Shown: positions 1-64,000 of the stretch, piece by piece
How the letters are laid out: each line of letters begins with the position of its first letter
Position numbering within the stretch: position 1 is the first letter of the stretch
DNA from: Blastococcus litoris
GTDB taxonomy: Bacteria; Actinomycetota; Actinomycetes; Mycobacteriales; Geodermatophilaceae
Assembly: GCF_003075095.1 (NCBI RefSeq)
Contig: NZ_QCZF01000001.1
Coordinates: forward strand, 124,001-188,000
Length of the DNA stretch: 64,000 nucleotides
Reading direction: 5' to 3'
Notes under the pieces: generated by a model
Database searches by the model: none
What the model saw: only the letters and a program-made list of their open reading frames with translations
Told to the model about the DNA's origin: nothing
Translations under genes and position numbers: made by a program

Positions 1-1960
1 CCTCCTGCCGGTCGTCCTCCTCCTCGAGGATCCGCGCGGCCTTCCACTCGGCGGGGATGGCGAACGCGTCGACCAACGTGGTGATGTGCGGCCGCAGCTC
101 CTTGAGCAGCTGGTTGACGGTGCTGGTCAGCAGCTTGGCGCGGGCCGCGGTCAGCTGGCCGTGCTCGAGGAACCAGGCCTTGTCCGCCTCGATCGTCGAC
201 AGCGCGTACAGGTCGCACAGCTTGTCGAGGAGGGCCTTGGCGGCGGGGTCCTCGGTCCGGTCGACCCCGGCGACGAACGACTCCAGCACGATCCGGTCGA
301 TGTGCGTCTGCGCCGTCTTCAGGACGTGGTCCTGGACGTCGTTGAACATGTCGAACGGGGCCATGCCCTCGGTGGTCGAGTTCTTCCGTAGCCGTCGGAT
401 CGCGCCCTCGAGGCTGTGCTTCTCGCGGAACTCGAACATCTTGAGCTGCCAGCCGCGCTCGAGCATCGGGATGTCCTCGTCGTCCCGGCCGGGCAGGGCG
501 TCGACGAGCCGGGCGATGAGGGCGCGGGCCGCCGTCCGCTCCAGGACGGTCTCCCGGACCATGTCGGCGACGAAGCCCACGCGGCCCCAGCCGTCGAGGG
601 AGCCGAACGAGTCGCGGTAGCCGGTCAGCAGGCCCTTGGCGACCAGCTGCAGCAGCACGGTGTTGTCGCCCTCGAACGTCGTGAAGACGTCGGTGTCGGC
701 CTTGAGGTGCGGCAGCCGGTTCTCCTGCAGGTAGCCCGCGCCGCCGCACGCCTCGCGGCACATCTGGATCGTCGCCGTCGCGTGCCCGGTCTGGGCGACC
801 TTGAGGCCGGCGGCGCGGGACTCGAGCTCGCGCTGCGCGGCCTCGTCGACCTCCTGCCCGTGCACGTGGACGGCGGTCTGCACGTCGTGCATCGTCTCGA
901 CCAGCGTGCTCTGCGCGAAGTGCAGGCCGTAGGTCTTGGCCAGCGCCGGGAGCAGCTTGCGCTGGTGCACGAGGTAGTCGTTGATGACGATCTCGCGGTC
1001 CTCGCCGGGCGCGGCGAACTGCCGGCGCACGTTGCCGTAGCGGACGGCGATGTCGAGCGCGAGCTTGGTGGCCGAGGACGCCGAGCCGCCGACGCTGACC
1101 CGACCGCGGACCAGCGTGCCGAGCATCGTGAAGAAGCGGCGGGTCTCGTTCTCGATGCTCGAGGTGTAGGTGCCGTCGGCGACGACCTGGCCGTAGCGGT
1201 CCAGCAGCATGTCGCGCGGAACCGTGACGTGGTCGAAGCTCAGCCGGCCGTTGTCGACGCCGGGCAGGCCCGCCTTCGGGCCGTCGTCCCCGATCGTCAC
1301 GCCGGGGCAGGGGTTGCCCTCGGCGTCCCGGATCGGGACCAGCCAGGCGTGCACGCCGTGGTTCTCGCCCCGGGTGACCAGCTGGGCGAAGACGACGGCC
1401 ATGCGGCCGTCCTTGGCCGCGTTGCCGATGTAGTCCTTGCGCGCGGCCTGGTGCGGGGTGTGCAGGTCGAACGTCTCGGTCTCGGGGTCGTAGGTGCACG
1501 TCGTCCGCAGCTGCTGGACGTCCGAGCCGTGGCCGGTCTCGGTCATGGCGAAGCAGCCGGGCAGGTCGAAGCTCATGACGTCGCGCAGGTACTTCTCGTG
1601 GTGCCGGCGCGTGCCGAGCAGCTCCAGCGCCCCGCCGAACAGGCCCCACTGGACGCCGGCCTTGACCATGAGGGAGAGGTCGCCGAACGCGAGCATCTCG
1701 ATCGAGGTCACCGAGGCGCCCGAGTCGGCCTCGCCGCCGAACTCCTTCGGGAAGCCCAGCCCGACCCGGCCGGAGTCGGCCAGCTTCTTGGCGGCGCGGG
1801 TCACCCGCTCGCGGGCCTCCTGCATGGTCTCGCCGTAGACCGGCAGGAAGTCGGGGTCGTCGAGGTTCTCGCGCGCGTCGCGGCGGACGTGCGCCCATCG
1901 GCCGTCGAGGACCTCGCGGATCTTCCCCGGGTCGACCGACGTGGGAACGGTGCTGGTCAC
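1..1960 (-). CDS. Acyl-CoA dehydrogenase/oxidase family protein (C-terminus beyond the window)
   Basis: FAD-dependent oxidation of acyl-CoA to enoyl-CoA, the first step of beta-oxidation. About 653 residues are visible, starting from GTG at 1960 behind an excellent ribosome site (AGGAGGAG, 1963-1970). Family hallmarks are a TETGHGSD-type motif in the middle domain, and, near residue 410, CGGAGYLQENRL followed by TTFEGDN. The EGDN form and the long C-terminal extension resemble acyl-CoA oxidases and the large actinobacterial FadE proteins rather than the 380-residue dehydrogenases. The start overlaps the TetR stop by GTGA, so the two are one transcript. The adjacent thiolase, FabG4-like and HtdX-like genes recall mycobacterial fadE5-fadA2-fabG4-htdX. 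Whether electrons go to ETF or to oxygen cannot be told from sequence. The missing 3' end lies to the left of base 1. Confidence 0.9.
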   Translation of the reverse strand, partial: MTSTVPTSVDPGKIREVLDGRWAHVRRDARENLDDPDFLPVYGETMQEARERVTRAAKKLADSGRVGLGFPKEFGGEADSGASVTSIEMLAFGDLSLMVKAGVQWGLFGGALELLGTRRHHEKYLRDVMSFDLPGCFAMTETGHGSDVQQLRTTCTYDPETETFDLHTPHQAARKDYIGNAAKDGRMAVVFAQLVTRGENHGVHAWLVPIRDAEGNPCPGVTIGDDGPKAGLPGVDNGRLSFDHVTVPRDMLLDRYGQVVADGTYTSSIENETRRFFTMLGTLVRGRVSVGGSASSATKLALDIAVRYGNVRRQFAAPGEDREIVINDYLVHQRKLLPALAKTYGLHFAQSTLVETMHDVQTAVHVHGQEVDEAAQRELESRAAGLKVAQTGHATATIQMCREACGGAGYLQENRLPHLKADTDVFTTFEGDNTVLLQLVAKGLLTGYRDSFGSLDGWGRVGFVADMVRETVLERTAARALIARLVDALPGRDDEDIPMLERGWQLKMFEFREKHSLEGAIRRLRKNSTTEGMAPFDMFNDVQDHVLKTAQTHIDRIVLESFVAGVDRTEDPAAKALLDKLCDLYALSTIEADKAWFLEHGQLTAARAKLLTSTVNQLLKELRPHITTLVDAFAIPAEWKAARILEEEDDRQE

Positions 1961-2673
1961 TTCTCCTCCTTGCTGGTCGGTGCAGGGTTGGTCCGTGCGG
2001 GGGCCACCACGCCGGACAGGCCGGCCCAGGCGAGATCGGTCAGGTGCGCGGTGAGCTCGGAGCGGAGCATGGGCCGCCCGGCGCGCAGCCACCAGTCGGC
2101 GGCCGAGCGGACCATGCCGACGACGCCGTGCCCCCAGGGCGCCGCGGCGCGCAGATCGTGGCCGGAGCGGCCCAGGGCGAGGCCGACGATCGCGGCCGCC
2201 TGCTCGCCGACGAGGTCGGAGAGGCTGCTGATCGGGTCGCTGTCGGCCGGCCGGTCCAGGGTCTGCTGGTGGACGACGAACCGGTACAGCTCGGGGTCGG
2301 CCTCGAGGAAGCCGAGGTAGGTGTCGATCGCCGCCGCCACCATCTCGCGCGGCTTGTCGCTGCTCTCGATGGCGTCGCGCAGCTTGGGCAGCAACTGCGA
2401 CGCCACGCGCGTGCACACGGCGACGTAGAGCTCGGTGCGGTCGGTGAAGTGCCGGTAGACGACGGTCTTGCTGGTGCCGGCCTCCGCCGCGATCTCGTCC
2501 ATGCCCACGCCCGCGCCGTGCCTGGCGACGGCGTCCACCGTCGCCTGGACGAGTTGTTCCCTGCGCGTACGCCGGTGCTCGTCCCATCTCGAGTCGCGGC
2601 GGTCCCGGGCGTGCGCGATCTTGTCGGGCAGTGCACCAGCCTGCGACGAGCGTCTCACCGTCTCGGCTTTCAT
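1957..2673 (-). CDS. TetR-family repressor of the lipid locus
   Basis: A 238-residue TetR/AcrR protein. The N-terminal helix-turn-helix lies at about residues 40-85 (MDEIAAEAGTSKTVVYRHF), and the C-terminal half is the variable ligand-binding domain. It sits between, and is divergent from, the thiolase operon, and is translationally coupled to the acyl-CoA dehydrogenase downstream (GTGA overlap). Local control of fatty-acid degradation, probably relieved by an acyl-CoA, is therefore likely, but the ligand is inferred. A promoter reads TTGGCC (2710-2705), 18 bases, TACTGT (2686-2681). The -10 ends seven bases before the ATG, so the mRNA is probably leaderless. The palindromic AGTAC repeats overlie this promoter, suggesting autoregulation. 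Confidence 0.9.
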   Translation of the reverse strand: MKAETVRRSSQAGALPDKIAHARDRRDSRWDEHRRTRREQLVQATVDAVARHGAGVGMDEIAAEAGTSKTVVYRHFTDRTELYVAVCTRVASQLLPKLRDAIESSDKPREMVAAAIDTYLGFLEADPELYRFVVHQQTLDRPADSDPISSLSDLVGEQAAAIVGLALGRSGHDLRAAAPWGHGVVGMVRSAADWWLRAGRPMLRSELTAHLTDLAWAGLSGVVAPARTNPAPTSKEEK

Positions 2674-2682
2674 GTAACGAAC

Positions 2683-2706
2683 AGTACCGCGTACTCTGAG
2701 TACCGG
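2683..2706. promoter_or_regulatory. Putative TetR operator over divergent promoters
   Basis: Three alternating half-sites, AGTAC (2683-2687), GTACT (2691-2695) and AGTAC (2699-2703), form two overlapping inverted repeats with three-base spacers (CGC and CTG). They cover the putative leaderless promoter of the TetR gene and a possible rightward -10 (TACTCT, 2692-2697) for the thiolase operon. That position lets a dimer, or two dimers, repress both directions. The symmetry is seen in the sequence; the identity of the binding protein is inferred. Confidence 0.6.
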
Positions 2707-2738
2707 CCAACCGGTCGTACATCACACAGGAGGTCCCG

Positions 2739-4049
2739 ATGGCTGACACCGCGAAGCCCGCGACGCGCCCCACCCCTGCTCGCAGGGCCGCGATCGTCGG
2801 CGGCAACCGGATCCCGTTCGCCCGGTCCAACACGGCGTACGCGCAGGCGTCCAACCAGGACATGCTCACCGCGACCATCGACGGGCTCGTCGCCCGCTAC
2901 GGCCTGCAGGGCAAGCAGCTGGGCGAGGTCGTCGCCGGCGCCGTCCTCAAGCACGCGCGCGACTTCAACCTGACCCGCGAGTCGGTGCTCGGCTCGAAGC
3001 TGTCGGCCACGACCCCGGCCTACGACGTGCAGCAGGCCTGCGGCACCGGCCTGGAGGCGGCCGTCCTCGTCGCCAACAAGATCGCCCTCGGGCAGATCGA
3101 GTCCGGCATCGCCGGCGGTGTGGACACCACCTCCGACGCCCCGCTCGCCGTGGGCGACGACCTGCGCCGCGTGCTGATCTCGCTCAACAACGCGAAGACC
3201 CTGCCCGACCGGCTCAAGGCGCTGGCGAAGATCCGTCCCGGCCAGCTCGTGCCGGAGATCCCGCGCAACGCCGAGCCGCGCACCGGCCTGGCGATGGGCG
3301 ACCACGCCGCGATCACCGCGAAGGAGTGGGAGATCGGCCGCGAGGAGCAGGACGAGCTCGCCGTCCGCTCGCACCAGAACATGGCCGCCGCCTACGACCG
3401 GGGCTTCTTCGACGACCTGGTGACGCCGTTCCTCGGCCTCTCCCGGGACAACAACCTGCGCCCGGACTCCTCGGTGGAGAAGCTGGCGAAGCTCAAGCCG
3501 GTCTTCGGCAAGGGCGAGGGCGCCACGATGACGGCGGCGAACTCGACCCCGCTGACCGACGGCGCCTCGACCGTGCTGCTGGCCTCCGACGAGTGGGCCG
3601 CCGAGAACGGCCTGCCGGTGCTCGCCCACCTGGTCGACGCGCAGACCGCCGCGGTCGACTACGTGCACGGTGGCGAGGGCCTGCTCATGGCGCCGGTCTA
3701 CGCGATGCCGGTGATGCTGGCCCGCAACGGCCTCTCGCTGCAGGACTTCGACTTCTACGAGATCCACGAGGCGTTCGCGTCCACCGTGCTCTCGACCATG
3801 AAGGCCTGGGAGGACGCCGACTTCTGCAAGACCAAGCTCGGCCTCGACAAGCCGCTGGGCTCGATCGACCGGTCGAAGCTCAACGTCAACGGCTCGTCGC
3901 TGGCGGCCGGGCACCCGTTCGCCGCGACCGGCGGCCGGATCGTGGCGCAGCTGGCCAAGCAGCTGCACGAGGCGGGCCCCGGCAAGCGCGGCCTGATCTC
4001 CATCTGCGCCGCCGGCGGCCAGGGCGTCGTCGCCATCCTCGAGTCCTGA
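2739..4049 (+). CDS. fadA: Acetyl-CoA acetyltransferase (thiolase, FadA2/FadI-like)
   Basis: Thiolase of 436 residues that cleaves 3-ketoacyl-CoA, or condenses acetyl-CoA in reverse. Catalytic residues are recognisable: nucleophilic Cys101 in QQACGTGLEA, His343 in EIHEAFA, His392 in AAGHPFAA and Cys423 in SICAAGGQG. The start is ATG behind AGGAGGT (2728-2734). The length and long insertions fit the FadI/FadA2 type. It is the first gene of a rightward set with the FabG4-like reductase (42 bases downstream) and the MaoC hydratase, and is divergent from the TetR regulator. Together these enzymes supply three of the four reactions of a fatty-acyl-CoA cycle. Mycobacterial FadA2 is the closest analogue by neighbourhood. 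Confidence 0.92.
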   Translation: MADTAKPATRPTPARRAAIVGGNRIPFARSNTAYAQASNQDMLTATIDGLVARYGLQGKQLGEVVAGAVLKHARDFNLTRESVLGSKLSATTPAYDVQQACGTGLEAAVLVANKIALGQIESGIAGGVDTTSDAPLAVGDDLRRVLISLNNAKTLPDRLKALAKIRPGQLVPEIPRNAEPRTGLAMGDHAAITAKEWEIGREEQDELAVRSHQNMAAAYDRGFFDDLVTPFLGLSRDNNLRPDSSVEKLAKLKPVFGKGEGATMTAANSTPLTDGASTVLLASDEWAAENGLPVLAHLVDAQTAAVDYVHGGEGLLMAPVYAMPVMLARNGLSLQDFDFYEIHEAFASTVLSTMKAWEDADFCKTKLGLDKPLGSIDRSKLNVNGSSLAAGHPFAATGGRIVAQLAKQLHEAGPGKRGLISICAAGGQGVVAILES

Positions 4050-4091
4050 CCCGACCAGCTTTCTGTACTAAAAGCGGGAAAGAGGCATCAC

Positions 4092-5444
4092 GTGAGCGAC
4101 TGGTACCGCGACTTCGCGAACTCCGGTTTCGGCACCACCATCACCAAGCAGCTCGGGCTGCCGCGCCCGGCCGTGCTGCGCCGCTACGAGCCCGGGCAGC
4201 CCCTGCTGCCCGGCCCGGCGGTCATCGGCTCGGCGGGGGAGGGGCGGCTGCGCGACGCGCTGACCCAGCTGCTGCAGGCCGAGGGCGTGCACGTGCAGTC
4301 GCCGGTCACCGCCGACGGCGCCACGGACGGTCCCAAGCCGGCCGCGGTGATCCTCGACGCGACCGGCCTGCGCACCCCGGCCGACCTGGCCAGCGCCCAC
4401 GACTTCCTCGCGCCGGCGGTGAAGCGCCTCGCCGCCACCGGCCGGGTGCTGATCCTCGCCGACCCGCCGTCGGACGCCGACTCGCCGGCCCAGGCGGCCG
4501 CGCGGCAGGCGCTGGACGGACTGGTCCGCTCCATCGGCAAGGAGCTGCTCAACGGGTCGACGGCGAACCTCGTCCTCGTGCCGGAGGGCGCCGAGGGGTC
4601 GATCGCGTCGCCGGTCCGCTTCTTCCTGTCCGGGCGCTCGGCCTACGTCGACGGCCAGGTCATGAGCGTGTCCGCCGCCGAGATCCCCGCCGCGGCGGAC
4701 GACGAGAGGCCGCTGACCGGGAAGGTCGCCGTGGTCACCGGCGCCGCCCGGGGCATCGGCGCCGCCATCGCGAAGGTCATGGCCCGGGACGGCGCCCACG
4801 TGGTCGCCGTCGACATCCCGGCCGCCGGTGACTCGCTCGCCGCCGTCGCCAACGAGATCGGCGGGACGGCGTTCCAGCTCGACATCACCGCCGACGACGC
4901 GCCGCAGCGCCTGGTCGAGCACCTGCGGGAGCGGCACGGCGGGGTCGACGTCGTCGTCCACAACGCCGGGATCACCCGCGACAAGCTGCTGGTCAACATG
5001 GACGCCGCCCGCTGGAACTCGGTCATGGCGGTCAACCTGCAGGCGCAGCTCGACATCACGCAGGCGCTGCTCGACAGCGACGTGCTCAACGCCGACGCCC
5101 GGGTGGTCTGCGTCAGCTCCCAGTCGGGGATCGCGGGCAACCGTGGCCAGACCAACTACGCGGCGTCCAAGGCGGGCGTCATCGGCATGGTGCGGGCGTG
5201 GGCGCCGCAGTTCGCCGAGCGCGGCGCGACCATCAACGCCGTGGCGCCGGGCTTCATCGTCACCGAGATGACGGCGAAGATGCCCTTCGGCACCCGCGAG
5301 GTCGGCTCCCGCATCAACTCGCTGCAGCAGGGCGGGCTGCCGGTCGACGTCGCCGAGACCATCGCCTGGCTCTCCCAGCCGGGCAGCGCCGGCGTGAACG
5401 GCCAGACCGTGCGGGTCTGCGGTCAGTCGATGCTGGGCGCCTGA
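4092..5444 (+). CDS. fabG4: High-molecular-weight 3-oxoacyl reductase (FabG4-like)
   Basis: A 450-residue short-chain dehydrogenase reducing 3-ketoacyl thioesters. The C-terminal half is a canonical SDR: TGAARGIG cofactor loop from about residue 216, NAG near 290, catalytic Tyr356 and Lys360 in NYAASKAG. The N-terminal 200 residues form a second, flavodoxin-like Rossmann lobe without catalytic motifs, which is the signature of the FabG4 (high-molecular-weight FabG) class, reported to use CoA substrates and NADH. The GTG start (4092) follows a purine-rich AAAGAGG. The next gene starts one base after its stop, so the two are coupled. The substrate is inferred from family and context. Confidence 0.9.
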   Translation: MSDWYRDFANSGFGTTITKQLGLPRPAVLRRYEPGQPLLPGPAVIGSAGEGRLRDALTQLLQAEGVHVQSPVTADGATDGPKPAAVILDATGLRTPADLASAHDFLAPAVKRLAATGRVLILADPPSDADSPAQAAARQALDGLVRSIGKELLNGSTANLVLVPEGAEGSIASPVRFFLSGRSAYVDGQVMSVSAAEIPAAADDERPLTGKVAVVTGAARGIGAAIAKVMARDGAHVVAVDIPAAGDSLAAVANEIGGTAFQLDITADDAPQRLVEHLRERHGGVDVVVHNAGITRDKLLVNMDAARWNSVMAVNLQAQLDITQALLDSDVLNADARVVCVSSQSGIAGNRGQTNYAASKAGVIGMVRAWAPQFAERGATINAVAPGFIVTEMTAKMPFGTREVGSRINSLQQGGLPVDVAETIAWLSQPGSAGVNGQTVRVCGQSMLGA

Positions 5445-5445
5445 C

Positions 5446-6300
5446 GTGGCCGTCACCGTGCTCGACCAGGCGCCCAGCCTGGCCCAGCTCTACGCCAAGG
5501 CCGCCGTCACCGCCTTCGGGCGGGGCGGCGGCCTGCCGGACACCCACCTCGCGCGCCACGGTGTCGAGGTGGACCCGGCGCACCACGCCGCCTACACCCG
5601 GGTCTGCCGGCTGCCCCTGGACGACGTCCTGCCGGCGACCTACCCCCACATGCTCACGTTCCCGCTGCAGATGGCGCTGATGAGCGACCGCTCGTTCCCC
5701 CTGGCGCTGCCGGGTCTGGTGCACGTGCGCAACCGCATCGACGTCCTGCGGGCGATCCGCGCCGACGAGCCGCTCGACCTCGAGGTCTGGGCCGAGAACT
5801 TCGCCCAGCACCGCAGCGGCGCGGCGGTCGACCTGCGCGCCACGGTCTCGGCCGGTGGCGAGGAGGTGTGGCGGTCGACGTCGACGTATCTGGCCCGCGG
5901 CGCGAAGGCGCCCGAGGGGGCGCCCGAGGCCGACATCGAGGTGGTCGTCGGCGACCTCGAGCGGGTGGCCGCCACCTGGCGGATCCCGGACGACGCCGGC
6001 CGCCGCTACGCCAAGGTCTCCGGCGACGTGAACCCGATCCACCTGTCCGGGCTCACGGCCAAGGCCTTCGGGTTCAAGCGGGCGATCGCGCACGGCATGT
6101 GGGTCAAGGCCCGCGTGCTCGGCGCGCTGGCCGGCCGCCTCCCGGACGCGATCGGCCTCGACGTCAGCTTCCGCAAGCCGTTGTTCCTGCCCTCGACGGT
6201 CACCCTGTCGACGGCGCAGGAGAACGGCGGCTGGGACTTCGCGGTCCGCAACCAGAAGAGCGGCACCGAGCACGTCGTCGGCACCATCCGCCCGCTGTAG
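5446..6300 (+). CDS. MaoC-type (R)-3-hydroxyacyl thioester dehydratase (HtdX-like)
   Basis: A 284-residue double hot-dog protein. The hydratase-2 motif is present as SGDVNPIHLS, with the catalytic pair Asp194 and His199. Mycobacterial HtdX has the same length and the same gene order after fabG4. It should hydrate or dehydrate 2-enoyl/3-hydroxyacyl thioesters of R configuration. It starts at GTG (5446), one base after the reductase stop, and is followed after 16 bases by a second acyl-CoA dehydrogenase. The N-terminal hot-dog half lacks the catalytic motif, as usual for this architecture. Confidence 0.88.
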   Translation: MAVTVLDQAPSLAQLYAKAAVTAFGRGGGLPDTHLARHGVEVDPAHHAAYTRVCRLPLDDVLPATYPHMLTFPLQMALMSDRSFPLALPGLVHVRNRIDVLRAIRADEPLDLEVWAENFAQHRSGAAVDLRATVSAGGEEVWRSTSTYLARGAKAPEGAPEADIEVVVGDLERVAATWRIPDDAGRRYAKVSGDVNPIHLSGLTAKAFGFKRAIAHGMWVKARVLGALAGRLPDAIGLDVSFRKPLFLPSTVTLSTAQENGGWDFAVRNQKSGTEHVVGTIRPL

Positions 6301-6316
6301 CCCGAGGAGCCGCCCG

Positions 6317-7530
6317 ATGCCCGTGTCCTTCGACCTCACCGAGGACCAGGTCGAGCTGCAGAAGTGGCTGCACCAGTTCGCGGCGGACGTCGTCCGCCCT
6401 GCGGCGCACGAGTACGACGAGCGGGAGGCCTTCCCGTGGGACGTGCTGCAGGAGGCGGCGAAGATCGGGCTGTACTCGCTCGACTTCTTCGCCACCCAGT
6501 GGTTCGACGAGTCCGGCCTCGGGATCCCGATCACCATGGAGGAGCTCTTCTGGGGCGACGCCGGGATCGGGCTGGCCATCGTCGGCACCACGCTGGCTGC
6601 CGCCTCGGTCCGCGCCAACGGCACCGACGAGCAGGTCGGCCAGTGGATCCCGGCGATGTTCGGCACGGTCGAGGAGCCGAAGGTCGCGGCCTTCTGCTCC
6701 TCGGAGCCCGACGCCGGCTCCGACGTCGGCGCGATGCGCACCCGCGCCGTCTACGACGAGGCGACCGGCGAGTGGGTGCTGAACGGCACCAAGACGTGGG
6801 CCACGAACGGCGGCATCGCCGACATCCACGTGGTCACCGCCGTCGTCGACCCCGAGCTCAAGGCGCGGGGCCACGCGAGCTTCGTCGTCCCGCCGGGGAC
6901 GAAGGGCATCTCGCAGGGGCAGAAGTCCTCAAGCACGGGATCCGCGCCTCGCACACCGCCGAGGTCGTGCTCGAGGACTGCCGGATCCCCGGCGACTGCC
7001 TGCTCGGCGGGCGGGAGAAGCTCGAGGAGCGGCTGGCGCGGGCACGCGAGGGCGTGAGGAGCGGCCGCACCCAGCCCTCGATGGCGACGTTCGAGCGCAC
7101 CCGGCCCGGAGTCGGCGCGCAGGCGGTCGGCGTCGCCCGGGCGGCCTACGAGTACGCGCTGGACTACGCGAAGCAGCGGGTGCAGTTCGGCCGGCCGATC
7201 ATCGAGAACCAGGCGATCGCGTTCATGCTCGCCGACATGAAGACCTCCATCGACGCCGCCCGGCTGCTGGTGTGGCGGGCCGCGTGGATGGCGCGGACCG
7301 GCCAGCAGTTCACCTCCGCCGAGGGCTCGATGAGCAAGCTCGTCGCCGGCGAGACGGCGGTGCGGGTGACCGAGCGGGCGATCCAGATCCTGGGCGGCAA
7401 CGGCTACACGCGGGAGTACCCGGTGGAGCGGATGGCGCGGGACGCGAAGATCTACACGATCTTCGAGGGCACGTCCGAGATCCAGCGGCTGGTCATCGCG
7501 CGCACCATCTCGGGCGTCCACATCCGCTGA
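6317..7530 (+). pseudogene. Acyl-CoA dehydrogenase interrupted by a frameshift
   Basis: Start ATG 6317 behind GAGGAG. The first frame (to 7057) encodes the N-terminal and beta domains ([30 protein letters not shown]) and runs out of similarity after [10 protein letters not shown] at about 6924. The homologous sequence resumes in the +1-shifted frame as [19 protein letters not shown] and continues to the C-terminus ([21 protein letters not shown]). Family members read GQKFLKHGI, so one T appears to be missing at about 6925-6927; restoring it gives one protein of about 405 residues. Either a true recent inactivation or a sequencing error is possible. No other damage is visible, which favours a very recent event or an error. 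Confidence 0.85.
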
Positions 7531-7560
7531 TGACCAGGGCGTTCCGTAACTGTTCGATCA

Positions 7561-7577
7561 CGTTGCGCTGCGCAACG
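7561..7577. terminator. Short hairpin after the acyl-CoA dehydrogenase
   Basis: Perfect 7-bp stem CGTTGCG / CGCAACG with loop CTG, 31 bases after the stop of the lipid operon and before the surface-protein gene. It has no T tract, as is common for terminators in high-GC actinobacteria. The role is inferred. Confidence 0.4.
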
Positions 7578-7683
7578 GCTCCAGTCCGTCCGTAATGGAC
7601 GAGCGGTCGTGATCAATGTCGGGTGAGCCCGGACCCGGGCCTCGCGCCCGGCGCCCCGGGCACCCAGAGAATGGGAGTCCGGC

Positions 7684-9090
7684 GTGCTGGCCGCGTCCTT
7701 CCCCCGTCGTGCCGCCGGCCTGCTGGCCGCGGGCACGGTGGGGTTGTCCACCTTCCTCGTCCCGGGCCTGGCCCGCGCCGCCACCTACGACATCGACGTG
7801 ACCGGTGCCGTCGACCGCACGGTGGCCATCCCCTCGACCGTCTGCGCCGTGGACTGGGAGATCGCCGGCGCCATCGGCGGCAACGTCTCCGGGACGAGCG
7901 GCCAGCCCGCGACCTACGGGCTCTACGGGATGGCGATGCACGTCCGGACCACCGTCGTACCGGGCAGCACCCTGATGATCCAGCCCGGCCAGAAGGGCGG
8001 GAGCGTCGCCGGGGGGACCACCGACGCGGGCGCCGGTGGCGCCAGCGGCACCCGGCCGTCCGGCGGCTCCGGCGGTGCCGGCGCCGGCGGGGGAGGCGGC
8101 GCGACCATCGTGCGCAGCGGCGCGACCGTCGACGCGCCCCTGCTCCTCGTCGCGGCCGGCGGTGGCGGTGCCGGGACCCGCGGCAACGGTGGCGACGCGG
8201 TCGACTGGCCGGAGGGCACGGCGTACTACATCCCGCCGTACACCGGCCCCACCGGTCCGGCGATCAGCGGTGGCGGTCCCGGGGACGGCGAGCGGGAGCG
8301 CACCCACCCGGGTGCGCCCGGCTCGGGCGGTGCGCCGGTGAACGGCGCCACCGGCACCCCCGGCGAGGCAGGTACCGCCCTGCTGGGCGGCGACGGGCCG
8401 GCGGGCGCCGGTGGCGGTGGCGGCGGGGTCCTCGGCGGTGGCTCCGGCGGGTCGGACGGGACGCACGGCAGCGGTGGAGGCGCCGGGTCGTCGTTCGCGA
8501 CTGCCGTCGTGGACACCCCGGACAGCTGGATCGACCGGAACATGGACCCGGCGGACAACTGGGTCGGCTACGCCCGCGGGACGTACGTCCCCTGCGCCGC
8601 GACCCCCACGCCCACACCTTCGACGACGTCCACGCCGCCCTCGTCCTCCGCCGTCCCGGCCCCGGCCACGGTGCCCGCCGCGGACGGCCCGCTGAGCACC
8701 TCGCGGGGTGCGGTCAGCAGCGTGGCCGCCGGCCAGCAGCTGACGCTGACCGGCTCGGGCTACGCGCCGGGCTCCCTCGTCGACCTCTACGTGTACTCGA
8801 CACCGCAGAAGATCGGATCGGTCACCGCCGACTCCTCCGGCAGGTTCTCGGCCCAGGTCACCCTGCCCGCCGGGCTGGCGGCCGGGAAGCACTCCCTGGT
8901 CGCCACCGGGCTGGACGCCCACGGGGCTCCGCACTTCCTGCGGATGGACGTCGTGCTGACAGCCGCGGACGGCCGGCGCCTGGCCGCCACGGGCGCGGAC
9001 GTGTCGGTTCCCGCGGTCCTCGGGCTCGCCGCCGTCGGCGTCGGCGTCGGCCTCGTGGGCGCCGCCCGCCGTCGGCGCCCGGCTGCCTGA
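7684..9090 (+). CDS. Secreted glycine-rich surface protein with LAATG sorting signal
   Basis: A 468-residue exported protein from GTG 7684 (weak SD GGGAG, 7670-7674). The signal peptide has FPRRAAGLLAAGTVGLS and a cut near LARAA. Residues about 30-300 form a glycine-rich domain (GAGGGGGATIV, AAGGGGAGTR) like those of predicted bacterial Gly_rich surface domains. A short Pro/Thr/Ser linker follows, then an Ig-like module (about 330-425: LTLTGSGYAPGS, LPAGLAAGKHSLVATG). The C-terminus is a sortase signal: LAATG at 433-437, hydrophobic helix, RRRR tail. The downstream paralogue shares the signal peptide style, the Ig-like module and an identical-length (36-residue) sorting signal, and a class E sortase follows, so wall anchoring is the likely fate. 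Ligand unknown. Confidence 0.87.
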   Translation: MLAASFPRRAAGLLAAGTVGLSTFLVPGLARAATYDIDVTGAVDRTVAIPSTVCAVDWEIAGAIGGNVSGTSGQPATYGLYGMAMHVRTTVVPGSTLMIQPGQKGGSVAGGTTDAGAGGASGTRPSGGSGGAGAGGGGGATIVRSGATVDAPLLLVAAGGGGAGTRGNGGDAVDWPEGTAYYIPPYTGPTGPAISGGGPGDGERERTHPGAPGSGGAPVNGATGTPGEAGTALLGGDGPAGAGGGGGGVLGGGSGGSDGTHGSGGGAGSSFATAVVDTPDSWIDRNMDPADNWVGYARGTYVPCAATPTPTPSTTSTPPSSSAVPAPATVPAADGPLSTSRGAVSSVAAGQQLTLTGSGYAPGSLVDLYVYSTPQKIGSVTADSSGRFSAQVTLPAGLAAGKHSLVATGLDAHGAPHFLRMDVVLTAADGRRLAATGADVSVPAVLGLAAVGVGVGLVGAARRRRPAA

Positions 9091-9396
9091 CGCCACCGCC
9101 TGCCCGCACTGCGGTCGGGGGCTGCCTCCGGGTTCCCCCGGCCGCGGGATGTGGAACGGGATCGGCCTTGAACCGATCCGCACAAGCCCGGACGACGGCC
9201 CTGTGGCTTCTCGCCTTGATTTTCCGGCCTGTTGGCCTGGGAATTCGCCGCGAGGTAACGATCGGGTAACGCGACGCAACAGTTCCGCCGCATGCGCGGC
9301 GACGCATTCCCCGCGGACCCCGGCGTGGTCTGGTCACCCCGTCCGGAGTCCCGGGCCACCGCCCCGGCGAATCCGGGTTCCCCTGAGGGAGTCGAC
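9091..9396 (+). other. 306-base leader between the two surface-protein genes
   Basis: No gene seen. It begins with GC-rich self-complementary sequence after the first stop. A less GC-rich patch (about 9210-9270, with GGTAACGATCGGGTAACG) could hold a promoter, and a structured GC-rich stretch leads to the SD (GAGGGA, 9385-9390) of the next gene. Its length would permit a regulatory leader RNA, but I could not match it to a known riboswitch class. Confidence 0.4.
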
Positions 9397-10566
9397 GTGC
9401 AGCTCACGTCATCGCCCCGTCGTGCGCTCGGTCTCCTGGCCGCCAGCACGATCGGGCTGTCCACCGCACTGCTCGGCGTCGCCGGCGTCGCCCAGGCCGC
9501 TCCTGCCGACGTGCCCCAGGCGCCCACCATCGACAGCGTCTACGGCGGCGACACCACGCTGTCGGTCTTCTTCGCCGAGGCCGAGGAGGACGAGGCCTTC
9601 GCCTACGCCGACGACTGGGAGTACCAGCTCGACGGCGGCGCCTGGGTGGACGCGACCGTCGACTGGAGCTCGGGCTTCGGGCAGTTCGACATCCCGGCGC
9701 TGACCAACGGTCAGACCTACAGCGTCAAGGTCCGCGGCGTCGACACCGACGAGATCGACCCCGGTAACGACATCGCCGGCACGGCCTCGGCCGCCAAGGA
9801 CGGCACGCCCTTCAAGCCGATCGGCGCCCCGGGCACCCCCACCGTCTCGACCGGGCCCTCGTCCCTGACGGTCAGCTGGACCGCTCCCACCGTGGCCGGC
9901 ACCTACGACCTCGCCGGGTACGAGGTCCTGATCCCGCAGAGTTTCGGGGAGATGGGCGGCCCGTCGACGATCTGCGAGACCGGCCCCGCGACGACCACCT
10001 GCACCTTCGGGGTCAAGTCCGGCGTGGCCCATGACGTCTGGGTCGTCGCGTTCGACGAGGAGGGCAACTACGGCGTCGAGGTCGGTCCGGTCGCCAGCGG
10101 CGTCGTCCCGGCCCCGGCGGTCCCGGCGACCGCGCCCACCAAGAACGGCGACCTCACCATCGCCGGCGGGGCCAGCGGCGTCGTCGCGCCCGGGACGAAG
10201 CTGACGGTCTCGGGCACCGGCTACGCGGCCGGCTCGTCGGTCTCGGTCATCATCTACTCGACCCCGCAGGTCCTGACCACGGTCGTGGCCGACGCCTCGG
10301 GCAACTTCAGCGTCGAGGTCACTGTCCCCGCCGGCCTCGCCGCCGGCAGTCACACGCTCGTGGCCTCGGGCGTGGACGCCAACGGCGTGCTCCGCTACGT
10401 GACCGTGCCGGTCACCGTGAGCGCGTCCGGCACCGCTGCGGTCAGCGGCGCGAAGCTGGCCAACACCGGCGCCGACGTCACCGTCCCGGCGATCGCCGGC
10501 CTGGGGGTCCTCGGCCTGGGCGCCGGCCTGATCGTCGTCTCCCGCCGCCGACGCACCACCGCCTGA
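9397..10566 (+). CDS. Secreted FN3-repeat surface protein with LANTG sorting signal
   Basis: A 389-residue exported protein. I place the start at GTG 9397 (SD GAGGGA seven bases upstream), not at the further-upstream ATG, because the signal peptide SSPRRALGLLAASTIGLS then begins properly. Order: signal peptide (to about 35), fibronectin-III-like domain 1 (about 40-125), FN3 domain 2 (about 140-235; SLTVSWTAP, YDLAGYEV), Ig-like module (about 250-345; LTVSGTGYAAGS), LANTG at 354-358, hydrophobic segment, SRRRR tail. The module and sorting signal are clearly homologous to the upstream gene. It is a substrate candidate for the adjacent class E sortase, whose family prefers LAxTG. Confidence 0.88.
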   Translation: MQLTSSPRRALGLLAASTIGLSTALLGVAGVAQAAPADVPQAPTIDSVYGGDTTLSVFFAEAEEDEAFAYADDWEYQLDGGAWVDATVDWSSGFGQFDIPALTNGQTYSVKVRGVDTDEIDPGNDIAGTASAAKDGTPFKPIGAPGTPTVSTGPSSLTVSWTAPTVAGTYDLAGYEVLIPQSFGEMGGPSTICETGPATTTCTFGVKSGVAHDVWVVAFDEEGNYGVEVGPVASGVVPAPAVPATAPTKNGDLTIAGGASGVVAPGTKLTVSGTGYAAGSSVSVIIYSTPQVLTTVVADASGNFSVEVTVPAGLAAGSHTLVASGVDANGVLRYVTVPVTVSASGTAAVSGAKLANTGADVTVPAIAGLGVLGLGAGLIVVSRRRRTTA

Positions 10567-10581
10567 CCCGTACCCCCCGCT

Positions 10582-10619
10582 GACCCGGGGCCCGAGCCTG
10601 CGAGCTCGGGTCCCGGGTC
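10582..10619. terminator. Strong hairpin between surface protein and sortase
   Basis: A 16-bp stem (10582-10597 with 10604-10619, one G-U pair) closed by a six-base loop, 15 bases after the LANTG gene stop. No T tract. It may terminate or attenuate, lowering sortase expression relative to its substrate. Seen directly; the function is inferred. Confidence 0.6.
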
Positions 10620-10656
10620 GCGGCACGCAGCACCTGCATCACGGACGGAACCGCCG

Positions 10657-11448
10657 ATGACCCACACGCAACCCCTCGAGCGGGTGCCGCCACCCCCGCC
10701 TGCCGGTGAGCCCGCCCCGGCGCCGCCCCGCGAGCGCTGGCGTCGCGTCGTCCAGGGCATCGGCGAGGTGTTCGTGACGTGCGGCCTGGTGGTCCTGCTC
10801 TTCGTCGTCTACGAGCTGGTCGTGACCGACGTGCTCACCGACCGGCGGCAGGGCGAGCTCTCCCAGCAGCTCCACGAGGACTGGGACCGCTCGCCCACCG
10901 TCGTGCCCGTGCACGAGAGCAAGGTCGGTGACGCCTTCGGTGTCCTGCACATCCCGCGCCTGGGTCTGGACTACGAGCGCGTGGTCCTCGAGGGCACGGA
11001 GGAGCAGCAGCTCTCGCAGGGGCCGGGTCACTACACCGGCACCGCGATGCCCGGGGAGCAGGGCAACGTCTCCTTCGCCGGCCACCGGGTCGGGAAGGGG
11101 TCGCCCTTCCTCGAGCTGGACCAGCTCGTGCCCGGCGACCCGATCGTCGTCGAGACCTCGGACAGCTGGTTCGTCTACCGGATGCTCGGTGACGTCGCGA
11201 CCGGCGACGTCGACGCCGACCCCAGCGGCATCCCCGGCCGGCAGATCGTCCGACCGGAGGAGGTCGACGTCATCTCCCCGACCCCGGGACAGGCCGCGTC
11301 GGCCCCGCCGAGCGGCGCCTACCTGACCCTGACCACCTGCCATCCCCGATACTCGGCGCGGCAGCGGCTGATCGTCCACGCGTCCCTGGACGCCACGATC
11401 AGCAAGGCGGACCTGCCCAACGGGCCCGCCGCGCTGAACGAGCGCTGA
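10657..11448 (+). CDS. srtE: Class E sortase
   Basis: A 263-residue membrane transpeptidase that cleaves LAxTG signals between Thr and Gly and joins the protein to the cell wall precursor. The cytoplasmic Pro-rich tail (residues 1-30) is followed by one TM helix (about 36-58), an extracellular linker and the sortase beta-barrel. Catalytic residues are His143 (FAGHR), Cys228 (TLTTCHP) and Arg237 (RQRLIVHA). TLTTC with CHP, single N-terminal TM and actinobacterial context are typical of class E. Its two neighbours upstream carry LAATG and LANTG signals, so enzyme and substrates form a self-contained locus. The small membrane protein follows after 14 bases. Confidence 0.95.
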   Translation: MTHTQPLERVPPPPPAGEPAPAPPRERWRRVVQGIGEVFVTCGLVVLLFVVYELVVTDVLTDRRQGELSQQLHEDWDRSPTVVPVHESKVGDAFGVLHIPRLGLDYERVVLEGTEEQQLSQGPGHYTGTAMPGEQGNVSFAGHRVGKGSPFLELDQLVPGDPIVVETSDSWFVYRMLGDVATGDVDADPSGIPGRQIVRPEEVDVISPTPGQAASAPPSGAYLTLTTCHPRYSARQRLIVHASLDATISKADLPNGPAALNER

Positions 11449-11462
11449 GGGAGGAGCACCGC

Positions 11463-11621
11463 GTGTACGGCTGGATCTGGCGGCACCTGCCCGGGCCGAC
11501 CGCGGCCAAGGCGGTGACGGCGCTCGTGCTGCTGCTCGCGGTCGTGGCGCTGCTGCTGTTCGTCGTCTTCCCGTGGGTCGAGCCGCACCTGCCCTTCAAC
11601 GACGTGACCGTCGACCAGTAG
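11463..11621 (+). CDS. Small membrane protein downstream of sortase
   Basis: A 52-residue ORF starting at GTG behind GGGAGGAG (11449-11456) and ending TAG. The N-terminus is YGWIWRHLPGP, then one long TM helix (VTALVLLLAVVALLLFVVF) and a short outside tail with PWVEPHLPFNDVTVDQ. The strong SD and 14-base spacing show it is cotranscribed with the sortase. I do not recognise a function; a sortase accessory or stabilising subunit is possible but unsupported beyond position. Confidence 0.75.
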   Translation: MYGWIWRHLPGPTAAKAVTALVLLLAVVALLLFVVFPWVEPHLPFNDVTVDQ

Positions 11622-11630
11622 CGGTTCCGC

Positions 11631-11698
11631 CGAGAAGGCAGTTGTGGTCGCTCCGGACGGCGTGTCCCGCCGTGTCGACGACCACAACTCCCTTCTCG
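11631..11698. terminator. Bidirectional terminator with a 20-bp stem
   Basis: Arms 11631-11650 and 11679-11698 pair over 20 bases with one mismatch. Inside the 28-base loop is a second 6-bp hairpin (ACGGCG / CGCCGT, 11657-11662 and 11668-11673). It lies between the convergent ends of the sortase operon (11621) and HMG-CoA reductase (11717), exactly where a two-way terminator is needed. The stem is unusually long for a terminator. Confidence 0.7.
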
Positions 11699-11716
11699 CC
11701 GCTCGGGACGCCGGCG

Positions 11717-12904
11717 TCAGCGGTTGCGGCCCAGGGCGTCGTGGCTGGTCACCCAGTCGCCGGCCAGGATCGCCGAGGTGAGCGAGATGTCGCCGGCCAG
11801 CACCACGCCGGCGCAGATCTCGGCGAACTTGTTGACCTTCCCCGAGCCGTAGCAGCCGAGGATCTCCAGGCACTCCCGCTGGGTGGGCAGCCCGGTGCCG
11901 CCGCCGTACGTGGCGACGATCAGCGAGGTCAGCGTGGTCGACCAGTAGTAGTCGCCGTTGTCCAGCAGCTGCGCGTACGTGACGCCGGAGTGCGACTCCG
12001 CCACGTTGGCGACGTCCTGACCGGTCGCGATGAACATGGCGGTCAGGCCGTTGGCCGCGTGCGCCCCGTTGTACGCGGCGCCGGACATGAAGGCGCCGGC
12101 CATCCCGATCTGCCGGTACTCGAACAGTTGCCGGGTGGTGACCCCGGTGATCCGCTGGAGCACCTCGTCCGGGATGGTCACCTCGGCGACCACCCGCTTC
12201 CCGCGGGTCATGAGCATGTTGATCTGCGAGTGCTTCTTGTCGGTGTCGATGGCGCCGGAGAGCACGTAGCGGGGGTGGTCGGGGTGGTTGGCCTTGATCC
12301 ACTCGCAGGCGGCGAGCGTCGCCTTGCCGGTCATGTTCTGGCCGGCCGCGTCGCCGGTCGTGTAGTTGACCCGCAGGTAGCGCAGCGGCCCGATCTGGTG
12401 CTGGCCGATGTAGGTGAGCTTCCCCGAGCGGGTGGTCGCCTCGGCCGCCGCCCGGATCTCGTCGAGGTGCTCGTCCACCCAGCGGCCGAACTCCCGGGCC
12501 TGCAGGGCATCAGGGAGCATGAACGCCGGTGCCCGCTGCATGTGGTCGTCGACGACCGTCGTCTTCACCCCACCGCACTCGCCGATCAGGCGCATGCCGC
12601 GGTTGTAGCTGGCCACGAGGGTGCCCTCGGTGGTGGCCAGGGGCACGAAGAAGTCGCCCTGGGCGTGCTCGCCGCGCACGGTCAGGGGCCCGGCCAGGCC
12701 GATCGGCACCTGCGCGACGCCGGTGAAGTTCTCCACGTTGCCCGGCAGGACGGCGGGGTCGAAGGAGTAGTTGCGCACGTGCTCGAGGTCGGCGCCGGTG
12801 CGCTCGGCGACGAACGACTGCCGCTTGTGCGCCATCTCGTCGGTGTAGTCGTGCTCCCGGTCGCGGGGGATGCGGGTGCGGTGCGAGGACTGGACGTCGG
12901 TCAT
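11717..12904 (-). CDS. Hydroxymethylglutaryl-CoA reductase, class I type
   Basis: A 395-residue enzyme converting HMG-CoA to mevalonate with NADPH. Family motifs in order: ENFTGVAQVPIGLAGP, catalytic Glu in LATTEGTLVASYNRG, GDAAGQNM (NADPH side), catalytic Lys/Asp in DTDKKHSQIN, and C-terminal SHDALGRNR, where the SH region carries the catalytic His. I choose ATG 12904 over the in-frame upstream start at 12940 because GAAGAGG (12911-12917) sits before it. No other mevalonate-pathway gene is in the window, so the product's use is unclear. It is divergent from the peptide importer and convergent with the sortase locus. Confidence 0.9.
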   Translation of the reverse strand: MTDVQSSHRTRIPRDREHDYTDEMAHKRQSFVAERTGADLEHVRNYSFDPAVLPGNVENFTGVAQVPIGLAGPLTVRGEHAQGDFFVPLATTEGTLVASYNRGMRLIGECGGVKTTVVDDHMQRAPAFMLPDALQAREFGRWVDEHLDEIRAAAEATTRSGKLTYIGQHQIGPLRYLRVNYTTGDAAGQNMTGKATLAACEWIKANHPDHPRYVLSGAIDTDKKHSQINMLMTRGKRVVAEVTIPDEVLQRITGVTTRQLFEYRQIGMAGAFMSGAAYNGAHAANGLTAMFIATGQDVANVAESHSGVTYAQLLDNGDYYWSTTLTSLIVATYGGGTGLPTQRECLEILGCYGSGKVNKFAEICAGVVLAGDISLTSAILAGDWVTSHDALGRNR

Positions 12905-12944
12905 GGGGGCCTCTTCCCGGACGGCGGTGCGGTCGCGCATCCAG

Positions 12945-12960
12945 TGTGATCCGGCTCACT
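12945..12960. promoter_or_regulatory. CRP/GlxR-like site between HMG-CoA reductase and peptide importer
   Basis: TGTGA, six bases, TCACT matches the TGTGA-N6-TCACA consensus of CRP/GlxR regulators at nine of ten positions. It lies in the 189-base divergent gap, so it could act on either transcript. Single short site; chance is possible. Confidence 0.4.
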
Positions 12961-13093
12961 CGTCCTCGCGCAGCGACGCCGATGTTGCGATGCGGTGACG
13001 ATGCCGCTCACCGCCGTGCTCGGGTCGCCAACCAGCACGAACCGGTCCAAGGTCGGAGACGGATGCCCTGCTCCCGAGCCTCCGGAGGTCACC

Positions 13094-14620
13094 GTGCGCG
13101 CCATCCGACCACTCGCCCTGGCCGCGGCCGGCGCCCTCGCCCTGACCGCGTGCAGCGGCGGCGAGAGCGTCGACACCCGTGGTGGGGGCGGCGGGGGCGG
13201 GGACAACGTGCTGGTCGCCGCCGTCAGCGCGCAGCCCGACCAGTTCGACCCGCACGTGACCAGCGCCTACCCCAGCTTCCAGGTGCTGGAGAACGTCTAC
13301 GACACCCTCGTCGTCCCCAACGCCGAGGACCTGACGATGGAGCCGAGCCTGGCCGAGTCGTGGGAGACCAGCGAGGACGGGCTGACCTGGACGTTCACGC
13401 TCCGGGACGACGTCACCTTCCACGACGGCAGCGAGTTCGACTCCGCCGACGTCGTCTACTCCTACAACCGGATCATCGACGAGGAGCTCGCCAACTCCTA
13501 CCGGTTCGCCAACGTCGCGTCGGTCGAGGCGCCGGACCCGCAGACCGTCGTCCTCACCCTGACCCAGCCGACGCCGAACCTGCTCGCGCTCATCGGCGCC
13601 TTCAAGGGCATGTCGATCCTCCCGGAGAACGCCGCCGAGGACCTCGACCTCACCACCGAGGCGAACGGCACCGGGCCCTTCCGGCTGGAGAGCTCCGACG
13701 CGAGCAGCACCGTGCTGACCGCCTACGAGGACTACTGGGGCGGGGCGCCCAGCATCGACGGCGTCGAGTTCCGCTACATCACCGAGCCGGCCGCCGCGCT
13801 CACCGCGCTGGAGAACGGCGAGGTCCAGTGGACCGACAACGTGCCGCCGCAGCAGGTCGAGTCGCTGAGCGGGAGCGACGACGTCGAGCTCGCCACCACC
13901 TCGAGCGTCGACTACTGGTACATGTCCATGAACTACGCGCGGCCGCCGTTCGACAACCCGGCCGTCCGCCGGGCCATCGCCACCGCGGTCGACCGGGCAG
14001 AGGTCACCGAGGCCGCCCGCTTCGAGGCCGCCCAGCCCAACCAGACGGCGATCCCCGAGGACTCCTTCTACTACTACGACTACGCGCCGTTCGAGCCGGA
14101 CGAGGACGCCGCCCGGCAGCTGCTGACCGACGCGGGGGTCACCACCCCGATCGACATGGGCCTGATGGTCACCGACGAGTTCCCCGAGTCGGTCACCGCC
14201 GCCCAGGTCATCGCCAGCCAGCTCGAGCCGATCGGGATCGACGTCGAGGTCGAGGTGCTGGACTTCGCGACGTGGCTGGACCGGCAGGACCAGGGCGACT
14301 TCGACGCCTTCATGCTCAGCTGGCTGGGCAACATCGACCCGGCCGACTTCTACGAGCAGCAGCACATCACCGACGGCTCGAGCAACTACCAGGGGTACAG
14401 CAACCCGCAGGTCGACCAGCTGCTGACCCAGGCCGCGACCGAGGTCGACGACGACGCCCGCAAGGACCTCTACGACCAGGCCGCGAAGATCATCGTGGAC
14501 GACGTCAGCTACCTGTACCTCTACAACCCCGACGTCGTGCAGGCCTGGGCGCCGGGGCTGTCGGGCTACCAGATCCGGGCCGACCGGGCGATCAACTTCG
14601 AGGAAGTGGAGCTGCCCTGA
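13094..14620 (+). CDS. Peptide ABC transporter substrate-binding lipoprotein
   Basis: A 508-residue family 5 extracellular solute-binding protein (SBP_bac_5, DppA/OppA). The start is GTG 13094 with SD CCGGAGG six bases upstream; this places the lipoprotein signal correctly (LALAAAGALALTAC, lipidated Cys about residue 18), whereas the longer in-frame ORF would bury it. Features such as SLAESWETSEDGLTWTFTLR near residue 80 and the C-terminal DVSYLYLYNP region are typical. First gene of a complete importer: the permease start overlaps its stop. The ligand is probably a di- or oligopeptide, but nickel or opine-type ligands are possible for the family. Confidence 0.93.
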   Translation: MRAIRPLALAAAGALALTACSGGESVDTRGGGGGGGDNVLVAAVSAQPDQFDPHVTSAYPSFQVLENVYDTLVVPNAEDLTMEPSLAESWETSEDGLTWTFTLRDDVTFHDGSEFDSADVVYSYNRIIDEELANSYRFANVASVEAPDPQTVVLTLTQPTPNLLALIGAFKGMSILPENAAEDLDLTTEANGTGPFRLESSDASSTVLTAYEDYWGGAPSIDGVEFRYITEPAAALTALENGEVQWTDNVPPQQVESLSGSDDVELATTSSVDYWYMSMNYARPPFDNPAVRRAIATAVDRAEVTEAARFEAAQPNQTAIPEDSFYYYDYAPFEPDEDAARQLLTDAGVTTPIDMGLMVTDEFPESVTAAQVIASQLEPIGIDVEVEVLDFATWLDRQDQGDFDAFMLSWLGNIDPADFYEQQHITDGSSNYQGYSNPQVDQLLTQAATEVDDDARKDLYDQAAKIIVDDVSYLYLYNPDVVQAWAPGLSGYQIRADRAINFEEVELP

Positions 14621-15558
14621 CCCGCTACCTGCTCCGGCGGGCGGGCCAGTCGCTGGTGGTGCTGGCGGGCGTCAGCGTGCTCGTCTTCTCGCTGATCCAC
14701 CTGGTCAAGGGCGACCCGGTGCGGCTGGCGCTCGGCACGCGCTACTCGCAGGAGTCCTACGACGCCCTGCGGGCGCGCAACGGGCTGGACCTGCCGCTGG
14801 TCGAGCAGTACTTCCGCTGGGTCGGCCACGCGCTGACCGGGGACCTCGGCGTGAGCTTCCGCAGCGGTGAGCCGGTGACCAGGCTGATCGCCGAGCGGTT
14901 GCCCGCGACCCTCACCCTCGCGTTCGCCGCCATCCTGGTGGCGCTGGCGATCGCGATCCCGCTGGGCACGCTGTCGGCACTGCGGCCGCGCTCCCTCACC
15001 GACCGGGCCGCCACCGTCGTCAGCCAGATCGGCATCTCCGTGCCCGACTTCTGGCTGGCGATCGTGCTGATCCTCGTGTTCGCCGGGACGCTGGGCTGGC
15101 TGCCGTCCGGCGGGTACGTGCCGCTGACCGAGGACCCGCTGGGCTGGTTCCAGCGGCTGATCCTGCCCACGATCGCCGTGGGCGTGGTCTCCGGCTCGGT
15201 CATCACCCGCTTCGTCCGGTCGAGCGTGCTGGAGGCGCTGGGCTCGGACCACGTGCGGACGGCGCAGGCGAAGGGGCTCCCGGGGCGCCAGGTGTTCGGC
15301 TGGCACGTGCTGCGCAACGCCCTGCTGCCGCTGGTGACGGTCACCGGTGTCCAGCTGGCCTACCTGCTCTCCGGCGTCGTCGTCGTGGAGATCGTCTTCT
15401 CGTGGCCGGGGCTGGGCCAGCTGGCGCTGCAGGCGGTGGAGGCCCGCGACTACCCGGTGCTCCAGGGCGCCGTCCTGCTCTTCGCGCTGACCTTCCTGGT
15501 GATCAACCTGGTGGTCGACCTGCTGTACACCCGGATCGACCCGAGGATCCGCCGATGA
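14617..15558 (+). CDS. Peptide ABC transporter permease 1 (DppB-like)
   Basis: A 313-residue inner-membrane permease with six predicted TM helices and the EAA loop (LEALGSDHVRTAQAKGLP, followed by RNALLPLVT). The reading frame has no ATG, GTG or TTG before the first TM helix except by cutting into it. CTG 14617 overlaps the binding-protein stop as CTGA, with GAGGAAG upstream, and gives the expected LTRYLLRRAGQSL N-terminus. I therefore call a CTG start, in the same overlap geometry as the ATGA/GTGA junctions of the following genes. Partner of the DppC-like permease. Confidence 0.9.
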   Translation: MTRYLLRRAGQSLVVLAGVSVLVFSLIHLVKGDPVRLALGTRYSQESYDALRARNGLDLPLVEQYFRWVGHALTGDLGVSFRSGEPVTRLIAERLPATLTLAFAAILVALAIAIPLGTLSALRPRSLTDRAATVVSQIGISVPDFWLAIVLILVFAGTLGWLPSGGYVPLTEDPLGWFQRLILPTIAVGVVSGSVITRFVRSSVLEALGSDHVRTAQAKGLPGRQVFGWHVLRNALLPLVTVTGVQLAYLLSGVVVVEIVFSWPGLGQLALQAVEARDYPVLQGAVLLFALTFLVINLVVDLLYTRIDPRIRR

Positions 15559-16442
15559 CCGCGGTACCGATGAAGCCCGCACGGCCGCGCTGGCGGGAGA
15601 CGCTGGGGCTGCTCGCCGGCAACCGGACGGCGCTGATCGCCTCGCTGGTGCTCCTCGCGATCGTCGTGGTCGCCGTCTTCGACGACACGTTCGCGCCGCA
15701 GGGCCCCAACGAGCAGGACATCGCCAACCGGCTGGAGCCGCCGAGCTGGAGCCACCCCTTCGGCACCGACGACCTGGGCCGGGACATCCTCAGCCGCGTC
15801 ATCCTCGGGGCGTCGGTCTCGCTGAAGGTCGGCTTCCTGTCCGTCGGCCTGGCGCTGGTGGCCGGCACGCTCATCGGCCTGCTCGCCGGCTTCTACGGCA
15901 GGTGGGTGGACGACGCCCTGATGCGGCTCATGGACATGCTCTTCGCGTTCCCGGCGGTGCTGCTGGCCATCGCGATCCTCGCCATCCGCGGGCCGGGGAC
16001 GTCGAACACGATCATCGCGATCGCGGTCGTCTACGTGCCGATCTTCGCCCGGGTGACGCGCGCCAGCGTGCTGGGCGTCCGGGAGGAGGTGTACGTGCGC
16101 GCCTCCCGCTCGGTGGGCGCCTCGGACCTCCGGCTGCTCACCCGGCACGTGCTGCCCAACGCCGCGCCGCCGATCATCGTGCAGACGTCGGTCAGCCTCG
16201 CGTTCGCCGTCCTCGCCGAGGCGGCACTGTCGTTCCTGGGCCTCGGCACCCAGCCGCCGAACCCGTCCTGGGGGCTGATGCTGGCCGAGGGCCGCGGCTA
16301 CATCGACCTCGCGTGGTGGCTGGCGTTCTTCCCCGGCATGGCCATCGTGATCACCGTGCTCTGCTTCAACCTGCTCGGTGACGGGCTGCGCGACGTCCTC
16401 GATCCGCGGCAGCGGACGCTCATGGCGGGGAGCGCGGAGTGA
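15555..16442 (+). CDS. Peptide ABC transporter permease 2 (DppC-like)
   Basis: A 295-residue permease. A cytoplasmic N-terminus and first TM (LIASLVLLAIVVVAVF) precede the DppC signature HPFGTDDLGRDILSRVI and a five-helix core with the EAA motif (RASRSVGASDLRLLTRHVLPNA). ATG overlaps the previous stop (ATGA), and its own stop overlaps the next gene (GTGA), so all five importer genes are translationally coupled. It forms the channel with the DppB-like subunit. Confidence 0.93.
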   Translation: MTAVPMKPARPRWRETLGLLAGNRTALIASLVLLAIVVVAVFDDTFAPQGPNEQDIANRLEPPSWSHPFGTDDLGRDILSRVILGASVSLKVGFLSVGLALVAGTLIGLLAGFYGRWVDDALMRLMDMLFAFPAVLLAIAILAIRGPGTSNTIIAIAVVYVPIFARVTRASVLGVREEVYVRASRSVGASDLRLLTRHVLPNAAPPIIVQTSVSLAFAVLAEAALSFLGLGTQPPNPSWGLMLAEGRGYIDLAWWLAFFPGMAIVITVLCFNLLGDGLRDVLDPRQRTLMAGSAE

Positions 16443-17440
16443 CCGCGCCGGTGCTGGAGGTCGAGGACCTGCGGGTGCAGCTGCGCACCCCGCGGGGGAC
16501 GGCGCACGTGGTGAACGGGCTCTCCTACACCGTCGGACCCGGCGAGACGGTCGCCGTCGTGGGGGAGTCGGGCAGCGGGAAGAGCGTCTCGGTGCTGGCC
16601 CTGCTGGGCCTGCTGCCCCCACGGGTGGCGACGGTCAGCGGTCGGGCGCTGCTGCAGGGCGAGGACCTGCTGACGATGGGTCCCGAGCGGCTGCGCCAGG
16701 TGCGCGGGCCCGGTGCCGGCATGGTGTTCCAGGACCCGATGACCTCGCTCAACCCCGTGCTGACCGTGGGCAAGCAGATCGTCGAGGGGCTGCTGGCCCA
16801 CGGCGACCTCTCCAAGCAGGCTGCGCGCCGGCGGGCCGCGGAGCTGCTCGGCGAGGTGGGCCTGCCCGATCCCGAGCAGGCGCTGGACCGCTACCCGCAC
16901 GAGCTGTCGGGCGGCATGCGCCAGCGGGTGGTCATCGCGATCGCGCTGTCGAACTCGCCGGCGCTGCTCATCGCCGACGAGGCGACGACGGCCCTCGACG
17001 TGACGGTCCAGGCGCAGATCATCGACCTGGTCGAGAAGCTGCAGGCCGACCACGGCACCGGCGTCATCTGGATCACCCACGACCTGGGCGTCGCGGCGGG
17101 GATCGCCGACCGGGTGCTGGTCATGTACGGCGGCCGCTGCGTGGAGGACGGCACCGTGGACGACGTCCTGGAGCACCCGGCGCACCCGTACACGCGAGGG
17201 CTGCTCGGCTCGCTGCCCGACCTGGCCGCACCCGCCGGGCCGGACGGCGAGCTGCCCGACCTCACGACCGTGCCGGGGCTGCCGCCACCGCCGACGGACC
17301 TGCCGGCCGGATGCGTCTTCTGGCCGCGCTGCCCGGTGCGGGGCGACGCCCGCTGCGAGACCGAGCAGCCGCCGCTGGTGCAGATCGGCGGCCCCTCGGG
17401 GTTGCCCCACCGGGCGGCGACGTGGTGCGGCCATGAGTGA
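16439..17440 (+). CDS. Peptide ABC transporter ATPase 1 (DppD-like)
   Basis: A 333-residue cytoplasmic ATPase. Walker A GESGSGKS (about 40), Q-loop [10 protein letters not shown], signature LSGGMRQR, Walker [14 protein letters not shown]-loop THDLG. The C-terminal oligopeptide-transporter domain contains the cysteine-rich segment [16 protein letters not shown], which in this family can bind an Fe-S cluster. GTG start overlaps the DppC-like stop; its end overlaps the next ATPase start by eight bases. Confidence 0.94.
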
Positions 17441-18455
17441 CGTGCTCGTCTCCGCGCGGGGGCTCGAGGTGCACTTCCCCGTCCGCTCGCCGAAGGGGGT
17501 GCTCCGGGCTGTCGACGGCGTGGACCTCGACATCCACCGCGGCGAGACGCTCGGCCTGGTGGGGGAGTCCGGCTGCGGGAAGTCGACCCTCGGCAATGCG
17601 CTGCTGCGCCTCGTCCCCCCGACCGGCGGCACGGTCACCTTCGACGGCACCGACGTCACCGCACTGGACCGGCGCGGCCTGACGACGATGCGGCGCCGGG
17701 CGGGGATGGTCTTCCAGGACCCGTTCGCCTCCCTCGACCCCCGGCGCACCGTCGCGCAGACGGTGGCCGAGCCGCTGGAGGTGCACGGCCTGCACGGTGG
17801 CCGGCGGGAGCGTGCGGCACGGGTCGGGGAGCTGCTGGAGCTGGTGGGACTGGACCCGACCGTGGCCGGCCGCTATCCGCACGAGTTCTCCGGCGGGCAG
17901 CGGCAGCGGGTCGGCATCGCCCGGGCGCTGGCCGGCGAACCGGACTTCCTGGTCTGCGACGAGGCGATCGCCTCCCTCGACGTCAGCGTGCAGGCGCAGG
18001 TGCTCAACCTGCTGCGGCGGCTCCAGCGGCAGCTCGGGCTCACGCTGCTGTTCATCTCCCACGACCTGTCCGCCGTCCGGCACGTGGCCGACCGGATCGC
18101 GGTCATGTACCTGGGGCGGATCGTGGAGATCGGGCCCGCGGCGGCGGTGGGGGCGGATCCGCAGATGCCCTACACGCAGGCGCTGCTGTCGGCGGTCCCG
18201 GTGCCGCACCCCGCCCGGGAGCGCGAGCGGCGGCGCATCGTCCTGCGCGGGGACGTGCCCTCGCCGTCCGCCGTCCCGAGCGGCTGCCGGTTCCGGACCC
18301 GCTGCCCGCACGCCTTCGAGCCGTGCCCGACGGTCGACCCGGCGCTGCAGCCGGTCGGTGCGGCAGGTCAGCTGGCCGCCTGCCACCTGCACGGCGTCGT
18401 CGGCACCCCGGTCACCGATGCGCCGGAGGGCGTCACGGAGCAGCCGGCGTCCTGA
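17433..18455 (+). CDS. Peptide ABC transporter ATPase 2 (DppF-like)
   Basis: A 340-residue ATPase with Walker [11 protein letters not shown]-loop [10 protein letters not shown], signature FSGGQRQR, Walker [13 protein letters not shown] and H-loop SHDLS. The C-terminal domain again has a cysteine cluster ([15 protein letters not shown]). It heterodimerises with the upstream ATPase to drive import. Last gene of the operon; its stop is separated by only three bases (TGA CGG TCA) from the stop of the convergent MFS gene. Confidence 0.94.
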
Positions 18456-18458
18456 CGG

Positions 18459-19670
18459 TCAGGCGTCGGCGCGGACCAGGCGGGGACGCGCGGCGACCAG
18501 CCCGACGAGCAGCTGCCCGACCAGCAGCGCGAGCAGCACGAGGAGGCCGGGCGTCCAGTCGTCGGTCAGCTCGTGCAGGAGGCCCACGACGAGCGGACCG
18601 GTGGCCGCCAGCAGGTAGCCGAGGCTCTGCGCCGCCGCCGACAGCCGCCCGGTCTGGGCGACGTCGCGGCTGCGGACGAGCACCAGCGTCATCGCGAGCG
18701 GGAACGACGCCCCGGTGCCGAGCCCGTACGACACCGCCCACACCGTCGGGGCGGCGGTCGGGGCGAGCAGCAACCCCAGGAGGCCGACGGCGATCGCCGC
18801 GGCCGACACCACCACCCAGACGCCCTGCCCCGGACGGCGCGCGGCGAGCGGCGGGACGACCAGGGAGAGCGGGGCGCCGACCAGGGCCGCGACGGCGACC
18901 AGCACGCCGGCGCGCACGGGGCCGACGCCCGCGTCGTCCCGGAGGATCTGCGCCAGCCAGGTGAGCAGCGCGTAGAACGACAGCGACTGGAGGCCGAAGA
19001 AGACCATCACGGCCAGTGCCACGCGGTCGCGCAGGATCGCGGTGCGGCGTCCCGACGCGGGCGGTGGCGCCGGGACCTCCGGACGCCCCCGGGCCAGGAG
19101 GGCGAGGCCCACCGTGGCGAGGACGACGGGGGCGAGCCACACCGCGAGCCCGCCGAGCGCGCTGCCGGTGGCGGCCGCGAGCGGCTGGGCGAGCCCCGCC
19201 CCCAGGCTGGCCGACAGCGCCATCGAGCCGGTCACCGCGCCGACCACGACGGCGCTGCGGCTGCCGAAATCGGCCCGGGCGACGGCGGGCAGCAGCACGT
19301 TCGCCGCCGCGATGCCGGCGCTCAGGACGACGGTGCCGACCACGAGCCCGACCGCCCCCGCCGAGCGCAGCGCGATGCCGACGCAGATCGTGGCGGTGCC
19401 GGCGAGCACCGCCCGGTGCAACCCGATGCGCGCCGCGAGGACCGGGGCCAGCGGTGACAGCAGGCCGAAGCAGATCAGCGGCAGGGCCGTGACGACGGCG
19501 AGGGTGCCGGTCGAGACCGAGAGCTCGTCGGACACGCCGTCGAGGACGGGACCGACGGCGGCGAAGGGGCCGCGCAGGCAGAGCGCCGTGACGACGATGG
19601 CCGCGGCGGGGGCGATCACGGCCCACCGGGTGCGGCCGGTGGTGGTTCCCTCGGCGCGCACGACGGCCAT
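18459..19670 (-). CDS. MFS transporter (CynX/NimT-like)
   Basis: About 403 residues with 12 predicted TM helices and no large soluble domain. The first helix reads AVIAPAAAIVVTALCLRGPFAAVGPVLD, which resembles the CynX/NimT cyanate/nitroimidazole group. The substrate cannot be assigned. The start is uncertain: ATG 19670, GTG 19661 (with GGAGG nine bases upstream), or an upstream GTG at 19730 are all in frame; the last adds an Arg-rich tail. Convergent with the peptide importer. Confidence 0.82.
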   Translation of the reverse strand: MAVVRAEGTTTGRTRWAVIAPAAAIVVTALCLRGPFAAVGPVLDGVSDELSVSTGTLAVVTALPLICFGLLSPLAPVLAARIGLHRAVLAGTATICVGIALRSAGAVGLVVGTVVLSAGIAAANVLLPAVARADFGSRSAVVVGAVTGSMALSASLGAGLAQPLAAATGSALGGLAVWLAPVVLATVGLALLARGRPEVPAPPPASGRRTAILRDRVALAVMVFFGLQSLSFYALLTWLAQILRDDAGVGPVRAGVLVAVAALVGAPLSLVVPPLAARRPGQGVWVVVSAAAIAVGLLGLLLAPTAAPTVWAVSYGLGTGASFPLAMTLVLVRSRDVAQTGRLSAAAQSLGYLLAATGPLVVGLLHELTDDWTPGLLVLLALLVGQLLVGLVAARPRLVRADA

Positions 19671-19747
19671 CCTCCGCCGGGCCCGCCGGCCGCTCGCGCG
19701 GGGGGTGGGCGGGGACCGGGTCGCGGGCACTAGCCTCGACGGCGCCA

Positions 19748-19838
19748 GGAGGGCTCGCCTAGTGGCCGATGGCGGCGGTCTTGAAAACCGCTAAGAGGTA
19801 ACCCCTCTTCGTGGGTTCGAATCCCACGCCCTCCGCCA
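19748..19838 (+). tRNA. tRNA-Ser (UGA)
   Basis: Acceptor stem GGAGGGC (19748-19754) pairs with GCCCTCC (19828-19834); discriminator G and encoded CCA follow. Anticodon stem-loop GCGGT-CTTGAAA-ACCGC gives anticodon TGA. The extra arm (AAGAGG...CCTCTT) is long, as required for serine, and the T arm is GTGGG-TTCGAAT-CCCAC. Stands alone between the MFS gene and a hypothetical gene. Confidence 0.97.
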
Positions 19839-20102
19839 CCGCCGACACGCCGTGTCGCGCCCGCGGCCCGGGATGACCGCCCGGTCGGTGACCGTGTTTC
19901 CGCAGGTGGACGTGCCGCATGTCGACAAGACGGTGCACCGGGCGGCAGGTCACCGGCCCGTCGGGAGGCCGGTCGCAACGGTTCGGTGACGGGCGGTCCC
20001 CGGCCTGTCGGAAGTCATCGGCAGGCCCCTGCCCGCACGTGACCATTGCACCTGTCCGCGGCACTTCCCCGCCGCGACCAGGGGTGCTGAGGGAGTTGCC
20101 GC

Positions 20103-20918
20103 GTGACCATGGGCGCGACGATGGGGTGGCCGGCGGTCGCAGTGCTGGGCTTCGTGCTGCTGACCGGTGTGGTGGTCGCCCTGGGGACCAGTTCGACCGC
20201 CCGCTACGAGTTCGAGCGCAACGGCGCCCGCGAGCGCCAGAGCCCGGGTGCGCACCGCATCGGCAGCCACCCGGCCGGCAGCCGCGCGGAGAGCCGCCCG
20301 TCCGCCGGGGGCGACACGCAGGCGCTGCCCCGGGCCGTCGCGGTCCGGCCCGCGCCGGCGGCTCCGGCCGGGCCGGCGTGGTGGCTCGTCGGCGACGACG
20401 CCGTGGTGCTGGCCGGCCCGTTCGGCGACCGGATCGACGCCGACTGGGCGGCCCTGGCCGGCGAGCTGCCCGCCGTCTCGGTCTTCGGCGCCCGCCGGCC
20501 CGACGGCACCGTGGCCGTGCGCCCCTCTCCCGAGGAGCGGGCCTGGCTGGTCGACCTCGGCAACCAGCTCGACCGGCTGCCGGTCGAGTGGGACGAGCTG
20601 CTGACCGACACCGACCCGCTCACGACCCTCGTGGTCGAGGTCGCGGCCGCTCTCGTCGAGGCGGGCCTGTCGCTGCACGACCCCGAGGGCTCGGCGGCCG
20701 GCGGCGTCTGCCTGATGCCCGAGCTCGCGGCCCAGGGGATCGTCGTCAGCTGGCGGGCGCACGAGCGGATGAGCGTGCACCACGCCCGGGGCGGGGCCGC
20801 CGCCGCGACCGTGCGGCAGTCGATGAACGCCACGATCGCCGACGTCCTGGCCAACCTCGGCTTCGTCGTCGAGCCCTTCGACGCCTCCGGGAGCTCCCTG
20901 GTCACCGCCCTCGGCTGA
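20103..20918 (+). CDS. Membrane-anchored protein of unknown function
   Basis: A 271-residue protein from GTG 20103 (SD GAGGGAG). One N-terminal TM helix (WPAVAVLGFVLLTGVVVALG), then about 55 residues of low-complexity Arg/Ser/Pro linker, then a soluble domain of about 180 residues (WWLVGDDAVVLAGPFGDRIDADWAALAG... to EPFDASGSS). The domain is well structured in composition, with WDELL and DPLTTLVVEVAAALVEAGL helices, but I recognise no family or catalytic motif. No operon partners. The 264 bases upstream, after the tRNA, contain no gene. Confidence 0.72.
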   Translation: MTMGATMGWPAVAVLGFVLLTGVVVALGTSSTARYEFERNGARERQSPGAHRIGSHPAGSRAESRPSAGGDTQALPRAVAVRPAPAAPAGPAWWLVGDDAVVLAGPFGDRIDADWAALAGELPAVSVFGARRPDGTVAVRPSPEERAWLVDLGNQLDRLPVEWDELLTDTDPLTTLVVEVAAALVEAGLSLHDPEGSAAGGVCLMPELAAQGIVVSWRAHERMSVHHARGGAAAATVRQSMNATIADVLANLGFVVEPFDASGSSLVTALG

Positions 20919-21045
20919 CGCTCGGGAGGCGCCGCGCGGACCACCCGGGCATGCTGGGCGGACCCTGGTCAGGGGGAGGCCGGCAGCGTTCCGGCTCGTC
21001 CGCGACTCGCCGATAGCGACTCGCCGTGAAGCCGCAATCACGCTC

Positions 21046-21074
21046 TGGACACAGTTTGTGAGCGCACCTAACGT
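21046..21074 (+). promoter_or_regulatory. Predicted promoter of the M6 protease gene
   Basis: TGGACA (21046-21051), 17-base spacer, TAACGT (21069-21074). Five of six and three of six matches to the housekeeping consensus, including T, A and final T of the -10. Would give a leader of about 80 bases. Confidence 0.5.
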
Positions 21075-21159
21075 GACGGCCGAGCCGCCCGAGAGCGCTC
21101 GCCGGTGATCCCGCCGGGGGGCCGGGTGGCTCTTCTTCCCGACCCCAGGAGAGCCGTTC

Positions 21160-23421
21160 GTGAAGAGAGCACTGGCCGTCGTCATGGGAGCCGCGCTGCT
21201 CGCGGCCGTCCCGGCCACAGCAACCGCAGCACCTCCGGAGAACAGCGCGGACCCCGCTCCCCAGCGGGCGCACGACCTGCCCAACCCGCTCGGCGACCAG
21301 CAGCGCGAGGAGCGGGCCGCCGGCCTGGAGAAGGTCCTCAGCGGCGAGGCCGTCGCCCGCGGGGCCAACAAGGTCGTCCAGCTCGGCCGCGGCAAGTACG
21401 TCGAGCTCGCCCGCGAGGACGAGGACGCCATCTGGACCGTGCTCGGCGAGTTCACCGACCTGCCGCACAACCAGATCCCCGAGCCCGACCGCCGGGTCGA
21501 CAACACCACCATCTGGACCGAGGACTTCTCCCGGGACTACTTCGACCGGATGCTCTACTCGTCGGCCGACGGCGTGAACTCGGTGGCCAACTTCTACGAG
21601 GAGCAGTCCTCCGGCCGGTACAGCGTGACCGGCGAGGTGGAGGACTGGGTGACCCTCGGCGGCGAGCCCGCCGCCTACTACGGCGAGGGCGACGACGACC
21701 GGCGGACCTGGGAGTTCCTCGAGGAGACCCTCGACGCCTGGTACCAGGAGCAGTTGGACGCCGGGAAGACGACGGCGCAGATCGACGAGTACCTGGCGCA
21801 GTACGACGTCTGGGACCGCTACGACTTCGACCAGGACGGCAACTTCGACGAGGCCGACGGATACATCGACCACTTCCAGGCCGTCCACTCCGGCATGGGC
21901 GAGGAGGTCGGCGGTGGCGCGCTCGGCGCGGACGCCATCTGGTCGCACCGCTGGTACGTGAACTCGGCCGGCGAGGGCACCGAGGGGCCGCAGCTCGCCG
22001 ACGGCACGCAGGTCGCGCTCGGCGGCACGCAGGTCGGGCAGTCGAGGTACTGGATCGGCGACTACACCGTCGAGCCCGAGAACGGCGGCGTGGGCGTCTT
22101 CGCCCACGAGTTCGGCCACGACCTCGGGCTGCCCGACCTCTACGACACCTCCGGCAACAGCGGCGGCGCGGAGAACAGCACCGCCTTCTGGACCCTGATG
22201 AGCTCCGGCTCCTACGGCAACAGCGGCCGTCCCGAGGACGGCATCGGCACCAAGCCGATCCCGATGGGCGCCTGGGAGAAGCTGCAGCTGAACTGGCTGA
22301 ACTACGAGGTGGTCGAGTACGGCAAGAGGCGCACCGTGCAGCTCGGCCCGGCGGCCTACAACACCCGCCAGAAGCAGGCCCTGATCACGCTGCTGCCCGA
22401 CCGCGAGGTGACGACGACGATCGGCGCCCCGTTCGAGGGGAACGACTTCTGGTACTCCGGCTCGGGCGACGACCTCGACAACACGATGCTCGTCGCCAAG
22501 CCCGCCGGTGCCTCGACGCTGACCGCGAAGGTCAGCTACGAGATCGAGGAGGGCTGGGACTACGCCTACGCCGGATACGTCGACGGCGCGCGGTTCGTGC
22601 CCCTGCCGACGAACATCCCGACCGACGACGACCCGAACGGCCAGAACGCCGGGTACGGCATCACCGGTTCGACGGACGGCGCCTGGGTGGACCTGACCGT
22701 CGACGTCAGCACCGTCCCGGACGGCGCACCGATCGGGTTCCGCTACTGGACCGACGGCGCGGCCGCGGAGAAGGGCCTGCTGGTCGACGCGACCGCCGTC
22801 GACGGCACCCCGGTGGCGGAGTGGGCGCTGGACGGCTTCACCGAGACCGCCGGCACGACGGTGGAGAGCCACTTCAACGCCTACATCGCGGAGAACCGGG
22901 CCTACACCGGCTACGACACCGGGCTGCGCACCGGGCCGTACAACTTCGGTGACCCGACCCGTCCCGACTGGGCGGAGCGGCTGCCGTACCAGGACGGCCT
23001 GCTGATCAGCTACTGGAACAGCCAGTACACCGACAACAACGTCGGCGCCCACCCGGGCGCGGGGCTGATCCTGCCGGTCGACGCGCACGCGGAGCTGCTG
23101 TACGAGCCGACTGACGACGAGGGCACCGACCGGACCGACGGCGAGAGCTGGCGGCCGCGGATCCAGTCCTACGACTCCACCTTCGGGTGGCAGCCGACCG
23201 ACCGGATCACGCTGCACGACCCCGACACCGGCGTGGAGAGGCGGTACGGCGGGCTGCTGCCGGTGCCGTCGTTCGACGACCGCGAGGACTGGTACGTGGC
23301 ACCGGGCGAGCAGCCCGACGCCAACGGCTGGACCGGGGTCGACGTGCCGAAGACGGGGACGCGGATCAGCGTGCTGATCCAGAACCCGCGGAACAACATC
23401 ACCACGGTGCACGTGGGCTGA
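21160..23421 (+). CDS. Secreted M6-family metalloprotease (immune inhibitor A-like)
   Basis: A 753-residue exported zinc protease. Signal peptide MKRALAVVMGAALLAAVPATATA, then a propeptide, then the catalytic domain with zinc motif HEFGHDLGLPD (His316, Glu317, His320; third ligand probably the Asp of LPD region) and the downstream Met-turn-like TLMSSGSYG. Residues about 480-640 look like a MAM/jelly-roll type domain, and the C-terminus is a further beta domain without a sorting signal, so it is released. GTG start behind CCAGGAGAG. Probable role in extracellular protein degradation; it stands alone. Close relatives are common in soil actinobacteria. Confidence 0.92.
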   Translation: MKRALAVVMGAALLAAVPATATAAPPENSADPAPQRAHDLPNPLGDQQREERAAGLEKVLSGEAVARGANKVVQLGRGKYVELAREDEDAIWTVLGEFTDLPHNQIPEPDRRVDNTTIWTEDFSRDYFDRMLYSSADGVNSVANFYEEQSSGRYSVTGEVEDWVTLGGEPAAYYGEGDDDRRTWEFLEETLDAWYQEQLDAGKTTAQIDEYLAQYDVWDRYDFDQDGNFDEADGYIDHFQAVHSGMGEEVGGGALGADAIWSHRWYVNSAGEGTEGPQLADGTQVALGGTQVGQSRYWIGDYTVEPENGGVGVFAHEFGHDLGLPDLYDTSGNSGGAENSTAFWTLMSSGSYGNSGRPEDGIGTKPIPMGAWEKLQLNWLNYEVVEYGKRRTVQLGPAAYNTRQKQALITLLPDREVTTTIGAPFEGNDFWYSGSGDDLDNTMLVAKPAGASTLTAKVSYEIEEGWDYAYAGYVDGARFVPLPTNIPTDDDPNGQNAGYGITGSTDGAWVDLTVDVSTVPDGAPIGFRYWTDGAAAEKGLLVDATAVDGTPVAEWALDGFTETAGTTVESHFNAYIAENRAYTGYDTGLRTGPYNFGDPTRPDWAERLPYQDGLLISYWNSQYTDNNVGAHPGAGLILPVDAHAELLYEPTDDEGTDRTDGESWRPRIQSYDSTFGWQPTDRITLHDPDTGVERRYGGLLPVPSFDDREDWYVAPGEQPDANGWTGVDVPKTGTRISVLIQNPRNNITTVHVG

Positions 23422-23481
23422 CCGGCCGCAGCCGGACAGCGGAGGCCCGGTTCCCCCCGTGGGAGCCGGGTCTCCTGGGCT

Positions 23482-23733
23482 CTAGACGGTTTCCGGCGAG
23501 TGCCGGACGACCAGTTCCCCGCCCCGCGCGGCGAGCTCGTCGCCGAGGTGGCGCAGCACGTCGAGCCCGTCGTCGTCGGCGTCCCGGACGCCCTGCAGGT
23601 CGAGGACGACGCGGACGTGCCCGCTGCCGTGCAGGGACTCGGCGGTGCCCCGGAGCAGGTCCGCGCCCAGGGAGGTGAGGTGGCCGCTGGCCCGGATGAG
23701 GCCCCTGCGGACGTCGACGGACTCGGACAGCAT
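23482..23733 (-). CDS. Small STAS-domain protein with an Asp-rich phosphosite region
   Basis: An 83-residue STAS fold (anti-sigma-factor antagonist type). The central strand-helix signature reads VVLDLQGVRDADDDGLDVLRHLGDEL. Regulated antagonists have a phosphorylatable Ser or Thr at the D-S-x-G position; here that segment is DADDDG, so no Ser/Thr is available. It starts at ATG 23733, overlapping the stop of the upstream STAS gene by one base (TGATG), so the two are coupled and probably equimolar. Target kinase or sigma factor not in the window. Confidence 0.75.
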   Translation of the reverse strand: MLSESVDVRRGLIRASGHLTSLGADLLRGTAESLHGSGHVRVVLDLQGVRDADDDGLDVLRHLGDELAARGGELVVRHSPETV

Positions 23734-24086
23734 CAGGCCGCCCGCCGGTCGCCGGCCGGCTCGAGCTCGAGCACCCGCCACAGCCCCGTCCGGTGCAGCA
23801 GGTCGAGGGTCCGGCGGTTGGCGCCGCGCAGCACCACGCTGCCGCCCCGGGCCCGGCAGGTGCGGTGGGCGGACAGGAAGCTGGCGACGGCGGGGCTGGC
23901 CAGGTGCTGCACCCCGCTGAGGTCCACGACCAGCCCGCGCGCGCCCGCCAGCAGCGCATCGTGGAGGAGCCAGCGCACGTCGGCCAGGCCGTCGGCGAGC
24001 AGGTCGTCGCTCAGCCGGATCGTCACCTGGTCGCGCTCGGCATCGAGCCGGGAGTGCGCAGCGGCACGGACGGCGGTGGCTGTCAT
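23733..24086 (-). CDS. STAS-domain protein (anti-sigma factor antagonist type)
   Basis: A 117-residue STAS protein. Start chosen at ATG 24086 because GAGGAG (24093-24098) lies six bases upstream; the longer frame upstream has no SD. Signature VVDLSGVQHLASPAVASFLSAHR keeps a Ser at the expected phosphosite region (LASPA), unlike its downstream partner. The C-terminal helix and strand (GGSVVLRGANRRTLDLLHRTGLWRVLEL) are typical. Divergent from the response-regulator operon. A partner-switching role in stress or sigma-factor control is likely by family. Confidence 0.82.
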   Translation of the reverse strand: MTATAVRAAAHSRLDAERDQVTIRLSDDLLADGLADVRWLLHDALLAGARGLVVDLSGVQHLASPAVASFLSAHRTCRARGGSVVLRGANRRTLDLLHRTGLWRVLELEPAGDRRAA

Positions 24087-24228
24087 CGGCATCTCCTCGC
24101 TGGGGTCGGGACGGACGACCCGAGCCTGGACCTCGGACATTGCGACCACCGGGGCGGCGGTTTGCGATTCCATGACGCCTGCACCGGCCGGCCACGGCAG
24201 CCGGACCGCGGTGGCAGCATGTACGGCG

Positions 24229-24933
24229 ATGGCGCTGCGACTGCTGGTGGTGGAGGACGACGACCACATCCGCACCGCGCTCCGCTGGGCGCTCGAGGAC
24301 GAGGGCTACGACGTCGCCGAGGCGGGGTCGGGCGAGGAGGCGCTCCAGGCGGTCGCGGTGAGCCCGCCCGACCTGATGATCGTCGACCTCATGCTCGGCT
24401 CGATGGACGGTGTCGAGGTCATCCGCCAGGTCCGCCGCGGCCTCGACCTGCCGATCATCGTCGTCAGCGCCCGCGCCGACACCAGCGACATCGAGACCGC
24501 CCTCGACGCCGGCGCCGACGACTACGTGACCAAGCCGTTCGCGGTCAAGGAGATCAGCGCCCGGTTGCGCGCCCTGCGGCGACGCGTGGCGCCGGCTCCG
24601 GCGGCCGACCAGCCCGACGAGGTCGTGCTGGACCGGGACCCGGTGGCGCCGCTGGTGCTGCGCGAGGCCCGCGGCACGGTGCACCGCGGGGAGGAGCAGC
24701 TGCCGCTGACCGTCACCGAGTTCCGGCTCCTGTGCGAGCTGGCAGCCACCCCGGGGCGGGTGCTCAGCCGGCAGGCGCTGCTGGAGCGGGTCTGGCAGCA
24801 CGGCTTCTTCGGCGACGAGCGCCTCGTCGACGTGCACGTGCGCCGGCTGCGCACGAAGGTGGAGCGCGACCCGAGCGCGCCGCGCGTCGTCGTGACGGTC
24901 CGGGGGCTGGGGTACCGGCTGGACCTCCAATGA
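24229..24933 (+). CDS. OmpR-family response regulator
   Basis: A 234-residue regulator. The receiver domain has acidic pocket Glu9/Asp10/Asp11, phosphoacceptor Asp53 (MIVDLMLG) and Lys102 (VTKPF). The C-terminal winged helix (about 140-232) contains LTVTEFRLLCELA and the recognition region VDVHVRRLRTKVE. ATG 24229 is chosen because the receiver begins directly after it (MALRLLVVEDD). Coupled by ATGA overlap to the histidine kinase. Confidence 0.95.
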   Translation: MALRLLVVEDDDHIRTALRWALEDEGYDVAEAGSGEEALQAVAVSPPDLMIVDLMLGSMDGVEVIRQVRRGLDLPIIVVSARADTSDIETALDAGADDYVTKPFAVKEISARLRALRRRVAPAPAADQPDEVVLDRDPVAPLVLREARGTVHRGEEQLPLTVTEFRLLCELAATPGRVLSRQALLERVWQHGFFGDERLVDVHVRRLRTKVERDPSAPRVVVTVRGLGYRLDLQ

Positions 24934-26312
24934 GGCCGGGGATCCGCGGCCCGGACCTGCGGCGCAAGGGGCTGCGGGCCCGCATCGTGCTCGGCTACGC
25001 GGCCGGCACGCTGATCGTCTCGATCGTCCTGGTCAGCGTCACGTTCCTGCTCGCCCGCAGCTACCTCCTCGACCAGCGGGAGGCGTCGCTGACCCGCCAG
25101 GCGTTCGCCGACGCCAACGTGCTCGACAGCCGGCTCGCGACGGCGGGCACCGAGGCCGGCGACGTGCTCGAGGAGCTGGTGCCCTCCGGCGGTGCCGACG
25201 TCGTCCTGCGCAGCGGCGACTCCTGGTACTCCTCCAGCCTCGACATCGGGGCACGTGACGTGCCCGACGAGCTGCGCGACCTGGTCGCCGACGAGCCGGC
25301 CGCGAGCGTCGTCGTGGAGACGGCGGACGGGCCGCGGCTGATCGTCGGGCTCGCGCTGCCGAGCGCGGACGTCGAGTTCTACGAGGTGGCACCCCTCACC
25401 GAGCTGCGCCAGGTGCTCAGCACGCTGGCCGCCGTCCTCGGGGCCGGAGCGCTGGTCGCGACCGCGGCCGGGACGGCGTTCGGCGTCTGGGCCAGCCGGC
25501 GCGCGGTGCAGCCGCTCGAGCAGGTGGCCGGGGCGGCGACGCGCATCGCCGGCGGGGAGCTGACCGCGCGGCTGGCGGCGACCGACGACCCGGATCTCGT
25601 GGGCATCGTGGCCAGCTTCAACAGCATGGTCGACGCGCTGTCGGCCCGGATCGAGCGCGACACCCGATTCGTCGGTGACGTCAGCCACGAGCTGCGCAGC
25701 CCCCTCACCACGCTCGTCACCAGCGTCGAGGTGCTGGGTGGGCGACGGGAGGAGCTGTCGCCACGCGGGCGGGAGGCGCTGCGCCTCGTCGAGGGCGAGC
25801 TGGACCGCTTCCGCCGCACCCTCGACGACCTGCTGCAGCTCGCCCGGCTGGACGGCGCCGCCGCCGCCGACGCCCAGCCGGTGTGCATGGCCGCCCTGGT
25901 CCGCCAGGTGCTCGCCGACTCCGGGCGACCGGCGGACCTGCTGCGGACGACCGAGGCCGACACCACCGTGCGCGGCGACAAGACCAGCCTCGAGCGGGCG
26001 GTCACCAACCTGCTCGACAACGCCGACCGGCACGCCGAGGGCGCGAGCGCGGTCGCCGTCGAGCGGCGGGAGGCCGCCGTCGTCGTGATCGTCGACGACG
26101 CGGGCCCCGGGGTGAGCACGGCGGACCGGGAGCGGATCTTCGAGCGGTTCGCACGGGGGCCGCGGGCCGCCCGGCGGTCCCTCCCGGGTGCGGGTCTGGG
26201 CCTGGCGATCGTGGCGGAGACCGCGGCCCGGCACGGCGGGGCGGCCTGGTGCTCCGACGGTCCGGACGGCGGCGCGCGCTTCACCCTCTCCGTCCCGGCG
26301 GCGACCCCGTGA
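24930..26312 (+). CDS. Sensor histidine kinase
   Basis: A 460-residue membrane kinase. TM1 (about 20-44), extracellular sensor (about 45-160), TM2 (about 165-188), HAMP, dimerisation domain with His253 (DVSHELRSPL), and HATPase with N box NLLDNADRHAEG, G1 DDAGPGVS and G2 GAGLGLAIV. Partner of the upstream response regulator; its stop overlaps the lipoprotein start (GTGA). The ligand of the sensor domain is unknown. Confidence 0.95.
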   Translation: MRPGIRGPDLRRKGLRARIVLGYAAGTLIVSIVLVSVTFLLARSYLLDQREASLTRQAFADANVLDSRLATAGTEAGDVLEELVPSGGADVVLRSGDSWYSSSLDIGARDVPDELRDLVADEPAASVVVETADGPRLIVGLALPSADVEFYEVAPLTELRQVLSTLAAVLGAGALVATAAGTAFGVWASRRAVQPLEQVAGAATRIAGGELTARLAATDDPDLVGIVASFNSMVDALSARIERDTRFVGDVSHELRSPLTTLVTSVEVLGGRREELSPRGREALRLVEGELDRFRRTLDDLLQLARLDGAAAADAQPVCMAALVRQVLADSGRPADLLRTTEADTTVRGDKTSLERAVTNLLDNADRHAEGASAVAVERREAAVVVIVDDAGPGVSTADRERIFERFARGPRAARRSLPGAGLGLAIVAETAARHGGAAWCSDGPDGGARFTLSVPAATP

Positions 26313-26953
26313 GGCGCCGGCTGCTCGTGCCCGCCCTGGCCCTGGCCCTGGCCGGCTGCGGGGTGCCCGCGGGTGGCACGCCGCGGGCGATCCCGTCGTC
26401 GGAGGTGCCGTACGGGCTGGCGGACCCCAGCCCGGCGCCGACGGCGCCGGGCACCGCCGTACCGCTCGAGACGCCGTCCCAGGTCTACTTCCTCAGCGCG
26501 CAGGACGTGCTCGTCGGCGTGCCGCGGGAGGTGGAGGGGGCCACGCTGCGCGACCGGCTGGCCGACCTGCTGGCGGCGCTGGAGACCGGGCCGAGCGATG
26601 CGGAGCGCAGGGAGCAGCTGTCCACGCTGCTGACCCCCGAGGCGCGGCTGTCCCTCACCGACCTCACCGACCACGTCGCGACCATCGACATCGCTCTGCC
26701 CGCGGGCGCGCCGTCCGGAGCCGCGAGCCGCCGGGCCGTGGCGCAGCTGGTGCTCACCGCGACCAGCCTGAGCGGCGTGGACGCGGTGTCGCTGACCATC
26801 GGCGGCGACCCGGTGGAGGCGCCGCTGCCGACGGGGGAGCTGACGTCGTCGATGCTGACCGCCTCCGACTACGCGGTCTTCCTCACAGCTCCGGCGACCC
26901 CGTCGGCCGCGCCCGCGGAGCCGCCGTCCGCGGTTCCGGCGCCGCCGTCCTGA
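26309..26953 (+). CDS. GerMN-domain lipoprotein
   Basis: A 214-residue lipoprotein. The signal ends in a lipobox (ALALALAGCG, Cys about 17). A Pro-rich linker precedes a GerMN-like domain (about 55-190: VYFLSAQDVLVGVPREVE, LRDRLADLLAALETGP, ATIDIALP). The C-terminus is Pro/Ala-rich. Third gene of the RR-HK operon, in the same position as lpqB after mtrAB in mycobacteria, though much shorter than LpqB and lacking its beta-propeller. It probably modulates the kinase from outside, which is inferred. Stop is three bases from the convergent gene stop (TGA CGC TCA). Confidence 0.82.
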   Translation: MRRRLLVPALALALAGCGVPAGGTPRAIPSSEVPYGLADPSPAPTAPGTAVPLETPSQVYFLSAQDVLVGVPREVEGATLRDRLADLLAALETGPSDAERREQLSTLLTPEARLSLTDLTDHVATIDIALPAGAPSGAASRRAVAQLVLTATSLSGVDAVSLTIGGDPVEAPLPTGELTSSMLTASDYAVFLTAPATPSAAPAEPPSAVPAPPS

Positions 26954-26956
26954 CGC

Positions 26957-27844
26957 TCACCCGGCCAGGATCTTCGCCTTCTGGGCGGCGAACTCCTCCT
27001 CGGTGAGGATCCCGGCGTCGCGCAGCTCGCCGAGCTTGCGCAGCTGCTCGACCATGTCGGTCTGCGGCGGCGCGGCCGGCGGGGGAGCCGCCGGGGCGGG
27101 GGCGCCGAACCCGGGAGTCATGTGGTGGACGTACTGCGACTGCCGCTCGACCGTCTTCTTCTGCCGCGCCTCGCTGATCAGCGGCGCGAGCAGGTCCATG
27201 ACCGCGTAGGGCCCTTCCACGTTGTCGAGCACGACCTGGCCGGTCGTCGTCCCCTCGACGTTGCCGCTGAGGGTGAACATGTCGGCCTTCGCCCCGTAGG
27301 ACGGGTCCTCCAGCACGAGGACGACGTCGCCGACGTCGTTGCCGCGCTGCCAGACGGCCTGGCGCACGTCCATGTCCTTGACCGCCCACAGCGGCACGCT
27401 CTCGGTGCGGGTGCCGAGCAGCCCGCTCTCGATCCAGACCCGGTCCCTGGTGATCCGGTAGCGGGCCTTCGAGACGCCGGCGGCGCTGGTGGCGGCGCTC
27501 TTGCTCTCGCCGAACCAGAGCGTGCTCGGGTCGTTCGCCCACTGCTCGGTGCGCCTGGCGTTCTGCTCGGCCAGCTTCTGCTTGCCCTGGTCGGCCATCG
27601 CCTTGCCCTGGTCGGCGACCTGCTTGAGGCGGTCCTTCCAGCTGAGCTTGCCGCCGGCCGCCGCCGTCGCGGGCGGGGGTCCGGGCGGCGGGGGGAAGGC
27701 GGCGGCCGGGGGCGGGAGCTCGGTCGTGAGCGGGTCCTGCCCCGTCGTCCCCTGGTCCGAGACGTGCTCGGTCCAGCTGCTGCCGTCCCAGTACCGGAGC
27801 TCGTGCATGCCGGTCGGGTCGGGCAGCCAGTTCGCGTCCGCCAT
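26957..27844 (-). CDS. DUF2510 / PH-like / SHOCT domain protein
   Basis: A 295-residue cytoplasmic protein. N-terminal DUF2510 motif (NWLPDPTG...RYWDGSSWTEHV), Pro-rich linker, a basic helix (KDRLKQVADQGKAMADQGKQKLAEQ), a central PH-like beta domain (about 125-225; YRITRDRVWIESGLLG), and a C-terminal SHOCT motif (LGELRDAGILTEEEFAAQKAKIL). This combination is frequent in actinobacteria and is thought to be a membrane- or oligomer-associated adaptor. No specific function assignable. Convergent with the two-component operon. Confidence 0.8.
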   Translation of the reverse strand: MADANWLPDPTGMHELRYWDGSSWTEHVSDQGTTGQDPLTTELPPPAAAFPPPPGPPPATAAAGGKLSWKDRLKQVADQGKAMADQGKQKLAEQNARRTEQWANDPSTLWFGESKSAATSAAGVSKARYRITRDRVWIESGLLGTRTESVPLWAVKDMDVRQAVWQRGNDVGDVVLVLEDPSYGAKADMFTLSGNVEGTTTGQVVLDNVEGPYAVMDLLAPLISEARQKKTVERQSQYVHHMTPGFGAPAPAAPPPAAPPQTDMVEQLRKLGELRDAGILTEEEFAAQKAKILAG

Positions 27845-27948
27845 CGCTGTCTCCTCCGTGGTCGTGTGCCGGCAGGAGGATGCCAGCGCCGAGCCGGATA
27901 CGGGGGCTCCCGGGACGCGGGGCGGAGGCGCGGCTGCTCGCGGGACCG

Positions 27949-27968
27949 GTGATCACGATGTGATCACA
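27949..27968. promoter_or_regulatory. Tandem GTGATCAC palindromes upstream of the amino-sugar cluster
   Basis: GTGATCAC at 27949-27956 and again at 27960-27967, the second extended to TGTGATCACA (27959-27968). The centres are exactly 11 bases apart, one helical turn. They lie just upstream of the -35 of the ROK gene, a position suited to activation or to cooperative repression. The binding protein is unknown. Confidence 0.5.
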
Positions 27969-27981
27969 GCCACGGGAACTC

Positions 27982-28012
27982 TTGACAGGAGATTGTAAGG
28001 ACGGTGTCCTAA
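27982..28012 (+). promoter_or_regulatory. Promoter and putative operator of the ROK repressor gene
   Basis: A perfect -35 TTGACA (27982-27987) is followed by an inverted repeat AGGAC-GGT-GTCCT (27998-28010, flanked by T/A pairs at 27996 and 28012). The repeat occupies the -10 region and the start of the leader, where a repressor would block initiation. No good -10 hexamer is visible; TGTCCT (28005-28010) is at the right spacing. Confidence 0.45.
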
Positions 28013-28017
28013 CAAAC

Positions 28018-29196
28018 ATGACGGCGGTGCGCGAGAGCCAGCAGCAGCGGCGGCTCCTGCGTCCGACCAGCAAGGTCCTGCCCGAGCACGCCCGCGCGCA
28101 CAACCGGTCGATGGTCCTGCAGCACCTGTTCCACTTCGGTCCGCACTCGCGGGCCGAGCTCGCCCGCGCCACCGGCCTCACCCGCGTGACGGTCTCCGAC
28201 CTCGTCGGCGGGCTGCTGGCGGAGGGCCTGGTCACCGAGCTGGGCCTGCGCGCCGAGGGGAAGCCCGGCAAGCCCGGCACCCCGGTCGGCCTGCGCACCG
28301 ACGCCTTCCAGATCGTGGCCGTCGACCTCGCCGACGACGAGCGCATGCACGGCGCCGTCCTCGACGTGAACGGGGAGGTGCGCGAACGGCGGTCCGAGGC
28401 GGTCCGCGGACGGCGCGGCCAGGAGGCCGTCGACGCGCTGCTCGCCCTCTGCCAGGAGCTGGTGGCCGCCGCCTCCTGCCCGGTGCTCGGCGTCGGTGTC
28501 GGGTCGCCCGGAGTCGTCGACCCCGAGGGCACCGTCGTCCAGGCGCCCAACCGCGACTGGTACGGCGTCCCCCTGGCCGCGGAGCTCGGGACGGCGCTCG
28601 GCCTGCCGGTCCACGTGGCCAACGACGCCAACACCGCCGCGCTGGGCGAGTTCACCTACGGCGGCGCCTCCGGCGGCGGGTTGCTCGTGCTCACGGTGGG
28701 GGAGGGCGTCGGGTCGGGCATCGTGCTCGACGGCGCCCTCGTCCAGGGCCACGAGCACGCGGCCGGGGAGCTGGGGCACGTCACCGCGGTCGACGAGCGC
28801 GACGACATCGACGGCGCCCCGCTCGGCCGCCCCCAGCCGTGCGCCTGCGGGCGCTCCGGCTGCCTCGAGACGGTGCTGTCGGTACCGGCGATGCGCCGCC
28901 GCGTCGAGGGGCTGGCCCCCGACGCGGCGGCTGCGGCCCTGGCGGCGGTCGGCCGGCGGCTGGGCATCGTGCTCGCGCCGGTGGTCAGCGCGCTCAACCT
29001 CTCCGAGGTCGTGGTCAGCGGCCCGAAGGAACTCCTCGACGGCCCTCTGCGGGAGGCGGCGCTGGCCGCGATCCGCGAGCGCACCATGCCGGTCATCAGC
29101 AGCGACCTGGACCTGCGGATGACCTCGCTCGGCGAGGACGGTGCCCTGTCCGGGGCCGCCGTGCTCGTGCTCTCCGGTCAGCTCGGGGTCACGTGA
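28018..29196 (+). CDS. ROK-family transcriptional repressor (NagC/XylR type)
   Basis: A 392-residue regulator. N-terminal winged helix (RAELARATGLTRVTVSDLVGGLLAEGLV, about 45-75), then a ROK sugar-binding fold with GVGSPGVVDPEG, the zinc-binding CACGRSGCLE and GELGH motifs. It heads the amino-sugar cluster and probably senses GlcNAc-6-P or a related sugar. A hairpin spans its stop codon, separating it from the transporter operon. Start ATG 28018 has only a weak SD (AAGGA). Confidence 0.88.
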   Translation: MTAVRESQQQRRLLRPTSKVLPEHARAHNRSMVLQHLFHFGPHSRAELARATGLTRVTVSDLVGGLLAEGLVTELGLRAEGKPGKPGTPVGLRTDAFQIVAVDLADDERMHGAVLDVNGEVRERRSEAVRGRRGQEAVDALLALCQELVAAASCPVLGVGVGSPGVVDPEGTVVQAPNRDWYGVPLAAELGTALGLPVHVANDANTAALGEFTYGGASGGGLLVLTVGEGVGSGIVLDGALVQGHEHAAGELGHVTAVDERDDIDGAPLGRPQPCACGRSGCLETVLSVPAMRRRVEGLAPDAAAAALAAVGRRLGIVLAPVVSALNLSEVVVSGPKELLDGPLREAALAAIRERTMPVISSDLDLRMTSLGEDGALSGAAVLVLSGQLGVT

Positions 29197-29207
29197 CGAC
29201 CCCGAGC
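29181..29207. terminator. Hairpin spanning the ROK gene stop codon
   Basis: Perfect 10-bp stem (29181-29190 with 29198-29207) around loop ACGTGAC, which contains the TGA stop. Likely terminates the regulator transcript, implying a separate promoter for the transporter operon or read-through. No T tract. Confidence 0.55.
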
Positions 29208-29281
29208 CGACCAGTTGCAGGTCGGAAGACCCCCACGGCGGCGCTGTCCGGCACCGTCCGCGCCAGAGAAGGAAGACCGAC

Positions 29282-30613
29282 ATGAAGATGGTACGTACGG
29301 GCGGCGCGGCCGTCCTCGTCGCCACGATGCTCGCCGTCGCCGCGTGCGGCGGCGACGACGGTGGTTCGGGCGGGAGCGAGGGCGCCGAGCTCCGCCTGTG
29401 GCTCAACGGCACCGACACCCCGCAGGAGCTCCGCGACTACCTCGTGGAGACCTTCGAGGAGCAGAACGAGGGCGCGACCCTCGTGATCGAGGAGCAGGAC
29501 TGGAACGGTCTCGTGCCGCGGCTCCAGACCGCCCTGACCTCGGACGAGCAGACCCCCGACCTCGTCGAGATCGGCAACACGCAGAGCCCGACGTTCACCT
29601 ACGCCGGCGCCTTCAGCGACATCTCCGACCTCTACGAGGACCTCGGCGGCGACGACCTGCTCCCGGCCTTCGTCGACGCCGGGTCGGTCGACGGCACCGT
29701 GTACGCGCTGCCGTACTACTCCGGCGCCCGCGCGGTCTTCTACCGCAAGGACCTCTTCGAGGCCGCCGGCGTCCAGGTGCCGACGACCCTCGACCAGTTC
29801 ACCGAGGCCGCCCGCACGCTGCAGGCGGCCAACCCCGCCGGGACGCCGAACTTCAGCGGCTTCTGGTTCCCCGGCCAGGACTGGTACAACGGCGTCGCCT
29901 GGCTGAACGCCTACGGCGGCGACCTCGCCGTCCAGGAGGGCGACGAGTGGGTCGGCGCCCTGTCGAGCCCCGAGTCGCAGGAGGGCCTGGCCAAGGTCCA
30001 GGAGCTGTTCGCGTCGGCGACCAGCGCCCCGCGCGACGCCGACTCGAACGAGCCGTGGGTCCCGTTCAACAACGGCGAGGCGGCCATGTTCTCCGCCCCG
30101 ACCTGGGCCCGGTGGAGCATCGACCTGCCCGAGTGCAACAAGGGCGTCGACCCCGACGACGAGTCCGACGAGGCCACGGCGCTGCGGGGCGAGCAGCAGG
30201 CCTGCAACGAGGAGAAGACCGGCGTCTTCGCGCTCCCGGGCCTGGAGGAGGGCAGCGCCGCACCGGTGTTCGCCGGCGGCTCGAACATCGCCATCCCGGC
30301 CAAGTCGGGCAACCAGGAGCTCGCCCGCAACCTGCTGGAGATCATCTTCAGCGAGGAGTACCAGACGATGCTGGCCGAGAACGGCCTCATCCCGGGCAAC
30401 ACCGAGTACGCCGACTCCCTCGGTGACGACGTGTACGCCCAGGCCGCCCTCGCCGCCGCCGTCGACGCCGAGCTGACGCCGGCCGCGGAGAAGTGGGCCG
30501 ACGTCGAGGGTGCCCGCATCCTGGAGGACTTCTTCCAGGAGATCGCCGGAGGAGCCGACCTCGCCACCGCGGCGGAGAAGGCCGACCAGCTGATCACCGA
30601 CACGCTCGACTGA
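29282..30613 (+). CDS. Sugar ABC transporter substrate-binding lipoprotein
   Basis: A 443-residue family 1 solute-binding protein. The lipoprotein signal ends in VAAC (Cys about 20), followed by a Gly/Ser/Asp tether. Characteristic stretches include LPYYSGARAVFYRKDLFEAAG and the C-terminal FSEEYQTMLAENGLIP. SD AGAAGGA, start ATG 29282. The kinase, NagB, NagA and hexosaminidase nearby point to N-acetylglucosamine or chitooligosaccharides as ligand (compare NgcE/DasA of Streptomyces); that is inference from context. Confidence 0.93.
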   Translation: MKMVRTGGAAVLVATMLAVAACGGDDGGSGGSEGAELRLWLNGTDTPQELRDYLVETFEEQNEGATLVIEEQDWNGLVPRLQTALTSDEQTPDLVEIGNTQSPTFTYAGAFSDISDLYEDLGGDDLLPAFVDAGSVDGTVYALPYYSGARAVFYRKDLFEAAGVQVPTTLDQFTEAARTLQAANPAGTPNFSGFWFPGQDWYNGVAWLNAYGGDLAVQEGDEWVGALSSPESQEGLAKVQELFASATSAPRDADSNEPWVPFNNGEAAMFSAPTWARWSIDLPECNKGVDPDDESDEATALRGEQQACNEEKTGVFALPGLEEGSAAPVFAGGSNIAIPAKSGNQELARNLLEIIFSEEYQTMLAENGLIPGNTEYADSLGDDVYAQAALAAAVDAELTPAAEKWADVEGARILEDFFQEIAGGADLATAAEKADQLITDTLD

Positions 30614-30620
30614 CGGCGGT

Positions 30621-30653
30621 CCGGGGGTGCGGACGCAGCGTCCGCACCCCCGG
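30621..30653. terminator. Attenuator hairpin between binding protein and permease genes
   Basis: Perfect 15-bp stem (30621-30635 / 30639-30653) with loop CAG, ten bases after the binding-protein stop. Such structures commonly stabilise the upstream mRNA or partly terminate, giving more binding protein than permease. Confidence 0.65.
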
Positions 30654-30695
30654 CCTCGGTCGCCGTATCTCGAACACCGCACCCCGGAGCCCGTC

Positions 30696-31691
30696 GTGCC
30701 CGCTCCCCACTTCTCCCCGCCCGCCGCGGCGCCTCCCGCGCCGCCTCCCTCGCCCGTGGTCCCGGTCCCCGTCGACGCGACGGGGGCGGACGGCCCCCGT
30801 CGCCGGTCGTTGCGGTCGCGGCTCAACCCCTACCTGCTGCTGGTCCCGGCGCTGGTGCCGATCGGCGTGGCCCTGGGCTACCCCCTGGTCCGCCAGTTCT
30901 GGATCTCGTTCCAGGAGTACGGGCTGGCCCAGCAGTTCGGCCGGCCGGCCGAGTGGGTCGGGCTGCGCAACTACGTCGACCTGCTCTCCGACGGCTACGT
31001 GTGGGGCGTCATCGCCCGGTCGATCGCCTTCTGCCTGGTCAACGCCGCGCTCACCATGGTCATCGGCGTGGCGGTGGCGGTGCTCATGACCAAGGTCGGC
31101 CGCGCCGCGCGGATCACGCTCCAGGTGGGCCTGCTCCTGGCCTGGGGCACCCCCGTGCTGGCCACGATGACGGTCTGGCAGTGGCTGTTCGACTCCCAGT
31201 ACGGCGTCGTCAACTGGCTGCTCGCCGAGCCGCTGGGCATGGACGGCATGCGGTACCACTCCTGGATCATCGAACCGCTGTCGTTCTACTTCGTGGCCAC
31301 GGTGATCGTGGTCTGGATGAGCGTCCCGTTCGTGGTCTTCACCGTCTACGCGGGCCTGCTCCAGGTGCCCGCGGAGTGCGTCGAGGCAGCCCAGCTCGAC
31401 GGCGCCACCGGGTGGCAGCGGTTCTGGCACCTGTCGGTGCCCCTGGTGAAGCCGGTCCTGTTCGTCGTCGCGCTGCTGCAGATCATCTGGGACCTGCGGG
31501 TGTTCACCCAGATCTACGTCCTGCAACGGGGCGGGGCGCCGACCCGCGACACCCACCTGCTGGGCACCTACATCTACTCGCTGTCCAAGGAGTTCTCGAT
31601 GGCCGGCGCCATGGCCACGATCATGCTGGTCATCACGCTGGCCCTCACCGGCTTCTACATCCGCCGCATGCTGCGGGAGGAGGAGCTGTGA
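30696..31691 (+). CDS. Sugar ABC transporter permease 1
   Basis: A 331-residue permease of the MalF/NgcF type: about 45 residues of Pro-rich cytoplasmic tail, six predicted TM helices (first LNPYLLLVPALVPIGVALGYPL), and the EAA loop (VEAAQLDGATGWQRFWHLSVPLVKP). GTG 30696 is chosen (CGGAG upstream) instead of the longer frame, which runs through the hairpin. Stop overlaps the next permease (GTGA). Confidence 0.9.
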   Translation: MPAPHFSPPAAAPPAPPPSPVVPVPVDATGADGPRRRSLRSRLNPYLLLVPALVPIGVALGYPLVRQFWISFQEYGLAQQFGRPAEWVGLRNYVDLLSDGYVWGVIARSIAFCLVNAALTMVIGVAVAVLMTKVGRAARITLQVGLLLAWGTPVLATMTVWQWLFDSQYGVVNWLLAEPLGMDGMRYHSWIIEPLSFYFVATVIVVWMSVPFVVFTVYAGLLQVPAECVEAAQLDGATGWQRFWHLSVPLVKPVLFVVALLQIIWDLRVFTQIYVLQRGGAPTRDTHLLGTYIYSLSKEFSMAGAMATIMLVITLALTGFYIRRMLREEEL

Positions 31692-32530
31692 CCGCGACGC
31701 GGGGGAGGCGGCCGGTCCGCTGGCTGCTGGGCACCCTGGCGGTCGTCCTCGCGCTCGTCTGGGTCTTCCCGATCTACTGGATGATCAGCAGCGCGTTCCT
31801 GCCCACCAACCGGCTGCGGACGGCGGAGCCGACCTTCTTCCCGACCGACGGGACGCTGGCCAATTTCCGGCGGGTGTTCGCCGATCCCGACTTCTACTCC
31901 TCGTTCAAGGTGTCGCTCGGCGTCACCGTTCTCACATTGGTCGTCGCGATCCTCTTCGCATTCGTCGCCGCGCTCGCCGTGAGCCGTTTCCGGTTCCGCG
32001 GCCGGAAATCGTTCGTGGTGACCATTCTCGTCGTCCAGATGATCCCCGCGGAAGGATTGTTCATCTCGCAGTACCGGATGCTCGACGACTGGAATCTCGT
32101 CAATTCCGTGCTGGGTCTGAGCATCGTCTACGTGGCCGCGGTCCTGCCCTTCACGATCTGGATGCTGCGCGGGTTCGTCGGGGGCATCCCCATCGAGCTC
32201 GAGGAGGCCGCGATGGTCGACGGGCTCTCGCGGACCGGTGCCTTCTTCCGCATCACCTTCCCGCTGCTGGCCCCCGGCCTGGTGGCCTCCGGCGTCTACG
32301 GGTTCCTGCAGGCGTGGAACGAGTACACGCTCGCGCTGGTGGTCATGACCGACCCGGGGGAGCGGACGCTGCCGCTCTGGCTGCAGGGGCTGGTCGAGGC
32401 CAACCGGGCCACCGACTGGGGTGTCGTCATGGCGGGGGCCACGCTGATCGCGGTACCGGTCATCGTCTTCTTCCTGTTCGTGCAGAAGCGGCTGTCCGCC
32501 GGGCTGGTCTCCGGGGCGGTGAAGGGGTGA
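31688..32530 (+). CDS. Sugar ABC transporter permease 2
   Basis: A 280-residue MalG-type permease with six predicted TM helices and EAA loop ELEEAAMVDGLSRTGAFFRITFPLLAPG. Coupled to both neighbours by GTGA overlaps. Codons between about 31861 and 32110 end in A or T far more often than elsewhere (GTT, ACA, GCA, CGT, AAA, ATT, GAA, GGA, AAT twice, GGT), a local departure from the window's codon use; the protein itself looks normal there. Confidence 0.93.
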   Translation: MTATRGRRPVRWLLGTLAVVLALVWVFPIYWMISSAFLPTNRLRTAEPTFFPTDGTLANFRRVFADPDFYSSFKVSLGVTVLTLVVAILFAFVAALAVSRFRFRGRKSFVVTILVVQMIPAEGLFISQYRMLDDWNLVNSVLGLSIVYVAAVLPFTIWMLRGFVGGIPIELEEAAMVDGLSRTGAFFRITFPLLAPGLVASGVYGFLQAWNEYTLALVVMTDPGERTLPLWLQGLVEANRATDWGVVMAGATLIAVPVIVFFLFVQKRLSAGLVSGAVKG

Positions 32531-33522
32531 GCGCCGACCACCGGGGCGCCTGCTCGGTCGGGCTGGACATCGGCGGCACGAAGGTGCTCGGGGTCCTCCT
32601 GGACGAGGAGGCCGCGGTGCGCGCCACCCTGCGCGTACCGACCCGCCAGGGGACCGAGGGCGTGCTGGGCGCGGCGTCGGAGGTCGTGGAGCGGCTGTGC
32701 GCCGCCGCCGGCGTCGACCCGGCCGAGCTCCTCGGGGTGGGCGCGGGCGTGCCGGGGCTGGTCGACCCGGCGACCGGCGAGGTCTCCTTCGCGGTGAACC
32801 TCGGCATCCACGACCGGGCCGTCGCTCTGGCGCCGCTGCTGGCCGACCGGTTCCCCGGGGTGCCGGTCACCGTGGAGAACGACCTGAACGTGGCCGCGGT
32901 GGGCGCGGCGCGCGTGCTCGGGCTGCGCGGTGACCTGGCCTTCCTGGCGCTCGGGACGGGCGTGGCCGCGGGCTTCCTCCTCGACGGCGGCCTGCGGCGC
33001 GGCTTCCGCGGCGGGGCCGGCGAGATCGGGCACCTGCCCTACGACCTGTCCGGTCCGGTCTGCCCGTGCGGACAGCGCGGGTGCCTCGAGCTCTACGGCT
33101 CGGGGTCGGCGCTGGACGCGGCGTGGCCCGCCCGCGACGGCCGGCCGGCAGCGGTGGAGGTGTTCGCCGCCGCGGCCGGGGGCTACCCCGACGCCGTCCG
33201 CGTCCGGGACTCGTTCGCCGACGCCGTCGCGGCCGCGGTGCGCCTGCTGGTGCTCACCGCCGACGTCGAGCACGTGGTGCTCGGCGGCGGGGTGGCCGAG
33301 GTCGGGGCGCCGCTGCTGGAGGCGGTCTGCTCCCGCCTGGACGAGCAGGCCGCCGGGTCGGCGTTCCTGCGCAGCCTGCGGATCGGGGAGCGGGTCCAGG
33401 TGGTCCCGCACGGCGTCCCGGTGGCTCCGATCGGTGCGGCGCTCGCCGCGCGGGAGGCGGTGGTCCCGGCGCCCGCGGTCCCGGCTCGCGTGTTCCCGGC
33501 TCCCGTGTTCCCCGTCCCGTGA
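32527..33522 (+). CDS. ROK-family sugar kinase (probable N-acetylglucosamine kinase)
   Basis: A 331-residue kinase: phosphate-binding DIGGTK (about 13-18), GVGAGVPGLVD, catalytic Asp in ENDLNVAAVGAA, GTGVAAGFLLDGG, and zinc motif GEIGHLPYD with CPCGQRGCLE. It lacks the winged helix of the ROK repressor. The last 20 residues are a Val/Pro/Ala repeat tail. Needed because ABC import, unlike PTS, brings in unphosphorylated sugar; NagB downstream makes GlcNAc kinase more likely than glucokinase. Confidence 0.85.
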   Translation: MSADHRGACSVGLDIGGTKVLGVLLDEEAAVRATLRVPTRQGTEGVLGAASEVVERLCAAAGVDPAELLGVGAGVPGLVDPATGEVSFAVNLGIHDRAVALAPLLADRFPGVPVTVENDLNVAAVGAARVLGLRGDLAFLALGTGVAAGFLLDGGLRRGFRGGAGEIGHLPYDLSGPVCPCGQRGCLELYGSGSALDAAWPARDGRPAAVEVFAAAAGGYPDAVRVRDSFADAVAAAVRLLVLTADVEHVVLGGGVAEVGAPLLEAVCSRLDEQAAGSAFLRSLRIGERVQVVPHGVPVAPIGAALAAREAVVPAPAVPARVFPAPVFPVP

Positions 33523-33532
33523 GGGGGGCGCC

Positions 33533-34315
33533 GTGGAGGTCGTGATCCTCGGCTCGGCCGACGAGGTGGCCCGGCTGGCGGCCGACCGGATCGCCGCCCT
33601 GGTCCGCCGCCGCCCCGAGGCGGTGCTGGGTCTGGCCACCGGGTCCTCGCCGACCGGCATCTACGCCGAGCTGGCGCGGCGCACGGCCGCCGGCGAGCTG
33701 GACATGTCCGGCGTCCGGGGCTTCGCGCTGGACGAGTACGTGGGCATCCCGCCGGCCCACCCGGAGAGCTACGCGGCGGTGATCGCCCGCGAGGTCGTCG
33801 GCCCGCTGGGGATGTCGCCGGACCGCGTGCGGGTGCCCGACGGCCGGGCCGCCGACCTGGAGGCCGCGGCGGAGGAGTACGACCGGGCGATCGCCGCGGC
33901 CGGTGGCATCGACCTGCAGCTGCTCGGGATCGGCGCCAACGGGCACATCGGCTTCAACGAGCCGACGTCGTCGTTCGCCTCGCGCACCCGGATCAAGACC
34001 CTGGCCCCGCGCACGCGCGCGGACAACGCGCGGTTCTTCGCCTCGCCGGACGAGGTGCCGACGCACTGCCTCACCCAGGGCCTGGGCACGATCCTGGAGG
34101 CGCGCGAGCTGCTGCTGGTGGCGCAGGGGGAGGGCAAGGCCGAGGCGGTCGCGGCCGCCGTCGAGGGGCCGCTGACCAGCATGTGCCCGGGGTCGGCGCT
34201 GCAGCTGCACCGGCGGGCCGCCGTCGTCGTCGACGGGGCCGCGGCCTCGGCGCTCCGCCTCACCGACTACTACCGGCACACCTACGCCCACAAGCCGGGG
34301 TGGCAGCGCCCCTAG
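33533..34315 (+). CDS. nagB: Glucosamine-6-phosphate deaminase
   Basis: A 260-residue enzyme converting GlcN-6-P to fructose-6-P and ammonia. Motifs: LATGSSPTGIYAEL, ALDEYVGIP (catalytic Asp), GIGANGHIGFNEP (catalytic Asp/His region), and TQGLGTIL. GTG 33533 follows GAGGGGGG, ten bases after the kinase stop. Its TAG stop shares a CTAG tetranucleotide with the stop of convergent nagA. Confidence 0.95.
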   Translation: MEVVILGSADEVARLAADRIAALVRRRPEAVLGLATGSSPTGIYAELARRTAAGELDMSGVRGFALDEYVGIPPAHPESYAAVIAREVVGPLGMSPDRVRVPDGRAADLEAAAEEYDRAIAAAGGIDLQLLGIGANGHIGFNEPTSSFASRTRIKTLAPRTRADNARFFASPDEVPTHCLTQGLGTILEARELLLVAQGEGKAEAVAAAVEGPLTSMCPGSALQLHRRAAVVVDGAAASALRLTDYYRHTYAHKPGWQRP

Positions 34316-35427
34316 CGGACCCGCCGGCCCTCGGCCCAGACGGCGCGGACCTGCCAGTCCTCGTCGAGGAGGACGGCGTCGGCGGCGAAGCCGGGGCCCA
34401 GCCGCCCCAGGCGGTGCCCGAGCCGCAGGGCCGCCGCGGGGGTGGCGGTGACCGCGGTGACGGCCGCGACCGGGTCGAGGCGCAGCGTCGTGACCGCGGT
34501 GCGCAGCGCGGCGTCGAGGGTCAGGGTGGAGCCGGCGATGGTCGACGTCCCGGCGAGGACGGCGCGGCCGTCGCGCACGTCGACGTCGAGCCCGCCCAGG
34601 CGGTAGCGGCCGTCGGCGGCCCCGGCGGCGGCCATCGCGTCGGTCACCAGGGCGACCCGGCCGGGGGCGGCGGCGAACAGCAGGCCGACGACGTCGGGGT
34701 GCACGTGGCGGCCGTCAAGGATCACCTCGATCGTCACGCGGGGGTCGGCCACCGCGGCGAGCACGGGCCCGGGCGCGCGGGCGGTGATGCCGGGCATGGC
34801 GTTGAAGGCGTGGGTGAGCAGGCGGGCGCCGGCGTCGAAGGCCCGCGCGGTGAGCTCCGCGTCGGCCCCGGTGTGGCCCACCGCGACGGTGACGCCGGCG
34901 CCGGCCAGCAGCTCCACCGCCTCCAGCGCGCCGGGCAGCTCCGGCGCGATCGTGACCTGCCGCAGCGTGCCGCGGGCGGCCGCGAGCAGGCGCCGGACGT
35001 CGTCCTCCGCGGGTGCGCGCAGGTGCCGCGGGTCGTGCGCCCCGCAGCGCTGCGGCGACAGGAACGGGCCCTCCAGGTGCGAGCCGAGCACCCCGGTGAG
35101 GCCGGCGACCGCGGCGAGGGACTCCTCGAGCGCGTCCAGGGGGTTCGCCACCAGGCTGACCACGCTGCGGGTGGTGCCGTGCCGGCGGTGGACCTCGAGC
35201 GCGGCGGTGATGCTCTCGGCGCCGTCGTCGAAGGCGTATCCCCCGCCCCCGTGCGCGTGCAGGTCGACGAAGCCGGGGGTCAGCCACGCGCCCTCGACCA
35301 CCTCGTCGGCGGGCGGGGGCGCGCCGCTGCCGGTCGCGGCGACGGTGCCGCCGTCCAGGAGGGCCCAGCCCCCGTCGACGGCGCCGTCTGCGTCGACCCG
35401 GCGGGCGCCCCGCAGCAGCGTGGTCAC
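34312..35427 (-). CDS. nagA: N-acetylglucosamine-6-phosphate deacetylase
   Basis: A 371-residue amidohydrolase producing GlcN-6-P for NagB. Metal and substrate motifs: [45 protein letters not shown], and VTDAMAAAG with the catalytic Asp. GTG start overlaps the GH3 gene stop (GTGA), so both are one leftward operon facing nagB. Confidence 0.95.
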
Positions 35428-36890
35428 GCCCGGCCGCCGAGCAGCTCCGCGACCGCGCGGGTGTTCGCAGCACCCGCCCCGTGCGCGGTCACGACCGGGC
35501 CCGGGACCAGATCGGCGTCGTCGGGCATGCCGAGGGCGACGACCACGGCGTCCGGGCGCCGGGCCACCAGCCGCTGCAGCCACTCGCGCTGCCACGGGGC
35601 GCGGTAGGCGTCGCGCACGGCGACCACCACGGGCAGCCCGTCGGCTCCCGCCAGCGCCTCCTCGACCGACGGCGTCCCGTCGTGCACGGCGACGGCGCCG
35701 GCCAGCAGCCCGTGCGCCGCCAGCGGCTCGGCCAGGCTCCACCTGGCCTGGCCGACGGCCATGTTCGCCTCCCCGCGCAGCTCCACGACCAGTGCCGGAC
35801 CGGGCAGCCGGCCGGCCTCGCGGGTCCGTGTCGCGCGCCGGGCCGCGGCCGCACCCACCTCGCGGTCGACGGCGGACTGCTCCGCGGCCGGCGACGCCGC
35901 CAGCCGGTGCCGCAGCGCGGTCACCCGTCCCGCCGCCTCGCGCAGGCGGGCCTCGGGCAGCCGGCCGTCGCGCACGTGCTCCGCGACGGTGCGGCGCACG
36001 GCGGCGCAGTCCTCCTCGCCGTCCTCGGCGCCCAGCAGCAGCAGGTCCGCCCCGGCCGCCAGGGCCAGGGCCGCGGCACCGGGGATGCCGTGCGCCGCGC
36101 GGACGCCGGCCATGTCGAGGGCGTCGGTGACGACGACGCCCTCGAAGCCGAGCTCGCCCCGGAGGAGGTCGACCAGCAGCCGCCGGCTGAGCGTGGCCGG
36201 CCGGTCGTCGAGGGCGGTGAAGACGACGTGCGAGGTCATCACCAGGTCGGCGCCGGCGGCCACGGCGGCGGCGAAGGGCGGCAGCTCGCGCCGGCGGAAG
36301 GTCTCCTCGTCGGCGTCGATGACCGGCAGACCGAGGTGGGAGTCGACGGTGGTCGCCCCGTGCCCGGGGAAGTGCTTGGCGGTCGCGGCGACCCCGACCG
36401 AGCGGAGCCCGCGCACGTACGCGGCCCCGTGCCGGGCCACCAGGGCCGGGTCGGCCCCGAACGAGCGCACCCCGATGACCGGGTTCCGGGGGTCGCTGTT
36501 GACGTCGACCGACGGGGCGAAGTCGACGTTCACGCCCGCCCGCCGCAGGTCGTGCCCGATCGCGGCGGCGACCGCGGTGGTGACCGCCTCGTCGTCCACC
36601 ACGCCCAGCGCGAGGTTGCCCGGGTAGCTGCTGCCCACCAGGTACTCGAGCCGGGTGACGTCCCCGCCCTCCTCGTCGATGCCGATCAGGGCGTCCGCGC
36701 GGACCGCCCGGAGCGCGTCGGAGACGGCCCGTACGCGGTCGGGGGCGGAACCCGCGCCCACGAGGTTCTGCCCGTAGAGGCAGACGCCCGCCAGGCCCTC
36801 GTCGAGGGCGCCGGCGACCCACCCGGGAACGGCCGGTCCGGCGAATCCGGGCATCAGGCAGGCGTTGACGAGGTGGTCCAGTTCCGACAT
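35424..36890 (-). CDS. nagZ: GH3 beta-N-acetylhexosaminidase (NagZ-like)
   Basis: A 488-residue glycoside hydrolase family 3 enzyme. Residues 1-340 form the catalytic barrel with [18 protein letters not shown] (the catalytic His loop of NagZ) and [11 protein letters not shown] containing the nucleophile Asp. A C-terminal domain of about 130 residues follows. There is no signal peptide, so it acts in the cytoplasm, releasing GlcNAc from imported chitooligosaccharides or muropeptide fragments. Coupled to nagA. Start ATG 36890 behind GAGGGA. Confidence 0.9.
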
Positions 36891-37112
36891 GTCCCTCTGC
36901 TTCTCCCGCGACCGGATGTGCCGACGACACTAGTCGAGCCGAACCATTTCCCGCGCCCTTTCCACAGGGTCGGGCCGCACCATTCGACCGGTCGGGCGGA
37001 ATTGCCGTCCGGGGCCACCCCGGACCCTTTCCGCGGACCCTGCGGAGCGGTATCTTCCGATCGCCCGGGAGCGCACTTCCGCCCCGGATCCACGAATTGC
37101 CCGGAGGGCCCG

Positions 37113-38186
37113 ATGGCGACCGTCACCTACGACCGCGCGACCTGCGTCTACGCCGGGGCCGAGCGCACCGCGGTCGACGCCCTCGAGCTCACCGTCGAGG
37201 ACGGCGAGTTCCTCGTCCTCGTCGGCCCGTCCGGCTGCGGCAAGTCCACGTCGCTGCGGATGCTCGCCGGGCTGGAGGAGGTGCGGGGCGGCCGGGTGCT
37301 CATCGGCGACCGCGATGTCACCGACCTGCCGCCCAAGGACCGGGACATCGCGATGGTGTTCCAGAACTACGCGCTCTACCCGCACATGACCGTCGGCGAC
37401 AACATGGGCTTCGCCCTCAAGATCGCCGGCGTGCCGAAGCAGGAGATCCGCGACCGGGTGCGGGAGGCGGCCGCGCTGCTCGACCTCGAGGAGTACCTCG
37501 ACCGCAAGCCCAAGGCGCTCTCGGGCGGGCAGCGGCAGCGGGTGGCGATGGGCCGGGCCATCGTGCGCCAGCCGCAGGTCTTCCTCATGGACGAGCCGCT
37601 GTCCAACCTCGACGCCAAGCTGCGGGTGCAGACCCGCCGGCAGATCGCCCAGCTGCAGCGGCGCCTGGGCGTCACCACCGTCTACGTCACCCACGACCAG
37701 GTCGAGGCGATGACGATGGGCGACCGGGTGGCCGTGCTCAAGGACGGGCTGCTCATGCAGGTCGGCACGCCGCGGGAGCTCTACGACCGCCCCCGCAACG
37801 CCTTCGTCGCCGGCTTCATCGGCTCGCCCGCGATGAACCTCTTCCAGCTGCCGGTGACCGACGGCGGCGTCGCCTTCGGCAGCGAGGTGCACCCGGTGGA
37901 CCGCGCCGTCCTCGAACGGGCCGGTGTCGCGGAGGTGACGCTCGGCGTCCGTCCCGAGGACCTCGACGTCGCGGCCGGCGGCCTGCCCGTCGAGATCGAC
38001 GTCGTGGAGGAGCTCGGTGCCGACGCCTACGCCTACGGCCGGACGACGGTCGGCGGCGTCGCGCAGGCGGTCACCGTGCGCGTCGACTCGCGGCGGCCGC
38101 CGCTGAAGGGCGACGTGCTGACGGTGGCGCCGCGGCCGGGCCACGTGCACCTGTTCGGCGCGGACGGGGAGCGGCTCGGCGGCTGA
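37113..38186 (+). CDS. msiK: Carbohydrate ABC transporter ATPase (MsiK/UgpC-like)
   Basis: A 357-residue ATPase: Walker [11 protein letters not shown]-loop [12 protein letters not shown], signature LSGGQRQR, Walker [18 protein letters not shown]-loop THDQ, and a C-terminal TOBE/MOI domain with GVRPED. The two sugar permeases upstream lack their own ATPase, so this one, divergent from the GH3 gene, probably energises them, and, as for Streptomyces MsiK, maybe other sugar importers as well. SD CGGAGGG, ATG 37113. A possible -10 TATCTT is at 37051. Confidence 0.93.
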
Positions 38187-38198
38187 CCGCCCGCGCGA

Positions 38199-40043
38199 TC
38201 AGCGGGGACGGCGCGACCGCCCCCGCCCCTCCTGCGCCGCGCTCCCGCGTCCGGTGCGCCGTCCCCCGGTGTCGCCCGCGCGACCGCCGCCGCGCGCCGG
38301 CCTCGGCTGGCGGCCGTGGCCCTCGTGGTGCCGGGTTGTGTCGTGGCGTTCCCGGCCCGGCCCCCGGCCGGCGGACCGCACCGAGCACTCGCGGCAGGTC
38401 GTGAACCACGGGGCGATGCCCGCACCGCAGGAGCTGCACCGTCCCGACGACGAGAGCCCGATCGCGGCGGGCAGCAGCTCGGTGATCCGGTCGGCGCACG
38501 CCTCCTCGACCTCGGCGGCGTCCTCGGCGGTGAGGCCGGCGACGCCGGGGAAGGAGCGGAGCAGCGTCTGGGCGTCGCGCGCGGCGGCCGCCGCCTGCTC
38601 GTAGTCCTCGACCATGCCCTTGTCCGGCACCGGCTCCAGCACGGTCTCCGGGTCGACCCGCAGCCCGGCCGCCGACCGCAGCGCCGCTCGGGCGAGCACC
38701 AGCCAGCGGGTGCGCCGCGGGGGGTTGTAGTCGATCGGCAGGTTGATCAGCCGCCACACCGTCCAGAGGTCGCCGACCGCGCCGAGCGGGCCGCGCAGCA
38801 GCGGCAGGAGGGCGTGCACGCGGACGATCAGCCCGGTCACGTCGTCGGCGGTCATGGACTGGTCCTTGGTGGCGGCGCGCGCCCAGGCGGTCCAGCGGGT
38901 GAGTGCCTCGGGCAGGTCGACCGGCTCGAAGGCGCCGAGGTCGTCGAGCTCGGGGCGCAGCCGTGGCCGCCGCTTGGGCAGGTCGCTCATCGCGTCGCCG
39001 CGGGCCACCTCGGCACCGGCCTTGAGCAGCCCGGCGTCGGCCTTCATGCCGGCGACCCCGGCGAGGATGCCGACGGCGCCGTGCCCGGTCAGGCCGTAGC
39101 GCCCGGCGCGGCCGGCGATCTGCGCCGTCTCCCAGGTCCGCAGCGCGCGGCGCTCGAAGCCGTCGTACTTCGTCGTCTCCGCGAACAGCACCGTCGTGGC
39201 CGGCACGTTGATGCCGTGGCCGATGACGTCGGTGGTCACCAGCACCTCGGTCTCGCCGCGGGTGAAGCGGTCGATCACCTCGCGGCGGGTGGCCGGTGGC
39301 AGCGCCCCGTAGAGGACGCCGACCTTGCCGGGGCGGTGCGGGTCGAGCGCCGCCGCGACGGCGTAGACGGCCTTGCGGGAGAACGCGACGACGAGGGTCT
39401 GCGGCCGGACGCCGTCGGCGCGGACCGGGGCCTTGAGGACGTCGAGCCGCGAGAGCCGCTTGTGGTTGACGACGGTGATCGACTTCGCGTCGGCGACCAG
39501 CGGCTTGAGCAGCAGGTACGCCTCGGCGGCGGAGATCAGGTGCATCTCGCGGTAGTCGCCGGTGAGGACCAGGCGCGCCCAGTGGTGGCCGCGGTCGGGG
39601 TCGGCGACCCAGTGGGACTCGTCGAGGACCAGCAGGTCACCGCGCATCGGCGCCTTCTCCACGGTGCAGCAGAGGATCGGCGCGTCGGGGTCGATCTCCT
39701 CCTCGCCGGTGGAGAGGCCGACGGTGCCGGCGGGCAGCTGCGCGGACAGGCGGGCGTACGCCTCGTGGGCGAGCTGGCGCAGCGGCGCGGCGTAGACGCC
39801 GCGGCCGTTCTCCTCCAGCGCGAGCAGCGACTCGTAGGTCTTGCCGGAGTTGGTCGGGCCGAGGTGGAAGACCACGTCCTCGGGCCGGGTGGTGCGGACG
39901 GGCAGTTCGGGCTCGGCGCCCTCCACCCAGCTCTGCTGGGCGAGCTTCTCGACGCGCGCGGCGGCGCGGTCCTCGCCGCGGTCGCGCAGGTCGCGGTCGC
40001 TGCGCTTGCGGCGTCGATCAGGGGACTTCGGGGGAACGCTCAC
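38199..40043 (-). CDS. SUV3-like DExH RNA helicase
   Basis: A 614-residue superfamily 2 helicase. Walker A LGPTNSGKT (61-69), DESH box (141-144), motif III-like LTGDYREM, motif VI QIAGRAGRYG. This set (GPTNSGKT with DESH, GRAGRYG) is that of SUV3, the mitochondrial degradosome helicase, which has bacterial relatives. After about residue 520 comes a four-cysteine zinc ribbon (CSSCGAGIAPWFTTCREC) and a roughly 55-residue Arg/Gly/His-rich tail suited to RNA binding. It probably unwinds RNA for a 3'-exonuclease. No nuclease gene is adjacent. Transcribed alone, downstream of a short hypothetical. Confidence 0.88.
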   Translation of the reverse strand: MSVPPKSPDRRRKRSDRDLRDRGEDRAAARVEKLAQQSWVEGAEPELPVRTTRPEDVVFHLGPTNSGKTYESLLALEENGRGVYAAPLRQLAHEAYARLSAQLPAGTVGLSTGEEEIDPDAPILCCTVEKAPMRGDLLVLDESHWVADPDRGHHWARLVLTGDYREMHLISAAEAYLLLKPLVADAKSITVVNHKRLSRLDVLKAPVRADGVRPQTLVVAFSRKAVYAVAAALDPHRPGKVGVLYGALPPATRREVIDRFTRGETEVLVTTDVIGHGINVPATTVLFAETTKYDGFERRALRTWETAQIAGRAGRYGLTGHGAVGILAGVAGMKADAGLLKAGAEVARGDAMSDLPKRRPRLRPELDDLGAFEPVDLPEALTRWTAWARAATKDQSMTADDVTGLIVRVHALLPLLRGPLGAVGDLWTVWRLINLPIDYNPPRRTRWLVLARAALRSAAGLRVDPETVLEPVPDKGMVEDYEQAAAAARDAQTLLRSFPGVAGLTAEDAAEVEEACADRITELLPAAIGLSSSGRCSSCGAGIAPWFTTCRECSVRSAGRGPGRERHDTTRHHEGHGRQPRPARGGGRAGDTGGRRTGRGSAAQEGRGRSRRPR

Positions 40044-40162
40044 AGGTCGGGACAGGCCTTACGTCGGGAGAGGTCGGGGCGGGCCCGCTCGAGCGCGAGA
40101 ACTGCCAGCTGCCGCGGACCCTACGGACGGCAACAACCGGACGGGGCCGGACATGCCCGGGG

Positions 40163-40711
40163 TCAGGCCGCACGCCGCTCCTCCCGTGCCTCGTGCAGCC
40201 GCACGTCGATCACCAGGCCGCGGACGGCGACGACGTCGTTCAGCGTGCGGGGGGTGACCGGGAGCGGCCCGTCGGCCGTGCGGAAGCCCACGGACACGGG
40301 GCAGGAGAGGGCGCCGGAGGTGCGGCGGGCCGGCGGGCGGGAGGGCCGCAGCGGCAGGACCCGGTCGGCGACGTCGGCCCACCCCTCCGTCGTCCGGGGG
40401 ACGCCGACCAGCAGCGCGAGGTCGCCGAGCAGCCCGGCGGTGTTCTCGACCTGCAGCCGGTGTCGGTGGTCGCGCGGCCACGCCACGCGCGGCTGGACGA
40501 CGTCGACGCGGACGCCGAGGGCGGTGAGCAGGTTCGCCGCCCCGCACAGCTGGAGGCGGGGGAGGGAACCGGCGGGCGTCACGGCGGCGCGGGCGCGCAG
40601 CCCGGCGAGGGTGGCGGTGTAGCGCAGCCGGCGCTGCTGCTGGGTGGCCGGCGTGGCGCGGTCGGGAGCGGGGAGCGGGACGACGGCGGGGCGGGGCGGT
40701 GCCTCGGTCAT
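40163..40711 (-). CDS. Hypothetical protein, possibly a degenerate PlsC-like acyltransferase
   Basis: 182 residues from ATG 40711 (GGAG ten bases upstream). The order of segments, LCGAANLLTALGVRVDVVQP, then VENTAGLLGDLALLVGVP, then CPVSVGFRTADG and VRGLVIDVRLHE, resembles lysophospholipid acyltransferases, which read NHxSxxD at the second segment and end with a similar RTADG...RGLVVEV region. Here the catalytic His is replaced (ENTAGLLGD) and the middle of the domain is missing, so activity is doubtful. The resemblance is my own pattern reading and needs a profile search. Confidence 0.55.
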   Translation of the reverse strand: MTEAPPRPAVVPLPAPDRATPATQQQRRLRYTATLAGLRARAAVTPAGSLPRLQLCGAANLLTALGVRVDVVQPRVAWPRDHRHRLQVENTAGLLGDLALLVGVPRTTEGWADVADRVLPLRPSRPPARRTSGALSCPVSVGFRTADGPLPVTPRTLNDVVAVRGLVIDVRLHEAREERRAA

Positions 40712-40782
40712 GCGAGCAGGCTCCAGCGGTGCGATGACGGCGGCGTGACGTCGGCGCGGCGCCCGCGGGAACTCCCCGTGCT

Positions 40783-41901
40783 CTACCGCGAGAGGGCTCG
40801 GGTGGCGGCGGCCAGGGTGCGCGCGGTGAGCCGGCCGTCGGACAGGCCGAGGTCGACGACGTCGTCGAACACCCGCTGGTCGCCGGCGGCGGCGCGGAAG
40901 ACGGCGTCCATCACCCACGGCCACCGGCTCGCCCACGACGCGGTCGAGGAGTGCAGCAGGTGCCGGCCGAGGCGCCGCCGCAGCGCCGTGCGGTACTCGG
41001 CCCCCGCGGACGCCCCGCGCACGGCGGCCGCACCGGCCAGCGACCCGGACAGCACCGCGTAGAAGATCCCCTCGCCGGTCAGCGGGTTGATCAGCGACGC
41101 GGCGTCCCCGGCCAGCAGCACCCGGCCGTCGGGCTGGCGCGGCCGGCCGGTCGACAGCGGCAGCCGGTGCGCCTTCAGCTCGGTCGCCCCGACGCCGGGC
41201 AGCAACCGCTCGAGCCCGGCCAGCAGGCCCTCGCGGTTCACACCGCCGGAGACCAGCTCCCCGTAGCCGACGTTCGCCCGCCCGTCGCCGAGGGGGAACG
41301 ACCACGCGTAGGCCGGCCACCGCTGCTCGGTGGTGGCGATGAGCTGGACGTCCTCCAGCCCCTCCGGCACGGGTGCGTAGCCGCGGATCGCGATCGCGAG
41401 GTGCTGCGGCCGGTTCGGCGCGGTGCCCACCGCCCGCCGGACGACGGACTCGGCGCCGTCCGCCCCCACCACCGCACCGGCGGTCAGGACGCCGTCGACC
41501 TCGACGACGTCGTCGCGCACCTCGAGGCGGCGGACGACGTGCCGCCGGAACTCGGCGCCGCCGGCCAGCGCCGACGCGAGGAGCCGGGCGTCGAGGACCG
41601 CGCGGGGGACGACGCGGGCGGGGCGGTGCATCGTGCGCTCGACCAGCGCGCCGCCCGGCGAGCGCAGCCGCAGCCGCGGGACGACGGCGTAGCCCTCGGT
41701 GGCCGCGTCGGGGTCGATGCCGAGGCTCGCGAGCACGTCGAGGGCCTCCGGGGCGATCCCGTCGCCGCACACCTTGTCGCGCGGGAAGTCGGCGCGGTCG
41801 AGGACCAGGACCCGCGCGGACGGGTCGGCGCGGCGGGCGGCCGCGGCGCAGGCGGACCCGGCCGGCCCGCCCCCCACGACGACGACGTCCCAGTGCTCCA
41901 C
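40783..41901 (-). CDS. Geranylgeranyl-reductase family flavoprotein (MenJ-like possible)
   Basis: A 372-residue FAD enzyme. Dinucleotide motif VVVGGGPAGSACAAAARR at the N-terminus, CGDGIAPEAL (family Cys), VVGADGAESVVRR, and FAD motif LLAGDAASLINPLTGEGIFYA. Members reduce prenyl chains; in mycobacteria MenJ reduces one isoprene of menaquinone. MenB lies 3.4 kb away, which makes a menaquinone role plausible but unproven. GTG 41901 directly begins the FAD fold; no clear SD. Eleven bases separate it from the upstream hydrolase. Confidence 0.82.
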   Translation of the reverse strand: MEHWDVVVVGGGPAGSACAAAARRADPSARVLVLDRADFPRDKVCGDGIAPEALDVLASLGIDPDAATEGYAVVPRLRLRSPGGALVERTMHRPARVVPRAVLDARLLASALAGGAEFRRHVVRRLEVRDDVVEVDGVLTAGAVVGADGAESVVRRAVGTAPNRPQHLAIAIRGYAPVPEGLEDVQLIATTEQRWPAYAWSFPLGDGRANVGYGELVSGGVNREGLLAGLERLLPGVGATELKAHRLPLSTGRPRQPDGRVLLAGDAASLINPLTGEGIFYAVLSGSLAGAAAVRGASAGAEYRTALRRRLGRHLLHSSTASWASRWPWVMDAVFRAAAGDQRVFDDVVDLGLSDGRLTARTLAAATRALSR

Positions 41902-41911
41902 AGGAGGAACG

Positions 41912-42850
41912 CTAGGCAGGTCGGACCGGCCGCGCGACGCCGTCCCAGTTCTGGGCCAGCAGCCGGCGCCAGCTGTCGAGGTCGTGCGCGGCCGGCTCCG
42001 TGCTGCCGATCCAGTCGAGCAGGACGTCGCAGAAGCGGTCGGGGTCGTCGAGGTGCGGCCAGTGGCCGGCGTCCCGGAAGACCTCGACGCGGGCGCTGGG
42101 CACGAGCGAGCGCACCGTCTCGGCGTGCTGCGCCGGGACGATCGGGTCACGGCTGCCCCAGATGACGAGCATCGGGACGGAGTCGGCGAGGTAGAGGCGG
42201 TCGACCGCGGTGACCGCCTGGCCGCGCGCGTCGACGACCCCGCGCAGCGTGCGGAGGAACGCCCGCCGCGCCTCGACGTCCTTGAGGGCCAGCAGGGCGT
42301 CGCCGGCCTCGGCGAGGTCGCCGACCCGACGCCAGCCCGCCACCCGGCCCACCTTCTCCACCGCCTGCAGGCCTGCCCGCAACGGGCCGGACACCCCCGC
42401 GAGGGCGGTGATGACGAGCTCGGCGCCCGGCAGGGTGGCCGCGCGCAGCCCGGCCGACAGCTCCGGGCCGAGGCCGCCGCTGCCCACCAGCGCGAGGCGC
42501 TGGCACCGCTCGGGGAACTGGTAGGCGAACTGCAGCGCGATGCCGCCGCCGAGCGAGTGGCCGACGACGGTGGCCTGCTCCATGTCGAGCACCGACAGCA
42601 GGTCGCGCATCCCGTTGGCGTAGGCGGCGATCGAGTAGTCGCCGCGCGGCTTGTCGGAGTTGCCGTGCCCGAGCAGGTCCGGCGCGATGACGGTGTGCGT
42701 CTCGGCGAGCCGGTCGATCACGCCCGCCCAGGTCTGGCAGTTGTTCCCGATGCCGTGCAGGAGCAGCAGCGCAGGCCCCTCGCCGGCCCGGATGAAAGCA
42801 CGCTTGTGCCCGTGGACGACACGGGTCTCGGCGACCTGGCGGGGCGGCAT
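41912..42850 (-). CDS. Alpha/beta hydrolase
   Basis: A 312-residue hydrolase. Oxyanion HG motif LLLLHGIGNNCQTW, nucleophile elbow GHSLGGG, acid Asp in VIWGSRDPIVP, catalytic His in DAGHWPHLDDP: a complete triad. Start ATG 42850 (MPPRQ) is chosen over an in-frame TTG at 42895, whose extra 15 residues are low-GC and look untranslated. The substrate is unknown. Immediately upstream of the reductase-like gene on the same strand. Confidence 0.85.
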   Translation of the reverse strand: MPPRQVAETRVVHGHKRAFIRAGEGPALLLLHGIGNNCQTWAGVIDRLAETHTVIAPDLLGHGNSDKPRGDYSIAAYANGMRDLLSVLDMEQATVVGHSLGGGIALQFAYQFPERCQRLALVGSGGLGPELSAGLRAATLPGAELVITALAGVSGPLRAGLQAVEKVGRVAGWRRVGDLAEAGDALLALKDVEARRAFLRTLRGVVDARGQAVTAVDRLYLADSVPMLVIWGSRDPIVPAQHAETVRSLVPSARVEVFRDAGHWPHLDDPDRFCDVLLDWIGSTEPAAHDLDSWRRLLAQNWDGVARPVRPA

Positions 42851-42898
42851 CCCACCAGTGGACCACGAAACCTGTTGCCGGGGAGTTACAGACAACGC

Positions 42899-43474
42899 TC
42901 AGGGCTGTGGCGGTGCCGTCCACTTCCGGGGCGGGTGCACGTAGCCGTCGACGAACGCCAGCAGGCCCGCGGCGTCGCTCACCACCCCGAAGGCGTCGAG
43001 CCGGACGGCGTCGAGGTAGCCGTCGTCGACCATGCGGCGCAGCTGGGTGAGCAGGGGCTGCCAGAAACCGTCGACGTCGAGCAGCGCGGTCGGCTTGGCG
43101 TGCAGGCCGAGCATCCCCCAGGTCCAGGCCTCGAAGAGCTCCTCGAGGGTGCCCGCGGCTCCGGGCAGCGCGACGAAGGCGTCGGCGAGCTCGGCCATCA
43201 CCGCCTTGCGCTCGTGCATCGACGCCACGACCTCGAGCCGGGTCAGGCCCGGGTGTGCGAGCTCGTCGTCGACCAGGTGCTGCGGGATGACCCCGACGAC
43301 CTCGCCGCCGGCCGCGAGCGCGGCGTCGGCGACGACGCCCATCATCCCGACGTGCCCACCGCCGTAGACGATGCCGACGCCGGCCCCGGCGAGCTCACGG
43401 GCGAACGCCGCGGCGGCCTCCGCGTGGGAGTCCGGGCCCGCGTGCGAGCCGGTGAAGACGGCGACGCGGGTCAT
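42899..43474 (-). CDS. LOG family protein (cytokinin riboside 5'-monophosphate phosphoribohydrolase type)
   Basis: A 191-residue Rossmann protein of the LOG/TIGR00730 family, which hydrolyses the N-glycosidic bond of nucleoside 5'-monophosphates. Motifs: [11 protein letters not shown] and, at the catalytic loop, [14 protein letters not shown], where the usual sequence is PGGxGTxxE, so the second Gly is Ala. Catalytic Glu and Thr are kept. ATG overlaps the stop of the upstream MaoC gene (ATGA). Confidence 0.88.
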
Positions 43475-43929
43475 CCGCCGTAGTAGCGGTAGACCGGCTC
43501 GGCGATGCAGACCGGCTTGTCGCCGCCCTCGCGCTCGATGGTGGCCGCCAGGGTGAGCTGCAGGCCGCCGGTGATCTCCTCGACGTTCTTCAGGCTCGCG
43601 GTCAGCCGCACCCGCGACCCGACCGGGACCGGCGAGGGGAAGCGGACCTTGTTGAGGCCGTAGTTGACGCCCATCACCGTGTCGGTGACGACGAGGACCT
43701 GCGACGACAGCGGCGCGAGCAGGGAGAGGGTCAGGTAGCCGTGCGCGATCGGCCCGCCGAACGGGCTCTCCGCCTTCGCGCGCTCGACGTCGACGTGGAT
43801 CCACTGGTGGTCACCGGTCGCCTCGGCGAACTGGTTGACGTGCTCCTGGGTGACCTCGAACCACTCGCTGCTGCCGAGCTCCTGGCCGAGGAGCCCGGGG
43901 ACCTCGGCCATGGTCGTCGTCGTGGGCAT
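43471..43929 (-). CDS. MaoC-family (R)-specific enoyl-CoA hydratase
   Basis: A 152-residue single hot-dog hydratase. Catalytic motif [15 protein letters not shown] contains the Asp-His dyad, and [20 protein letters not shown] is characteristic of the mycobacterial HtdZ (Rv0130) type. GGAGG lies about ten bases before ATG 43929. Coupled to the LOG gene. Would hydrate 2-enoyl-CoA; physiological partner unclear. Confidence 0.88.
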
Positions 43930-44053
43930 GGGGGTGGACCTCCGCAGGTGGGTTCTCGCACGCGTGTGCTCTGCCTACCAGGGTGGGCAGAGCACGAGCG
44001 TCGAGGGGGTGGCCAGGAGCTCCACCCTTGCGCCGACCGGGTTCACTGGGCGG

Positions 44054-44530
44054 GTGCTCGCCTCGACCGACGGCTGGACGACCTGCGCCCAGGGCCACCG
44101 CCACTGGGGCCGGGCCGGGGCGGCGGGCCTGCTGCTGCACCGCGACGGCGCCGACGGCCCCGAGGTGCTGCTCCAGCACCGGGCGGCCTGGTCGCACCAC
44201 GGCGGGACGTGGGGGACGCCGGGCGGCGCGCTGCACCACGGGGAGACGGCCGCCGACGGCGCCCTGCGGGAGGTCCGCGAGGAGCTGGGGCTGCTCCCGG
44301 ACGACGTCGTCCTCGGTGCGCGGTCGGTGGACGACCACGGCGGCTGGGCCTACACGACGGTGCTCGCCCGGCCCGCCCGGCGGATCGAGGCCGCGGACCT
44401 GCGGCTCGACGGGGAGAGCGACGGCGTGGCCTGGGTGCCGCTGTCAGGGCTCGGCGAGGTGGACCTGCACCCGGGTCTCGCGGCCTCCTTCGGCCGCCTG
44501 CGCCCGCTGCTGGAGGACGCGCGACGGTAG
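44054..44530 (+). CDS. Nudix hydrolase
   Basis: A 158-residue enzyme. The Nudix box GGALHHGETAADGALREVREELGL fits GX5EX7REUXEEXGU exactly. The N-terminus QGHRHWGRAGAAGLLL is common in actinobacterial MutT-like members. GTG 44054 is chosen as the first start near the domain; the frame remains open upstream, but no SD is evident. Substrate (oxidised nucleotide or other diphosphate) not assignable. Confidence 0.85.
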   Translation: MLASTDGWTTCAQGHRHWGRAGAAGLLLHRDGADGPEVLLQHRAAWSHHGGTWGTPGGALHHGETAADGALREVREELGLLPDDVVLGARSVDDHGGWAYTTVLARPARRIEAADLRLDGESDGVAWVPLSGLGEVDLHPGLAASFGRLRPLLEDARR

Positions 44531-44615
44531 TCCGGCGTGTCGGGCATGAGGTCGCTCTGCGTGGGTAGGCGGTCACGGCTTCCCTGCACCACCGCACCAC
44601 CTGAAGGAGCCGGCC

Positions 44616-45287
44616 CTGTCCCGCGTCCACCGGCACCGCGCCCCTGGCCCCGCATCGCGCGGCGCCGGGCCCGGTGCTCTGCGTTCCACCGTCCAGCAGC
44701 ACCGGGCCCGGATCATCCTGGTGCTCGGCATGGCCTGCGCGGGCCTGCTCGTCGCCGCCCCCCTGGCCCTGTTCCTGGCCGGGGGCGGTGACCGCACCGG
44801 AACCGCCCGTGATCCCGAGGGCGTCTTCACCGGCGACCCGGACACGGGCATCGGCGGCGGCCCCGGCCCGTCGACCCCGGGGGTGGCCACCGAGTCCTCC
44901 CTGTCGCCGGCCCCCGAGGTCCCCCCGGTCGACCCGGCCGCCGAGGTGTCGGACGTCGGTGGCGGGAGCGGTACCGGGGGCGCCGCCGTCGCGGGCGGGG
45001 GCGGCGGCTCCGCGGGAGCGGGTGCCGGTTCCGGTGGCGGGTCGGTCCCGGTCGCCGGGGCCCAGCCGGCGCCTGCCGGTGGCGGCACCCACCCGGCCCC
45101 GTCGGGCGGCGGGAGCAACCCGGGCACGTCGCCGGGCAGCAACCAGCAGCCGGCGCCCCAGCAGCCCGCCGCTCAGCAGCCCACGCCGCCCGCCGCCGAG
45201 AAGCCGTGCCTCTGCGAGACGGTCACCGACGTGGTCGACGGGGTCACCGATCCGGTCACCGACACGCTCGGCACGGTGCTGCCCTAG
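44616..45287 (+). CDS. Secreted or membrane-anchored low-complexity protein
   Basis: About 223 residues. AAGGAG (44604-44609) lies six bases before an in-frame CTG at 44616, which I take as the start; the GTG at 44721 would begin inside the TM helix. A basic N-terminus and one TM helix (IILVLGMACAGLLVAAPLALFLAG) lead to about 130 residues rich in Gly, Ser, Pro and Ala, then QQPAPQQPAAQQPTPP, and a short C-terminal KPCLCETVTDVVDGVTDPVTDTLG segment with a Cys-Leu-Cys pair. No recognised domain. Function unknown. Confidence 0.62.
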   Translation: MSRVHRHRAPGPASRGAGPGALRSTVQQHRARIILVLGMACAGLLVAAPLALFLAGGGDRTGTARDPEGVFTGDPDTGIGGGPGPSTPGVATESSLSPAPEVPPVDPAAEVSDVGGGSGTGGAAVAGGGGGSAGAGAGSGGGSVPVAGAQPAPAGGGTHPAPSGGGSNPGTSPGSNQQPAPQQPAAQQPTPPAAEKPCLCETVTDVVDGVTDPVTDTLGTVLP

Positions 45288-45297
45288 GTTCGAGCGC

Positions 45298-46188
45298 ATG
45301 AGCGCCCGCGACGACGTCTCCGAGATCTTCGACAGCTCCGCGTGGGCGCCGGTCGAGGGCTTCGACTTCGCCGACATCACCTACCACCGGGCCGTGGACG
45401 CCGGCGTCGTCCGCATCGCCTTCGACCGCCCCGAGGTGCGCAACGCGTTCCGTCCGCAGACCGTCGACGAGCTGATCGAGGCGCTGGAGCACGCGCGGCT
45501 GTCCACCGACGTCGGCTGCGTGCTCCTCACCGGCAACGGCCCCAGCCCCAAGGACGGCGGGTGGGCCTTCTGCTCGGGCGGTGACCAGCGGGTCCGCGGG
45601 AAGTACGGCTACGAGCACGACAAGGGGCGCTCGAGCGGCCGGCTGCACGTGCTCGAGGCGCAGCGGCTGATCCGGTTCATGCCCAAGGTCGTCATCTGCG
45701 TCGTCCCGGGCTGGGCGGCCGGTGGCGGGCACAGCCTGCACGTCGTCGCCGACCTGACCCTGGCCAGCGCGGAGCACGCACGGTTCAAGCAGACCGACGC
45801 CGACGTCGGCAGCTTCGACGGTGGCTTCGGCTCGGCCTACCTCGCGCGGCAGGTCGGCCAGAAGTTCGCCCGCGAGATCTTCTTCCTCGGCGACGAGTAC
45901 ACGGCCGAGGACGCGCACGGGATGGGCATGGTCAACCGCGTCGTCCCGCACGCCGAGCTGGAGGCCACCGCGCTCGCGTGGGGGAAGAAGATCGTCGCCA
46001 AGAGCCCGACCGCGCAGCGGATGCTCAAGTACTCGTTCAACCTCATCGACGACGGCCTGGTCGGCCAGCAGCTGTTCGCCGGCGAGACGACGCGGCTGGC
46101 CTACATGGCCGAGGAGGCGGTGGAGGGCCGCGACGCCTTCCTCGAGAAGCGCGACCCCGACTTCACCCGCTTCCCGTGGCATGTCTAG
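45298..46188 (+). CDS. menB: 1,4-dihydroxy-2-naphthoyl-CoA synthase
   Basis: A 296-residue crotonase-fold enzyme closing the naphthoate ring of menaquinone. MenB-specific segments: FCSGGDQRVRGKYGY, VGSFDGGFGSAYLARQVGQKFAREIFFLG (catalytic Asp region) and MGMVNRVVPHAELE. Length and insertions fit the actinobacterial enzyme. ATG 45298, 10 bases after the previous stop. The other men genes are outside this window. Confidence 0.95.
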   Translation: MSARDDVSEIFDSSAWAPVEGFDFADITYHRAVDAGVVRIAFDRPEVRNAFRPQTVDELIEALEHARLSTDVGCVLLTGNGPSPKDGGWAFCSGGDQRVRGKYGYEHDKGRSSGRLHVLEAQRLIRFMPKVVICVVPGWAAGGGHSLHVVADLTLASAEHARFKQTDADVGSFDGGFGSAYLARQVGQKFAREIFFLGDEYTAEDAHGMGMVNRVVPHAELEATALAWGKKIVAKSPTAQRMLKYSFNLIDDGLVGQQLFAGETTRLAYMAEEAVEGRDAFLEKRDPDFTRFPWHV

Positions 46189-46230
46189 CGGCCATAGTGG
46201 CCATAACGACCCCATGACGAGGAGGACGCC

Positions 46231-46563
46231 GTGATCGTCGAGGTGATCGGGGGCGCCGAGGAGCGTCCGGAGGCGCGGGTCGTGGACGTCGACGACCTCG
46301 GCCGGCTGCACCTGGCGCTGGGGGAGGTCACCGACGAGGAGGCCGCCGAGGTGCTGGAGCGGGCCGGGCTCGGCCGGCTGCAGGACGGCGAGACCGCCGT
46401 CCTCGACGTCGCCGCCCTGCACGCCGCCGCCCAGCCGCGGGCGAAGGACCCCGAGTGGCAGGCGCAGTGGGACCGCATGATCGCCGGCGCGCGCAGCCAG
46501 GGCTGGCTGTCCGAGGACGGCGCGACGGTGAAGGTGCACGTCGAGAGCGCGGCCGGCGCCTGA
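46231..46563 (+). CDS. Conserved small protein of unknown function
   Basis: 110 residues from GTG 46231 with a strong SD (GAGGAGG, 46218-46224), 42 bases after menB and probably cotranscribed. The N-terminal half is acidic with short strands (VVDVDDLGRLHLALGEVTDEEAAEVL). The C-terminal half has WQAQWDRMIAGARSQGWLSEDGATVKVHVE, a helix-strand pattern. No family recognised. The gap before it contains GGCCA-TAG-TGGCC, a small inverted repeat. Confidence 0.7.
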   Translation: MIVEVIGGAEERPEARVVDVDDLGRLHLALGEVTDEEAAEVLERAGLGRLQDGETAVLDVAALHAAAQPRAKDPEWQAQWDRMIAGARSQGWLSEDGATVKVHVESAAGA

Positions 46564-46618
46564 CTGGGACACTTGTGCCCTGACCTGCGCGGATGTCCGC
46601 GCACGGTGCACCAAGTTT

Positions 46619-46637
46619 CAAGTACTCAAGTACTCAA
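46619..46637. promoter_or_regulatory. Putative operator: doubled AGTACT
   Basis: Two AGTACT palindromes (46621-46626 and 46629-46634), themselves within the direct repeat CAAGTACT, lie about 90 bases before the TetR gene at 46724 and just after the stop of the preceding gene. The GTAC core also appears in the operator at 2683-2703. Binding by the adjacent TetR protein is inferred. Confidence 0.45.
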
Positions 46638-46723
46638 CGGTTCCGGTCCAGGGTCATTGTGGTGAATCCATTCACACGTCACGATGTCGCGGTGCGTATG
46701 ACGTCTGGTCACGGAATCCGGTC

Positions 46724-47323
46724 ATGAGCGGCACGCCCGGGCGGCCGCTCAGCTCGGAGCTGTCCGAGCAGCTCCTGTCCGTCGCGGTGGACATCCTCGC
46801 CGAGGAGGGCTGGGGCCGGCTCAACAGCGACCGGATCGCCGCCCGGGCCCGGGCGGGGAAGGCGGGCATCTACCGCCGGTGGCCCACCATGGCCGCCCTC
46901 GCGTGCACCGCGGTCGGCCGCTTCCGGCTGGTCGACGTCCCCGAGGACGGCGGCTCCCTGCGGGCCGACCTCGTGGCGCTGGCCTCGCGCTGGACCCGCC
47001 CGCTGGACCGCGAGGAGCGCGCCGTCGCCAGCATCGTGGGCGCCGCCCGCCACGAGGAGCAGCTGCGCAAGGGGCTGGACGAGGCGCTGGTCCACCCGCT
47101 GGAACGGGTCGTCGCCGAGCTGGGTGCGCGGTCTGCCGAGCGCGGCGAGCCGGTCGAGCCCGGCCGGCTGGCGCTCCTGGGCTCGGTGCTGCAGGCGTTC
47201 TGGTGGCAGCGCTACACCGCGGCCGGCGACGGCGCGATGACGCCCGACGCGGTCGAGCGCGTGGTCGACGACGTGCTCGTGCCGATCGCCGTCTCCTCCT
47301 CGCGGGAGCCCGCGGTCGTCTGA
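46724..47323 (+). CDS. TetR-family regulator
   Basis: A 199-residue regulator. HTH at about residues 15-60 (VDILAEEGWGRLNSDRIAARARAGKAGIYRRWPTMAAL), with the IYRRWP form typical of the TetR_C_16-like group. Start ATG 46724. No obvious target gene downstream: the next gene is a convergent TetR gene. An AGTACT repeat in the upstream gap may be its operator. Confidence 0.88.
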   Translation: MSGTPGRPLSSELSEQLLSVAVDILAEEGWGRLNSDRIAARARAGKAGIYRRWPTMAALACTAVGRFRLVDVPEDGGSLRADLVALASRWTRPLDREERAVASIVGAARHEEQLRKGLDEALVHPLERVVAELGARSAERGEPVEPGRLALLGSVLQAFWWQRYTAAGDGAMTPDAVERVVDDVLVPIAVSSSREPAVV

Positions 47324-47336
47324 CCGCCCGGGCGCG

Positions 47337-48050
47337 TCAGCCGGCGCGCCGCATGTCCACCGGCGGCCAGCCGGTGTCCGCGCGGCGACCGGCCTCGAGC
47401 GGCGTGCCGAAACGGGCCTGCATGGTGGCCAGCACCTGGTCGAGCAGCCGCTCGACCTCGGCGGCGACGGCCGCGGCGTCGCCCCGGTGGGCGGCCAGCC
47501 GGCGCTGCTCGACCAGCACGACGCGCGAGGCCGTCAGCCACATCGCGGCGGTGAGCGGGGCGGCGATCTCCGGCGCCAGGCCGCGGCCGGCGCCCGGTTC
47601 CGGATCGGTGGCCCAGGCCTCGGCCAGGCAGGCGCCCAGGCGCAGCTCGGCCTCGTACAGCACCCGCTGCTCGTAGGCGGCGAGGTCGGGGCAGGCGGCC
47701 AGCGCGGCGGTGAACGACGCGGTCTCCTCCGACAGCTGCAGCGCCACGAAGTGACCGGCGCCCGCGACCAGGTGGCGGCGCAGCGCGGTCAGCGGCGAGA
47801 CGCCCTCGGCGCGCGTGCGCACGGCCTCGGCGGGCGCGTCGACCCAGGGGAGGCGCCCGTCGAAGAAGAGCTCCTCCTTGGTCGCGAAGTGGTTGAAGAC
47901 CGTCTGCACGGCGACGTCGGCCTCGCGCGCCACGTCGGCGATGGTCACCGCGTCGAAGCCGCCCTCGGCGAACATCCGCTGCGCGACGGTGCGGACGTGC
48001 TCGCGCGTCTGCGCCTTCTTCTGTGCACGACGATCCCTCAGCTCACCCAC
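47337..48050 (-). CDS. TetR-family regulator, probably leaderless
   Basis: A 237-residue regulator with HTH VTIADVAREADVAVQTVFNHFATKEELFF (about 35-65). The ORF extends upstream to 48095, but a -10-like TATGCT (48062-48057) ends six bases before GTG 48050, which would make GTG the first transcribed codon. I therefore choose 48050. Large C-terminal ligand domain with many Ala and Leu residues. Convergent with the preceding TetR gene; target unknown. Confidence 0.83.
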   Translation of the reverse strand: MGELRDRRAQKKAQTREHVRTVAQRMFAEGGFDAVTIADVAREADVAVQTVFNHFATKEELFFDGRLPWVDAPAEAVRTRAEGVSPLTALRRHLVAGAGHFVALQLSEETASFTAALAACPDLAAYEQRVLYEAELRLGACLAEAWATDPEPGAGRGLAPEIAAPLTAAMWLTASRVVLVEQRRLAAHRGDAAAVAAEVERLLDQVLATMQARFGTPLEAGRRADTGWPPVDMRRAG

Positions 48051-48108
48051 GGTCGCAGCATAAGCACGCTGAGTATCTGATCTGGTTAGCGGCACGAAAG
48101 AAGCCGGC

Positions 48109-48558
48109 TCACCCGCGATGGGTCGCGACGGTGGCCCAGTCGTCGGAGACGGCGCGCGCCCACGACTCGACGAGGACCTGCAGGTCGATGACGTCGAGGT
48201 CGGCCGCGACGTCGGCGATCGTGGTGCGCCACGCGTGCGGGGGCGGGGTCAGCGCGAGGCCGGTGCGCGCCCCGAGGCGGTCCAGCGCGGCGCGCAGCTG
48301 CTCCGGGCTCCCGGCCACCGGGTGCTGCGCGTCGTACGCCGCGTCCGCCAGCGCCACCACGGCGTCCCCACCCGGGGCGGCGTCCGCCTCCTCGCGCAGC
48401 CCGCGCAGGGTCACCTCGTACAGGCGGGCGCAGGACGCCGAGGCGCCCGGGTGCCGGGGACCGCCGTCCGGGACCGGGACGAGGACCGCGCCGCAGCCGG
48501 GACAGGTCTCGGTGGGCTGGGAGGGCACGTCCGCGGGCACCGCCCGATCGTGCCGCAC
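48109..48558 (-). CDS. DUF5946-like protein
   Basis: 149 residues. Starts with a CPGCG zinc-knuckle-like motif followed by PRHPGASASCARLYEVTLR, which I recognise as the DUF5946 pattern, then a helical region and WRTTIADVAADLDVIDLQVLVESWARAV. Function unknown in the family. GTG 48558; the true start could be a later GTG. Divergent from the alcohol dehydrogenase gene. Confidence 0.65.
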   Translation of the reverse strand: MRHDRAVPADVPSQPTETCPGCGAVLVPVPDGGPRHPGASASCARLYEVTLRGLREEADAAPGGDAVVALADAAYDAQHPVAGSPEQLRAALDRLGARTGLALTPPPHAWRTTIADVAADLDVIDLQVLVESWARAVSDDWATVATHRG

Positions 48559-48625
48559 GCCGGCTTCCCGCGCGGCGCCGAGGGGCCGGTGCAGCCGCCG
48601 GCGCCACGGCAGGCAGCATGGCCGC

Positions 48626-49744
48626 GTGCGAACCAGAGCTGCCGTGCTGCGCGAGGCCGGGACCGAGTACGAGATCGTCGACCTCGAGGTCCTCGACCCC
48701 GGCCCGGGCGAGGTGCTGGTCGAGATGGCCTACGCCGGCCTCTGCCACTCCGACGAGCACCTGCGGCACTCCAACCCGGGCGGGCGCTACCCGATCGTCG
48801 GTGGTCACGAGGGCTCGGGCGTCGTCCTCGCGGTCGGCCCCGGCGTCACCTCCGTCGCGCCGGGCGACCACGTCGTCACCAGCTTCCTCCCCGCCTGCGG
48901 GCACTGCCGGTTCTGCGCGCAGGGCCGGTCCAACCTCTGCGACAAGGGCGCGACCATCGCCAAGGGCGAGCTGCCGACCGGCACCTACCCCTTCCGCCTG
49001 GACGGGGAGCCGCTGGGCGGCTTCTGCATGATCGGCGCCTTCGCCGAGCACACGCTGCTCAGCGAGTTCTCCTGCGTGCGCATCGACCCCTGGCTCCCGC
49101 TGGACACCGCCGCGCTGGTCGCCTGCAGCGTGCCCACCGGGTGGGGATCGGCCGTCTACTCCGGCGGGGTCCGGCCCGGCGACACGGTGGTCGTCGTCGG
49201 CCTCGGTGGCGTGGGCGTCAACGCCGTGCAGGGCGCGGTGCACGCCGGCGCGATGCACGTCATCGGCGTCGACCCGGTCGCGATGAAGCGGGAGTTCGCC
49301 GAGTCGCTGGGCGCCACCCACACCGTCGCCGACGCCGGGGAGGCCACCGGTCTGGCCCGCCGGCTCTCCCGCGGCACGGGCGCCGACGTCGTCGTCGTCA
49401 CCGTCGGGAAGATGTCCGCCGATGCGTACGCCGGCGCGGCGTCGGCGCTGGGCAAGGGCGGCACGCTCGTGCTCACCGCACTGGCCGACCGGCCCGAGGA
49501 CGGCGACGTCTCCCTCGGCGGCCAGCTGGCGACGGTCTTCGAGCAGCGCATCCAGGGATCGCTGTTCGGGTCGTGCAACCCGTTCAAGGACATCCCGATG
49601 CTGCTGCGCCTGCACGAGGAGGGCCGGCTCGAGCTCGACCGGCTGATCACCCGCCGGTACGCGCTCGACAAGGTCGACCAGGGCTACCGCGACCAGGCGG
49701 CCGGCGAGACGATCCGCGGCCTCCTCGAGCACGCCAAGTCCTGA
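48626..49744 (+). CDS. Zinc-dependent alcohol dehydrogenase, NDMA-dependent type
   Basis: A 372-residue MDR enzyme. Catalytic zinc ligands are in GLCHSDEH and GGHEGSG; structural zinc ligands in CGHCRFCAQGRSNLC. Rossmann motif VVVGLGGVGVNAVQGA. The sequence DKGATIAKGELPTGTYPF and GSLFGSCNPFKDIP is typical of the NDMA-dependent alcohol dehydrogenase family, which keeps its nicotinamide tightly bound and often depends on mycofactocin. No mycofactocin genes are in the window. GTG 48626; SD weak. Confidence 0.88.
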   Translation: MRTRAAVLREAGTEYEIVDLEVLDPGPGEVLVEMAYAGLCHSDEHLRHSNPGGRYPIVGGHEGSGVVLAVGPGVTSVAPGDHVVTSFLPACGHCRFCAQGRSNLCDKGATIAKGELPTGTYPFRLDGEPLGGFCMIGAFAEHTLLSEFSCVRIDPWLPLDTAALVACSVPTGWGSAVYSGGVRPGDTVVVVGLGGVGVNAVQGAVHAGAMHVIGVDPVAMKREFAESLGATHTVADAGEATGLARRLSRGTGADVVVVTVGKMSADAYAGAASALGKGGTLVLTALADRPEDGDVSLGGQLATVFEQRIQGSLFGSCNPFKDIPMLLRLHEEGRLELDRLITRRYALDKVDQGYRDQAAGETIRGLLEHAKS

Positions 49745-49786
49745 GCTCTCGGTACAGAACGCCCGGATCGGGGCATGGGGCGAGGC

Positions 49787-50452
49787 ATGAGTGAGCAGCG
49801 CATCGCCGTCCTGGACGTCGACGGCACCCTGGTCGACACCAACTACCAGCACGCCCTCGCCTGGTACCGGGCGCTGCGGTCGCTGGGCGAGACCTACCCG
49901 GTTTGGCGGATCCACCGGCTGATCGGCATGGGCGGCGACCAGCTGGTGCGCGCGATCGGCGGCGACGAGGTCGAGGAGCGCATCGGCGACGCCGCCCGCG
50001 AGCGCTGGGTCGAGGAGGTCGACCCGATGATGGGCGAGACGGCGCTGCTGCCCGGTGCCCGCGAGCTGGTGGTCGCCCTCAAGGAGCGCGGCCACCGGGT
50101 GGTGCTGGCCAGCTCCGGCAAGCCGCACCACGTGGAGCGCGCGCTGGACCTGCTCGACGTCCGCGACGTGGCCGACGCCTGGACGACGAGCGAGGACGTC
50201 GAGGAGACCAAGCCGGCCCCCGACCTGCTGCAGGTGGCGCTGAAGAAGCTGGGCGAGCCGGTGGACGCCCCCGCCGTGGTCATCGGCGACTCGGTGTACG
50301 ACGTCGAGGCCGCCGCGAACGCCGGGATGCCGGCGATCGTGGTGCGCTCCGGCGGGTTCGGGGACGACGAGCTGCGCGACGCCGGCGCGCTCGCCATCTA
50401 CGACACCCCGGCCGACCTCACCGCCGCGCTGGACGACACCGACCTGAGCTGA
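49787..50452 (+). CDS. HAD-superfamily phosphatase
   Basis: A 221-residue HAD hydrolase. Motif I LDVDGTLVDT (nucleophile Asp), motif II LASSG, motif III Lys in ETKPAPDLL, motif IV VIGDSVYDVEAA: all complete. The cap domain lies between motifs I and II, so phosphoglycolate- or beta-phosphoglucomutase-like. ATG 49787 preferred over an ATG 12 bases earlier, since GCGAGG precedes it. Substrate not assignable. Confidence 0.88.
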   Translation: MSEQRIAVLDVDGTLVDTNYQHALAWYRALRSLGETYPVWRIHRLIGMGGDQLVRAIGGDEVEERIGDAARERWVEEVDPMMGETALLPGARELVVALKERGHRVVLASSGKPHHVERALDLLDVRDVADAWTTSEDVEETKPAPDLLQVALKKLGEPVDAPAVVIGDSVYDVEAAANAGMPAIVVRSGGFGDDELRDAGALAIYDTPADLTAALDDTDLS

Positions 50453-50486
50453 CGGCGCGCGTCATCGCGATGAAGCTTGCCGTCAG
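50449..50486. terminator. Bidirectional hairpin containing both convergent stop codons
   Basis: CTGACGGC (50449-50456) pairs with GCCGTCAG (50479-50486). The TGA of the HAD gene is in the left arm and the reverse TGA of the glycerophosphodiesterase gene is in the right arm. The 22-base loop contains a further CGCG-TCAT-CGCG hairpin. Confidence 0.55.
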
Positions 50487-51322
50487 GAGGCGGCGGAGCG
50501 GCGGCCGAGCCGGCGCAGCATCTCGTCGGGGTGGTCGGTGATGACCGCGTCCACGCCCAGATCGCGCATCAGGTCCATGTCGCGCGGCCGGTTGACCGTC
50601 CACACGTGGACCTCCTTGCCGGCCGCGTGGGCGTCGGCGACGAATTCCGGGTCCGAGCGCAGCAGCGCGATGCCCGGCCCCAGCGCCGTCATGCTGCCGC
50701 CCAGCAGCTCCCGGCGGACCGGTCGCAGCCGCTTGCCGATGAGCAGGACGGTCGGCACCGCCGGCGCGAGCTCGGCCATCCGGCGGACGGCGAGCTGCGA
50801 GAAGCTCATCATCCGGACGGCGGGCTTGCCGGCCCACTCGACCGGGCGGCCGTTGCCCAGCAGGCCGTAGCGGCGCAGGCTCTGCACCAGCGCCTCCTCC
50901 ACCTTGTGGGTGTGCCGCGTCGGGTGCTTGGTCTCGATCGCGAGGCGGAGGGTGCCGGGCGTGGCGGTGATGTACTCGAGCAGCCGGTCGAGGGTGAGGA
51001 CCAGCCCGTTCTCGACGTCGGGCTCGTCGGTGACGGACGCGATCTCGTCGTCGGCCCAGCGGTGGCGGCCGCGCGGCCGGCGGGGGCCGAACTGGTACTG
51101 CTCCAGCTCCGCGAGGTGCAGCGCGGAGACGATGCCGCGCCCGTTCGACGTCCGCTTGATCTGGCGGTCGTGCACGCAGACCAGCACGCCGTCGCGGGTG
51201 AGCCGGACGTCGCACTCGACCGCGTCGGCTCCCACCGCTGCCGCGCTGCGGTAGGCGGCCAGGGTGTGCTCCGGCGCATCGGCGGTAGCGCCGCGGTGGG
51301 CGACGACCTCGACGGCGGTCAC
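50483..51322 (-). CDS. Glycerophosphodiester phosphodiesterase
   Basis: A 279-residue GDPD barrel enzyme hydrolysing glycerophosphodiesters. Catalytic motifs AHRGATADAPEHT (His, Glu), AVECDVRLTRDGVLVCVHD (metal ligands and second His), ETKHPT, and C-terminal VHVWTVNRPRDMDLMRDLGVDAVITDHPD. No signal peptide, so cytoplasmic. GTG 51322 places the catalytic motif at residue 8, as usual. Downstream of gpgS by 71 bases on the same strand. Confidence 0.93.
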   Translation of the reverse strand: MTAVEVVAHRGATADAPEHTLAAYRSAAAVGADAVECDVRLTRDGVLVCVHDRQIKRTSNGRGIVSALHLAELEQYQFGPRRPRGRHRWADDEIASVTDEPDVENGLVLTLDRLLEYITATPGTLRLAIETKHPTRHTHKVEEALVQSLRRYGLLGNGRPVEWAGKPAVRMMSFSQLAVRRMAELAPAVPTVLLIGKRLRPVRRELLGGSMTALGPGIALLRSDPEFVADAHAAGKEVHVWTVNRPRDMDLMRDLGVDAVITDHPDEMLRRLGRRSAAS

Positions 51323-51393
51323 GCGGGCAGGACGGGGGGAGCGACCGGCACCGGCTGATCCTCCCCGACGCGTGGTCGCCCCGCTACGGGGGG

Positions 51394-52386
51394 TCAGCCG
51401 GCGAGGCCGGCCCGCTCCGAGCGGTACTCGGGGACCGTCGCCATGGGCGGCCGCTCGTCCACGGCGACCGCGCGGCTGTGCGGCACGAAGCCGGTCCCGT
51501 CGTGCCGGAACTGCGTCAGCAGGCCGCTGGCGGCCAGCGGCTGGTGTCCCGGTCGCCCGCTCTCGGCCCGCGCCAGCACCGTGGAGACGACCTCGCCGGC
51601 CATGACCCCGAGCGCCTCCTGCGACTGCGAGGTGTGCCGACGCACCCCGAGGTCGACCTGGGCCAGCGAGGAGAGGCCGCCGAGCCGGAGCAGGTCGATC
51701 AGCAGGCCGATCTCCACCCCGTACGAGGACACGAACGGCACCTGCTCCAGCGCCGATCGGCGGCCGGCGTACTCGCCGCCGAGGGGCTGGACGAAGCCGG
51801 CGAGCTCCGGCCACAGCGCGTTGAGCAGCGGACGCGCGGTGAGCTCGGTGACCCGCCCCCCGCCGGCCGGCTGCACGCGCCCGTCGACCTCCAGCGGGCG
51901 GGTGTAGCAACCCTTGACGTACCGGACGTGCGGTTCGGTGAGCAGCGGCCGGAGCAGACCGGGCACGTAGTGGGCGACGTCGCCGACGAGGTCGGAGTCG
52001 AGGAACACGACCAGGTCACCGGTCGTGGCGGCCAGCGACTTCCACAGCGCCTCGCCCTTGCCGGGCCGGGTGCCGTGCCCGGGCAGCACGTCGGCGGCGG
52101 CGACGACGTCGGCACCGGCCGCCCGCGCCGCGGCGGCCGTCCCGTCGGTCGAGTCGGAGTCGACCACGAGCAGCTCGTCGACCAGCGGCAGGCGGTCCAC
52201 CCACCGGTTCCGCAGGTCGGCGACCAGGCGCCCGACCGTGGCCTCCTCGTCGCGGGCCGGCAGGACGACGCTCACGCGGTGCCCACCGCGACGCTTGGCG
52301 CGGAGCAGGGCGTCGAGATCGAGCTCGGCCAGGGTGGTGGCCGACGAGGTGCGGTGCTCGAACCAGGCGCGGGCGTCGGGTCTCAT
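51394..52386 (-). CDS. gpgS: Glucosyl-3-phosphoglycerate synthase
   Basis: A 330-residue GT81 glycosyltransferase transferring glucose to 3-phosphoglycerate, the first step to glucosylglycerate and, in mycobacteria, methylglucose lipopolysaccharide. N-terminus WFEHRTSS, then SVVLPARDEEATVG, the metal-binding FLDSDLVG, PLGGEYAGRRSALEQVPFVSSYGVEIGLLID, and QVDLGVRRHTSQS. All are highly specific for GpgS. ATG 52386. Confidence 0.94.
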   Translation of the reverse strand: MRPDARAWFEHRTSSATTLAELDLDALLRAKRRGGHRVSVVLPARDEEATVGRLVADLRNRWVDRLPLVDELLVVDSDSTDGTAAAARAAGADVVAAADVLPGHGTRPGKGEALWKSLAATTGDLVVFLDSDLVGDVAHYVPGLLRPLLTEPHVRYVKGCYTRPLEVDGRVQPAGGGRVTELTARPLLNALWPELAGFVQPLGGEYAGRRSALEQVPFVSSYGVEIGLLIDLLRLGGLSSLAQVDLGVRRHTSQSQEALGVMAGEVVSTVLARAESGRPGHQPLAASGLLTQFRHDGTGFVPHSRAVAVDERPPMATVPEYRSERAGLAG

Positions 52387-52587
52387 CGCCTCACTGTCGA
52401 CCAGGAGCGCGCTCCGTGCCAGAACGGCGCCCGCCTGTTCACGCGTTCGTCACCGATTCCCACCCGTTCCGGCGGCGGCGCATCTTGCGGATCCCTTGCG
52501 GTTCCCCGTCGTCCGCCGTGCGGTTCGGCGCGCAGAGTCGGTCCTGCACCACGAGGGGGAACCGCCGCCCAGGACCGAGGAGACACG

Positions 52588-52782
52588 ATGAACCGCACCG
52601 ACGCAGCCCTGACCCGCCGCGTCCTCCGTGCGCGGCTCGTCGTCGCCTCCGCGGTCCTGGGCGGCACCGTCGCCCTCGCCGGTCTGGGCGCCTTCGGCGA
52701 CCTCTCCGGCGCTCCCGCCCAGGGGAACGTGGGGCCCGGCATCGCGACCGTCGAGCTGTCGCAGCCGGTCGCCGCCCAGTAG
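52588..52782 (+). CDS. Small exported or membrane peptide
   Basis: 64 residues, ATG 52588 behind GAGGAGA. A basic N-terminus (RRVLRARL) followed by a hydrophobic segment VVASAVLGGTVALAGLGAFG and a short polar tail ending in QPVAAQ. Could be a signal peptide with mature part of about 35 residues, or a single-TM protein. No family recognised. Ten bases before the next gene, so possibly cotranscribed. Confidence 0.6.
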   Translation: MNRTDAALTRRVLRARLVVASAVLGGTVALAGLGAFGDLSGAPAQGNVGPGIATVELSQPVAAQ

Positions 52783-52791
52783 AAAGCCCGC

Positions 52792-53154
52792 ATGGCCGTC
52801 AGCTTCAGCACCGTCGACGAGTACGCGGCCGCGCTGCCCGAGGACGCGCGGACGGTGCTGGGGGAGGTCCGCCGCATCGTTGCCCGCGTCGTCCCGGGCG
52901 TCGGCGAGACGATCAGCTACCGGATGCCCACGTTCGTGCTCGACGGCAGGCCGCTGGTCCACGCGGCGGCCTGGAAGAAGCACCTGGGGCTGTACCCGCT
53001 CCCCCCGATGGACGGCGAACTGGCGGGCGAGGTCGAGCCGTACCGCGGCGCCAAGGACGCGATGCAGCTGCGCTACGACCGGCCCGTGCCCTACGACCTG
53101 GTCGAGCGGGTCGTCGCCGTCCTGCTCGAGCGGCGCCGCGCGGCCACCCCCTGA
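52792..53154 (+). CDS. DUF1801 family protein
   Basis: 120 residues. The fold signature (VRRIVARVVPGVGETISYRMPTF, HAAAWKKHLGLYPL, RGAKDAMQLRYDRPVPYDLVERVV) is that of the DUF1801/YdhG family, iron-chaperone frataxin-like fold. Biochemical function is not established for most members. ATG 52792. Confidence 0.85.
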   Translation: MAVSFSTVDEYAAALPEDARTVLGEVRRIVARVVPGVGETISYRMPTFVLDGRPLVHAAAWKKHLGLYPLPPMDGELAGEVEPYRGAKDAMQLRYDRPVPYDLVERVVAVLLERRRAATP

Positions 53155-53172
53155 CGACGGGCCGCCCGTCGT
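53154..53172. terminator. Hairpin at the DUF1801 stop
   Basis: Perfect 8-bp stem ACGACGGG / CCCGTCGT with loop CCG, starting at the last base of the stop codon. Further GC-rich complementarity follows to about 53205. Confidence 0.5.
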
Positions 53173-53552
53173 GCTGGCCGCCGGCGGGCGACGGGCGTGC
53201 CGGACAGGGAAATGGGCCCCGGGGCGTGCCTCGCCGATCCCGTCGGACGCGGATCACCCGTACGGTCGGACCCAGCCATCGGCGGGTTCAGAGTCCAGCT
53301 CCCGTGGTCAGGTTCCATCGGTCGGTCTGCGACCGGTGGAACCGCCCCTCTCCGGTGGATCGCGCCACACCGAGCGCCGCGCGATCGTCATGCTCGCGAT
53401 GAGCTCCGGTCGCTAGGGTCGGACCTGGACGCCGAGAGCCCGCGTCCACGAGCGCGTCACACAGCGGCGTGCTGCAGATGGTTCACGGGTGAGCGCCCGG
53501 GGCTGTCGGCCGAGGTCATCCGTCCCCGGTGTCACCGACCGGAGCCCTGGCC
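53173..53552 (+). other. 380-base region without a gene
   Basis: Contains GC-rich inverted sequence near 53180-53205 and no convincing coding potential. Several overlapping frames are open but lack SD and family similarity. It presumably carries the promoter of the GAF-ANTAR gene. I see no clear -35/-10 pair. Confidence 0.4.
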
Positions 53553-54278
53553 ATGAGCGATTCCCGCCGTTCGACGACGACGCACCGGGCCCTCGAGCAG
53601 CTCGGTGCCCTGGCGCTGCGGGACCACTCGATGGACTCCCTGCTGCGGCGGGTCGTCGAGCTGACCACGATGGTGATGCCCAGGCCCACCGAGTCGTCGG
53701 TCTTCCTCGTGCTCGACGGCAGGCCGGAGGCGGTGGTGTCCAGCGGCCCGCTGGCGCTGGAGGCCGACGAGGTCCAGTTCGGTCACGGGGAGGGGCCCTG
53801 CCTGCACGCCGCGGGCAGCGGCGAGGTCACCGAGGTCCCGGACACCCTCTCCGAGACCCGATGGCGGAACTACATGGGCCGTGTGGTCGAGCTGGGCGTG
53901 CGCAGCTCGCTCTCCGTCCCGCTCCCCGTCAGCGAGGGGAGCATCGGGGCACTCAACATCTACGCGCGGGAACCCCGGGCCTTCGACGAGGAGGCGCGTG
54001 CGGCGGCCATGCACTTCGTGCCGTACGCGGCGATCGCCGTGGGCAACATGCAGGCCTACGCGGACGCCCGGAGCACGGCGGAGAACCTGCAGGCGGCGCT
54101 GGCATCTCGTGCGGTGATCGACCAGGCCAAGGGCATCCTCATGGAACGGTTCAGGCTGACCGCCGACAAGGCGTTCCAGGTGCTGGCCCAGACCTCGATG
54201 AAGCAGAACATCAAGGTGCGGGTGGTCGCCGAGGAGCTCGTCCGCACCGGCGAGCTGCCGGGGACGCTCCGCTGCTGA
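53553..54278 (+). CDS. GAF-ANTAR domain regulator (RNA-binding antiterminator type)
   Basis: A 241-residue protein. GAF sensor domain (about 15-170; VFLVLDGRPEAVVSSGP, GHGEGPCLHAAGSGEVTEVPD, RSSLSVPLPVSEGSIGALNIYA) and a C-terminal ANTAR domain (about 185-235; ALASRAVIDQAKGILMERFRLTADKAFQVL) with conserved Ala, Ala/Gly and aromatic positions. ANTAR domains bind tandem hairpin RNA and cause antitermination. The cysteine of EGPCLHAA may be a redox or ligand position. ATG 53553 (GGAG eight bases upstream) preferred over GTG 53529. No partner kinase nearby. Confidence 0.9.
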   Translation: MSDSRRSTTTHRALEQLGALALRDHSMDSLLRRVVELTTMVMPRPTESSVFLVLDGRPEAVVSSGPLALEADEVQFGHGEGPCLHAAGSGEVTEVPDTLSETRWRNYMGRVVELGVRSSLSVPLPVSEGSIGALNIYAREPRAFDEEARAAAMHFVPYAAIAVGNMQAYADARSTAENLQAALASRAVIDQAKGILMERFRLTADKAFQVLAQTSMKQNIKVRVVAEELVRTGELPGTLRC

Positions 54279-54327
54279 GCGGTCGTCGCCCGCCTCAGGT
54301 GCAGGGCGGTGACGGGACGGTCGGACC

Positions 54328-56496
54328 TCAGCGGACCGGCTGCGGGTCCCTGGGGTCGACGGCCGGCACGCGGGCGAGCGCGGTGACGCTGTCCTCGCCG
54401 ATCGCGGCACCCTCGCCGGTCGGCTCGGGGTGGCCGAGATCGGTCAGCCAGCCGCGCAGCACGCGGTGCAGCTGCTCGGCACCGACGACCTCGCCGGGCG
54501 CCGTCCAGGCCTTCGGGTAGGCCAGCAGCGCGTGCTGCTGGGGGCCGCCGAGACCTCCGTGCGAGCCGACGTGCGGCTCGAACGGGGACGCCTCGTCGGT
54601 GTCGGGGTCGTACCGGCTGTTGATCACGACGTCGGCGCAGTGCGGGAAGGCCGAGACGCGGGCGACCAGCGCCGCGGCGTGCTCGCCGTAGGGGAGCAGG
54701 GGATCGGTGCCGACGACGACGCCGGACGCCAGCCGGTGCAGCCCGTCGCGGCCGAGCACGACCGGGCCGAACTCCTCGGAGTGCACGAGGAGGAAGCCGA
54801 CGCCGTCGTGGTCGACCAGCCCGGGCAGGAGCGCGGGCCAGTGCCGCTCGATCTCCTCCAGCGAGACCCGGCCGGGGATGTCGGGGAAGGACACCATCGC
54901 CTGGTGGCCGGAGACCACGCAGACGACGCCGGGCGCCACGCGCGGCACGTCGCCGGCCATCCCGGGCTCGACGTCGTGGTCGTGACGGACCGCTCCGGCC
55001 CGCTCCACCCGCTCGCGCAGCCGCCGGGCGATCATGCCGCCGCCCTCGCCGAGCGCGGTGGCCACCTGCCAGCCCTCGACCGGGCGCCGGCTGTCCCGGG
55101 TGCCCGTGGTCGGCGCCGTCCCGGGCGACCCGCAGAGCCGGCCGACCAGGTCCTCGACCGTCTCGCCGAACCGGTCGGCGAATGCCCAGCCCTGGGTCTG
55201 GCCGTGGTCGGAGAGGACGACGAGGTGGTACTCCCGCGGCGCCAGCGAGGCCGCCCGGTGCAGGCGGCCGAGCTGCTGGTCGATGCTGCGCAGCACGGCC
55301 AGGCTGTCGGCCCGCTCCAGCCCGCCGTGGTGGGCGGCCTCGTCGTAGCCCAGGAAGTCGGAGTAGACGACGGGGCGCCCGGCCAGCATGTCCTCGAGCA
55401 GCGCGAAGACGACGACGTCGCGGGAGATGACGGTGACCCCGGGGCGGGCCAGGGGGTAGATCCCGCCGCGGGAGACGCGGGGCCGGACGTCGTCGCGCCG
55501 CTCGCGGGCCGAGGCGGCCAGCTCGCGGACGATGTCGACGGCCGAGACGCCGAGGGTGCGCAGCGCGTTGACCGGGCTGGCGAAGTAGGCGTAGTAGCCC
55601 GAGCCGACGCGGTCGCGGGTGCGGCGCGTCCGCCGCGCGCGGGCCGGCACGACGTGCGACAGCGAGCTCATCGTGAGGCTGACGTGGGCGGCGTCGCCGG
55701 TGAACAGGTTGCCGCGGCCGGCGCCGTCCGGGGCGAGCAGCCCGCGCCCGTCGGAGTGCCGCCGCTCGACCTCGACGGCGTCGGCCGGGTGCGAGACGCG
55801 GGTGATGTGGTCGCGGTCCTTCTCGTACCAGCGGAACCCGAGGATGTCGTGGTTGGAGCCGTGCAGGATGCCGCTGACCGAGGCGCCGGTCTGCGAGCTC
55901 CAGTCGGTGTGCCAGGACGTCATCGTGTGGCTGCCCGAGCGGATCCAGGCGGCCAGGTTCGGCATCCAGCCGTCGCGGACCGCGCGACGGGCGGTGTCGT
56001 AGGCGAGCGCGTCGATCTGCAGGAAGAGCACGCCCGGTGGCCGGTCGCCCTCCGCGGCGGCAGCCGTGGCGCGGCGGCGGGCCCGGCGGAAGAAGATCTC
56101 GTCCTCGTCGACGGCGAGCAGGCTGCTGACCAGACCGGAGACCGCGGCGAGCACGACCGCCACGACCACCGCCTCGCTCAGGCCCGCCACCACCACGCCG
56201 GGGATGGCGAAGGAGACGGCGAGCACCAGCGCCCCGAAGAGCAGGAAGCTGCCCAGGCCGAGGGTGAAGAAGGCGATCGGCAGGGCCACGCGCATGACCA
56301 GCGGCCAGGCCAGCGCCGACAGCAGGCCCAGCAGCAGCGCCATCACCGGCGCCTGCCACCAGGACGGCAGCTCGAAGCCCTCGACCCGGTGGCTGAGCAC
56401 CACGAGCGCGCCGGTGACGGCCGCCCACGTGGCGACGACGCGGGCGAGGGTGCGGCCGGTGCGCAGCAGCCGGCCGTGCGGAGGGGCGGTGCTCAC
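54328..56496 (-). CDS. Fusion of holin-4-like membrane domain and alkaline-phosphatase-superfamily enzyme
   Basis: A 722-residue protein. Residues 1-140 form four predicted TM helices of the Phage_holin_4_2 family type. The rest is a type I phosphodiesterase/alkaline phosphatase fold: FLQIDALAYD (metal Asp), nucleophile region SSQTGASVSG, DFLGYDEAAHHGG, VVLSDHGQTQG, and SGHQAMVSF, with the metal-binding Asp/His residues present. Orientation suggests the enzyme domain is cytoplasmic or surface, depending on TM count. Last gene of a coupled MBL-DedA-holin/phosphatase operon, consistent with envelope lipid or polymer metabolism. Despite the name, there is no phage context. Confidence 0.86.
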   Translation of the reverse strand: MSTAPPHGRLLRTGRTLARVVATWAAVTGALVVLSHRVEGFELPSWWQAPVMALLLGLLSALAWPLVMRVALPIAFFTLGLGSFLLFGALVLAVSFAIPGVVVAGLSEAVVVAVVLAAVSGLVSSLLAVDEDEIFFRRARRRATAAAAEGDRPPGVLFLQIDALAYDTARRAVRDGWMPNLAAWIRSGSHTMTSWHTDWSSQTGASVSGILHGSNHDILGFRWYEKDRDHITRVSHPADAVEVERRHSDGRGLLAPDGAGRGNLFTGDAAHVSLTMSSLSHVVPARARRTRRTRDRVGSGYYAYFASPVNALRTLGVSAVDIVRELAASARERRDDVRPRVSRGGIYPLARPGVTVISRDVVVFALLEDMLAGRPVVYSDFLGYDEAAHHGGLERADSLAVLRSIDQQLGRLHRAASLAPREYHLVVLSDHGQTQGWAFADRFGETVEDLVGRLCGSPGTAPTTGTRDSRRPVEGWQVATALGEGGGMIARRLRERVERAGAVRHDHDVEPGMAGDVPRVAPGVVCVVSGHQAMVSFPDIPGRVSLEEIERHWPALLPGLVDHDGVGFLLVHSEEFGPVVLGRDGLHRLASGVVVGTDPLLPYGEHAAALVARVSAFPHCADVVINSRYDPDTDEASPFEPHVGSHGGLGGPQQHALLAYPKAWTAPGEVVGAEQLHRVLRGWLTDLGHPEPTGEGAAIGEDSVTALARVPAVDPRDPQPVR

Positions 56497-57122
56497 GATG
56501 ACTCGCAGTGCTCCGGCTCGGGGGCGGTGTGCACCGCACGGCGACGGCGGGCGCTGACCAGGTTCGTGACCGCGCCGACCGCGAGGACGAGGACGGTCGC
56601 GACCAGCATGGCGATCAGCGGGGAGTCGAAGATGCCGCCGCTGACCACGCCGAGCAGCGCGTAGGCCAGCGCCCACAGGAAGGCGGCGAGCAGGGACGCC
56701 GGCACCAGCCGCCGCCACGGGTAGGCGAGCGCGCCCGCGGCGACCAGGACCGGGATGCGGCCCGCGGGCAGCAGCCGGCCGGCCACGATGATCTGCCAGC
56801 CGTGCGCCCGGAACTGCTCGCGCACCTCGTCGATCCGCTCGGCGTGCTGGCCTCGGGTGACCCAGCGGACCGCCGACGGGCCGCCGAAGCGGCAGATCGC
56901 GAAGGTGATCAGGTCGCCGGCCAGCGCGGCCAGGGTGGCCACCGCGAGGACGACGGTCAGCCCGAGGCTGTCGGTGGTCATCGCGAAGGCGGCGGCGGTG
57001 CCGACGACCAGGCCGGTGGGGACCACCGGGACGATCGAGCCGAGCAGGACCAGGCCGAAGAGCAGGGGGTAGCCCACGGCGTCGTGGCCGTCCCAGGCGG
57101 AGCCGAGCAGGTCGAGGTTCAT
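56493..57122 (-). CDS. DedA family membrane protein
   Basis: A 209-residue polytopic protein with five or six hydrophobic segments. DedA features: GSIVPVVPTGLVVGTAAA near the N-terminus, GDLITFAICRFGG, and FRAHGWQIIVAGRLLPAGRIPVLVAAGALAYPWRRL, in which the Arg-x-x-Pro-x-x-Arg motif is typical. Members act in undecaprenyl-phosphate or lipid flipping and envelope stability. Coupled at both ends by ATGA and GTGA overlaps. Confidence 0.9.
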   Translation of the reverse strand: MNLDLLGSAWDGHDAVGYPLLFGLVLLGSIVPVVPTGLVVGTAAAFAMTTDSLGLTVVLAVATLAALAGDLITFAICRFGGPSAVRWVTRGQHAERIDEVREQFRAHGWQIIVAGRLLPAGRIPVLVAAGALAYPWRRLVPASLLAAFLWALAYALLGVVSGGIFDSPLIAMLVATVLVLAVGAVTNLVSARRRRAVHTAPEPEHCESS

Positions 57123-57928
57123 GCCGCTGCTGCCTCGGAGAGGTCGACCGCGGCCCCGGGCTCGGTGACGACGACGCGGGTGGCCAGGCCGCGCGCGGCG
57201 ACCTCGGTGGCGAATGCGCGCGGCGGGTCGACCAGCAACCGCCGCATACGAGCCCGCAACGGGGAGGGGACCGACGCCATTCCGGCGATGGTCAGCGTCC
57301 CCCAGTGGACGGGGACCGCGAACGCCGGGCGGACGAGACCCACGGCGTCCGCCGCGGTGACCGGGTCGAGGTGGCCCGGGCCGAGCGTGGGCCCCCAGCC
57401 CCAGACGGGCAGCAGCGCGACGTCGACGTCCCGCTCGCCGATCAGCTCCATGCCCTCGTAGAGACCGGTGTCGCCGCTGACGTACACGCACGCCCCGCCG
57501 CCCTCGAGCAGGAACCCGATGGCCTCGGTGTCCGGCCCGTGCGTGGACCGCGGGCCCCAGCGGTGGCCGCTGTGCTCGGCGCGGACGGCGGTGATCCGCA
57601 GGTCGCCGTCGGAGACCGCCTCGCCGGCCGAGAGCTCGTCGACGTTGGGGAAGCCGCGGCCGCGCAGCCAGCCGGCGGCCCCCCGCGGGACGACGATCCT
57701 GGTGCGCGGCCCGACCGTGCGCAGCGACGGGATGTGCAGGTGGTCGCCGTGCAGGTGGCTGATCAGGACGACGTCGACGCCGGCCCACGTCGTCGGGTCG
57801 GGCAGCGGCACGACCCGGCGGAGCAGGCCGACGGTGGGCGCGAGCAGGGGATCGGTGAGCACGGTGCGCCCGGCCAGCTCGACGCGGACGGTCGAGTGGC
57901 CCAGGAAGTGCAGCTCCGGGCTCGTCAC
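57119..57928 (-). CDS. MBL-fold metallohydrolase
   Basis: A 269-residue metallo-beta-lactamase-fold enzyme with SHLHGDHLH (metal ligands), YVSGDTGLYEG and FAVPVHWGTL, and C-terminal region as in the UlaG/NAPE-PLD-like group. NAPE-PLD similarity with DedA and phosphatase neighbours suggests phospholipid turnover, which is inference. GTG 57928 chosen since a promoter -10 (AATACT) ends six bases before it, giving a leaderless mRNA. Confidence 0.86.
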   Translation of the reverse strand: MTSPELHFLGHSTVRVELAGRTVLTDPLLAPTVGLLRRVVPLPDPTTWAGVDVVLISHLHGDHLHIPSLRTVGPRTRIVVPRGAAGWLRGRGFPNVDELSAGEAVSDGDLRITAVRAEHSGHRWGPRSTHGPDTEAIGFLLEGGGACVYVSGDTGLYEGMELIGERDVDVALLPVWGWGPTLGPGHLDPVTAADAVGLVRPAFAVPVHWGTLTIAGMASVPSPLRARMRRLLVDPPRAFATEVAARGLATRVVVTEPGAAVDLSEAAAA

Positions 57929-57934
57929 GGCGCC

Positions 57935-57964
57935 AGTATTCGCGGAGGCGGAGACAGTTCCCAA
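57935..57964 (-). promoter_or_regulatory. Predicted leaderless promoter of the MBL-DedA operon
   Basis: On the minus strand: TTGGGA (57964-57959), 18-base spacer, AATACT (57940-57935), then six bases to GTG 57928. Transcription would start at or next to the GTG. Confidence 0.5.
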
Positions 57965-58028
57965 GGCGTTTGCGCCCGTCTGGGGGTGGCCGGCGGCGGA
58001 AATGGGGGCAAACCCTGAGCCGGCTTCC

Positions 58029-58046
58029 TGTGCAGAAAGCTGTACA
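58029..58046. terminator. Weak hairpin after the GGDEF-EAL gene
   Basis: TGTGCAG-AAAG-CTGTACA, 7 bp including one G-U pair, six bases beyond the stop of the minus-strand gene. Weak; marks the end of the c-di-GMP pair. Confidence 0.3.
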
Positions 58047-58051
58047 CCGGG

Positions 58052-60628
58052 TCAGACCGCGGGGACGGCGACCAGCGCGGCGAGCTCGTCGGCGTCGAGG
58101 TCGTGCGGGTGGAGCCGGCCGTTGAGCAGCGCGGCGCCCGCGGCGAGCACGGCGTCGCGCAGCTCCGGCGTGCTGATCCCGCCGGCGATGGTGGTCAGGC
58201 CGAAGCCGCTGTTCGTGCGCAGGATGGCCGCCAGCACCTGGAGGGCGCGGTCGGTGTCGTCCCGGGCGGCGAGTGCGGCGACGTCGACCCGGACCATGTC
58301 CAGCTGCAGGCGGGCGAGCAGCGCGAACAGGCTGTGGCCCATGCCGTAGTTGTCGAGGCACAGCTTCACGCCGGTGGCCCGTGCCACCTCGAGCTCGGGC
58401 ACGAGGGCCGCGGTGCCCGCGAGGAGGGTCTCCTCGGTGAACGACAGGGTGAGGCGCTCGGCCGGCAGGCCGGAGGCGCGCAGCGCCCCGGCGACCTCGG
58501 CCGCCAGGCCCTCCGCCGTCACGACGCCGGCCGGGAGGCTCACGGCGACGCCGATCCTGTCGTCGGGGAGCTGCGCGGCCATCCGGGTCGCCTCGTGCAG
58601 CATCCAGGTCTGCAGCTCGGCGGCGCGGCCCTGGCGCTCGGCGAAGCCCCACAGCTCGAGACCGCGGACGGCGGCGTGCTCCGGGTGGCTCCACATGGGG
58701 ACGGCGTGGACGAGCTCGATGCGGCCGTCCGGGGAGACGGCGGCGTCCATGCGCAGGCTGAACACGCCCTCGGCGACGACGTCCTGGAAGTCGGGCTCGC
58801 TCTCGACGCCGGGCGCGGGGGCGTCGTCGCCCGCGACGCGGACGCAGCCCTTGCCGGCCTGCTTCGCGGCGCGCAGCGCGGCGTCGGCCTCGCGGAAGGC
58901 GACCTGGCCGCCGGCGGCGCCGAGCTCGGCGACACCGACGCTGGCCCCCACGGCGAAGGTGCCGTCGGGGGTGCGGTGCGGCATGCCGAGGGTGTCGACG
59001 ACCCGCTGCGCGACCTCCTCCGCCTCGGGAAGCGAACCGGTCACCAGGACGGCGAACTCGTCACCGCCGAGGCGGGCGACCAGGTCGTCGTCGCGGACGA
59101 CGGTGTGCAGACGGCGGGCCACCTCGACCAGCAGCTGGTCGCCGGCCTCGTGCCCGGCGACGTCGTTGACGGCCTTGAACCCGTCGAGGTCGAGCACCAG
59201 CAGGCAGCGCTCCTCCTCGGAGCCCGCGCCCAGCTCGCGGAAGAGCATGGCGCGGTTGGGCAGGGCGGTGAGGTGGTCGGTGTAGGCCATGCGCTCGAGC
59301 TCGCGCTCGCGGCGGCGGCGCTTGGTGACGTCGCGCAGGTAGAGGACGCGGCGGCCGCTGCCCGGCCGCTCGGTCGAGGTCGCCTCCAGCTCGCGGGCGG
59401 AGCCGTCGGCGGGGACGACGCGGAAGTGCAGCGGCGGGCCCTCGCCGGCGGGCACCTCGACGGTGGCGGCGGACACGGCGTCCCGGTCGGCGGGGTCGAC
59501 GAGGTCGAGCAGCGACACCTCGTCCTCGGCGTCGGCGCGCAGCCCGAGCAGGCTGCGCGCGGCCGGCGAGGTGAACAGCAGCCGGAACTCGGCGTCCATG
59601 ATCGCGATGCCGTCGGAGCTGGCCTCGATCAGCTCGCGGAAGTCCTCCTCGCTGCGGACGAGGTCCTCGGTCATGCGGCCGTCCTCGCGCATCCGGAGGA
59701 CCAGGCGCACGGCCATGAGCGTGAGGACGAGCGCGATCCCGAACTCGGCGGCGCTCGAGTGCGAGTGGTCGCGCCACTCCATGAGCCCGATGGCGACGGG
59801 CATCGAGAGCAGGGCGCCCACGACCAGCGCCATGCCCAGGGGGCTGACGACCGGGGCGGCCGCGCGCTCGGTGTGGTCGGCGAAGCGCTTCGGGGCGAAG
59901 CTCGCCGCGATCACGACCGTCTGCAGACCCATGGCCACAGCGACGTCCGAGGTCGCCGTCCAGACGGCGGACGGGTCGATGATCGCCATGGCCTCGGCCA
60001 CGCCGCCCGTGGCCTGCCAGCCGACGGCGCCGATCATGACGCTGACCGAGCGGCGCAGCGCCGCCGTCGAGACGGTGCACAGCGCGCCGGCGCCCCCGAG
60101 CATGACCGCGGCGTAGGCGCCGTACATGAGCACGAGCGAGCGCAGGTCGTCGGGGGCGTTCGCCGGGTTGACGATCGGGGTGCGCAGCACCTCGGTGACG
60201 ACGAGCAGCGCGACGGTGATGGTGAGGCCGTCGACGACCAGCGCCGGCCAGCGGGTGCGGCTGACCCGGCGGGCGAGCAGGCCGCAGACCAGCAGCGGCG
60301 AGACGGCACCGGCGAAGAGGAGGACGTCGTCGAAGCCGAAGCCGTCCAGCGCCGGGCCGGGGAAGGCGGCGGCCAGCCACTGGGCCGTCATGAACAGCAG
60401 CGCGGCCACGCCGACGATCCGCCAGGGGCGGCCGGCGGTGCGGTCCATGCCGCGGGCGATGCGGAAGGCCTCCCACGCCGAGCTCGCGGCGACGGCGCCG
60501 AGGACGACCTCGTCCCACTGCATGCCGGTGCCGTCGGGTGCGCTGAACGGCACGGTGACGGCCAGGCCGAGGAGGCCCAGCGGCACGGTCCAGCGGACGC
60601 TGCGGGGGAGCTCCCGCAGGCCGATCAC
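58052..60628 (-). CDS. Membrane PAS-GGDEF protein with degenerate EAL domain
   Basis: 858 residues. Eight or so hydrophobic segments (residues about 10-300), PAS (about 320-440: FRELIEASSDGIAIMDAEFRLLFTSPAAR), GGDEF domain with intact RLGGDEF signature near 520 and an RxxD inhibition site (RDDD) just before it, then an EAL-type domain (about 610-858). In that domain EAL reads VHAVPMW and the DDFGTGYSS loop reads DNYGMGHSLF, so phosphodiesterase residues are lost. Predicted active diguanylate cyclase. GTG 60628 overlaps the upstream gene stop (GTGA), so its translation follows the partner. Confidence 0.9.
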   Translation of the reverse strand: MIGLRELPRSVRWTVPLGLLGLAVTVPFSAPDGTGMQWDEVVLGAVAASSAWEAFRIARGMDRTAGRPWRIVGVAALLFMTAQWLAAAFPGPALDGFGFDDVLLFAGAVSPLLVCGLLARRVSRTRWPALVVDGLTITVALLVVTEVLRTPIVNPANAPDDLRSLVLMYGAYAAVMLGGAGALCTVSTAALRRSVSVMIGAVGWQATGGVAEAMAIIDPSAVWTATSDVAVAMGLQTVVIAASFAPKRFADHTERAAAPVVSPLGMALVVGALLSMPVAIGLMEWRDHSHSSAAEFGIALVLTLMAVRLVLRMREDGRMTEDLVRSEEDFRELIEASSDGIAIMDAEFRLLFTSPAARSLLGLRADAEDEVSLLDLVDPADRDAVSAATVEVPAGEGPPLHFRVVPADGSARELEATSTERPGSGRRVLYLRDVTKRRRRERELERMAYTDHLTALPNRAMLFRELGAGSEEERCLLVLDLDGFKAVNDVAGHEAGDQLLVEVARRLHTVVRDDDLVARLGGDEFAVLVTGSLPEAEEVAQRVVDTLGMPHRTPDGTFAVGASVGVAELGAAGGQVAFREADAALRAAKQAGKGCVRVAGDDAPAPGVESEPDFQDVVAEGVFSLRMDAAVSPDGRIELVHAVPMWSHPEHAAVRGLELWGFAERQGRAAELQTWMLHEATRMAAQLPDDRIGVAVSLPAGVVTAEGLAAEVAGALRASGLPAERLTLSFTEETLLAGTAALVPELEVARATGVKLCLDNYGMGHSLFALLARLQLDMVRVDVAALAARDDTDRALQVLAAILRTNSGFGLTTIAGGISTPELRDAVLAAGAALLNGRLHPHDLDADELAALVAVPAV

Positions 60629-62526
60629 GGTGCCACCGCCGGTACGGGGTCGGGGACGTCCCAGGCGCCGGCGGCGAGCTGCTCGGCCTCGAGCGGGCGG
60701 GCGAAGACGTAGCCCTGCAGGTAGCGGTGGCCCATGTCGCGCAGCAGCGTGAGCACGGCCTCGTCGGTGACGCCCTCGACGATGACGGGCAGGCCGAGGC
60801 TGTTGCCCAGCTGGAGCACCGCCCGGCACATGGCGCGGCGGGCGGGGTCGTGCTCGACGTCCGCCAGGAAGTACTGGTCCATCTTGAGCACGTCGACCGG
60901 CATGCCGACGAGGTAGGCCAGCGAGGACCAGCCGGTGCCGAAGTCGTCGACGGCGACGCGGACGCCGAGCTGGCGCAGCACGGTGAGGTCCTCGATGACG
61001 TGCGAGTCGTCGAGCAGCACCGACTCGGTGATCTCGACGATCAGCCGGGACGACGGCAGGCCGCTGTCCTCCAGGGCGGCGAGGACGTCGGGGACGAGCT
61101 CGCCGCTGCGGACCTGGCGGGCGCTGACGTTGACGGCGACCGCGAGGGCCTCGTCGAGGCCGGCGATGGTGGCGCAGGCCTCGCGCAGCACCCACCGGCC
61201 CAGCTCGGTGATGAGCGGTGACTCCTCGGCGAGGGGCACGAACTCGGTGGGGGAGACGTCGCCGAAGACGGGGTGCCGCCAGCGCAGCAGCGCCTCGACG
61301 GAGACGGTGCGGTGCATGACGACGTCGACGACGGGCTGGAAGACCAGCCGCAGCTCGCCGCGCTCCAGGGCGCCGTCGAGGTCGGCCCGCAGCGCGGCCC
61401 GCCGGTCCTCCTCGACGCGCAGGGCGTCGTCGTAGCGGTGCACGGAGCCGGCGCCGGCGGTGCGGGCGCTGCGCAGGGCGAGCTCGCCGCGGCGCAGGGC
61501 CTCGCCGGTGTCGACGTCGGCGCACAGGGCGGTGACGCCGGCGACGGCGGTGAGGCGGAGCGAGCCGCCCGGGATCTGGACCGGGCCGACGGCCTCGACG
61601 AGGCGGGTGGCGACTGTCTCGGCGTCGGCGATGCCGCCGTCGACGAGGACGACGAAGTCGCCGTCCTTGCCGCGGGCCAGCCAGTCCTGCCCGCGCAGGG
61701 CGCGGGTGAGCCGGGCGGTCAGCGAGCGCAGGACGGCGCTCTCGACGTTGGGGGCGAGGACCTCGGAGGCCAGGCCGCTGATGCGGACCAGCGCGAGGGC
61801 GTAGGGCTGGCCGACGGCGTCCCGCTGGACGGCGCCCAGCCGGCGCACCAGCGCCGCCCGGTTGGGCAGGCCGGTGACCGGGTCGGTGAGCGAGAACTCC
61901 TGCAGGTCGGGGTCGATGCTCGCCGTCGTCCCGCGGGAGCTGACGTCGCGGCAGTACAGGACGAGCGCACCGACCTCGGGGTCGGTGCGCAGGTCGCGGA
62001 CGGTGGCCTGGATCAGCCGCCAGCGGCCGTCGGCGTGCCGGACCCGCGCGGTGCGGACGGCGTGCTCGTCGGGCCGGATGCGGTCGGCGGCCAGGGCGCC
62101 GGTGAGCTCGGACCGGTCGTCGGGGTGGACGCAGGTGACCACCGGCAGGCCGGCGACGGTCGCGGGATCGACGCCGAGCAGGTCGGCGATGCCCTGGGAG
62201 GCGAAGGTGATGCGCAGCCGGTCGTCGAGGATGACGACGGGGTCGACGCTGCCCTTCACCAGGATCCGGAACGAGGACTGGCTGCGCGCCAGCGCCCCGG
62301 TGAGCCGGCGCTGGCGGGTCCACAGGGTGGCCTGGAAGCCCACGAGGACGGCGAGACCGGCGCCGGCCACGACCGGGCCCAGGCTGGAGGGCACCGCGAG
62401 CAGGCCGCCCACGACGGCGGCGACGGCGACCACGGCCACGGGGACGGCGAGCAGCCCGGTGCGTCCGCTGCGGGACGCGACCGGGAGCGCAGGCCCTGGC
62501 TGCCCCAGGACGGGGGCGGTGGTCAC
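60625..62526 (-). CDS. PAS-GGDEF-EAL protein with degenerate GGDEF and intact EAL
   Basis: 633 residues. Two N-terminal TM helices (about 22-70), PAS domain (about 85-205: FRILVKGSVDPVVILDDRLRITF), degenerate GGDEF (about 215-370; signature position reads RGKDGDFVV, so no cyclase activity expected), and an EAL domain (about 375-625) with EALLRWRHP, VNVSARQ, EITES, DDFGTGWSSLAYL, KMDQYF and VEGVTD. All metal and catalytic residues appear present, so predicted c-di-GMP phosphodiesterase. Coupled to the GGDEF-active partner downstream. Confidence 0.9.
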   Translation of the reverse strand: MTTAPVLGQPGPALPVASRSGRTGLLAVPVAVVAVAAVVGGLLAVPSSLGPVVAGAGLAVLVGFQATLWTRQRRLTGALARSQSSFRILVKGSVDPVVILDDRLRITFASQGIADLLGVDPATVAGLPVVTCVHPDDRSELTGALAADRIRPDEHAVRTARVRHADGRWRLIQATVRDLRTDPEVGALVLYCRDVSSRGTTASIDPDLQEFSLTDPVTGLPNRAALVRRLGAVQRDAVGQPYALALVRISGLASEVLAPNVESAVLRSLTARLTRALRGQDWLARGKDGDFVVLVDGGIADAETVATRLVEAVGPVQIPGGSLRLTAVAGVTALCADVDTGEALRRGELALRSARTAGAGSVHRYDDALRVEEDRRAALRADLDGALERGELRLVFQPVVDVVMHRTVSVEALLRWRHPVFGDVSPTEFVPLAEESPLITELGRWVLREACATIAGLDEALAVAVNVSARQVRSGELVPDVLAALEDSGLPSSRLIVEITESVLLDDSHVIEDLTVLRQLGVRVAVDDFGTGWSSLAYLVGMPVDVLKMDQYFLADVEHDPARRAMCRAVLQLGNSLGLPVIVEGVTDEAVLTLLRDMGHRYLQGYVFARPLEAEQLAAGAWDVPDPVPAVAP

Positions 62527-62660
62527 ACGGTCTGATCGGGATCTCGCGCCGGCTGCTGCAGCGTCGTTACCGATCTGTCACCCGGACGGGGGACGGCCCG
62601 GAGGGGTCATCGTGGCCACGACGGCTGCTCGGGGACCGGGCCGTGTGGCACCCTGCGCCC

Positions 62661-62846
62661 GTGGGCAAGCTGTTGGCCGTCCTCCTGGCGGCGGTCGTGA
62701 TCGTCGAGCTGGTGCTCGTCATCGGGATCGCGGCGTCGCTGTTCTGGATCGGCGGGACGGCGACGAGCGTCGTCGCGGGCGGGATGCTGGTCGTGTCGCT
62801 GGTCGCCGGAGTGCTCGCGCTGAGGGCCATGCGGCCCCGTCGGTGA
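62661..62846 (+). CDS. Small two-helix membrane protein
   Basis: 61 residues from GTG 62661. Two hydrophobic segments (KLLAVLLAAVVIVELVLVIGIAASLFWI and SVVAGGMLVVSLVAGVLAL) and an RPRR tail. Divergent from the EAL gene. No SD is evident, and an in-frame GTG exists at 62643. Unknown function. Confidence 0.5.
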   Translation: MGKLLAVLLAAVVIVELVLVIGIAASLFWIGGTATSVVAGGMLVVSLVAGVLALRAMRPRR

Positions 62847-62966
62847 GCGCCGTCACGCGTTCTGCGTGACCTCGGCGACACCGTGTCACCCGACCGGCGT
62901 CGGTTCACCGATTGTTCATCTCCGAGGTGCTTGCCGGTCATCCCGCGGCAGCGGAAGCTTCGGCCC

Positions 62967-63164
62967 GTGATCGGTGACGCCGAGGTGTTGGACCGGGTTC
63001 AGCGCGACGCCGACCGCGTCGTCCTCTGCCGCTGCGGCGGCGCGGGACGCGTGGTCCACGTGCCCGTCGAGGGCGATACCGAGCACTACGTGCGCTCCAC
63101 CTTCACCTGCACGTGGGACCGCCCCGGTCCGCACGAGCCGCTGCTCCCGCCGCGCCGCCGCTGA
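62967..63164 (+). CDS. Small hypothetical protein
   Basis: About 65 residues from GTG 62967 (a longer frame begins at 62883). The sequence RVVLCRCGGAGRVVHVPV and STFTCTWDRPGPHEP has a possible two-Cys site and short strands. No family recognised; the coding assignment rests on codon use and on lack of any competing ORF. Confidence 0.4.
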   Translation: MIGDAEVLDRVQRDADRVVLCRCGGAGRVVHVPVEGDTEHYVRSTFTCTWDRPGPHEPLLPPRRR

Positions 63165-63315
63165 CGCGGGCGGCCACCAGTCATCGGCACTGGTGGACCC
63201 GTAGATAACGGATCCCTGACGATCGGGTCCCAATCGTCCCGCCCGTCACATCCGTGGTGCTCCCGGCGGGCTCCGTCGCTAGCTTTCGTGGCCTACGACG
63301 ACGAGAGAGGGAGCC

Positions 63316-63450
63316 ATGACGAGCACTTGGCGCGCGGAACACCACCACGTCGATGCGGTTCGCAAGTGCTTCACCGTCGGGTTCTGGCTGCTCGCAGCCG
63401 GCGCCTCCGCCGTCCTCGGCCTGGAGCTGGAGATGGACGGCCGGGTCTGA
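63316..63450 (+). CDS. Short single-TM peptide
   Basis: 44 residues with an excellent SD (GAGAGGGAG, 63304-63312) four bases before ATG. Polar N-terminus with HHH and KCF, then one hydrophobic helix (VGFWLLAAGASAVLGLELEM). Probably a genuine small membrane protein. Unknown function. Confidence 0.55.
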   Translation: MTSTWRAEHHHVDAVRKCFTVGFWLLAAGASAVLGLELEMDGRV

Positions 63451-63514
63451 GCGCCGCGCGGCGATGAGTCCTGGCCGTCGCCGCGGGCCCGGTGCCGGCG
63501 GGGGTTGACGCCGC

Positions 63515-63531
63515 ACTTTCATTTTGCAAGT
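63515..63531. promoter_or_regulatory. Putative operator of the VOC-regulator pair
   Basis: ACTTTCA-TTT-TGCAAGT, a 17-base inverted repeat with six of seven paired positions, starts four bases after a -35-like TTGACG (63505-63510) and ends nine bases before the VOC start codon. It sits in promoter spacer/-10 position. ACTT...AAGT repeats of this size suit HxlR/winged-helix regulators, one of which is the next gene. Inferred. Confidence 0.5.
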
Positions 63532-63539
63532 GTCGCGGC

Positions 63540-63944
63540 ATGAGCCTCTTCATCACCTGCCCGGTCGAGGACGTCGAGCGCGCGACCGCCTTCTACACCG
63601 CCCTGGGCTGGACCCTCAACGCCGAGATGTCCGATCACAACGTGTCGTGCTTCGCGATCGCGCCCGAGCAGTACGTCATGCTCGGCAGCCGCGACATGTA
63701 CGCGAGCGTCGGCGGGAGCGAGGAGCTGGTCGGCGGACCCGGCACGCCCTCCAAGGTCACCGTCTCGTTCGACCTGGGCAGCCGCGAGGCGGTCGACGAG
63801 CTCGCCGAGCGCGCCGCCGCCGCCGGCGGGCGCATCGGTGACACCGACGACTACCCCTTCATGTACCAGCGCCAGTTCGACGACCTCGACGGCTACCACT
63901 ACTCGCCGTTCTGGATGAAGCCGGACGCCGCACCGACCGCGTGA
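63540..63944 (+). CDS. VOC-superfamily (glyoxalase/bleomycin-resistance-like) protein
   Basis: 134 residues. The start follows no SD, so a leaderless message is possible. VOC pattern: N-terminal CPVEDVERATAFYTALGWTL, middle FAIAPEQYVMLGS, C-terminal YPFMYQRQFDDLDGYHYSPFWM. The DLDGYHYSPFW end is typical of the lactoylglutathione-lyase-like PhnB/YycE group. Substrate unknown. Coupled by GTGA overlap to a regulator. Confidence 0.85.
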   Translation: MSLFITCPVEDVERATAFYTALGWTLNAEMSDHNVSCFAIAPEQYVMLGSRDMYASVGGSEELVGGPGTPSKVTVSFDLGSREAVDELAERAAAAGGRIGDTDDYPFMYQRQFDDLDGYHYSPFWMKPDAAPTA

Positions 63945-64000
63945 GCGACCTCGCCGCGGCCCTCGACGTCGTCGGAGCCCGGTGGGCCCTGCTGATCGTG
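63941..64000 (+). CDS. Probable HxlR-type transcriptional regulator (truncated by the window)
   Basis: Only 20 codons are visible: VSDLAAALDVVGARWALLIV. The phrase LDVVGARWALLIV matches the start of HxlR winged-helix domains (LxxLGGKWxLLIL). Its GTG overlaps the VOC stop (GTGA), so it may regulate the VOC gene through the upstream palindrome. A MarR-like alternative cannot be excluded from 20 residues. Confidence 0.6.
   Translation, partial: MSDLAAALDVVGARWALLIV

Follow-up and report, generated by a model that had tools for sequence, protein, structure and literature searches.

Two adjacent genes on the minus strand of the window, the 64,000-nucleotide stretch of Blastococcus litoris DNA analysed here, encode PAS-GGDEF-EAL proteins that have lost opposite halves of their catalytic equipment. 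The upstream gene, P0001 (60625-62526), encodes 633 amino acids comprising N-terminal TM helices, a PAS domain, a dead GGDEF domain and an intact EAL domain, and the downstream gene, P0002 (58052-60628), encodes 858 amino acids comprising a membrane domain, a PAS domain, an intact GGDEF domain and a dead EAL domain. P0001 is a predicted c-di-GMP phosphodiesterase (PDE) and P0002 a predicted diguanylate cyclase (DGC), and it is considered probable (about 0.72) that together they form a membrane-bound, local module of antagonistic c-di-GMP activities with feedback. In the proposed mechanism, the two proteins would be made together from their overlapping genes and anchored at the membrane, with separate PAS and membrane inputs, and the c-di-GMP produced by P0002 would feed back on the P0001 phosphodiesterase through an I-site. 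The dead GGDEF domain of P0001 most likely keeps this c-di-GMP-binding site together with a partner surface, and for the dead EAL domain of P0002 the likeliest role is that of a surface for dimerisation or for the partner. The host genome (4.63 Mb, 87 contigs) belongs to the family Geodermatophilaceae, which includes Blastococcus, and, of the loci recovered, those of Blastococcus haudaquaticus come from its nearest relative with a name (83% over P0002).

All features of the pair lie on the minus strand. P0001 begins with a membrane region (62311-62457, residues about 24-72), placed at residues 20-70 by hydropathy and represented in the predicted model by helices H24-43 and H49-91, followed by a PAS domain recognised by Pfam (61927-62265, residues about 88-200), the dead GGDEF domain (61450-61890, residues 213-359) and the intact EAL domain (60694-61386, residues 381-611). 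The EAL domain scores 216.8 bits in Pfam and carries the complete octad E N E D D K E Q (E411, N466, E498, D527, D528, K548, E584 and Q604), whereas the GGDEF domain scores 30.9 bits in Pfam and, with 26.1 against 37.4 bits, falls under the NCBIfam GGDEF cut-off. In the latter domain, the metal Asp is replaced by Arg, the FKxxND and GHxxGD motifs are lost, and KDGDF (61654-61668) stands in place of the GGDEF signature. Since an AGDEF enzyme is described as active (PMC3974145), one altered signature letter is no proof of inactivity; the domain is called dead because metal and substrate residues have been lost together. The predicted model of P0001 is weak in places (pLDDT 74, with residues 530-543 and 603-633 below 50), and the claims made here for this protein therefore rest on its sequence. 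Among P0001 orthologs, a long multi-TM N-terminus is found in the upstream frame in L112, L118, L130, L133 and L138 (genus groups g4, g5 and g7) and a short one of about two helices in L083, L100 and L151 (g1, g12 and g8); judging from these eight stop-to-stop frames, in which starts are not fixed, the membrane input of P0001 seems to have been shortened in the Blastococcus line.

P0002 opens with a membrane domain (59687-60604, residues 9-314) that shows about seven hydrophobic stretches by hydropathy and ten long helices in the model and has no match in Pfam. It continues with a PAS domain (59351-59647, residues 328-426), also from Pfam, so that the PAS inputs proposed for both proteins by the sequence-only reading are borne out at the level of domains. 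The intact GGDEF domain (58850-59287, residues 448-593) retains D480, K485, N488 and D497 as well as RxxD (59084-59095, residues 512-515) and the GGDEF signature (59054-59068, residues 521-525); it scores 117.6 bits in Pfam and stands above the NCBIfam GGDEF cut-off (108.4 bits). The dead EAL domain, a Pfam stretch of 98.1 bits (58112-58732, residues 633-839), reads H S S D N R G N at the octad and nonetheless takes up an EAL fold in the model (target TM up to 0.85). Upon alignment of P0001 and P0002 by HMMER to the solved GGDEF-EAL proteins 4rnf, 4rnh, 5m3c and 5xgb, the altered residues were found at the homologous positions of these proteins, and the opposite losses first noticed from the letters hold in both proteins and in every readable ortholog. 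The sequence-only reading mentioned neither the RxxD kept by P0001, nor the large membrane domain of P0002, nor a second tandem elsewhere in the genome.

Orthologs were sought in 96 Geodermatophilaceae genomes, of which 59 contain P0001 and 55 contain P0002; both genes are present in 52, P0001 only in seven (G058, G064, G065, G083, G087, G088 and G092), P0002 only in three (G002, G039 and G076) and neither in 34. The two-gene module is thus conserved, and the genes co-occur strongly (Fisher test, relatedness ignored). The GGDEF domain of P0001 is dead in 57/57 readable orthologs, all of which lack the metal Asp, the Lys and the Asn of FKxxND, and the EAL octad is intact in 59/59, including one in which a single residue lies off the contig. 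At the position of the catalytic Glu in the signature, 27 of the 57 orthologs have E, 29 have D and one has S; in g4 and g7, with signatures such as GGAEF and GVSEF, P0001 is less decayed, since this Glu is still E there. Conversely, P0002 has an intact GGDEF, RxxD and D480/K485/N488/D497 in 55/55 orthologs and a dead EAL in 53/53 readable ones, with the octad complete in none of these, the EAL Glu lost in all 53, the Arg of EALLRW lost in 52 and the other octad positions varying. In Blastococcus aggregatus DSM 4725, the P0002 ortholog (L149, G093:C4; 6001-8563 in L177 coordinates) is split near residue 185 by a frame change, which may be genuine or an error of sequencing, and was counted through its 3' piece only. 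No relative with both halves intact, the observation that would have spoken against the sequence-only reading, was found among the readable orthologs of either gene and, judged by its motifs, the loss of opposite halves is a fixed trait of the family. In one genome (L137, G009:C57:38000-52000), a three-gene array consists of a GGDEF-live/EAL-dead protein followed by a P0001-like and a P0002-like protein, with the split kept.

Degenerate domains are otherwise rare in the genome of the window. The full EAL octad is present in 19 of its 21 EAL domains, the exceptions being P0002 and the upstream protein of a second tandem (module B, below), and among the 31 GGDEF domains clear degeneration is confined to three (P0001, the module B upstream protein and L028), several others being one letter off, e.g. 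AGDEF. This rarity, together with the conservation of the split in the family, argues against chance as its origin. L028 (G000:C3:400587) is a GGDEF-EAL protein outside both tandems, with a dead GGDEF (EGEQF, without RxxD) and an intact EAL octad.

The two genes are joined by a GTGA overlap (60625-60628), P0001 ending in CCG TGA (stop at 60627-60625) and P0002 starting at the GTG within it (60628-60626). The coordinates, strand, motifs and coupling given by the sequence-only reading are as the sequence has them, and the coupling extends to the family: RTGA lies at the P0001 stop in all 52 ortholog pairs (42 GTGA, 10 ATGA) across six genus groups, its start codon being in the P0002 frame in 51 (the exception is G061), and in 36/36 pairs from named records, mostly of the same genomes. 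In the seven genomes with P0001 in which P0002 was not seen, the stop context is CTGA in three, TTGA in one and GTGA in three. From the gene overlap, a fixed P0001:P0002 ratio, or 'stoichiometric' output, may be inferred.

The strongest alternative, less probable than the antagonistic module yet to be taken seriously, is that P0001 and P0002 are a plain PDE and a plain DGC acting independently, whose common operon would reflect nothing more than their origin by tandem duplication and whose dead halves would be folded relics used for dimerisation within each protein or as linkers. It accommodates the 10 genomes with a single gene among the 62 with at least one, which tell against strict interdependence; two of the ten, G064 and G076, are less than 90% complete, and a contig end interrupts G064. 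In the nine of these that are readable, the dead half is still dead. Extra copies in G036 and G032 that have no partner nearby and show the same dead halves are accommodated as well. The faster evolution of the dead EAL than of the live EAL (see below) also fits independence, as does the recurrence of the overlap in module B, since the overlap may thus have come down from the ancestral tandem. The retention of the overlap in every pair over six genus groups and the strong co-occurrence of the genes speak against it.

Module B (L148, G000:C11:6703-11171) is a paralogous tandem of two GGDEF-EAL proteins and resembles the pair (module A) in being a sister two-gene arrangement with a dead upstream GGDEF and genes that overlap or are closely spaced. 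In the genome of the window, both sites of its upstream protein are altered (GGGAF; octad E K Q T G K E Q), both sites of its downstream protein are intact, and the genes share an ATGA overlap. Across the 17 genomes where both genes could be read, the upstream GGDEF is dead in 17/17 and the downstream GGDEF intact in 17/17. It differs from the pair in that the downstream protein keeps both sites, by motif, in 16/17, the octad of G009 differing in one residue, and in that the upstream EAL octad, intact in nine genomes, is altered in eight (G000, G011, G034, G043, G053, G084, G002 and G009), among which fall all six Blastococcus-group genomes read. At the module B junction, 11 of the 17 genomes have RTGA in the downstream frame, four have an ATG that overlaps the stop by one base, and two have their nearest start 2-4 bases past the stop. 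The overlap is thus not tied to the full split, because the module B downstream protein keeps both sites and yet shows RTGA; likewise, since the genes of module B are also overlapping or closely spaced, the tight coupling of P0001 and P0002 is, on these junctions, probably ancestral and was then kept.

In a tree of 77 rows, the upstream and downstream proteins of modules A and B formed four single groups, ((Aup,Bup) 100/99, (Adn,Bdn) 96/82), and 13 further GGDEF-EAL proteins from the genome of the window fell outside them. This topology and the paralogous tandem indicate that the gene pair was duplicated as a unit. The simplest account of the sequences is a history of five steps, in which a gene for a membrane-PAS-GGDEF-EAL protein would have been duplicated in tandem, the upstream line would have lost its GGDEF, the whole tandem would then have been duplicated into modules A and B, the EAL would have been lost in the P0002 line, later than the upstream GGDEF, and the EAL of the module B upstream gene would have decayed separately. 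Independent losses of GGDEF in Aup and Bup are possible. In an order-level search of 150 genomes with P0001, the best match outside the family scored 307 bits at 39% identity (shorter stretches reached 42%), and two neighbouring GGDEF-EAL proteins were present at none of the five outgroup loci inspected, one of which (L228) has an EAL-bearing neighbour.

The sequence-only reading had suggested that the inert halves may sense GTP or c-di-GMP or act as heterodimer surfaces; for P0001, a c-di-GMP role is the better supported, and GTP sensing is not supported. The dead GGDEF domain of P0001 retains a putative I-site, made up of RxxD (RGQD, residues 278-281, 61684-61695) and R308 (61603-61605), taken as its third Arg and presumably the counterpart of R390 in PleD numbering; R278, D281 and R308 are invariant in 57/57 orthologs. 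The presence of RxxD alone is weak evidence, since it occurs in 26 of the 31 GGDEF domains of this genome; what counts is that it has persisted in a domain whose active site has been lost. Nor does the Asp of the I-site appear to be a strict structural need, as RxxE is found in the module B upstream protein of four of 17 genomes. With the I-site kept and the metal and GTP residues lost, the sequence of this domain favours c-di-GMP sensing over GTP sensing. A dead GGDEF that senses GTP and thereby activates the EAL, as in Caulobacter PdeA/CC3396, which has the same PAS-GGDEF(dead)-EAL order, is accordingly rejected for P0001 as very improbable, because the metal Asp, Lys and Asn that GTP binding would call upon are gone.

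Relative dN/dS values, which are to be read as comparisons between domains only, absolute values not being trusted at 71-77% GC, were 0.40 for the dead and 0.385 for the live GGDEF in the genus group of the window (g1, 12 genomes) and 0.45 and 0.34, respectively, in g7 (16 genomes), compared with 0.52 for the dead and 0.22 for the live EAL in g1 and 0.63 and 0.29 in g7. Simple decay of the inert halves is unlikely, since the matches listed carry no reported internal stops and constraint still acts on the dead GGDEF. In the dead EAL of P0002, variation is lowest at residues 751-774, the loop-6 region, located at EAL dimer surfaces. Its conservation is only suggestive of a dimer-surface role because this is likewise the best-conserved part of the live EAL.

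A bolder and rather unlikely form of the antagonistic module is a self-limiting membrane c-di-GMP 'thermostat', in which P0001 and P0002 would be an obligate heterodimer of sister paralogs. Live GGDEF would pack on dead GGDEF and live EAL on dead EAL, assembly by itself would activate one enzyme and silence its partner, and c-di-GMP from P0002, bound at the P0001 I-site, would trigger destruction. If true, this would be one enzyme machine built from two reciprocally decayed halves and evolved by duplication. In a further, improbable alternative, P0002 would both make and sense c-di-GMP, its dead EAL acting as a receptor like those of LapD or FimX. In EAL domains of this type, c-di-GMP is held by the EAL Glu and the Arg of xLLR. 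It is precisely these residues that P0002 orthologs have lost, in 53/53 and 52/53, respectively, with variation at the other octad positions, which renders canonical c-di-GMP sensing by this domain doubtful, even though the GGDEF-EAL region of P0002 also matches LapD structures and there are precedents for dead EAL domains as receptors, such as LapD (PMC5635695).

On the best reading of its sequences, the antagonistic pair would work like DosC/DosP (DgcO/PdeO) of E. coli and yet be distinct from it. The E. coli pair combines a globin-coupled cyclase with a haem PAS. DosC, the cyclase, has no EAL domain and is therefore not a reciprocally decayed paralog of DosP; no globin is among the Pfam matches of P0002. 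DosC and DosP are described as a DGC and a PDE within one larger complex, DosP having PAS, GGDEF and EAL parts without cyclase activity (PMC4263535, PMC5635695). The likeness lies in a separate DGC and PDE encoded together, here by sequence alone, and, when Foldseek matches of P0001 are ranked by E-value, DosP comes first, although the TM-score is low (0.28); the differences are that P0001 and P0002 are both membrane-anchored sister paralogs with reciprocal decay and that the NCBIfam DosP cut-off is missed (242.8 against 857 bits). The E. coli trigger phosphodiesterase PdeR (YciR) similarly combines PAS, a degenerate GGDEF and EAL and binds a DGC (DgcM) directly, whereas the portion of PMC5635695 concerned with these two proteins describes no common operon, overlap or descent for them. 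In LapD, a degenerate EAL touches the GGDEF of a DGC (LapD-GcbC; PMC5635695), unlike P0002, in which the GGDEF is intact, the EAL lacks the expected c-di-GMP-binding residues and the NCBIfam LapD cut-off is missed (75.1 against 1020 bits). CdgI resembles P0001 in retaining the I-site with the A-site lost (PMC5635695), and P0001 differs in that its dead GGDEF is joined to a live EAL in one chain and has a cyclase as partner. None of the NCBIfam equivalogs listed reached its cut-off, the list for P0002 covering 25 of 27. In the literature, one paper turned up for Geodermatophilaceae and c-di-GMP, and the two for Geodermatophilus and diguanylate cyclases bear titles on other subjects. Full texts that join Blastococcus to cyclic di-GMP were looked for and none was found, nor did literature searches for tandem degenerate GGDEF-EAL proteins of Actinobacteria with c-di-GMP or for GGDEF/EAL gene duplication and subfunctionalization in c-di-GMP signalling. 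Judged from the sequences, what sets the pair apart from known ones is that both partners are sister paralogs with reciprocal decay.

Many GGDEF-EAL proteins hold both opposing activities in one chain, and the pair bears on the question of how such chains choose a direction. It constitutes a natural experiment, in which the activities of a duplicated pair have been parted between coupled genes across genera beside a sister pair that has decayed differently, and the roles of dead GGDEF and EAL domains become testable in this family by domain swap or removal.

Downstream of the pair, genes for MBL-fold, VTT and phosphodiesterase proteins are each present in 20 of 31 named loci with full flanks, counted gene by gene. 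In the window, the phosphodiesterase gene of this set is the minus-strand gene at 54328-56718, which encodes a Phage_holin_4_2 membrane domain fused to a type I phosphodiesterase/nucleotide pyrophosphatase domain, and near this MBL/VTT/phosphodiesterase block the plus strand (53529-54278) encodes a GAF-ANTAR protein, a predicted RNA-binding antiterminator.
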